From Porphyromonadaceae bacterium (GTDB lineage: Bacteria > Bacteroidota > Bacteroidia > Bacteroidales > UBA12481), in contig QYQM01000100.1 of NCBI GenBank assembly GCA_007280905.1, forward strand, positions 1 through 39,423: a stretch of 39,423 nt of DNA, read 5' to 3'. The translations under genes and the position numbers were made by a program. Below are positions 1 to 39,423 of the stretch, piece by piece (within the stretch, counting starts at the first letter, position 1; each line of letters starts with the position of its first letter). Under the pieces are notes generated by a model. It made no database searches. It was not told the origin of the DNA and saw nothing but the letters and a program-made list of their open reading frames with translations.

Positions 1-3000
1 ATTCTGATTCTTGACGGTGCTATGGGAACTATGATTCAGAAGCTTCGGCTGACTGAATCCGATTATCGTGGTAGTGATATGGTAAACCATCCCTTGCCAT
101 TAAAAGGGAACCACGATCTGTTGAATTTGTCAAAACCGGATGTGATTTTTGATATCCACCAGCAGTATATCGAGGCAGGTGCGCGGGTTATTGAAACTAA
201 CACCTTTAACGCCAATTCGATATCACAATCTGATTATCATACAGGACACCTTGTTTATAAGATTAACCTGGAAGCTGCAAAAATTGCCCGCCGGGCTGCC
301 GGGAACAATGTTTTTGTTTTGGGGTCCATAGGGCCCACAAACCGGACCGCTTCCATGTCGCCCGATGTGGATGATCCGGGATACCGGAATATAACTTTCG
401 ACCAGCTGGCTGAAGCCTACCAGCAGCAGGCAGCCGCATTGCTTGATGGCGGGGTTGACGGATTTCTCATCGAAACGATTTTCGATACACTGAATGCAAA
501 AGCGGCAATATTTGGATTGCAGGAGGAGTTCGTGGCTCGCGGTCAGGAGTGGCCTATTGTTATTTCGGTAACCATCACCGATGCGAGCGGCCGAACCTTA
601 TCAGGCCAAACCCTGGAAGCTTTTTTCTACTCGATTCTTCATGCCAATCCACTCGTGATCGGAATTAATTGTGCATTAGGGGCTAAGGAGCTTCTTCCAT
701 ATCTTCGTGAATTAAAGCGCCTGACGTATGGGAGGGCCTTAGAGCCCTCCCATACCATATTTACATCTGCCTATCCAAACGCAGGACTTCCCAATGAACT
801 TGGCGATTATACCCAATCCGCACTGGAGATGGCTGAATGGATCAGAATTTTTCTGGATGAGGGCCTGGTAAATCTGGTTGGAGGATGCTGCGGCACCACA
901 CCGGACCACATAAAAGCCATTGCCAATCTTGTCCGGAATATCAATTTATCCCCTGGTTCCGATCGTGAGGGAGGTCGTACGGGAGGGCCTCAGAGCCCTC
1001 CCGCTTTGAGCCCTCCCAAATTAAATAATACCGTCCTCACCGGCCTCGAACCCCTCATCATCCGTCCCGAATCGAATTTCATCAATATCGGTGAGCGGAC
1101 AAATGTTGCTGGTTCAAAGCAATTTGCCCGTTTGATTCGTGAGGGAAAATTTGAGGAAGCCCTTACGGTTGCCAGGGAACAAATACAAGGCGGAGCCATG
1201 GTAATTGATGTATGTATGGACGATCCGCTTCTCGATGCATCTGAAGCTATCGGCCGTTTCCTCCGCATGGTTGCTACGGACCCTGATATTGCACGCGTTC
1301 CGATCATGATAGATTCATCCCGCTTCTCCGCGATCCAGGAAGGATTAAAGAATACTCAGGGCAAATCAGTAGTTAATTCCATCAGCCTGAAAGCCGGGGA
1401 ATCGGTTTTTCTCGAGCAGGCCAGGTATTTGCGTCGCTTCGGTGCTGCCGTTATCGTCATGCTGTTCGATGAACTGGGTCAGGCAGATACTTATGAAAGA
1501 AAAATCGGAATTGCCCGCCGCTCCTACGACTTGCTGGTTAACAAGGTGTATTTCCCGCCCGAAGATATTATTATTGATCCCAACGTTCTGGCGCTGGCAA
1601 CCGGGATGGAAGAGCATAACCGATATGGTTTAGCGTATATCGAGGCAACCAGGTGGATCAAACAGAACCTTCCCGGGGTGAAAGTTTCGGGCGGAGTGAG
1701 CAATCTGTCATTTGCTTTCCGCGGCCGCGAAAATATCCGGCAGGCTATGCATGCCGTGTTCCTGTACCACGCTATTCGAGCGGGTATGGATGTGGGCATA
1801 GTAAATCCCTCCATGCTGCAGGTTTATGACGAGGTAGATCCTGGTCTACTGAAACTGGCTGAGGATGTGGTTCTTAATCGCAGAAAAGATGCAACGGACC
1901 GGTTATTGGCGTATGCGGAGAAGACCGGGGACCAGGATAAAAAAAGTATTGGGCAGCCTGACGATTGGAGATCGGTGGGTGTCAAAGATCGGCTGATCCA
2001 TTCGATGGTTGCCGGCATTGCTGATTTCATTGAGGCTGATGTTGAAGAAGCCCGGCAGTTATTTCAATATGCTCTCGAAGTAATTGAACAACCACTGATG
2101 GATGGCATGGGAGTGGTTGGGGATCGGTTTGGCTCAGGAAAGATGTTTCTTCCCCAGGTGATTAAAAGTGCCAGGGTTATGAAAAAGGCTGTTGCTTATC
2201 TGACTCCTTTTATTGAAGCCGAGAAGCTTTCCGGTGCAAGCACCAGCAATGCCGGCAAAGTTGTCCTCGCTACGGTGAAAGGTGATGTCCATGATATCGG
2301 TAAAAATATTGTGGGTGTAATCTTACAATGCAATAATTATGAGGTAATTGATCTTGGTGTTATGGTACCGGCCGAGAAAATTATTGACACAGCTATCCGT
2401 GAGAAAGCTACTATAATCGGTCTCAGTGGATTGATTACCCCATCGCTTGAGGAAATGGCTTACGTGGCCGGCGAAATGCAGAAAGCCGGACTCAATCTGC
2501 CGCTACTGATCGGCGGTGCTACAACTTCTGAATTACATACAGCACTCCGGATCGATCCTTTTTATGAAGGGCCGGTAGTCCATGTGAGGGACGCATCAAG
2601 AGTGGTGGGTGTTACCAGCCTTCTGCTTTCTGCCGATAAATCTGTAGCCCGGAAACTTGAAATCAAATCGGCCTATCAAAAAATCCGTAACGATTATGCC
2701 AATCGGGATAAGACTGCGGGTTATATTTCTCTGATTCAGGCCAGAGAGAATTCTTTAAAGATCGACTGGGATAGTGGAGCCGGAATCTCTAAGCCGGATC
2801 ATTTAGGCCTAGTGAAGTTTTTTGATTTTCCTCTGGAAAAACTCATCCCTTACATTGATTGGTCGTTTTTCTTATATACATGGGATATTCGGGGACGGTA
2901 CCCGGCAATTCTGGAGGACCCGTTAAAAGGGGCAGAAGCAAAGAGCCTGATAGCAGATGCAGAAGAAATGCTGCTGGAAATAATTGCTAACAAGTGGTTG

Positions 3001-3702
3001 AAAGCGAATGGAATAGCAGGCATTTTCCCAGCTAAGTCGGATCATGAGGATATTGTAGTTTATGATCCTGAGGATCCTTCAAAAGTATTAGAGAGATTTT
3101 ATTTTCTGCGCAATCAGGAACAAAAGGAACCAGGAGTGCCGAATCTTTGTTTATCCGATTTTATTGCACCTGATGAAGTTGGTGTCATGGATTATATAGG
3201 GTTATTTGCTGCAACAGCAGGTATCGGATCCGATGAAAAAAGCAGGGAATTCGCCGATCAGAATGATGATTACCGGTCACTGATGTTAAAGGTGCTGGCT
3301 GATCGGCTGGCCGAAGCTTTTGCTGAATGGTTGCATAAAGAAGTACGTAAAGAGATCTGGGGCTATGTTCCCGGAGAAAATCTGGATATTGAGGAATTGC
3401 TGAAAGAGGCTTACCGGGGAATCCGGCCGGCTATCGGTTATCCCAGCTGCCCGGATCATGAAGACAAACTGACACTTTTCAGGATCCTTGATCCCGAAAA
3501 ACAAACCGCTATTGAACTGACCGAAACCCTTGCCATGTATCCCGGTGCTTCGGTGGCAGGGCTCTATTTCGTACATCCCGAATCCAGATATTTTCAGGTT
3601 GGGCGTATCGGCGAGGACCAGATCAAAGATTATGCACGGCGCAGGGGAATATCCATACAACATGCTGAAAAACAACTGGCAACACACTTGAATTATCGAT
3701 GA
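1..3702 (+). CDS. metH: Cobalamin-dependent methionine synthase (5' truncated by window edge)
   Basis: This enzyme transfers a methyl group from 5-methyltetrahydrofolate to homocysteine through cobalamin in the cytoplasm. The frame is open from base 1 ([11 protein letters not shown]), so the true start is upstream of the window. All four modules are visible in order: a homocysteine/zinc domain with the GINCALG cysteine (about 661-681) and the GGCC pair (880-891); a pterin-binding domain starting near FINIGERTN (about 1078); a B12 domain with GDVHDIGKN, whose axial His codon is 2290-2292; and the reactivation domain with [12 protein letters not shown] (about 3424-3459). Two short segments look inserted: TYGRALEPS before the [10 protein letters not shown] strand, and a Pro/Gly-rich stretch in the linker to the pterin domain. 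Both are encoded by copies of one palindromic DNA element. The stop codon overlaps the metF start (ATGA), so the two are translationally coupled. Identity is certain; only the start is missing. Confidence 0.97.
726..755. repeat. Palindromic element copy 1 inside metH
   Basis: The arms 726-737 (GTATGGGAGGGC) and 744-755 are perfect 12-bp reverse complements around a 6-nt loop (CTTAGA). The 22-nt core at 730-751 is repeated with one difference at 981-1002. In metH it is read as YGRALEPSH and falls between two conserved segments of the homocysteine-binding barrel, where MetH proteins normally have only a few residues. This suggests an in-frame insertion of about 27-30 nt. Confidence 0.8.
980..1017. 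repeat. Palindromic element copy 2 inside metH, with an extra half-site
   Basis: The arms 980-988 and 995-1003 form a perfect 9-bp inverted repeat around CTCAGA. The 8-nt arms GGGAGGGC and GCCCTCCC match copy 1 exactly. A further GAGCCCTCCC half-site follows at 1008-1017. Here the core is read one base out of phase relative to copy 1, giving [13 protein letters not shown] in the flexible linker between the homocysteine and pterin domains. The frame difference shows that the repeat is conserved as nucleic acid and not as peptide. Confidence 0.8.
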
Positions 3703-4652
3703 AAGTCACAGAACATATCGAAAAACTGACCGGGCCGAAGTTTTCTTTGGAGATACTACCGCCTACAAAGGGATCGAGTATCCAAACTATTTACGATGCT
3801 CTTGATCCATTGATGGAATTTAAACCGCCATACATCAATATCACCTATCATCAGGCTGAAGTAGAACTCAAACAGCGTCCGGATGGATTGCTCGAACCCC
3901 GCGTGGTTCGCAAAAGGCCCGGAACGGTGGCCATTTCAGCTGCCATACAGAACCGGTACCGGGTGGATGTGGTTCCGCATCTGATCTGCGGGGGATTTTC
4001 GAAGGAAGAAACCGAAGATGCTTTGATTGATTTGCATTATCTGGGCATACATAATGTTCTGATAGTCAGAGGTGATGCTAACCAATTGACCGGCCGGTTC
4101 GTACCTTCCCGGAACGGTCATGAGCATGCTCTGGACCTTCTAAAACAGGTGGTTGACCTGAGGAACGGAAAGTACCTCGAGGATGATCTGGAAAACCCTG
4201 AACCATTGAATTTTTCGCTGGGTGTGGCTGCTTATCCCGAAAAACACCTGGAAGCTCCGAATTTCGAGAGCGATCTCTTTTATCTGAAAGCAAAGGTTGA
4301 TGCCGGCGCTGAATATATTGTCACGCAAATGTTTTTCGATAACCGCAAATTTTTCAGTTTCGTAGAGGCCTGCCGCAATGCGGGTATAACCGTTCCAATT
4401 ATCCCGGGGATTAAACCAGTTTCGATAAAAAGACATATTAATATATTGCCCCAGACATTTAAAGTAGATATCCCGCAGGAGCTTTCACGTGAAATGGAGA
4501 AATGTAAAAACAATGATGAGGTGAGGCAGGTGGGTATCGAATGGGCCATTCAGCAATCTAAAGAGTTGATTGATTCTGGGGTTCCGATAATCCATTTCTT
4601 TACCATGGGGAGGGCTGATAATATCCGAAAAATTGCCGAGGGGATATTGTAA
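3699..4652 (+). CDS. metF: Methylenetetrahydrofolate reductase
   Basis: This flavoenzyme reduces 5,10-methylene-THF to 5-methyl-THF, the methyl donor used by MetH. The 317-residue length is normal for bacterial MetF. Family motifs seen are FSLEILPP near the N-terminus (the FxFEFFPP strand), [10 protein letters not shown] in the middle (NILALRGD-like FAD/folate region), and [10 protein letters not shown] followed by [10 protein letters not shown] in the second half of the barrel. The ATG overlaps the metH stop by 4 nt, so the two enzymes that act in sequence are made from one message. A long imperfect hairpin followed by seven T residues lies immediately downstream and probably ends the transcript. 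Confidence 0.96.
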
Positions 4653-4660
4653 ATATTCAC

Positions 4661-4755
4661 CACAGAGTCACAGAAAACACAGAGTTTCACGGAGATTTGA
4701 TTTAAGTAATCATCTCTGTGTTTCTCTATGTTCTCTGTGACTCCGTGCTTTTTTT
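4661..4755 (+). repeat. Long imperfect inverted repeat (CACAGAG type) that may terminate metHF
   Basis: A left arm at 4661-4696 and a right arm at 4712-4747 match in 29 of 36 positions as reverse complements, around a 15-nt AT-rich loop. The arms consist of short units such as CACAGAG and TCACAGA. A run of seven T residues follows at 4749-4755, so the hairpin could act as an intrinsic terminator for metH-metF. The shape, two related arms with an internally repetitive sequence, is that of a dispersed intergenic palindrome. No second copy is present in this window. Confidence 0.75.
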
Positions 4756-4793
4756 ATTTAAATTGCCGGTGTTTTCGGTACTTTTATGCCACT

Positions 4794-5531
4794 ATGGAAG
4801 TAGATCTGTTTATGCCCTGTTTTGTTGATCAGCTGTTTCCTGATACAGGCTGGAATGTTCATCGTGTACTGGAAAATGTGGGATGCAGTGTTCTGTATAA
4901 TCCTGAACAAACCTGCTGCGGTCAGGCTGCTTATAATGCCGGCCATTGGGACATTGCACAGGATCTGGCCAATAAATTTATTGATGATTTCAGCGGTTCC
5001 AGGCCAATAGTCTGCCCTTCGGCTTCCTGTGCCGGATATGTTAAGAATTATTATGCCGGCCTCCTTAAAGGCACCATATATTTGAATCAATACAACAGGC
5101 TTCGGACACAAGTATATGAATTTACCGATTTTTTGGTGAATGTTCTGCAGGTAAGAGATGTTGGAGCCCGGTTCAGGGCAAAAGTGACCTTCCATGATTC
5201 CTGTGCTGCGCTCAGGGAATATGGTATCAAAAGCGAACCGCGTGCTTTGCTTGAAAAAGTCAGGGGTCTTGAACTTCTGGAAATGCCGGATACCGACACT
5301 TGTTGCGGTTTTGGCGGAACTTTCTCGATAAAACATGAGCCTATCTCTACTGCTATGGCCCAGCAGAAAGTTGAAAATGCCTTATCAACCGGAGCGGAAT
5401 ATATCGTTTCGACAGAAATGTCGTGTCTGATGCATTTGGATTCTTATATCCGAAAACATCATCTGGGTATACGCTGTATGCATATTGCGGATATACTCGC
5501 AACCTCTGATCAGGGAGTGTTGTTTCACTAA
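4794..5531 (+). CDS. LutA/YkgE-like (Fe-S)-binding protein with two CCG domains
   Basis: This 245-residue protein has two cysteine-rich CCG domains, as in the LutA/YkgE subunit of L-lactate utilisation complexes and in HdrB. In the first half, MPCFVDQ, QTCCGQAAYN and CPSASCAGY supply the CxnCCGxnCxxC set. In the second half HDSCAALREYG, TDTCCGFGG and STEMSCLMH do so. I chose ATG 4794 (MEVDLFMPC) because LutA proteins begin close to the first motif. A longer frame starting at 4728 would encode part of the upstream inverted repeat. Its usual partners LutB and LutC are not adjacent: the next gene is a beta-galactosidase. The redox role is therefore inferred from family, and lactate specificity is uncertain. 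Confidence 0.85.
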   Translation: MEVDLFMPCFVDQLFPDTGWNVHRVLENVGCSVLYNPEQTCCGQAAYNAGHWDIAQDLANKFIDDFSGSRPIVCPSASCAGYVKNYYAGLLKGTIYLNQYNRLRTQVYEFTDFLVNVLQVRDVGARFRAKVTFHDSCAALREYGIKSEPRALLEKVRGLELLEMPDTDTCCGFGGTFSIKHEPISTAMAQQKVENALSTGAEYIVSTEMSCLMHLDSYIRKHHLGIRCMHIADILATSDQGVLFH

Positions 5532-5638
5532 TACCAAATGACAAAAAACAAAAATCAAATATGAAAAACAAAGGCCTATTGATAACCGCCGCAATCCTTA
5601 CGAAGATTGTAGGACTCTCTCCAGTCAACAACAAGTAA

Positions 5639-8893
<3,255 letters not shown>

Positions 8894-9343
8894 TTATATA
8901 ATTGCCAGATTCTTAATTATATAGTCAAAAAACGCAGATTGAATCTGAGGGTAAGTCAGTCGGTCTGGAATACCGGTAAATAATTCGATTTCACCGATTT
9001 CGAAACTGGGTAAAGGTCCCAATTCAAGAATTTTAGCGATAAAAATCATCCCAAAAACCTTCTTCTCATTTAAAATCCCTTCGTAGGAGACAATCGGATC
9101 GAGGCTGAATTCCAGAGCACCCGTTTCTTCATACAATTCGCGACGAGCTGCTTCCTGGGGAGTCTCCCCGGATTCCAAATGTCCTGCCGGAAGCTCCCAG
9201 GTATCCCTCTCTTTATGCTTAACCCACAACCATTGACCCCGGTATCGGCTCACGATGATCGAGAATGTATAGGGAACAGGTTCATTAACTGAAGGATCAA
9301 AGAACCGGATCGCAGGGGTTATGGGTTGAACTGACGATGCCAT
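8894..9343 (-). CDS. NUDIX hydrolase
   Basis: This 149-residue cytoplasmic protein hydrolyses a nucleoside diphosphate linked to another group. The full Nudix box GX5EX7REUXEEXGU is present: Gly54, Glu60, Arg68-Glu69, Glu72-Glu73, Gly75. The substrate cannot be told from sequence. The text around it (WVKHKERDTWELPAGH) resembles 8-oxo-dGTP/MutT-like and ADP-ribose-type members equally. The start overlaps the end of the HD-domain gene by 25 nt, so the two are co-translated. Its stop codon is immediately adjacent to that of the convergent beta-galactosidase, with no spacer. Confidence 0.9.
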   Translation of the reverse strand: MASSVQPITPAIRFFDPSVNEPVPYTFSIIVSRYRGQWLWVKHKERDTWELPAGHLESGETPQEAARRELYEETGALEFSLDPIVSYEGILNEKKVFGMIFIAKILELGPLPSFEIGEIELFTGIPDRLTYPQIQSAFFDYIIKNLAII

Positions 9344-9864
9344 TCTTTAAATATTTCTGACTTATCCTCTCCAAATTTGCTTATTCCTTCCAGAACTTCC
9401 TCAAATGGCCTTTCTTCCTCGAGGTTCATCGGATCTTTAAAGAAGAATTTGTCGCAATAGGTTATTAATTTCTCTGCCAAACTGATAGGTTCCATGGGTC
9501 TTCGGGGTAAAAGCCCATCAATTCGGTCAATATCCAATAAGGTAAGGCCCGTTCCGGTATGCCTTTCGCAAACAAGTGCATGCTTGGGCAATCCTTCGGC
9601 CAACAGCAGGTTATGCCCCTTAAAGCCGTGACAGATATAAGGAAGATCGCCGAAGCAACCAATTTCCGGGGCTGAGGTGTAAAAAATTCCTATGTCGTGG
9701 AGCATCGAAGCTTCCCGGATAAATTCAATATCTGGTCCGGTGAGATTCAATTGCTTGGCCTTTTCGATAGCCTTTCGGGCAACTGCCTGGCTATGAAGCA
9801 ATAATATACGAAAGGAAAGACTTTCGGGTTGGTAGTATTTGGTGATTATCCTGACCGGATCCAT
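9319..9864 (-). CDS. HD-domain protein (HDIG-type phosphohydrolase)
   Basis: This is a 181-residue HD-superfamily protein with likely metal ligands His24 (LLLHSQAVA), His56-Asp57 (SMLHDIGIF), a later histidine in HGFKGHN (79/84) and His102 in CERHTGTG. Such small HD proteins usually cleave phosphoester bonds in nucleotides, but the substrate here is unknown. It starts 5 nt after the DUF2807 gene and overlaps the NUDIX gene. Pairing with a NUDIX enzyme suggests a role in cleaning up or salvaging nucleotides, which is inference only. Confidence 0.85.
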   Translation of the reverse strand: MDPVRIITKYYQPESLSFRILLLHSQAVARKAIEKAKQLNLTGPDIEFIREASMLHDIGIFYTSAPEIGCFGDLPYICHGFKGHNLLLAEGLPKHALVCERHTGTGLTLLDIDRIDGLLPRRPMEPISLAEKLITYCDKFFFKDPMNLEEERPFEEVLEGISKFGEDKSEIFKEWHRQFNP

Positions 9865-9869
9865 AGTTT

Positions 9870-10589
9870 CTACCGCGCTCTGACGCTTCCACTGCCAGAA
9901 ATGGAGGTATTCACTTTTGGATTGCCTTTGTAATAAACGTTACCGCTACCAGAAATATGGGCATCCAGACGGTTGTCCACAGAAAGTTCCATCCCTCCTG
10001 AACCGGAAACTCTCACATCAGCTTTTCGGGCTGATAAATCGTATGCGTTTATGTTTCCGGATCCGGTGATACTGAAGTCCAGGTAGTCTGCCGATCCTTT
10101 CATGAAAAGGTCGCCGGAACCACTGATATTCACCTTTATATCACCGGCTTCCATATCCAGATCTATTTTTCCTGAACCGGAGATCCGGATCACAAGATCT
10201 TTCTGGTTTGTGAAATGATTGACAAATTCGACATCACTTGATCCAGATATTTTGATCGATCTCAGCGTTTCCAGTGTTATGTAGATTTTTACCGGTTCAC
10301 TCTGCCAAACCGATCGTTTGTTATCAATTTGCCAAACTTCACCATGGACCTCGAGATTCAGGTTGTCAATGATATTCTCCTGACCCAGGATTCTGACTTC
10401 CTGAGCAGATCCCTGAGTAAGAAACACCTTAGCTGAACCCGGAAGTGAAATACCTTTAATTTTGTCAAGGTTAAGCTTCCTCTCAACTATGGGACCCTCA
10501 CCACGGATACCGAATCGTCCATTTTCCCAACAGCCTGATGCACCTATGAAAAGTAAACCGATAGTGACTGAATACAGCAGTGATTTCAT
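9870..10589 (-). CDS. DUF2807 (head GIN domain) putative lipoprotein
   Basis: This 239-residue protein is predicted to be exported: a hydrophobic leader ends in GASGC, so Cys20 may be lipidated. The mature part is a DUF2807 domain, a right-handed beta-helix-like fold typical of Bacteroidota. It is seen as repeated GSG turns (IKISGSSDVEF, IRISGSGKIDL, VNISGSGDLFM, SITGSGNINAY, VSGSGGMELS, ISGSGNVYYKG, ISGSGSVRAR). Its function is unknown; the family is often annotated as adhesin-like or cell-surface. It is the first gene of a three-gene minus-strand set with the HD and NUDIX genes and lies just downstream of a terminator, so it probably has its own promoter. Confidence 0.88.
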   Translation of the reverse strand: MKSLLYSVTIGLLFIGASGCWENGRFGIRGEGPIVERKLNLDKIKGISLPGSAKVFLTQGSAQEVRILGQENIIDNLNLEVHGEVWQIDNKRSVWQSEPVKIYITLETLRSIKISGSSDVEFVNHFTNQKDLVIRISGSGKIDLDMEAGDIKVNISGSGDLFMKGSADYLDFSITGSGNINAYDLSARKADVRVSGSGGMELSVDNRLDAHISGSGNVYYKGNPKVNTSISGSGSVRAR

Positions 10590-10608
10590 GATATTTTAAT
10601 TATATTAT

Positions 10609-10616
10609 CAAAAATA
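10609..10616 (-). promoter_or_regulatory. Possible -7 box for the DUF2807 gene
   Basis: The minus strand reads TATTTTTG, matching the Bacteroidota TAnnTTTG box, 19 nt before the start codon and directly after the upstream terminator. No matching TTG at the -33 spacing was found, so the call is weak. Confidence 0.35.
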
Positions 10617-10620
10617 CAAA

Positions 10621-10648
10621 AAAAATCCCCGTCTGAACGGGGATTTTT
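10621..10648 (-). terminator. Intrinsic terminator after the 448-residue protein gene
   Basis: A perfect 12-bp stem (AAAAATCCCCGT at 10621-10632 and its complement at 10637-10648) has a 4-nt loop. On the minus strand it is followed by a T run extending to about 10617. It lies 13 nt after the stop codon at 10661 and separates this transcript from the DUF2807 gene. Confidence 0.9.
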
Positions 10649-10660
10649 CAAATTATGAGG

Positions 10661-12007
10661 CTATTGATCATGTCTTAACAGCTTGATCTGATCTGCTTCC
10701 CACACACCGAGCGAATGTTTGTAGGTAATTTCCAGAATACCGATACCGGGAGTTTGTGGTGATCGGCTTAATTCGATGCCACCGATAAAATTTGTACTTC
10801 CGTCAACATTTAGTTTGGTGGAATGAAGGTACTTAAATCCCTTCGTGTTCAGCGAAATGATTTGATTTGGAACAGCAATCGGTTTTGGAGATTCAACGAT
10901 ACGGGTGATCCCATCCTGGAAAGTCACCTGGATCTGTGAACCATTTTGGATGCTTATGGCAGAAGGAATTTGCTCATCCGAATTAAAAACGAGGTTGGGT
11001 TCCTTATATTTAAGTGAGAAAAGATATTGTCGTGCCTGGCCTCCTTTTATGTCAAAAGGAACATGGACCCAGGCTTCAGGAATGGCATCGCCATCACAAT
11101 CTTCAAAGGTCAGTAATGGCAAATAGCCAATAGCATTCTCCGGAACAAGTAACAGGCATCTTTGTCCGGTTGCGAATTCCAAAAAGAAAGGAGTTGACAA
11201 AAAACCGATAGCATTCTTCGGTAGGCTAACCAGGTATTTTTGTCCTGTGACGAATTCCAACAACAGAAAAATGTCCGAATAGTTCATTTGGGGAACTTCG
11301 GAAGGATAACCCAGCAGACTGGCGGTCCAGCTCATTTTTCTCGTATTGACCATTGTCTTCTGGAGGATTTCAGTACCGGCTGGGATATTAAATTCTCCAA
11401 CCGCCCATAGGGGGACAGTCGACAACGCAAAAACTATTTCACTGTAGTCGATATAATCCTTATACAGGCAAGCATATCCGCGGTTAACCCAAATGGCTGA
11501 ATGCCTGGCGTTTTTTTCTGTAACAGCTGTACGGCCGTTACTCAAAGGAGGACCCAGAATTTCAGAAATTGCCTTTACAACTGAATCCCGGCTTAATGAA
11601 TCCAGCTTCTGTAATGAATCCAGCTTCTGTATTGCGAGGTTATATTCGCGGCTTACTGTAGGATCACGGGTCTTTCTGTCGGCGATGTCGGCACTGATTA
11701 CCCTTATTTCATGCTCCTTCCTGAATTGAAAACGTGAAATACTATCTTTAACAAAAGTGAATTCCAGCTTACCATGCTCGCCCAGCAGATCAGCCGGATA
11801 CCTCAGACCGGTAAGATAGGTCTGGTTTTTACTTGTGGCGAGAATCTCTTCACCATTCCCCATGGTTTTTACCAGGAACTCATGGTTCCATGATTTCAAA
11901 ATGATGTAAGGATCGAATGGAAAATTCCTGATGTCCTGGGATTTAGCTTCCTGAAAACTAAAGACGAATGTCAGTGTTGTAATGATCAGTAATAATTTCG
12001 ACTTCAT
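10661..12007 (-). CDS. Secreted protein of unknown function with internal duplications
   Basis: I do not recognise this 448-residue protein. It has a clear signal peptide (KSKLLLIITTLTFVFSF, cleavage near AKSQ at 21-24), so it is periplasmic or exported. The C-terminal half is beta-rich; FEDCDGDAIPEAWVHV resembles a calcium-binding or property-value repeat loop but is not diagnostic. Two in-frame tandem duplications are visible. QKLDSL occurs twice at 127-138 from an exact 18-nt repeat. A 26-residue unit (LEFVTGQKYLVSLPKNAIGF) recurs as LEFATGQRCLLLVPENAIGY at 250-301. The gene starts 2 nt after the B3/4-domain gene, so it is probably the last gene of the purB-ABC-B3/4 transcript. A strong terminator follows. 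Confidence 0.8.
   Translation of the reverse strand: MKSKLLLIITTLTFVFSFQEAKSQDIRNFPFDPYIILKSWNHEFLVKTMGNGEEILATSKNQTYLTGLRYPADLLGEHGKLEFTFVKDSISRFQFRKEHEIRVISADIADRKTRDPTVSREYNLAIQKLDSLQKLDSLSRDSVVKAISEILGPPLSNGRTAVTEKNARHSAIWVNRGYACLYKDYIDYSEIVFALSTVPLWAVGEFNIPAGTEILQKTMVNTRKMSWTASLLGYPSEVPQMNYSDIFLLLEFVTGQKYLVSLPKNAIGFLSTPFFLEFATGQRCLLLVPENAIGYLPLLTFEDCDGDAIPEAWVHVPFDIKGGQARQYLFSLKYKEPNLVFNSDEQIPSAISIQNGSQIQVTFQDGITRIVESPKPIAVPNQIISLNTKGFKYLHSTKLNVDGSTNFIGGIELSRSPQTPGIGILEITYKHSLGVWEADQIKLLRHDQ
11105..11260. repeat. 78-nt tandem duplication within the unknown secreted protein
   Basis: Two adjacent 78-nt units (11183-11260 and 11105-11182, reading on the minus strand) encode similar 26-residue segments. 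Both contain LEF-TGQ, a P-x-NAIG-L core and the same spacing. The unit length is exactly 26 codons, so the frame is kept. Divergence between copies shows that the event is not brand new. Confidence 0.8.
11595..11630. repeat. Exact 18-nt tandem repeat in the same gene
   Basis: The unit AATGAATCCAGCTTCTGT occurs twice without a mismatch at 11595-11612 and 11613-11630, encoding QKLDSL twice. Six codons per unit keep the frame. Perfect identity suggests recent slippage. Confidence 0.85.
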
Positions 12008-12009
12008 TT

Positions 12010-12699
12010 TTAAATATTTCCGATGATTCCGGTTTTACATTGTGTGCAATCGCAAAATTGGGTCAATAAAGACTCTAATTGATCCAGAACAGGGTCAATT
12101 CCCTTTTTACCGTAAAATCCCGTGATCAGCATAAGGATTTGAGTGGTAGAGATGTTAATCTGTGTCCTTTCACTATCTGAGGTTGGGTTGCCAATGGCTC
12201 CCAACTGATCACGATATACGGGAAGGTTTTCAACATTTAACGGTCCCCGACCTATGGCGATAAATTCTTCCCCGGGAAGTCCGATACCTAACTCAATGTC
12301 ACCTTTTACCTGCTGGGCATCAAAGCCTCCGATGGTGATACCCGTGCTAAGGGATACCAGATTAAGCGCATCCACGGCAGTGGAAATGGGGTATAGCCCC
12401 TTGCTTTTAACCACCCTTCTCATTAAAGCCTCGGCGGAAAGTCGGTAGCGATTCGGGTCTTTACCTAAATGCCGGTATGCCTGCTTGCCGGCACTAATTC
12501 CTTCCACCCTCCGGATGCTTTCTTCATCCATCAAACCCGATATTTCTTCAGATCTTACCATCAGAAGCTTCCAGAGTTCCGGATTGCCCGGACTGTTTTT
12601 TATATTTCCTTCGAGATAAGCTATAACCATATCAGGAAAGAGTTCAGATACCTCTTTCCTGATATGGATGGTACCATTCCAATAATTATTGGATTCCAT
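12010..12699 (-). CDS. Solo B3/4-domain protein (PheRS beta editing-domain homologue)
   Basis: This 229-residue protein resembles the free-standing B3/4 domains related to the editing module of phenylalanyl-tRNA synthetase beta. Supporting features are the central EALMRRVVKSKGLYPIS and AVDALNLVSLSTG segments, then GGFDAQQVKGDIELGIG, the usual layout of B3_4 proteins. The family may clear mischarged tRNA or another aminoacyl substrate, but this is not proven. I chose ATG 12699; an in-frame ATG at 12714 would only lengthen the overlap with the ABC gene. The C-terminus has a CDCTQC cluster (C-x-C-x2-C), possibly metal-binding. A perfect 16-bp inverted repeat lies about 30-70 nt into the gene. 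Confidence 0.78.
   Translation of the reverse strand: MESNNYWNGTIHIRKEVSELFPDMVIAYLEGNIKNSPGNPELWKLLMVRSEEISGLMDEESIRRVEGISAGKQAYRHLGKDPNRYRLSAEALMRRVVKSKGLYPISTAVDALNLVSLSTGITIGGFDAQQVKGDIELGIGLPGEEFIAIGRGPLNVENLPVYRDQLGAIGNPTSDSERTQINISTTQILMLITGFYGKKGIDPVLDQLESLLTQFCDCTQCKTGIIGNI
12627..12667. repeat. Perfect 16-bp inverted repeat inside the B3/4 gene
   Basis: The left arm CCATATCAGGAAAGAG (12627-12642) and the right arm CTCTTTCCTGATATGG (12652-12667) are exact reverse complements with a 9-nt loop. The repeat codes for the HIRKEVSELFPDM region, starting 33 nt after the chosen start codon. In mRNA it would form a stable hairpin in the first ribosome footprint after initiation. Confidence 0.85.
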
Positions 12700-14512
12700 G
12701 GTTTTGAAGTTCAAATAGATAACGGTATTCGCCGTTCAGATTCATCAGTTCGGAGTGTGTTCCCTTTTCAGCTACCTGACCCTCCTTGATCACATAAATC
12801 CGGTCAGCATTCTGTATGGAAGATAACCGGTGAGCAATGATGATTGTTGTCCGATTCTTCATGAGATCCTGAAGCGATGCCTGCACATAATTCTCAGATT
12901 CGGAGTCGAGAGAAGAGGTGGCCTCATCCAGGATCAGAATCGGTGGATTCCGGTAAATCGCCCTGGCCAGGCAAATCCGCTGCCTTTGACCCCCGGACAG
13001 GGTACTGCCACGATCGCCGAGATGAGAATCAAGGCCTTCCTCCATCTGAATGATAAATTCCCAGGCATGGGCAACTTTAGCGGCTGTTTCGGCTAACGCG
13101 GCGTCTGGTACACTGCCAAATGCTATATTGGATAAAATGGTGTCGTTAAACAGAACCGGATCCTGTGGAACTATTCCCATCAGATTCCTCAGAGCCTTGG
13201 TGTTCACTTTTCTTACATTTTTCCCGTCAATCAATATTTCACCGTTTCCCACATCATAAAATCGAGCCATCAGATCGACCAGGGTAGATTTTCCGGAACC
13301 CGACTGACCAACAAAGGCTATAGTTTCACCCTTATGGATGGTTAAGCTGACATCATTTATTACGACAGTATTTTCGTAGGAAAAACTGACATTGTTCAGC
13401 TCGATTTTATCATTAAAAGAATTGATTTCAAGCGGATTAGGTTCTTCGTGCATAGGATTTTCCGACTGCAGAACCTGGTTGATCCTGTCGATTGAGGCTA
13501 AGCCTTTGTTCAGATGATAATAGGCAGTGGAAACTGATTTGGCAGGAATTAGCAACTGAGAGAAAACGGCAATATAGGCGATAAAGGAGGCAGCACTTAA
13601 CGCTCCCTGACCCTGCAGAACCAGATTACCGCCAAAAGCCATCAGGCCAACTACCACCAACGAGCCCAGAAATTCAGACAGGGGAGAAGCCAGATCCCGA
13701 TGCCGGGTTATTGCATTCATGATACGCGTAAAAATCTGGTTCTCTTTTTGAAAATTCTTCTCGCTTTGCTCCTGTGCATTAAATGCTTTGATAATACGAA
13801 GCCCCGATAAGGTTTCTTCAACCATCGACATCAGCATTCCCATTTGGTTTTGGCTCCGGGAAGATATTTTACGAAGATTTCTGCCTACTGTTCCGATTAA
13901 AAAAGCACTGATCGGGAGGATCAGAAGGACGATGAGGGTAAGAGTCGGACTCATTATAAACATACCGATCAGAAAAATCAGTATGTTCAGCGGATCCCGG
14001 AAAAACTTTTCGAGCGAAGCCATAACTGACCATTCCACTTCCTGAACATCCTGGGTAAGTCTCGACATGATATCGCCCTTCTTCTCACGGGAATAATAAG
14101 ATAACGGAAGCTCGATTATCTTTGAGTATATCTGGTTACGCAGATCCCTGACTACCCCGTTACGAACAGGCGCCATGAAGAAATTTGCAAAATAAATATT
14201 GGCGGTTTTCAGGAAGAATAGGGCAATCGCTATAACACTTACAACGATCAACGCTGTATGAGGGCCTTGTTTTTCGATCAGCTGGCTTAAAAGATAGTTG
14301 AAATTCTGCTCGATCGACTGCCTGGTGAATTCAAGAGAGCCGGGGGCACTTGTTATAGCGGCATCACCAAACAGAACACGCAGAAAGGGGCCGATCAGTA
14401 TCAGGCTGAGTAAGGAGAATATCACCCCAAAAAGATTGAACACGAGGTTAAGAACAACGTATGAGCGGTAGGGATAAATATATCGTCTGATGATCTGGAA
14501 AAAGGTCTTCAT
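12686..14512 (-). CDS. ABC exporter, MsbA-like (fused permease and ATPase)
   Basis: This 608-residue half-transporter sits in the inner membrane. The N-terminal half is an ABC type-1 transmembrane domain with about six helices (for example VVLNLVFNLFGVIFSLLSL and TLIVLLILPISAFLIGTV). The C-terminal ATPase has Walker A GQSGSGKST (402-410), signature LSGGQRQR (505-512), Walker B ILILDEATSSLD (about 525-536) and the H-loop in AHRLSSI. The general type matches MsbA and other lipid or multidrug exporters, and the substrate is not determined. It lies 41 nt after purB and its end overlaps the B3/4 gene. Confidence 0.93.
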   Translation of the reverse strand: MKTFFQIIRRYIYPYRSYVVLNLVFNLFGVIFSLLSLILIGPFLRVLFGDAAITSAPGSLEFTRQSIEQNFNYLLSQLIEKQGPHTALIVVSVIAIALFFLKTANIYFANFFMAPVRNGVVRDLRNQIYSKIIELPLSYYSREKKGDIMSRLTQDVQEVEWSVMASLEKFFRDPLNILIFLIGMFIMSPTLTLIVLLILPISAFLIGTVGRNLRKISSRSQNQMGMLMSMVEETLSGLRIIKAFNAQEQSEKNFQKENQIFTRIMNAITRHRDLASPLSEFLGSLVVVGLMAFGGNLVLQGQGALSAASFIAYIAVFSQLLIPAKSVSTAYYHLNKGLASIDRINQVLQSENPMHEEPNPLEINSFNDKIELNNVSFSYENTVVINDVSLTIHKGETIAFVGQSGSGKSTLVDLMARFYDVGNGEILIDGKNVRKVNTKALRNLMGIVPQDPVLFNDTILSNIAFGSVPDAALAETAAKVAHAWEFIIQMEEGLDSHLGDRGSTLSGGQRQRICLARAIYRNPPILILDEATSSLDSESENYVQASLQDLMKNRTTIIIAHRLSSIQNADRIYVIKEGQVAEKGTHSELMNLNGEYRYLFELQNHGIQ

Positions 14513-14553
14513 GCCGGTTTGGAGTATTTTTTATAAAACGTATGTACCGGCTA

Positions 14554-15912
14554 TTATTGTCTGAGATTCTTTACACCCAGATAATTCCATGGTGAAATCG
14601 CTTTTAATTCCTCCTTAACCTGCTGTTTAACGTCAAGGGTGTCAATGAACAGATGGATCTGATCTTTAGTAATATGCACGTTTTTTCGGGTTAATTCTTT
14701 GAGGGCTTCATAAGGATTTGGATAGTTTTCCCTGCGAAGTATCGTTTGAATGGCCTCGGAAATTACCGCCCAATTGTCCTCAAGATCTTTGTTTATTGCA
14801 TCTTCATTTAAGAGGAGTTTATCCAAACCTTTCTGAAGGGATTTCATGGCGATCAATCCATGAGCCAATGGTACGCCAATATTCCTGAGTACGGTTGAAT
14901 CAGTCAGATCCCTTTGTAGTCTTGATATAGGAAGTTTTTCACTGAGGTGATCGAAAATCGCATTGGCAATCCCGAAATTACCCTCGGCATTTTCAAAATC
15001 AATCGGATTAACTTTATGCGGCATGGTGGAGGATCCTACCTCACCTTTCCTGATTTTCTGCTTAAAGTAACCCATTGAAATATAAGTCCATATATCTCTT
15101 GAAAGGTCAACCATAATCACCTGAATACGCCTGAGGCAATCGAAAATCGCCGCCAGGTTATCATAATGCTCGATTTGAGTCGTAACCTGGGATCTGTCGA
15201 GCTTCAGGATGATGTTAACCAAATGATTGCCAACTTCAACCCAATTGATATCTGGATAAGCAACCACATGGGCATTGAAATTTCCGGTGGCTCCGCCGAA
15301 CTTGGCCGGGTAAGGAAGATGTTCAAGAATTTCGATCTGTTTCTCCAACCGGTCTACAAAAACCAGAATTTCCTTTCCTAACCGGGTAGGGGAGGCGGGT
15401 TGACCATGGGTGCGGGCCAGCATCGGAATGTCCTGCCATTCGTCCGACATCGACTTCAGTTTGCTGTTGAGTTTTAAAAGTACCGGCAGATAAACTTGTT
15501 CGATAGCTTCTTTGATTGAAAGGGGTACAGCTGTATTATTAATATCCTGAGATGTCAGTCCGAAATGGATAAACTCCTTAAATTGCCCAAGATTAAGCTG
15601 GTCAAACTGTTCCTTAAGGTAATATTCAATAGCTTTAACATCATGATTGGTAATTCTTTCGATTTCCTTAATCCGGATTCCGTCGTCAGGAGCAAAATTC
15701 AGATAAATGCTTTTAACTGAAGAGATCTTTTGTTTGGGAAAGTCAAGAAGTTGTGGCAATGGTAATTCGCATAGTACGAGGAAATACTCAATCTCAACCT
15801 GTAACCGGTATTTGATAAGAGCCCATTCCGAAAAATAGGAAGCCAGCTCATGAGTCTTATTCCGATATCGTCCGTCAACAGGGGATATTGCCGTTAATTC
15901 CGTGAGATTCAT
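14554..15912 (-). CDS. purB: Adenylosuccinate lyase
   Basis: This cytoplasmic enzyme removes fumarate from SAICAR and from adenylosuccinate in purine synthesis. Its 452 residues match the E. coli-type PurB length. The fumarase/aspartase signature GSSTMPHKVNP is at 293-303, preceded by the conserved TRTHGQPASPT-like segment (ARTHGQPASPTRLGKE) and, near the N-terminus, ISPVDGRYR. It is divergent from mqnA; a TAACTTTG box lies 20 nt upstream of the start. It is probably the first gene of the minus-strand set that includes the ABC exporter. Confidence 0.97.
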   Translation of the reverse strand: MNLTELTAISPVDGRYRNKTHELASYFSEWALIKYRLQVEIEYFLVLCELPLPQLLDFPKQKISSVKSIYLNFAPDDGIRIKEIERITNHDVKAIEYYLKEQFDQLNLGQFKEFIHFGLTSQDINNTAVPLSIKEAIEQVYLPVLLKLNSKLKSMSDEWQDIPMLARTHGQPASPTRLGKEILVFVDRLEKQIEILEHLPYPAKFGGATGNFNAHVVAYPDINWVEVGNHLVNIILKLDRSQVTTQIEHYDNLAAIFDCLRRIQVIMVDLSRDIWTYISMGYFKQKIRKGEVGSSTMPHKVNPIDFENAEGNFGIANAIFDHLSEKLPISRLQRDLTDSTVLRNIGVPLAHGLIAMKSLQKGLDKLLLNEDAINKDLEDNWAVISEAIQTILRRENYPNPYEALKELTRKNVHITKDQIHLFIDTLDVKQQVKEELKAISPWNYLGVKNLRQ

Positions 15913-15931
15913 AATCTTATAAATTTTTAGT

Positions 15932-15939
15932 CAAAGTTA
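15932..15939 (-). promoter_or_regulatory. Probable -7 box of purB
   Basis: The minus strand reads TAACTTTG, a full match to TAnnTTTG, ending 19 nt before the purB ATG. No TTG at the expected -33 distance was found. Confidence 0.5.
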
Positions 15940-15991
15940 AGAAAAACCGGTGTTATCTATGTGCCAATATGCTTTCTATATTCGTATTCAC

Positions 15992-15999
15992 TACCTTTG
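15992..15999 (+). promoter_or_regulatory. Probable -7 box of mqnA, very close to its start
   Basis: TACCTTTG matches TAnnTTTG and ends only 5 nt before ATG 16005. If functional, transcription would begin at or next to the start codon, giving a leaderless message. It also argues against the longer frame from 15969. Confidence 0.45.
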
Positions 16000-16004
16000 G
16001 ATTG

Positions 16005-16754
16005 ATGAAAATTTCCGTTGTAAGTTACCTGAATTCAGCCCCTCTGGTTTACGGTATCCAGCATTCTACTGAACTGAAAGATTGTTCAGTGAGTTTGGAT
16101 GTTCCTACAGCAGGGGCGGCAAAACTTGCATCCGGTGAGGCAGATATTGCATTGGTTCCGGTTGGTGCCTTTGTGCAGCCTGGTCAGGTGGAATGGGTAG
16201 GGAATTATTGCATCGGCGTAGAGGGGCCGGTGCGCACAGTATGCCTGCTCTCAGAGGTTCCGCTCAACAGAATACGGAAGGTTTGGCTGGATCCCCATTC
16301 CCGAACCAGTGTGCAATTGATCAGGATTCTTGCCCGAGATTACTGGAAGGTTGACTGGGAGTTTATCCCGGCTATAGAAGGATTTGAGTATGGCGCGATT
16401 AAAGGGGATAATGCCGGTGTTTGCATCGGGGATAAAGTTTTTGGCCTCGAAGGCCGCTATACATACCGCTACGACTTGGCTCAGGAATGGATTCGTTTCG
16501 CAGGATTGCCATTCGTTTTTGCCGCCTGGGCAGTAAAAATGCCTATTGATCCGGGTATAATCACTAAGCTGGATCGGGCTCAAAAGGTCGGTATAAAAGC
16601 AATCCCGGATATTGCCCGGGATTGGAGTTTAAAAATCGGCTTAACGAAATCTGAAATCCGGGATTACCTTACCCGCAATATTTCCTATCAATTCACTAAG
16701 GAGAAGAAAGAGGGTATGGACCGATTTTTTTCTCTTATTCAGAACCAGTCATAA
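16005..16754 (+). CDS. mqnA: Chorismate dehydratase of the futalosine menaquinone pathway
   Basis: This 249-residue protein belongs to the MqnA/MqnD family with a periplasmic-binding-protein-like fold. The first strand VVSYLNSAPL, and GEADIALVPVGAF near residue 60, are MqnA hallmarks. MqnD proteins instead begin with an SPCPND motif. MqnA makes 3-enolpyruvoyl-oxybenzoate from chorismate, the first step of the futalosine route. ATG 16005 is preferred because it places the conserved strand at the N-terminus; an upstream ATG at 15969 adds 12 residues and overlaps the promoter-like box. No other mqn genes are in this window. The end overlaps the convergent PFK gene by 20 nt. Confidence 0.9.
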   Translation: MKISVVSYLNSAPLVYGIQHSTELKDCSVSLDVPTAGAAKLASGEADIALVPVGAFVQPGQVEWVGNYCIGVEGPVRTVCLLSEVPLNRIRKVWLDPHSRTSVQLIRILARDYWKVDWEFIPAIEGFEYGAIKGDNAGVCIGDKVFGLEGRYTYRYDLAQEWIRFAGLPFVFAAWAVKMPIDPGIITKLDRAQKVGIKAIPDIARDWSLKIGLTKSEIRDYLTRNISYQFTKEKKEGMDRFFSLIQNQS

Positions 16755-17931
16755 TAAACAGCGGCTTGAAGTCAAAGGCATTGTATTTGGGCCTTAGACG
16801 GTCGGTATTATAATGCTTCTCAATATCAACCAATTTCTTGGTCGACGTAACAACATCCAGTGGAGCATTATCATAACGACCATTCTTTAAAATAACCAGG
16901 CGTCCGTGAATTCCTTTGAGAATCAGGTCGAGGGCCAGATTGCCAAAAGCCATCGGTACTATAGAATCCAGTGCATCAGGATCCCCGCCGCGGACCAGGT
17001 AGCCAAGGTTTTGATTGATAATATTGATTTTTTTACCGTCATTATACTTGGCAGTAAGGTCTTTGATGTGGTTTCCAACTGTCACGCCAATACCGCCCAG
17101 TTTGGCGTGGCCAAACATATCTTTCTCGCTATCCATAAAACTCATATTTTCCAGACCTTCAAAGGTGGCACCCTCTGAAATCAGGCAAATTGAGTATTTT
17201 GAAGGATTATGGTTACGATCCTGAACCAGTAATTCGGTCAATCGTTCAATGTTAAACTTATATTCGGGGATAACACACCGGTGCGCAGCACCTGCCATGG
17301 TGGGCAGCATAGCGGTATAGCCGGCATATCTTCCAAAAACTTCAATGACCAGAATCCTCTCGTGAGATCCGGCACTGGTGCGCAACGTGTTGACGAGGTG
17401 AATGGTGCGTGTTATACAAGTTGAAAACCCAATGCAATAATCCGTTCCGGGAACATCGTTGTCCATAGTTTTCGGAATGGCCACAACCTTGAGCCCCTCA
17501 TTGTATAGCCGAACAGCATAACTGAGGGTATCGTCGCCCCCGATTGGTATCAGATAATCGACTCCAAGCCATCCGAGGTTCTTAATGATTTCAGGCGTAA
17601 GATCATTACTTTCAGCCAAATAACTGTCTTTCAGGTGATCCGGGACAGATACTTTAGGAATATGGCTCGGGCGTGTTCGCGAACTATGAAGAAAAGTTCC
17701 TCCGGTTCGTCCGGCCCTGTTGACAACTTCTTCGGTTAATGTAATGAAATTGTTGCTGTTATCATGTTTTTCATCTCTTACCATCTCGGTAATCCCTGCC
17801 CAACCACGGCGAAGACCGATGACATCATATCCTTCACGTAAAGCCCTGATGGTTATCGCACGGATAGCCGGGTTTAATCCGGGAACATCCCCTCCGCCGG
17901 TCAAAATGGCAATTGTACCTTTCTTTTTCAT
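16735..17931 (-). CDS. 6-phosphofructokinase, probably pyrophosphate-dependent
   Basis: This 398-residue glycolytic enzyme phosphorylates fructose 6-phosphate. The N-terminal loop reads ILTGGGDVPGLN. The diagnostic sites are GGDDTL (131-136) with Asp134 where ATP-PFKs have Gly (GGDGS), and PKTMDND (153-159) with Lys154 where ATP enzymes have Gly (PGTIDND). In characterised PFKs these two residues favour pyrophosphate over ATP as phosphoryl donor. Other motifs are GFSTC, EVFGRYAGY and ISEGATFEG. The reaction would then be reversible and regulated differently from E. coli PfkA. It lies downstream of the rplS terminator and converges on mqnA with a 20-nt overlap. Confidence 0.92.
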   Translation of the reverse strand: MKKKGTIAILTGGGDVPGLNPAIRAITIRALREGYDVIGLRRGWAGITEMVRDEKHDNSNNFITLTEEVVNRAGRTGGTFLHSSRTRPSHIPKVSVPDHLKDSYLAESNDLTPEIIKNLGWLGVDYLIPIGGDDTLSYAVRLYNEGLKVVAIPKTMDNDVPGTDYCIGFSTCITRTIHLVNTLRTSAGSHERILVIEVFGRYAGYTAMLPTMAGAAHRCVIPEYKFNIERLTELLVQDRNHNPSKYSICLISEGATFEGLENMSFMDSEKDMFGHAKLGGIGVTVGNHIKDLTAKYNDGKKINIINQNLGYLVRGGDPDALDSIVPMAFGNLALDLILKGIHGRLVILKNGRYDNAPLDVVTSTKKLVDIEKHYNTDRLRPKYNAFDFKPLFIMTGSE

Positions 17932-18014
17932 AATTAATATTTTTGATTTGACATTTTGGTTTTGCCGGCAAGCGGAATCCTATATCGTCCGGCAATTGTT
18001 CGTAAAATTAATAA

Positions 18015-18045
18015 AAAAACCCTGCTTTTATGAAGCAGGGTTTTT
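18015..18045 (-). terminator. Intrinsic terminator of rplS
   Basis: A perfect 13-bp stem (AAAAACCCTGCTT, 18015-18027, and its complement 18033-18045) has a 5-nt loop. The A run at 18013-18019 becomes the T tract on the minus strand. It begins 12 nt after the rplS stop codon. Confidence 0.92.
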
Positions 18046-18056
18046 CTGATATCGGA

Positions 18057-18404
18057 TTAGAACCTCTTTTCTTTGATTCTGGCTTTCTTACCTGTTAAGT
18101 CACGCAGATAATAAATACGTGCTCTGCGAACTCTACCGTGCTTGTTGACCTCTATTTTATCAATAAATGGCGAAAAATCAGGGAAGATTCTTTCAACACC
18201 AATACCACCAGAGATTTTGCGAACAGTAAACGTTGCCGTAGTTCCATCTCCACGACGCTGTATGACCACACCACGGAACATCTGAATCCTTTCTTTATCC
18301 CCTTCTTTGATTTTATAATGTACGGTTACGGTATCGCCGGCTTTGAATCCAGGATACTCCTGATGTACCGCAAATTCCTGCTCTGCAATGTTTAATAAGT
18401 TCAT
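18057..18404 (-). CDS. rplS: 50S ribosomal protein L19
   Basis: This 115-residue ribosomal protein lies at the 30S-50S interface. Family motifs are [48 protein letters not shown] and the basic C-terminus [20 protein letters not shown]. The gene is alone in its transcript, with a TTG-N20-TAATATTG promoter-like sequence upstream and a strong terminator downstream. In many bacteria rplS follows trmD; here trmD is about 18.6 kb away. Confidence 0.97.
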
Positions 18405-18440
18405 TTCGCTAATCTTACTGGTTTATTACAAAATTGGCTG

Positions 18441-18471
18441 CAATATTAGCTTTTATTTTACAGATTAACAA
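18441..18471 (-). promoter_or_regulatory. Probable rplS promoter
   Basis: On the minus strand a TTG (18469-18471) is followed after 20 nt by TAATATTG (18441-18448), one base from the TAnnTTTG consensus at normal spacing. The predicted start lies about 30 nt before rplS. Confidence 0.55.
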
Positions 18472-18496
18472 GCCAAGATCTAAAATAGTTGGCACA

Positions 18497-20146
18497 TTAT
18501 TTCTTCATTTCAACCACTTTCAGACGATCGCCATTGCTTTCCTTAACCATTTTTTTCCAGGCTTCTGAATAACCGGGTTGATCCGGCCCTACAGCTACTC
18601 CGGTACCATTGTCCGGAAATTTTCCGTCTTGTTCTTTCTTGATATTTCCATCTATATATTTAACCAGCAGATATTCAGATAATTCCTTCCAGCGATTAAA
18701 AGTGATATCAGCTTGCTGGCAGGAGTAATCAGTTAAAAATTGCCGGGCAAGTTTCTCGTCCTTTGCTAAAAGGAGTTCAGCAGCTTTGTCGATGGCAGGG
18801 GTAAAAGAGGCAAATTTTTCCGTCAGTTCTTTTTGAACCTTCGCTACATCCTTAGACATATAATTATACCTCAGGTAACACATATTTGATACCCGGTTAA
18901 AAACCCAGAAGGCTGAAGTTTCAGAGTATTTGAGCATATCACCGTTGCCTTCGGCAAAATTTTTGGGAACATCCAGCATCCCGCAATACATCGGAACATA
19001 TTGTGTGGTTGCTGCATCGTCAACGCCAAACCATAGGATCCCGCCAATAGGATTAGCTAACCATGAGCGTGATTGGGCGATAAATGAGAAGCCGGTCTGC
19101 TGGGTGGCAATGGCCCGCTCGTTCAGGTATTGCTGACCTTCTACTTCAAAATGCATCGGTCTCCAACGGTATGGGCATTCAAAAGCTCCTGCTCCGAGGT
19201 CTTTTGTCATATCCATAGGTGTCCCTTCATAATGATCTGCCATAAAACTCATCAGGTTCTGTGCAGTAAGTTTTTGGTCAGGCTTGATCCATAATGGCAT
19301 GGGTTTGCGGGCATCATATCCCATTGCATAATCGAGGTATTGATCCATCCCTTTTGCAACATGATTGAAAAAGGCATATACCCTTGCTTCGCAACCCCGA
19401 AGGCTGCCAAACTCAAGCGGTGCAAAGGTATCGCGGAAAGAAAAATCCTCATCTTTTCCGGTAAACCAGCCTTTTTCCCTGGCAAAGGTGATGACATCTT
19501 TAGCATACAAACAATTCTCAGGATCTTTCAAAGGGAATGTGGTAATACGGGCTTGATTGGCATGCGCACACACATACCCGTCGGGTACTTTTCTGGCGAC
19601 ATATAAAATTCCGTTTTTACCCGGACCTTTACCAATGATTTCAAGTATCCACACTTCGTTTGCATCAGCGATGGACATGGATTCCCCGGATGAATAGTAA
19701 CCATACTTATCACATAAAGTAACTATGGTCTCAATAGCTTCCCGGGCTGTTTTGGCGCGTTGCAAGGTCATGTACATCAGGCTGCCATAATCCATTATTG
19801 CAGAGGGATTCTGCAGTTCAGGCCTTCCTCCATAGGTGGTTTCACCAATGGACAGCTGATATTCGTTCATATTACCAATCACGGAGTAGGTATGCGAAAC
19901 CTGAGGTATTTTACCAAGATATTTTCCGGTATCCCATTCTTTTATTTCAGCCATGGCACCTTGTGGCCAATCTGCAGCAGGCCGGTGATACAATTCACCA
20001 TATAAAACATGTGAATCGGCTGCATAGCTAATCATTACAGATCCGTCGACTGATGCTCCTTTTGATATTAGAAAATTTGTACACGCAATGGAACTTCCAG
20101 CCCCTATTGACAGGACGGTTAAAAGAATCGATATGATTTTTTTCAT
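18497..20146 (-). CDS. C69-family dipeptidase, exported
   Basis: This 549-residue peptidase belongs to the PepD/C69 group of N-terminal nucleophile hydrolases. A signal peptide (KKIISILLTVLSIGAGSSIA) ends directly before Cys22 in ACTNFLISKGASVDGS. That makes Cys22 the nucleophile exposed by processing, as expected for the family. Other conserved parts are QLSIGETTYGG and the GESMSIADANEVWILE strand. It likely cleaves dipeptides in the periplasm. It starts 21 nt after the M23 peptidase gene, so the two exported peptidases are probably co-transcribed. Confidence 0.92.
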   Translation of the reverse strand: MKKIISILLTVLSIGAGSSIACTNFLISKGASVDGSVMISYAADSHVLYGELYHRPAADWPQGAMAEIKEWDTGKYLGKIPQVSHTYSVIGNMNEYQLSIGETTYGGRPELQNPSAIMDYGSLMYMTLQRAKTAREAIETIVTLCDKYGYYSSGESMSIADANEVWILEIIGKGPGKNGILYVARKVPDGYVCAHANQARITTFPLKDPENCLYAKDVITFAREKGWFTGKDEDFSFRDTFAPLEFGSLRGCEARVYAFFNHVAKGMDQYLDYAMGYDARKPMPLWIKPDQKLTAQNLMSFMADHYEGTPMDMTKDLGAGAFECPYRWRPMHFEVEGQQYLNERAIATQQTGFSFIAQSRSWLANPIGGILWFGVDDAATTQYVPMYCGMLDVPKNFAEGNGDMLKYSETSAFWVFNRVSNMCYLRYNYMSKDVAKVQKELTEKFASFTPAIDKAAELLLAKDEKLARQFLTDYSCQQADITFNRWKELSEYLLVKYIDGNIKKEQDGKFPDNGTGVAVGPDQPGYSEAWKKMVKESNGDRLKVVEMKK

Positions 20147-20167
20147 AGTATATAGAAAATTAAAAAG

Positions 20168-21907
20168 TTATCTAAAAAATGAAATGGTATAGCTATTGGC
20201 GTTAGCCAACTGATCAGCCACACGAATTACCATCTTGTGTTGAATCCCGGTTTTTATCCGGTGCGTATCAAACGGATACTCCAGTGAAGAATTTTTGGAA
20301 TCATACTCCAGCAAAATCCATTTGCCATCGATTTCACCGCGATAACTCTGAATGCCAGAGAAATCGTCCTTTACGGTAAAACTGATGTTATTCAGTGATT
20401 TAAGCTCAGCAACCGATGAAAAGTTCATCGGTGTAATGATAGGTTTTATAGTATCAACCATGATGCAGAAGGATCCAAAGTTTCTTGTCCTGGTAACCAA
20501 TCGGTTGCCTTCCCAGGTACCGCCCAGGCAGTTATATTTGTTGTTTCCAAGGTATTGCGCTATTGTTGCCTTGGTCCTTAAGTTCTCAGGGAGGTTTTTC
20601 GCTTCGATGGCTAACCGGTAAAAAAGATGCAGCGGCACATCAGAATGGTGAACCTGGTGAAGAGGCGAATAACTCCCTGGCCTGGGATCAGATACTGTAT
20701 AGTCAAAATAAATATCATCATACAGAGCTCCTGGAGGCAGGATTACTTCAAGCCCATCAGTTTTAAAAGAATTGGATTCTGCAAAGTTGAAGTAAGCATT
20801 GTAAACAGGTAAAAAATCAGGGTCATGACGAAATTTAGCAGTATCCAGCCTGGCATTGCATACCGCAACCGATTGATTGCCGGCAGCATCTTCCACAACA
20901 ATCTTTATTTTAAATGTCTTCTTATCCTTCAATTCAATCCGGCCCCGATTCCTGGCAAACCGGTAAATGGTTCCTTGATTATTGGGATCGATAAACAACT
21001 TCAGAATGGCTTTCCGATTGGACATAAAGAACTTATAATCCATAAAACTATTCACATACCGCGTTTCGGCAAAAGAGATCTCATCCAGACATGATTCGAA
21101 AAACAGGTTATCATCAACGTAACCCTGAATTTTATAAACTCCGCAGTGATTATCTGATCCGTTCAGAAGATCATAGGTTTCAATACCTATTCCGGAGATT
21201 TCATCAAAAGGTATGGGGTCACTGACTGATGGGCGATAAGTACCGTTGGTCAAATATAGCTGTGCAGATATCGGCCTTACCCAGTCCCGGTGTTCTTTGA
21301 GTGAATACACGTATAGCTTTTCGATAACCGGTGGAATTTCATCCTTAACCCCAATCGATCTGACCAGTGGATTTATAGGGTTTTCTGCTTGTGTTTCACG
21401 CAGTTCAAAATGAAGGTGAGGCCCTTCAGAACTGCCCGAATTACCTGATAAGGCAACTATCTGCCCCTTTTTAATCACCAGTTGGGAAGGTTCCGGAAAA
21501 AGATCCACGGCAAAGGATTCTCTTCGGTACTGCTCGGCAATTACGTATTGATTAATGTTATCGTTAAACGAGAATAAATGGCCATAAAGAGAGGTGAATC
21601 CATTAGGATGCCTTATATACAGTGCTTTACCGTAACCACCGGCCTCAACTTTTATCCGGGAAACATATCCGTCTGAAACTGATCTGACCGGAATCCCTGT
21701 TGCGCCATTCGTTTTGATGTCAATTCCGGAATGAAAATGGTTTGCCCTGGGTTCCCCGAAGTTCCCGGCCAGAAAAAGCGGGATATCGACAGGCGAAGTA
21801 AGGGTATTCCGATCTGGTCCGACCAGCGCCTGCCCCCTCAATGGATCAAGAAATTGACAGAATATCAATAGGTTAAGTGCGAAAATAATATTCACCATTT
21901 TTTTCAT
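20168..21907 (-). CDS. M23-family (LytM) metallopeptidase, exported
   Basis: This 579-residue protein has a signal peptide (IIFALNLLIFCQFL) and an N-terminal M23 domain with zinc ligands His59 and Asp63 (HSGID) and His164/His166 (GPHLHFEL). The ligand set is complete, so it is probably an active cell-wall endopeptidase. The long C-terminal region (about 200-579) is beta-rich and may bind substrate or a partner. The open frame extends to 22315, but I place the start at ATG 21907 because the signal peptide begins there and the extension crosses the divergent coiled-coil gene. A TATCTTTG box lies just upstream. Confidence 0.9.
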   Translation of the reverse strand: MKKMVNIIFALNLLIFCQFLDPLRGQALVGPDRNTLTSPVDIPLFLAGNFGEPRANHFHSGIDIKTNGATGIPVRSVSDGYVSRIKVEAGGYGKALYIRHPNGFTSLYGHLFSFNDNINQYVIAEQYRRESFAVDLFPEPSQLVIKKGQIVALSGNSGSSEGPHLHFELRETQAENPINPLVRSIGVKDEIPPVIEKLYVYSLKEHRDWVRPISAQLYLTNGTYRPSVSDPIPFDEISGIGIETYDLLNGSDNHCGVYKIQGYVDDNLFFESCLDEISFAETRYVNSFMDYKFFMSNRKAILKLFIDPNNQGTIYRFARNRGRIELKDKKTFKIKIVVEDAAGNQSVAVCNARLDTAKFRHDPDFLPVYNAYFNFAESNSFKTDGLEVILPPGALYDDIYFDYTVSDPRPGSYSPLHQVHHSDVPLHLFYRLAIEAKNLPENLRTKATIAQYLGNNKYNCLGGTWEGNRLVTRTRNFGSFCIMVDTIKPIITPMNFSSVAELKSLNNISFTVKDDFSGIQSYRGEIDGKWILLEYDSKNSSLEYPFDTHRIKTGIQHKMVIRVADQLANANSYTISFFR

Positions 21908-21913
21908 GGGTTC

Positions 21914-21921
21914 CAAAGATA
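21914..21921 (-). promoter_or_regulatory. Probable -7 box of the M23 peptidase gene
   Basis: The minus strand reads TATCTTTG (TAnnTTTG) 6 nt before the chosen ATG. A TTG lies 23 nt upstream of it, slightly longer than the usual 19-21 nt spacing. Function would imply a leaderless message. Confidence 0.4.
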
Positions 21922-21950
21922 ACGGATCGGGTGGTAATTCTATCCAAATT

Positions 21951-21980
21951 TTGATTTGATTGATCTGTATGTTACCTTTG
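21951..21980 (+). promoter_or_regulatory. Bacteroidota-type promoter of the zapA operon
   Basis: TTG (21951-21953), a 19-nt spacer and TACCTTTG (21973-21980) match the full Bacteroidota housekeeping promoter. It lies 15 nt before the coiled-coil gene start, so the leader would be only about 8-9 nt. Confidence 0.75.
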
Positions 21981-21995
21981 TAATAAAAAGAGACC

Positions 21996-22289
21996 ATGAC
22001 ATTCGAGCAGGAGGAAATGATCCGCCAGCTTAGGTACAGGATCCGGTTACTGATGGCGCGATACCAGAGCCTGAAACACGAAAACGAAAGTCTGGTTGCC
22101 GAGAAAAATGAGTTATTAACTTTAGCAGAAAAACAAAAGAAAGACATAAACCATCTCGAACAGCAGTATACAACGGCTAAGCTGGCCAAATCGGTTCTGG
22201 TACCATCAGAAGACCGTGAAACAGCAAAAGCCCAGATTAACAGGATTGTGCGGGAAATTGACGAATGTATAGCTCTTTTAAATAAATAG
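21996..22289 (+). CDS. Small coiled-coil protein upstream of zapA
   Basis: This 97-residue cytoplasmic protein is almost entirely helical. Heptad-like hydrophobic spacing is seen across IRQLRYRIRLLMARYQSLK, ENESLVAEKNELLTLAEKQK and INHLEQQYTTAKLAK, followed by a short conserved-looking C-terminus (INRIVREIDECIALLNK). It lies directly before zapA and behind a good promoter. Position and structure suggest a division-associated coiled-coil partner, comparable in form to ZapB, but there is no sequence proof. Confidence 0.75.
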   Translation: MTFEQEEMIRQLRYRIRLLMARYQSLKHENESLVAEKNELLTLAEKQKKDINHLEQQYTTAKLAKSVLVPSEDRETAKAQINRIVREIDECIALLNK

Positions 22290-22297
22290 GAGGATAA

Positions 22298-22588
22298 GTG
22301 GATAGCGGGTTCCATATAAAATTACAGATTGCCGGACGATTCTATCCATTGATCATCGATCGTAAGGATGAAGAAAAAGTAAGAAAAGCAGCCAGGATTA
22401 TCAATGAGAAGGTTGGACAGTATCAGCAGCGTTATCGTGATAAGGATGGACAGGATTTTCTGTCCATGGCAGCTTTTCAGTTTGTTTTGAAACTGATTGA
22501 ATTAGAAGAAAAGTCAAACGATACTCCTTTGATTACAGCAATTGGGGAAATTACCGAAGAGCTGGAAGAGTTCATACAGAAAAACTAG
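22298..22588 (+). CDS. zapA: Cell division protein ZapA
   Basis: This 96-residue protein promotes FtsZ bundling at the division ring. The N-terminal beta region KLQIAGRFYPLIIDRKDEE, the VRKAARIINEKV helix and the C-terminal coiled coil fit ZapA. The start is GTG 22298; an AGGAGG at 22288-22293, which overlaps the upstream gene's stop, supports this start and is one of the few clear ribosome binding sites in the window. A probable 6S RNA and rny follow. Confidence 0.9.
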   Translation: MDSGFHIKLQIAGRFYPLIIDRKDEEKVRKAARIINEKVGQYQQRYRDKDGQDFLSMAAFQFVLKLIELEEKSNDTPLITAIGEITEELEEFIQKN

Positions 22589-22629
22589 GCGTTCTTTGAA
22601 TAAAAATATTGCCCGTATTAATCCTTAAT

Positions 22630-22790
22630 CCTTGTAAAACTCAACATTTTTCACATTGGAGCAAAGCTCATAACTTATTAGGACAGGCCTCGGTTATCCC
22701 GTTTACCCGGGAGAGTTTCTTAGGAAGCCAGTGGAAGCCCGAAGAAGTTGGCAGCTCCATCCCTGTTTAACTGGGGTTTTTGTTGTATTA
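22630..22790 (+). ncRNA. ssrS: Probable 6S RNA
   Basis: The 279-nt gap between zapA and rny has no convincing ORF but is structured. TGGAGC (22657-22662) pairs with GCTCCA (22754-22759) to close about 100 nt. Inside it a CCCG/CGGG hairpin (22697-22712) and GGC/GCC pairing (22686/22729) build a rod with unpaired internal stretches. A CCC...GGGG hairpin and T5 at about 22761-22781 could end the RNA. 6S RNA next to zapA is a known arrangement, and the Bacteroidales-1 RNA family was recognised as 6S. Ends are approximate, and a covariance-model search was not possible here. Confidence 0.55.
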
Positions 22791-22820
22791 AGGTATTAGT
22801 ACGGGTTTTTTTTGAGTTGC

Positions 22821-22834
22821 TGGGATGTATCCCA
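22821..22834. other. Short dyad upstream of rny
   Basis: TGGGAT-GT-ATCCCA is a perfect 6-bp dyad with a 2-nt centre, 34 nt before the rny start and after the RNA gene. It is too tight for an RNA hairpin loop and is more like a protein-binding site. No regulator is suggested. Confidence 0.3.
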
Positions 22835-22867
22835 CTTTATATATAACAAATTAATAATGAATAAATT

Positions 22868-24406
22868 ATGTTTCTAACGGGTATAATTATTGGTATAGCT
22901 TCATTTCTCGTTGGCGGTACAATCGCATTCTTTGCCGGACGAAAATCTTTACAGACTAAGGCTTCTAATGTCCTGAAAGATGCAGAAACTGAAGCTGAAA
23001 TGATTAAGAAAGACAAGATTCTGCAAGCCAAGGAGAAATTTCTTCAGCTAAAAGCTGAACACGAACGGATCATCAATGAAAAGAACAGTAAAATCCTGAT
23101 GGCAGAAAATAAAATCAACCAGCGGGAAGCAGGTCTTTCACAGAAAATAGAAGAGAATCAGCGTAAGAATAAGGAAATTGAAGCCATTCGTACCAATCTG
23201 ACTCAGCAAATAGAACTACTGAACAAAAAGAACGAAGAACTCGACAAGTTCCATAAACTTGCCGTTGAAAAGCTTGAAACCATCTCTGGATTATCTGCCG
23301 AAGAGGCAAAAATGCACATGATGGAATCCCTTAAGGCAGATGCCAGGTCTGAAGCCATGGGCTACGTTTCTGAAGTTATCGAAGAAGCAAAAATGACTGC
23401 TTCAAAAGAAGCCCGGAAAATAGTGATCAATACCATTCAGCGTGTAGCCACCGAGGAAGCAATTGAGAATTCTGTCACCATTTTCAATATCGATAATGAT
23501 GATATAAAAGGACGGATTATCGGTCGTGAAGGCCGGAATATCCGCGCTCTCGAGGCAGCAACCGGTGTGGAGATAATTGTGGATGATACCCCGGAAGCTA
23601 TTATCCTCTCGGCTTTTGACCCCGTTCGTCGCGAGATTGCCAGGCTATCGCTTCACCAATTGGTGACCGACGGCCGGATTCATCCCGCCCGTATCGAAGA
23701 AGTGGTTAAAAAAGTGGAGAAACAGGTAGAAGAGGAAGTAATCGAAGCCGGCAAGAGAACGTGTATTGATCTTGGTATTCATAATCTTCATCCCGAACTG
23801 ATCAGATTGGTCGGAAAAATGAAATACCGCTCTTCCTACGGACAGAATCTCCTTCAGCATTCGCGCGAAGTAGCTAACCTCTGTTCCATTATGGCAGCAG
23901 AGTTGGGACTTAATGCGAAATCAGCCAAACGGGCTGGTCTATTGCATGATATAGGAAAAGTTGCCGAGGAGGACCCTGAATTGCCGCATGCCTTGCTTGG
24001 AATGAAACTTGCCGAAAGGTTTAAAGAAAAACCGGACGTATGCAATGCCATCGGCTCCCATCATGAGGAAACCGAAATGACTACCTTATTGGCGCCAATC
24101 GTTCAGGTTTGTGATGCCATCTCAGGTGCACGCCCCGGCGCCCGCCGTGAAGCAGTCGAATCATATATTAAAAGACTCAAAGAGCTCGAAGATATGGCTT
24201 TAAGCTATCCAGGCGTCGTAAAAACCTACGCAATCCAGGCTGGCAGGGAACTCAGGGTTATCGTCGGAAGCGATAAGGTCAGCGATAAGGAAGCCGAAAC
24301 CCTCTCTTATGATATCGCTAAAAAAATACAGGATGAAATGACCTACCCCGGTCAGGTTAAGATCACGGTTATCAGGGAAACAAGGGCCATTAGTGTAGCC
24401 AGGTAA
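22868..24406 (+). CDS. rny: Ribonuclease Y
   Basis: This 512-residue membrane-anchored endoribonuclease starts mRNA decay. It has an N-terminal transmembrane segment ([20 protein letters not shown]), a long coiled coil (about 30-150), a KH domain with GREG at 219-222, and an HD domain with His360-Asp361 in GLLHDIGKV. All family modules are intact and length is typical. The stop shares one base with the start of the next gene (TAATG), so it is coupled to the kinase-like gene. Adjacency to a probable 6S RNA is a regular feature of related genomes. Confidence 0.96.
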
Positions 24407-25470
24407 TGATCGCCATAAACGAACAAATCCGGGCAGAATTTGCCCTACTTTTTCAGGAATGGTCTGGGGATTTTCCCCAGACCATTTCTTCTTTGCCAGA
24501 ATCAGGATCCTATCGCTTGTATGCCAGAATATCAGGATCATCCAAACATGCCGTTGCGGTTTATTATACCGACCTGAAAGAGAACCTGGCTTTTATGGGA
24601 TTTGCAACTCATTTCAGGAAAGCCGGTATCCCGGTCCCAGAGATTTATTGCTGTTCCCCTGACTCCTTATGTTACCTCCAGGAAGATTTCGGTGATCATG
24701 ATCTGTTTGAAATTCTCCAGCATTCTGAAAGTTCACCATTCAGAGAACTGAAAATGAAATTATTGGGAAAGGTCATTGAATGGTTACCACGTATTCAGAT
24801 CGAGGGGCATAGGGGCATTGACTATGATCTTGCATATCCCCGGAAGGTCTTTGATAAACAATCCATGTTATGGGACCTTAATTACTTTAAATATAATTTT
24901 TTAAAGCTGATAAGGATACCCTTCGACGAACAAGCCCTTGAGGATGATTTTCATACCTTTACCTCTTTCCTCGCAGAAGCTCCTCAAAATGCATTCCTAT
25001 ATCGGGATTTTCAATCCCGAAACATCATGATCCGGAACAACCAGCCCTGCTTTATCGATTTCCAGGGTGGTCGTATGGGGTTTCCTGGTTATGACCTGGC
25101 TTCGCTGCTATTTGATGCAAAGGCCGGTTTGTCGCCCGATGAGCGTGCTTTCCTGTATTCTGCATACATAGCGCATATTGCGAAATATGATTCAGCCTGG
25201 CCGGCTTTGATGGATCGATATTATCCCGGTTTTGTATTGATACGGAAAATGCAGGCTCTCGGTGCTTTTGGATTTCGTGGGCTTATAGAAAAGAAAAAAG
25301 CATTCCTTCAGAGTATTCCACCAGCTATGATTAACCTCGAATGGGTTACATCGCATTTCAGAATGGAACCTGGAATTCCGGAATTATGGAGAGTACTGCG
25401 CGAACTTCCCCATCATAAAGGGATGCAACGAATTATTGATGATATATTTAAACACCCTGATGAAAAATGA
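24406..25470 (+). CDS. APH-fold phosphotransferase, AmgK-like sugar kinase candidate
   Basis: This 354-residue protein has the aminoglycoside-phosphotransferase fold. The catalytic loop reads YRDFQSRN with Asp201 and Asn206; the usual His of the HxD loop is Tyr199. The metal-binding Asp218 is in FIDFQGG. A conserved LQEDFGDHDLFE lies near residue 90. It overlaps the next gene, a nucleotidyltransferase, by ATGA. The pair kinase plus NTP-transferase matches AmgK-MurU, which recycle MurNAc to UDP-MurNAc in Pseudomonas and related routes. Substrate assignment is by analogy only. It is coupled to rny at its 5' end. Confidence 0.85.
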   Translation: MIAINEQIRAEFALLFQEWSGDFPQTISSLPESGSYRLYARISGSSKHAVAVYYTDLKENLAFMGFATHFRKAGIPVPEIYCCSPDSLCYLQEDFGDHDLFEILQHSESSPFRELKMKLLGKVIEWLPRIQIEGHRGIDYDLAYPRKVFDKQSMLWDLNYFKYNFLKLIRIPFDEQALEDDFHTFTSFLAEAPQNAFLYRDFQSRNIMIRNNQPCFIDFQGGRMGFPGYDLASLLFDAKAGLSPDERAFLYSAYIAHIAKYDSAWPALMDRYYPGFVLIRKMQALGAFGFRGLIEKKKAFLQSIPPAMINLEWVTSHFRMEPGIPELWRVLRELPHHKGMQRIIDDIFKHPDEK

Positions 25471-26225
25471 AAGCATTGATCTTGGCTGCCGGAGTGGGTA
25501 CCCGGCTGAAACCATTAACTGACAATACCCCTAAAGCTCTAATCAGGATAGGCCATTACAGCCTGCTGGAAATTGTGATCCGACGGATGGCCGGAGCTGG
25601 TATTAAAAGCATGGTTATTAATGTTCATCATTTTCCTGAACAGATCATCGATTTTCTTCGGTCAAATAACAACTTTGGTCTGGATATCAGCATTTCTGAT
25701 GAATCAGGTGAACGGCTCGACACAGGCGGAGCTATTAAAAAGGCCAGTCCAATTTTTCTGGGGGAGGAAACAGTCCTCGTTCATAATATTGATATACTGA
25801 GTAATCTCAATTTTCACAATCTGGCCTCATACCATGAGGGGAAAAATGCCCTGGTTACTTTAGCCGTAAAAGACAGGCCAACCTCGAGGAGTCTTCTTGT
25901 TGATGGATCAGGTAGATTGTGCGGCTGGGAATGCCCGGACAAGAATTTGAGCATTCTTACCAGGGATAATCGTAAGGGTCTGAAAACAACTGCATTTAGC
26001 GGGGTCTATGTTTTTTCCACCAAACTTTTGGATAAATTTCCGGAAGAAACGGTTTTTGGCTTCATTCCCTGGATTCTGGATCTTGCCTCCAGCGAGAAAA
26101 TTCTGACCTGGGACCAATCTCCAGCTTTCTGGTACGAAGCTGGCCGTCCTGATTCCATTGCTCTGGCCGCCCGTTCCCTTAGCTTCGATGTCGATGATCC
26201 TGCTTTTATCAGGGAAAATTCTTGA
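25467..26225 (+). CDS. Sugar-1-phosphate nucleotidyltransferase, MurU-like candidate
   Basis: This 252-residue protein is an NTP_transferase. The N-terminus (MKALILAAGVGTRLKPLTDN) has the GxGTRxxPLT nucleotide loop and Lys24 in TPKAL. ETVLVHNIDILSN supplies the metal-binding Asp strand. It would join a sugar 1-phosphate to a nucleotide. It is slightly longer than Pseudomonas MurU and follows an APH-like kinase with a 4-nt overlap, so it probably acts on the kinase product. It could also be a mannose-1-phosphate or glucose-1-phosphate enzyme; the context favours cell-wall sugar recycling. Confidence 0.87.
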   Translation: MKALILAAGVGTRLKPLTDNTPKALIRIGHYSLLEIVIRRMAGAGIKSMVINVHHFPEQIIDFLRSNNNFGLDISISDESGERLDTGGAIKKASPIFLGEETVLVHNIDILSNLNFHNLASYHEGKNALVTLAVKDRPTSRSLLVDGSGRLCGWECPDKNLSILTRDNRKGLKTTAFSGVYVFSTKLLDKFPEETVFGFIPWILDLASSEKILTWDQSPAFWYEAGRPDSIALAARSLSFDVDDPAFIRENS

Positions 26226-29200
26226 TGATTTTATATCTTGACGGATCATATTTCTGCCAATTGTCAAAATTCTTAGTCTACCGCGCATCAGCCGGATCAG
26301 GTAAAACATTTATGCTGGTCAGGAAATACCTGCAACAGGTATTCGAATCCCCCGGAGATTACCGCAAAATTCTGGCTGTTACTTTTACCAATAAGGCAGC
26401 GGACGAAATGAAGGGCAGAATCCTGACGGAACTGGATGTGCTCGACAAAACCCCTCAACTTTCCAAACATCTTGAATATCTAACAGATTACTTCAGGCAA
26501 ACTGATCATTGGGTTCAAAAAATTGCCGGGAGAATAAAATCACAAATGCTTCATGATTATACCCGAATATCTGTCGGTACGATCGATAGCTTTTTCCAGC
26601 AGGTTTTGAGATCATTTGCCCGTGAATCCGGATTGTCTTCAAACTTTCAGCTCGAACTGGATACGGACCTGGTTCTTGAAAAATTTTCACGATATATTTT
26701 TACCGAAGCCACCACCAACAACCAGGTCATGAGCTGGCTGGTTGAATGGGTGAATGAAAGAATGGAGAACAAGGAAACCTGGCATAAGCTCGAAACCGAC
26801 CTGGTCAGGCTTGGACAGGAACTTCTGAAAGAAGATATCCTTGCGTCTTTTGTTTCGGATGTTTCTTCTGTTCCAACACCTGATGAAATTTCACAATTAA
26901 GGAATTTTTGCCGGCGGTCCATCAGGGAGTTTAACGACTCCAAAGCAAAAATCGCCAGCGAAGCCTCAATAATTATCAATAACAGCACTTTTACGATTGA
27001 GGATTTTAGCCATGGTATGTCTGGCCCGGCAGGGTATCTTCTGAAATTGGCGGAGGCAAAGGAGGGACCAAAACCACGGGCTCTCGAGAGCCTGAATAAT
27101 CCCGGCAAATGGGTCAGCAAAAAGAGCCCGGCAGCTATTCGCAATGGTATTATCGACAACCTTTATCCGGATCTTAACCGGTTGATGGATAAGGCGATCC
27201 GGATTTATGATGAAAATTATTTCCTCTATAACTCATCAAGAGCAATCAATAGGAACCTATATGCACTCGGTTTTTCTTCTTTTTTGTTTGACTATTTCAG
27301 GGCTTATTTAAATGAGAATAACCAATTGCTATTAAGCCTAGCTCAACCGTTAGTTAATCAGATAATTGGCGATAATCCATCACCCTTTATCTATGAGAAA
27401 ACAGGAACCTGGTATAACCATTTTCTGATTGATGAGTTCCAGGATACTTCTGATCTGCAATGGAAAAATTTTAAACCGTTAATTGTGAATAGTCTGTCCG
27501 CTGATGGCCTGAGTATGATTGTCGGTGATATTAAACAGTCACTTTATCGTTGGAGAAACAGTAACTGGCGGCTCCTGCATCAAACGGCAGTGATTGACTT
27601 GCAGGCATTTCAAAGTGTTTTCTTGCCTCTTGATACAAATCAAAGAAGCCGGAAATCTATCATCGATTTCAACAACCGGATCTTTTCCAATCTACCTGCG
27701 ATAATTACTGTAAAGCTGGATTTGCCTTCCGCAACAGAGGATTCAATGGCCGGAATTCAACCCGATATCATCCGGCAGGTATTTTATCAATCGAGCCAGG
27801 AGAATGGGGGAAAAGCTGATCTTGAAGGAAGAGTGGAAGTCCGGTTCCTCGACAAAACTGATAAAGCAAACGATTGGAACGAAAAACTGCAACAGGATCT
27901 TCCACGAATAGTAGAGGATCTGCTTGTTAATAAGGGTTATAAACAAGAAGATATAACCTTCCTGGTGCGAAGAAATGTTGATGCTGATAAAATCATAAAG
28001 GTTTTATCACACTCCGGAAACAATTGGACATTTATTTCATCGGATGTTTTCAAGATTGGGAATTCGCCGGTTATTAAGATAATTCTGAATGCCATGCGAT
28101 TTATGGCAGATCCCGGGCAAACCCTATACCGTGACCTATTTCTTTGGGATGCTTTTTTGCGGTCACATTCCGGCGAAACACCGGTTCCCGGATTTCAATC
28201 AGCTGAACAGGATCATTTTCAACGTTTTATGGATTCCGTAATTAATGATGACCTGTTAACGATTACCGATGAACTGATCCTGTTCTACCGCCTCGATCAG
28301 AATGAAAATGACCTGGCATATATTTTCCAGTTCAGGGATCAGGTCAAAAGTTGTATGAACAAGGGCATCAGTCATCTTAATGGATTTCTGAACTGGTGGG
28401 ATACCAGTGGTCACAAACAGATGCTGGCTTCTGAAAGCCTTGGATCATCCATGCGCATCATGACCATTCATAAAGCAAAAGGATTGTCCAGCCCGGTGAT
28501 CATTATTCCTTATTGTAACTGGGAATTTAACCACAGCGCTGCTAGTGCTCCATGGCTTTGGGTGCCTACTGAAGGAACACCATTCAGCCAGGTTAGTCTG
28601 ATCCCGGTCCGTTATGATTCCTCCCTCGAGCAGTCCTTTTTCGCAAAAAGCTATGTGAGCGAAAAGATCGACACCTATCTGGATAACCTTAATCTTTTGT
28701 ACGTTGCATTTACACGAGCTATCGATGTGCTGATTGTCTTCTGTCCCTATGGCAACGGATTTAAAACCGTTGCGGATGCAATGTTCGCGGATTTGAAGGA
28801 GAATCTTGCGGATGGGGGCGTTTTCAAGCTGGGAAATCCGGATTTTAAAAATCCAAAAACAGCGAACCCGAACATTCAGGAGATCCATCTGAAAACGCCC
28901 ATGATTACCGGAAAGTTGAAATCCAGGATATTACATCGCGTCGATGATGAATTTGTTGGCACCCGGTTCGGTAAAAATGTCCATCATATCCTAGAAACCG
29001 TTCAATCGAAAGGAGATCTGGCCGCAAGCATCAGCCGATCCGTAATTGCCGGGTACTTTTCTCCGGAAGAAGCAGTGGCCGTGGAGGCAAGAATAACACA
29101 ATTATTCAATATTCCGGAAGTGGAAGATTGGTTCTCCGGAAATTGGGAAATACTGAATGAAGCCGGGATTCTGGTTCCCGGTTTTGGAGAAAGGCGGCCT

Positions 29201-29425
29201 GACCGGGTAATGATCCATGAGGGTAAAGTGGTGGTCATCGACTATAAAACCGGCGTTCGGGAACCTAAACATCAAATACAGGTTGAATCCTATATGAAAC
29301 TCCTGTTGGCCATGGGTTATCATGACGTTAAGGGATACTTATTATATATTGATTCAGAACTCCTGATTGAAGTCATATTCCAAGCAATCTCCTCTCAGCC
29401 TGGCCTGAAGGATCAAGCAGTTTGA
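26225..29425 (+). CDS. AddA-like UvrD-family helicase with RecB-type nuclease domain
   Basis: This protein of about 1066 residues should process DNA double-strand ends for recombination. Helicase motifs in order are Walker A SAGSGKT (Lys27), [51 protein letters not shown] and [15 protein letters not shown]-terminal PD-(D/E)XK nuclease has RPDRVMI, VIDYKTG (Asp1006, Lys1008) and QIQVESY. ATG 26225 overlaps the previous stop by one base; TTG 26261 ([16 protein letters not shown]) would start closer to the family norm. Its AddB-like partner lies 4 kb downstream on the same strand, beyond sucA/sucB. The last 53 nt overlap the 3' end of sucB on the other strand. Confidence 0.92.
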
Positions 29426-30566
29426 CAGGGGTTTCAATCAATTCCCGGATTGTTTTCAGAAAACCCACCGCATCTTTCCCGTCAATTAAACGATGATCAT
29501 ATGACAGTGCAACATACATCATTGGCCGTATAACTACCTGGCCATTAATTGCAACCGGCCGATCAACAATGTTATGCATGCCAAGAATGGCAGATTGTGG
29601 CGGATTTAAGATCGGAGTTGACAGAAGGGAGCCAAAGGTTCCTCCGTTTGTAATACTAAAGGTACCACCCTGTAATTCCTCGATGGATATCTTATTGTCT
29701 TTTGCTTTTGATGCCATAATGAAAATACCTTGTTCAATCTGAGCCAGGGTCATTGCCTGAGTGTTTCGTAACACAGGAACCATCAATCCTTTAGGAGTTT
29801 GTATAGCTATGCCTATGTCACAATAATTATATGAAACGATCTCATTTCCCTCAAGCTGGGCATTGACCTGGGGAAAGGCCATCAAGGCGCGACTCGCAGC
29901 CAGTGTGAAAAATGACATAAAACCCAGTTTCACGTGATACTTTTTTTCAAATACATTGTTATATCGACTCCTGAGATCGATAACTGCATACATGTCAATC
30001 TCATTAAAAGTGGTGAGCATGGCGGTTTCGTTTTTAACAGCAACCAGGCGTTCACTCAATTTTTCCCGCAGAAGGCTCATCCTTTTTCGTTCCTCATGGC
30101 GATCCGAAGGTGCCGGTTCCATGGCCAATTCCGGTTGAGGGAATTGCTCTGATTTTCCGGCATCAACTACCTTGATCACATCTTCCTTGGTTATCCTGCG
30201 ATGGCCGCTAATAATATCATCCACCGACAGATTATTAGCATTCATAATTTCACGGGCAACAGGAGTGATCCGCACGGCGGATTGAATTTTTGGCGTTTCC
30301 ACCGGTGCAGGCTTGCTCACTGGTTTTTCAGTTATGGCCGGGTCAATTCTTGCGATCACACTGCCAACGGCAACCCTGGTTCCGTTCGGAAAAAGTATCT
30401 CGATAGTTCCGCTTTCCGGGGCATTCGCTGTTAAACTTGCCTTTTCACTCTCTAGCGAAACTACTTCCTGATCCCTTTCAACATAGGATCCGGTTTCGAC
30501 CAGCCAACTACCAATTTCCACTTCCGAAATTGATTCGCCGGGTGAGGGGACTTTAATCTCTATCAT
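29373..30566 (-). CDS. sucB: Dihydrolipoyl succinyltransferase, E2 of 2-oxoglutarate dehydrogenase
   Basis: This 397-residue E2 transfers succinyl groups to CoA in the TCA cycle. It has one lipoyl domain with Lys42 in [11 protein letters not shown], a peripheral-subunit-binding domain (about 97-135, [19 protein letters not shown]) joined by Pro/Ala linkers, and a catalytic domain with His358 and Asp362 in [11 protein letters not shown]. It overlaps sucA by 4 nt (ATGA). The C-terminus ([15 protein letters not shown]) appears a few residues longer than E. coli SucB. It is encoded in the region shared with the convergent AddA-like gene. E3 (lpd) is not in the window. Confidence 0.95.
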
Positions 30567-33364
30567 AGGTATTCAAATTCTTTTAATATCTCCATTCTCG
30601 AAAGGCCCTCAACACATTGCAGGCCACAGTACTTATTTTTCAGTGCGCAGGTGCATTTTCTGAACACTTTATCGACCAGTTCCTGCTGGGTAATCTGATG
30701 AATCCTGTTCAATCCCGAGGCTGGCGATCCGCTGGCTTTCCGGCAAACCGGGATCCAACTGACGTAAGGAACTTCGTTATGAATAAAGCGCCATGCTCCC
30801 ATGTTTTCGGGCTCTTCCTGGCACCAGATGTGCAACAGGGCATGAGGATATTTTTGCAAAACCTTTCTGAACCGTTCATGCGGGAAGGGAAACATCTGTT
30901 CAATACGAACGAGTGCTATATCTCTGGTGTCCCACTCTTTCTTGGGTTTCAGAAGATCATAATACATCTTTCCCCAGCAGAAAACGATTCGTTTTACTTG
31001 TTCAGGATCGGTTACCGGATCGTCAATAATCTCCTGGAAACTGCCGTCACTCAGATCATCCATGGTCGAAACGCAGTCGGGATGCCTTAGTAAACTTTTC
31101 GGTGTGAAAACCACAAGGGGTATCCGGAAAAGCCTGATCATCTGACGCCTTAGTAAATGAAAAAGGTTGGCAGGATTTGACGGATTGACAACGGTTATAT
31201 TAAAGCGGGCAGCGAGGGTAAGAAAACGCTCAATCCTCGCGCTTGAATGTTCAGGGCCCTGTCCTTCATAACTGTGTGGTAAATAGAGTACAATCCCGTT
31301 CTGTAATCCCCACTTCTCTTCAGCAGAACTGATATACTGGTCGATAATGACCTGGGCATTATTAGCAAAATCACCGAATTGTGCTTCCCATACCACCAGA
31401 GATTCCGGATAAGCCAGTGCATAACCATATTCAAATCCCAGGACACCGTATTCAGATAAAATCGAATTACGTATGGTGAACTCAGCCTGTTTGTCGGAAA
31501 TGTTTTTCAGCGGAAAGTATTTTTCCCCGGTATCTTCCTGAATCAGGGCTGCATGCCTGTGGGCGAAGGTTCCCCTTTCACTGTCCTGTCCTGAAATTCT
31601 TACAGGGACGCCCTGGTCAACCAGGCTTGCATAGGCTAATAATTCAGCCATAGCCCAATCCAGATGATCCTCGTGGATAGACTGGATTCTGGCTTCAACG
31701 ATCCGATGTACTTTTTGGAAAAATTTCAGTTTTTCGGGCAAATCGTTAATCTTCCCGGCCAATTCCAATAGTTTCTTTTTCGGGAAAGTTGTGTTTACCG
31801 GTGTGAAAATATCTTTCTCGGTGGCATGATGGAATTTGATCCAATCTTCGTGCAGGAAGGGTTTAATGGTTGCTTTATCATCCACCTGAATCGAATCGAA
31901 ACACTGGTCAAGGCTGGTATCGAATTCATTGACGATGGTATCGCGTTGCTGAAGGGTTATTATACCTTCAGTCATCAGTTTACCCCCGTAGATTTGCCGG
32001 ATATCCGGATGGTTTTTAATCGCCTTGTACAATAACGGCTGGGTAAACCGGGGTTCATCTCCTTCATTGTGACCAAACCTTCGATAACCAAGAATATCGA
32101 TGAAAACATCCTGAGCAAACTCCTGCCTGAATTCCATGGCAAGACTGACCACATATATTAGTGCCTCCACATCATCACCGTTGACATGGAATACCGGGGA
32201 TTTAACCACTTTGGCCACATCCGTACAGTACGTACTAGATCGCCCCTCGAGGTAATTGGTAGTGAATCCAACCTGATTGTTCAGAACCAGGTGAATTGTT
32301 CCACCAGTTTGGTATCCAGGTAGTTGCGACATTTGCAGAATTTCGTAAACGACTCCCTGGCCCGCAAGGGCTGCATCTCCATGGATAATAATTGGGGCCA
32401 GCAAGGATTCAATTCCGCCCAATTCCTTTTCAATCCGGGCACGTGAAAGGCCCTCCACAAGGGGCCCAACTGTTTCAAGGTGACTTGGGTTCGGAAGAAG
32501 TTCTACCCGGATATCGTGCCCGAGATCGGTTTTTATAATACGGTCGTAGCCAAGATGATATTTCACGTCGCCAAGGGCAATACCTTCTTCATAATCTGCA
32601 GCTTTATATTCTTTAAAAATATCGGTGTAGGGTTTCTTTAAAATGTTAGCTAAAACATTGAGCCGGCCACGATGCGCCATCCCAATAACAAACTCCCTGA
32701 TACCCAATTCAGATCCTTTTTCAATGATCCAGTCGAGGGCCGGAATTAAAGCATCGGTACCTTCGAGTGAAAATTGTTTCTGACCGACAAATTTCTTATG
32801 AATGTATTTCTCGAATCCAACGGCCAAATTCAGATGTTCGTATATGTGCATCTTCTGTTCCGGGGTAAATTGTTCCCGGTTTTGCGATGATTCCATCTTC
32901 TTTTGCAACCATTCAAGAATCACGGGATTCCGGATGAACATAAACTCGGCACCAACGCTTTGGCAATAGGTTTCATTAAGATGTTCGACGATTTTTTTCA
33001 GTGTCGATGGCCCGATACCGATCAGTTTTCCTGCCTGAAATACCTGATCCAGATCTTTTTCGTTTAATCCATAATTTTCAATGTCCAGAGTGGGGTAATA
33101 CTTCCTTCTTTCCCTGACCGGGTTTGTTCTGGTGAAAAGATGCCCTCTTTTCCGGTACCAGTCGATCAGGTCGATAACCTTAAATTCCTTATCTACCAAC
33201 TCGTCGGTAATTCCTGTCGGTGAAGGGATGGTGCGGGCAAATTCAAATCCTTCAAAAAACCTTTGCCAGCTTGGTTCAACTGAGTCGGGATCATTCTGGT
33301 ACAGATTATACATTTGCTGTATCAACCCGATATCAACCTGGCCCAGATAGGAATGTTTATCCAT
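30563..33364 (-). CDS. sucA: 2-oxoglutarate dehydrogenase E1 with a cysteine-rich C-terminal tail
   Basis: This 933-residue thiamine-diphosphate enzyme decarboxylates 2-oxoglutarate. Typical segments are [21 protein letters not shown] at the N-terminus, [57 protein letters not shown] and [20 protein letters not shown]. The usual E1 end ([21 protein letters not shown]) is followed by an additional tail with Cys904, Cys906, Cys913 and Cys917 (C-x-C-x6-C-x3-C), which looks like a metal site. It is the first gene of the sucA-sucB operon and is divergent from the AddB-like gene. Confidence 0.96.
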
Positions 33365-33444
33365 AACTTATTTAATGGTTTCGCTAAAGTTAAATAAAGG
33401 AACAATTCAAACCCCTTATTAGTTCTTCTTCTATTCAAATTCGC

Positions 33445-33452
33445 TAATTTTG
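33445..33452 (+). promoter_or_regulatory. Probable -7 box of the AddB-like gene
   Basis: TAATTTTG matches TAnnTTTG and ends 14 nt before ATG 33467, in the 102-nt gap divergent from sucA. No TTG at exact -33 spacing was found. Confidence 0.45.
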
Positions 33453-33466
33453 GTCAATCCAGTATC

Positions 33467-36328
33467 ATGATAAAATCATTCATTTCTCTGGTTGCCAAGG
33501 ATATTCTGCAAGGTGCCGGCAGTGATTTAAAGGATCTTGCTGTAATTTTTCCTAACCGGCGGTCAGGAGCAATCTTTCGACAAGAACTTATCGGCCAGGT
33601 GTTAACCCCAACCTGGTCTCCCGGAATTTTTAGCATCGATGATTGGTTGATCGGGCTTTCCGGATTGGAAAAGGCCGATAAACTGGTAGAATTGGCCTTA
33701 CTTTTCCAAGTGGTAAAACATGAACTTCCACATATTGAGGCTTTTGCGAATTTTATCGATTTGGGAGAGACTCTCCTGGCAGATTTCGATGATGCTGATA
33801 AATACCTGGCCGATCCCCTGAAACTCTTTACTACGCTGAACGAGATTAAGAAAATTGATAATCAGTTTGATATTACGTCTGATGAAGAGCTGGTTGATCG
33901 CATACGGGTATTCTGGAGCAGTTTTGGATCAGGGCGATCATCACATCAGGAAAAGTGGCTTGAAATATGGGATAAGTTGTATCCCATCTACCAGGAGTTT
34001 AAAAATTGTTTGCTTGGTAAGGGCATTGGTACATCGGGCATGTGCTACAGGAAAGCGGCAGAAGATCTCGTTCAGGGGAAAATCACACCAGGGCGATATA
34101 AAAAAGTAGCTTTTGTTGGATTTAATATTCTTACTTCCGCCGAGGAAACTATTTTTAACCACCTGAGGGATAGCGGAATCGCGATATTCTATTGGGATTA
34201 CCACCCCTATTATCTTGAAGGTCCTCATGAAGCAGGTAAATTTATACAGCACTATCTCCAATTATTTCCTCCGCCACCCGGGTTTCAACCATTTCCGGAT
34301 GGGGCCTGGGATTTCTTTCATTCGCCCGATCCGAAAGAAACGGTCACAGTGGTTCCGGTAACTTCCAACACCGGACAGATTCAGGCACTTCTCAACGATA
34401 TAGAGGGCCGCCCAAACGTCAACCGCGGAATCATCCTGTCGGATGAAAGTTTGTTTTCTGATCTTTTATCCTCCTGGCCAGATGATACCCTACCGGTAAA
34501 TTTTACCTCGGGTTATCCTTTACGGGATACCCAGGCGGCAGGGTTTTTTAATAACCTGGTTAATATCTATTTGGATTTCCATCAATCAATTGATAAACAA
34601 TTCTGTAAAACCGGTTTAATTCTGGCATTTCTACGGCATCCATGGGCAAAATGGTTAACCGGAGATACAACTGATTCCTGGATTCAACTGGTTCAACGGC
34701 GTTATCCGGAATCCGTTCCGGCTGAATTTGTGAATGGTGAAACTTATTTATCACCATGGATCGGTACCCTCAATTTAGCTATTGATTTTCTGGATCGGGT
34801 AAATGGCATCGGCACCCGGTTGTTGGCTTTTGAAACACTTATTAATCAGATTGAAAAAGCTGCAATCGGGTCGGTAATTTCACAGGCCGGTATATTCAGG
34901 GAGGTCATCGGCAAATACGGCCTTAAGCTCGACGCAAAATCTTTGTCGAAATTATTCTCCCAGTTCTTAAACACCAGTAAAATAACACTCGAAACCGACC
35001 GTGAGGCCTGTAATCAGGTTACTGGTATTCTTGAGACCAGATTGGTCGATTTTGATGAGGTATTCATTTTGTCTTTTAATGAAGGTATCTGGCCGTCCAA
35101 AAGGTTACCGGGCTCTTTGATACCCTATTCAATGCGTAAGATTTTTCATTTGCCAACAGCCGAGAACCGCGATGCGATGTACGCATATTACTTTTACCGG
35201 CTTATTCAAAGGACAAAATCGCTGTTTATATATTACCTCACCGGACATATGGATGATGTGATCAGATCCGGTGAGAAAAGCCGGTACATCACGCAATTAC
35301 AATATGAATTACCGAAGAACATTGAATTCAGATTTGAACCTCCGGCTCGGGTAGGAAACTCGCCAGGCCCAATAATTATCAGGAAAGAGGGTGCAGTTAA
35401 GGAACGATTAGACCGATATCTCGCCAGTAATCTGAATGGCAAGTCATTGTCGCCCAGTGCAATTAATGAATATATGGATTGCAGCCTGCGGTTTGCTCTT
35501 AAAAGGATATTTGACTTTAAAGAACCTGATGAAATTGCATATGCTTCGGAACCAAAAGGTTTTGGAATTCTGATTCACCAGGTAATGAACCGTTTGTATA
35601 AGGAATTTATTGGAATTGAAAAAGGTCCTGACGCTGGGCGGCTGCAAAGCTTCATACATGCTCAGGATAGGCTTGCAGAAATCATCCTGGAGGAATATAA
35701 TGTAGTGTTAAAAGAACCGGGGGCTGTAAAACCCGGGGGGAAAGAACTCCTCGCAATGGCGGTGGTCAGGCAGTTTCTAAATAAAATACTTGAATTTGAC
35801 CAGCTGATTTTACCATTGAGAATTCTTGGCCTTGAGCAGAAATTCCGCATGCAATACCCCATTGAAATTGGCAGTCAAACGGTTACGGTAAACCTCAATG
35901 GAATAATTGACCGGATTGATCAGATCCCTGAAGGAATACGAATTGTAGATTATAAAACAGGCAATTGTGAATTGAACGCCAAGACCATTGACGAAATTTT
36001 TGATCGGGAATCTGCGAAAAGGCCGAAAGAAGTATTTCAGGTGTTGCTGTATTGTGAATTTTACCTCAATCAAACCTCAGCAAATGCAGATTTGATGCCA
36101 TGCCTTTTCCGACTTGGGCGTTTCAGGGCAGGGGATAATGAACATCGGACGAAAGTCGCCGGAAAGGAGATCGTCTTTTCGGAAATCAGGGATGAATTTA
36201 ATACAGGCTTTAAAAATATTCTTGAAGATCTTTTCAATCCGGATTTTCCCTTTATCCAAAGCGATGATGATCAGGTTTGCCGGTATTGTCCCTTCACCGG
36301 GATATGTTCCCGTCAGAATTATTCCTGA
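33467..36328 (+). CDS. AddB-like nuclease/helicase-fold protein with Fe-S cluster motif
   Basis: This 953-residue protein looks like the AddB partner of the AddA-like gene. The N-terminus has an inactive helicase-like fold ([16 protein letters not shown] in place of a true Walker A). The C-terminus has a PD-(D/E)XK nuclease with VDYKTG (Asp828, Lys830) and [13 protein letters not shown]. Four cysteines frame the nuclease: Cys672 in [13 protein letters not shown], and Cys938, Cys941 and Cys947 in [10 protein letters not shown]. This is the AddB-type 4Fe-4S arrangement. It acts on DNA ends in the cytoplasm. It has its own promoter-like box and overlaps the end of convergent trmD by 10 nt. Confidence 0.9.
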
Positions 36329-36996
36329 AGAAGATCCGGCCTTAATCGGCGTGTTCTTTCGATAGCCTGTTCCATTTTCCAGTTCTCAATTTCGCGGTCA
36401 TTCCCGGAAAGCAGGATCTCCGGAACCTTCCAGCCTTTATATTCTGCAGGCCGTGTATAAAGCGGGGGTGCAAGAAGATTATCCTGAAATGAATCTGTCA
36501 AGGCCGATTCTTCATCCGAAATTGCACCCGGCAGCAGTCTGACAATAGCATCCACGATAACGGCCGCTGCGAGCTCTCCGCCAGTCAGAACATAATCACC
36601 GATCGAAATCTCTTTTGTGACCAGATGATCCCTTACCCGTTGGTCGACACCTTTAAAGTGGCCACAAAGAATAATCAGATTATCGAGGCACGACAACCTA
36701 TTGGCCATTTTTTGCGAGAAAAGTTCTCCGTCCGGTGAAGTATAAATGATTTCATCATATTCAATTTTGGATTTTAGGTCAGCCAGGGCCAGATCTATGG
36801 GCTCAATCATCATGACCATTCCGCCACCACCCGAAAATGGGTAATCATCGATGGTCCGGTGCTTATCAAAAGAGTAATCACGAAGATTATGAATATATAT
36901 TTCAGCAAGTCCCTTTTGCCTGGCACGCTTAATGATCGAATGATCAAGTGGACCGGTCAAAAGTTCAGGGAGTGCGGTAATTATATCTATGCGCAT
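36319..36996 (-). CDS. trmD: tRNA (guanine-N1)-methyltransferase
   Basis: This 225-residue SPOUT methyltransferase makes m1G37 in tRNAs. Family motifs seen are [13 protein letters not shown] at the start, [31 protein letters not shown], and the knot region [22 protein letters not shown] followed by [15 protein letters not shown]. Length is normal. It is not clustered with rplS, rpsP or rimM as in many bacteria. A TATATTTG box lies 18 nt before the start. The 3' end overlaps addB on the opposite strand. Confidence 0.96.
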
Positions 36997-37014
36997 TATG
37001 GATCGAATTCATTG

Positions 37015-37022
37015 CAAATATA
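37015..37022 (-). promoter_or_regulatory. Probable -7 box of trmD
   Basis: The minus strand reads TATATTTG, a full TAnnTTTG match, ending 18 nt before the trmD ATG. No convincing -33 TTG is present. Confidence 0.45.
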
Positions 37023-37059
37023 GTTGTTTGATGGGTGAATACGGTCGAATTGGTTAATG

Positions 37060-37090
37060 AAAGCCATCTCTTAACGGGGATGGCTTTTTT
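37060..37090 (+). terminator. Plus-strand terminator upstream of the DUF349 gene
   Basis: AAAGCCATC (37060-37068) and GATGGCTTT (37079-37087) form a 9-bp stem with a 10-nt loop, followed by a T run to 37090. The tract is on the plus strand. The nearest plus-strand gene upstream is addB, ending 730 nt earlier on the far side of trmD. Confidence 0.7.
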
Positions 37091-37104
37091 AATAAAAAAT
37101 TAGA

Positions 37105-37112
37105 TATTTTTG
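37105..37112 (+). promoter_or_regulatory. Possible -7 box of the DUF349 gene
   Basis: TATTTTTG matches TAnnTTTG 14 nt after the terminator. Used as a promoter it would give a leader of about 85 nt, the longest predicted in the window. Confidence 0.4.
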
Positions 37113-37204
37113 TCAGAATGTGTACATCTGGACGAAAGCCCGGTTTTCTGTTCGTTTGAACAACTTAGCATTGCTGAGGTATTGTAAGATTTAAAACGTT
37201 TGTT

Positions 37205-39367
37205 ATGACTAGAAAAGTTCAACTGCCAGAAGAGCAGTTACAGGTTGAAGGGATTGAAATCCCTGAACCATCAAGCCAGGAAGTTATTGTAGCGGAAGCT
37301 ATTGTAGAAGAAGCTGTTGTAGAAGAAGCTGCTGTGGAAGAAGCTGCTGTGGAAGAAGCTGTGTTAGAAGAAACTGCTGTCGAAGAAACAGTAGAACAAA
37401 CTGAAGCAGAACTACCGGAAGTGCTTGCTGAACAGCAAGTTGAAGTAGTTGAACCGGAAGTGGAAGAGGAATCCGAAGAAGTAATTGAGGTGCCGGAAAT
37501 AGTTCCAGAACCGGAAGTTTTACCGGATGAGGCTGATCCTGAGGTAACTGAATTGGTTGTTGAGGAAAAAGAAGCTGTTGTTGGTGAAAACAAACCCGAT
37601 GCAGCATCTGAGCATTTAACCCGAAAATCCGATCTCCCACCAATTAATATTGACTATTCTGGTTATTCCCGCCCGGCACTCCTGGAGGCGCTGGGTTTGT
37701 TGCTCAATCATAGAGCTATTCATGAAGTTACCCGCGATGTGGAGAATATCCGATCAACTTTCTACAGGAAGTTGAAAATTGAATCAGAAGAAAAGCATAA
37801 GAAATTCATCGAAGAAGGCGGTGTCGAGGAAGAATACAAACCTGCTCCTGATCCGCTTGAGGAGGGTTTCAAAGTCTCGTATGAACAGTATAGACTAAAA
37901 AGAACTGAATATTCTAAAGCCATTGAAGGAGATAAAGAGGGCAATCTCAAGAAAAAACTGGAGATCATTGATCATATAAAGAACCTCCTGAATACTCAGG
38001 AATCTCTGAATAAGACATTTAACGAATTTCGTGATCTGCAGCGGCAATGGAGGGATATCGGACCCGTTCCCCAGGCAGATTTGCATAGTTTGTGGGAAAA
38101 TTACCATCACCATGTGGAGAGATTCTATGATTATATTAAGATCAATAAGGAACTCAGAGATCTTGATCTTAAAAAGAACCTGGAAATCAAGATGCATATT
38201 TGCGAAAAGGCTGAAGAATTGTTGCTGGAACCATCTGTGATCAAGTCATTCGGTGAACTGCAGCAATTTCATAATCAATGGAGGGAAATCGGGCCCGTTC
38301 CGAGTGAGAAGAAGGACGAAATATGGGATCGATTCAGAGAAGCAACCAATCAGATTAATCGTAAACATCAGGAATACTATCTGAACCTGAAAGATGAACA
38401 AAAGAAAAACCTGGATGCAAAAACCCATCTGTGCGAAAAGATCGACGAAATTCTTCAAAAACCCGTTCAAAGTCCAAAAGACTGGAACGATTTTTCGCAG
38501 GAAGTGGTCAAGTTGCAGCAAATGTGGCGCAGTATTGGCTTTGCTCCCAGAAAAGATAACAATAAGGTTTATGATCGGTTCCGGGCGGGTTGTGATGAAT
38601 TTTTCAACCGCAAAAGGGAATATTTTTCCCGCCACCGTGATGATCAGCATGGTAACCTTCAGTTAAAAACCGACCTGTGTATGCAGGCCGAAGCACTCAG
38701 CAACAGCACCGAATGGAGGAAAACTTCCGATGAACTGGTTACCATCCAGAAAAAGTGGAAAGAAATCGGACCGGTCCCAAGAAAGTATTCAGATCCTCTA
38801 TGGCATCGGTTCCGCACTGCCTGCGATGCTTTCTTTAAAAAGAAAACCGAGTTCTTCAGTTCCCAGGATTCCGAACAGATTGAGAATCTGAAATTGAAAT
38901 TGGAATTGGTTGAAAAGGTCAAGTCGTTTACACTTTCCGATAATCATTATGAGGATCTAATGACCCTCAAAACCATTCAGAAAGATTTTACCTCAATCGG
39001 CCACATACCTATTGAGAAAAAAGATGAGGTTCAAAGAGAATTCAGGGAAGGCATTCACAAACTTTTCGACCAGCTGGACATAGATGAACCAAAAAAAGAA
39101 ATTTTGCGATATAAACAAAAAGTTGATACCTTTGTTCAATCCCCCAAAAATAGAAACCGTATTTCATCCGAAAGAGAGAAATTGGTGAATAAGCTTAAGC
39201 AAATGGAAAGTGACGTTGTTCTCTGGGAGAATAATATAGGTTTCTTTGCGAAATCTCAGAAATCTGAATCACTGATCCGGGAGGTGGAAAATAAGATCGC
39301 CCAGGAGCGTGAGCGTATTCAACTGCTTAAAGAAAAAATTGATTTGCTCGATCGTTTCGAATCGTAA
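37205..39367 (+). CDS. DUF349-repeat protein with acidic N-terminus
   Basis: This 720-residue cytoplasmic protein is of unknown function and typical of Bacteroidota. Residues 15-140 are an acidic, low-complexity region with VEEAA-type pentapeptides. Then come five DUF349 repeats of about 77-82 residues, with the marker tryptophans at 282 (RQWRDIGPVP), 359 (NQWREIGPVP), 441 (QMWRSIGFAP) and 518 (KKWKEIGPVP). A fifth repeat lacks the Trp (KDFTSIGHIP, near 595). A coiled coil ends the protein (EVENKIAQERERIQLLKEKI). The repeats are probably helical bundles. No partner is suggested by the neighbours. Confidence 0.9.
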   Translation: MTRKVQLPEEQLQVEGIEIPEPSSQEVIVAEAIVEEAVVEEAAVEEAAVEEAVLEETAVEETVEQTEAELPEVLAEQQVEVVEPEVEEESEEVIEVPEIVPEPEVLPDEADPEVTELVVEEKEAVVGENKPDAASEHLTRKSDLPPINIDYSGYSRPALLEALGLLLNHRAIHEVTRDVENIRSTFYRKLKIESEEKHKKFIEEGGVEEEYKPAPDPLEEGFKVSYEQYRLKRTEYSKAIEGDKEGNLKKKLEIIDHIKNLLNTQESLNKTFNEFRDLQRQWRDIGPVPQADLHSLWENYHHHVERFYDYIKINKELRDLDLKKNLEIKMHICEKAEELLLEPSVIKSFGELQQFHNQWREIGPVPSEKKDEIWDRFREATNQINRKHQEYYLNLKDEQKKNLDAKTHLCEKIDEILQKPVQSPKDWNDFSQEVVKLQQMWRSIGFAPRKDNNKVYDRFRAGCDEFFNRKREYFSRHRDDQHGNLQLKTDLCMQAEALSNSTEWRKTSDELVTIQKKWKEIGPVPRKYSDPLWHRFRTACDAFFKKKTEFFSSQDSEQIENLKLKLELVEKVKSFTLSDNHYEDLMTLKTIQKDFTSIGHIPIEKKDEVQREFREGIHKLFDQLDIDEPKKEILRYKQKVDTFVQSPKNRNRISSEREKLVNKLKQMESDVVLWENNIGFFAKSQKSESLIREVENKIAQERERIQLLKEKIDLLDRFES
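37289..37393 (+). repeat. Seven tandem 15-nt units encoding acidic pentapeptides
   Basis: Seven units of the type GTAGAAGAAGCTGCT run without a break from 37289 to 37393 in the DUF349 gene. The central four are nearly identical and the outer ones have drifted. Each encodes V-E-E-A-A/V. The array could change length by slippage without loss of frame. Confidence 0.85.
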
Positions 39368-39385
39368 ACCTTTATCAAATTTAAG

Positions 39386-39423
39386 ATGAGAACTTTGAAA
39401 ATCCTGTCGGCTTTTGCTATTTG
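39386..39423 (+). CDS. Start of a probable exported protein (cut by window end)
   Basis: An ATG 18 nt after the DUF349 stop opens a frame reading MRTLKILSAFAI to the window edge. Basic residues followed by a hydrophobic stretch look like the start of a signal peptide. Nothing more can be said of the product. Confidence 0.45.
   Translation, partial: MRTLKILSAFAI

Follow-up and report, generated by a model that had tools for sequence, protein, structure and literature searches.

Hairpins in the methionine synthase gene of an uncultured Bacteroidales-like bacterium as probable copies of a dispersed GTAG-type REP family

Two hairpins within the metH coding sequence

Two hairpins inside the metH gene of an uncultured bacterium almost certainly belong to a REP family of the GTAG type that is found in its Bacteroidales-like genus. 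That REPs mobilised by RAYT transposases landed in tolerant loops of the protein is the most likely account, and GTAG-type REP identity and RAYT-driven origin taken jointly gave the overall best explanation, which we hold with good confidence. The name REP refers to extragenic elements, yet two of them lie here inside the gene of a conserved enzyme.

The window, which is the whole stretch of 39,423 nt that was analysed, belongs to genome G000 (4.39 Mb, 185 contigs); seven other genomes of the same genus (G001–G007) were compared. The features of the window that matter here are the following.

1..3702, forward strand: metH, cobalamin-dependent methionine synthase (NCBIfam PRK09490 / TIGR02082 and five Pfam domains)
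726..755, forward strand: REP copy 1, flanked by a foot on each side, in the homocysteine domain of metH; read Y-G-R-A-L-E-P-S-H
977..1002, forward strand: REP copy 2, in the linker between the homocysteine and folate domains; read T-G-G-P-Q-S-P-P
1003..1017, forward strand: trailing half-unit behind copy 2, consisting of loop-like CTTTGA and the 3' arm GCCCTCCC
3699..4652, forward strand: metF-like methylenetetrahydrofolate reductase gene (TIGR00676), overlapping metH by 4 nt; context only

The start of the contig truncates the 5' end of metH, of which 1233 codons are visible. Copy 1 is composed of GTAT (726–729), the 5' arm (730–737), the loop CTTAGA (738–743), the 3' arm (744–751) and ATAC (752–755), so that perfect arms of 12 nt span 726–755. 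Copy 2 comprises the foot GTAC (977–980), the 5' arm (981–988), the loop CTCAGA (989–994) and the 3' arm (995–1002). The 22-nt palindromic cores, GGGAGGGCCTTAGAGCCCTCCC at 730–751 and GGGAGGGCCTCAGAGCCCTCCC at 981–1002, differ in a single base. The first-pass annotation had described two cores with 21 of 22 bases identical, arms of 8 nt and a loop of 6 nt, which lie about 250 nt apart and are followed by a third half-site. The positions were confirmed, the distance from start to start was 251 nt, and the third half-site was found as an exact arm at 1010–1017. The half-unit 1003–1017 is one part of a 15-nt tandem (CTCAGAGCCCTCCCG / CTTTGAGCCCTCCCA). It may be what is left of a REPIN's second REP, or the tail may have been duplicated; repeats of loop and 3' arm at the tail occurred also at loci L070, L091 and L128.

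When up to three mismatches were allowed, the core pattern had two matches in the window versus 0.05 expected, and one of 100 shuffles reached as many. Copy 1 was predicted to fold as RNA with -23.4 kcal/mol (z -5.9), and the linker element 970–1017 with -28.5 kcal/mol (z -3.6). The covariance model of the family described below scored copy 1 with 38.5 bits and copy 2 with 37.9 bits, both copies being members of its training set. A search of window positions 1–5000 against Rfam resulted in four matches, none above the gathering score; a match to a frameshift element at 731–758 reached 22.1 bits versus a gathering score of 34.

The Pfam limits of the homocysteine domain (residues 2–310) and the folate domain (364–602) confirmed that copy 2 is located in an interdomain linker, as had been proposed. 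An AlphaFold2 model of residues 1–370 of MetH had a mean pLDDT of 84.3, with values under 50 in the linker (317–338) and an average of 68 in block 241–250. In the model both added segments therefore look like flexible segments.

A dispersed family with a GTAG-type foot

The family has a GTAG-type foot and an 8-bp stem, GGGAGGAC/GTCCTCCC, around a 6-nt loop. We counted copies by the strict pattern GGGNGGNC(N6)GNCCNCCC, which leaves stem positions 4 and 7 free. It matched 46 times in G006, 21 times in G005, 9 times in G007, 8 times in G001, 6 times in G000, twice in G004, once in G003 and not at all in G002, while the reversed-pattern control gave no match in any of the eight genus genomes except for a single one in G006. 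The other 33 of the 41 genomes had three strict-pattern matches in all, and likewise three for the reversed pattern. At the level of the class, the GTAG form of the stem was present in 6 of 395 genomes, G000 included, with no control match among the matches listed.

Forty copies were chosen for alignment. Their feet were GTAG (29), GTAC (6), GTAT (3), ATAG (1) and GTCG (1), which means that 38 of the 40 start with GTA and that most have GTAG directly before the stem. Many copies form inverted pairs (REPINs), with GTAG and CTAC as the outer ends. REPINs were reportedly described by Bertels and Rainey in 2011 as inverted REP pairs, which is like the arrangement in metH and in a RAYT gene of G006. 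The two stem positions that the search pattern does not fix covary: at either of them 37 of the 38 distinct rows were paired, and 11 cells had changes on both sides.

A covariance model was built from the 40 copies, the two window copies among them. In G000 it found 19 matches at E values up to 0.05, and nine distinct places below 1e-4. Among the 150 candidates scored per genome, the counts were 107 in G006, 43 in G005, 33 in G001, 32 in G007, 19 in G000, 7 in G004, 6 in G003 and 0 in G002, numbers that include both strands of near-perfect palindromes. The first-pass annotation had suggested a dispersed element that enters reading frames, and the core with up to two mismatches was indeed present at seven places in G000, versus two for the reversed pattern; the alternative outcome, no other copy in the genome, did not occur. 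A looser own-genome pattern with two mismatches was rejected, as its matches were mostly due to chance (17 forward and 15 reverse, versus 36 and 31 for the reversed control).

Peptide selection, or chance similarity of GC-rich sequences, was considered as another source of the match between the two copies. The linker peptide GG(P/L)xxPP is alike in four species, and this similarity alone forces most of the five pairs that do not involve third codon positions. Against this, the two metH copies are read in different frames (YGRALEPSH versus TGGPQSPP, as already noticed in the first pass), and the same sequence together with its foot recurs in unrelated genes and in intergenic DNA, with 0–1 matches per genome for the reversed control. 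As the full explanation it is refuted, in line with the earlier claim, and we give it hardly any credit.

Neither window copy has a GTAG foot of its own (GTAT in copy 1, GTAC in copy 2), so their assignment to the GTAG-tagged REPs rests on their family and not on their own feet. The idea that GTAT and GTAC serve solely to avoid an in-frame TAG fits metH site 1, C13 and C46 of G000 and G007:C78; it was dropped, because GTAC is also the foot of a non-coding copy between sdhC and sdhA of G007. REPs with a double foot were seen at L095 and L123 and, in the form GTAT/ATAC, at 726–755 of the window.

Rickettsia palindromic elements (RPEs) insert in frame into conserved genes, and to our knowledge no link between them and RAYTs has been described. 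The likeness drawn by the first-pass annotation holds for this behaviour, since short palindromes stand in frame inside conserved genes here too. It does not extend to the family. The CGTC foot was absent from all 40 aligned copies, and the GTA foot and the RAYT link, rather than an alignment, set the window hairpins apart from RPEs and point to GTAG REPs. Membership of the window hairpins in the RPE family is accordingly very improbable. RPE-4 and RPE-6 are placed in the CGTC-tagged superfamily by Di Nocera, De Gregorio and Rocco (2013, PMC3733652). In the relevant passages of that paper, GTAG repeats are attributed to Proteobacteria, Cyanobacteria, Chloroflexi and the PVC group, and Bacteroidetes are named only for CGTC repeats. 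GTAG REPs are described there with stems of 6–13 bp, alternative complementary stem bases within a family, and an occurrence as singles and inverted pairs. Our family resembles them, as far as those passages go, in the GTAG foot, the 8-bp stem, the dispersed singles and inverted dimers, the association with RAYTs and the intragenic copies. It is unlike them at the fourth foot base, which is not constant here (GTAC, GTAT); none of the degenerate feet given in those passages departs at the fourth base.

Tandem repeats were noticed at L127 and L129, where REPs stand beside short tandem repeats such as TTCAACCATTTCAACCA that lengthen variable protein segments. The small dispersed repeats SDR4–SDR6 of Nostoc, 21–27 nt long, are hairpins that show compensatory changes and frequently lie next to short tandem repeats. 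By description, which is the level of this comparison, they are like our family in length, in the hairpin with compensatory changes and in the tandem-repeat setting of L127 and L129, and they come from another phylum.

RAYT transposases of the genus

Y1_Tnp genes were present in all eight genus genomes, most of them flanked by other palindromes or by none. Among the 14 PF01797 loci of the genus, a scan for 8-nt arms found palindromes of this family only at G006:C15. This RAYT (Y1/HUH transposase) harbors a REPIN in frame inside its ORF, right after the HUH motif (MPNHFHG), and a second REPIN of the family at its 3' end. A partial RAYT at G005:C906, cut by the start of the contig, was 62% identical to it over 147 residues and is followed by two REPs. 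G006 and G005 are the genomes with most copies and also those with a RAYT of the G006:C15 type. G007 has a more distant relative (42% over part), likewise with REPs at its 3' side; neither G007 (9 strict copies) nor G001 (8) had a close relative of the G006:C15 RAYT, the best matches being 42 and 45% over parts. In G000 the nearest relatives found were partial matches of 47, 35 and 34%, and the 47% match, G000:C26, holds a different REPIN. The RAYT mover of the window's own copies is therefore only putative.

Quentin et al. (2018, PMC6006769) report hosts of the TnpA-REP/RAYT subclass 2.4 in Cyanobacteria, in Bacteroidetes and in further phyla. The relevant passages of this paper characterise it by a GT[AG]G foot, a stem with three G-C pairs at its base, 'double foot' REPs, the motifs NH[IFV]H, WQ and YIxNNP, and REPs within the RAYT ORF between the HUH and Y motifs that leave the frame intact. 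G006:C15 is like these proteins, as far as those passages describe them, in its motifs (NHFH, WQ, YIRNNP) and in the in-frame REPIN of its ORF, and our family shares the type of foot, the three G-C pairs and the double-foot REPs. By motif and internal REPIN, rather than by a tree, G006:C15 would be a RAYT of subclass 2.4.

A RAYT-driven origin of the hairpin copies is probable. A RAYT would recognise foot and hairpin on single-stranded DNA and then move or copy the element. In-frame, stop-free copies that landed in a disordered linker or a peripheral loop would be tolerated and inherited, and coding copies might then stay paired because the hairpin is under selection, because template switching corrects an imperfect palindrome, or because other copies replace them.

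REPs of other types lie inside the ORFs of RAYTs of G000, G001, G440 and G028. RAYT ORFs with an in-frame REP or REPIN after the HUH motif were also noticed at L247:1450-2148 (G000:C26), L234 (G006:C15), L236, L237 and L243, with encoded peptides such as VGAGLAPA...RAGASPAPT.

Copies inside reading frames

Six of the nine strong places that the covariance model found in G000 are inside reading frames and three (C123, C47, C43) between genes, a count that bears out the view of an element entering reading frames. The coding copies of G000 are the following.

metH: two copies, in frame
DUF5107/TPR gene (C13): one copy
TonB-dependent receptor gene (C107): one copy, between the carboxypeptidase-like and plug domains
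D-mannonate oxidoreductase-like SDR gene (C46): one copy
spermidine-synthase-like fusion gene (C37): one copy; homology supports the C-terminal part only

The C46 copy lies in a loop of a protein that equals the family profile in length (274 residues versus 274), which is odd for a plain insertion. All 46 strict copies of G006 were inspected, and four were judged to be gene-internal with support by homology, two in metH and two in the RAYT gene; the remaining copies in open frames look like leaders or chance frames. The share of gene-internal strict copies was 3 of 6 in G000 and 4 of 46 in G006 (p = 0.026, with small numbers and internal status judged by reading). The model count of G000 (6 of 9) set against the strict count of G006 (4 of 46) gave p = 0.0005, with detection methods that differ between the two genomes. 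In-frame copies within conserved frames were seen in G007 and G001 as well.

The first-pass annotation knew of no such description for this sequence, yet elements of this kind inside coding genes have been published (PMC3733652, PMC6006769), so that REPs entering genes are already known. Passages of PMC3733652 mention REPs within ORFs, even two per ORF, which are supposed to be harmless in linkers or loops. The metH case and an orthologous, covarying coding copy were not met in the literature searched, of which only PMC3733652 was checked inside for "methionine"; the word is absent from its main text. For annotation, these copies mean that an extra loop in a protein of this kind may stem from mobile DNA rather than represent a conserved domain.

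Site 1 and the linker in MetH proteins

We compared the lengths of the two places in 110 metH loci, which include eight genus loci from seven genomes (G006 counts twice); no metH was found in G001. For site 1, the place of copy 1, the anchors were matched in 106 of the 110 loci, with 31–37 aa in the eight genus loci and 24–26 aa in the other 98. The anchors of the linker were matched in 99 of the 110, with 53–63 aa in the same eight genus loci and 45 aa (89 loci), 46 aa (1) or 50 aa (1) in the other 91. In a phmmer alignment, human MetH (4ccz) was shorter by 9 aa at site 1 and by 16 aa in the linker; distant MetH proteins are thus without both segments, and the outcome that would have spoken against inserted elements, the same residues in distant orthologs, did not occur.

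The claim that site 1 is compact in known MetH proteins is right outside the genus. The extension is, however, present in all seven genus genomes with metH, only one of which (G000) has a palindrome in it, and is therefore no simple insertion confined to G000. No clean empty site was found at site 1 within the genus. That the element was "inserted twice" is a fair description of the linker and a doubtful one of site 1, where sister species carry a different sequence of equal or nearly equal length. The linker as a hot spot for REPs outside the genus was rejected: among the 91 other loci, nine had a palindrome with arms of 7–8 nt, none of them with a GTA foot by eye.

Pairing and descent of the linker hairpin

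A linker REP is common to four species. G006 has a full REPIN there, G005 one REP, and G000 and G004 one REP plus a half-unit; in G004 GCCCTCCC follows the REP at the same 7-nt spacing as the half-unit of G000. The REPIN of G006 (GTAG-REP-11 nt-REP-CTAC) is in frame and was predicted to fold with -58.9 kcal/mol (z -10.3). No palindrome with arms over 5 was found in the linker of G002, G003 and G007. A metH tree from 531 columns, with the insert sites left out, grouped (G000,(G006,G004)) with G005 and G003 outside; the support was 83/90 for the three genomes together and 94/99 for G006 with G004, values that leave both groupings less than fully firm.

Read in the linker frame, the two arms of the stem place third codon positions opposite each other. 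All eight pairs, including all three third-position pairs, are formed in G000, G005 and G006, with compensated synonymous changes (G-C for A-T in G000, T-A for A-T in G005). In G004 only five of the eight pairs are left, and exactly the three third-position pairs are lost. Fourfold third positions of metH differ by 58–67% among the four genomes, near saturation. The arm GGGTGGAC of G005 is unique among the 21 strict copies of that genome, and it was therefore not copied from one of these.

Compensated changes were also found outside of coding sequence. The intergenic REP G000:C47 is orthologous to one half of the REPIN G006:C467, and the arms differ by a compensated pair. Between the sdhC stop and the sdhA start, three of the eight genus genomes (G001, G006, G007) carry a REP, with a compensated arm change in G007 versus G006 and G001 (L287, L288, L293). 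G003, G004 and G005 have a short junction without REP (empty site), and G002 and G000 also lack the REP, G000 with a longer leader. The TPR-gene copies of G000 and G007 were rejected as orthologous, since they lie at about the same place in a linker that is too variable. Judged by sequence, the compensated changes at orthologous REPs can be due to shared descent with maintenance or to repeated replacement.

A mobile hairpin may have been in the linker since the common ancestor and kept paired by covarying synonymous changes, so that it became, or is policed as, a structural element in coding sequence; we put this forward only tentatively. A role of the hairpins in the metH mRNA, for pausing between domains, mRNA stability or protein binding, with the REP recruited as an RNA element, seems doubtful to us. 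It would agree with the eight pairs kept in G000, G005 and G006 despite the divergence at fourfold third positions of metH, when the chance of a Watson-Crick pair at such third positions is about 0.25, and with the unique arm of G005. It does not agree with the loss of all third-position pairs in G004, which is nested among the keepers in the tree, with the three linkers lacking a palindrome, or with a site 1 that is palindromic in G000 only; moreover, REPs elsewhere in the genomes pair alike. Mutation bias could produce paired changes without selection if template switching at the quasi-palindrome during replication copied arm onto arm. Compensated changes at coding (metH linker) as well as non-coding orthologous REPs (C47 locus, sdhC-sdhA) and the G005 arm would be expected from this, but the same stem has three unpaired positions in G004, and we regard template switching as possible without favoring it.

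Orthologous copies in several species offer a rare chance to part selection on the hairpin from mutation bias, because in the metH linker third positions pair with third positions. Whichever of the two, RNA selection or template-switch correction, maintained the pairing, REPs at orthologous intragenic places would provide a natural experiment on it.

Other repeats were noticed in the course of the analysis. Just 3' of metF, window positions 4661–4747 hold an imperfect inverted repeat composed of CACAGAG/CTCTGTG-like units, whose two 36-nt arms are 81% complementary and enclose a 15-nt spacer. A 15-nt tandem repeat (unit GAAGCTATTGTAGAA, about seven copies) at 37280–37387 possibly codes for a Glu/Ala/Val repeat. 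In Comamonadaceae bacterium G21597-S1, the metH match at L222:4001-9279 takes 5279 nt for 1230 residues, and a large insertion may thus interrupt the gene.
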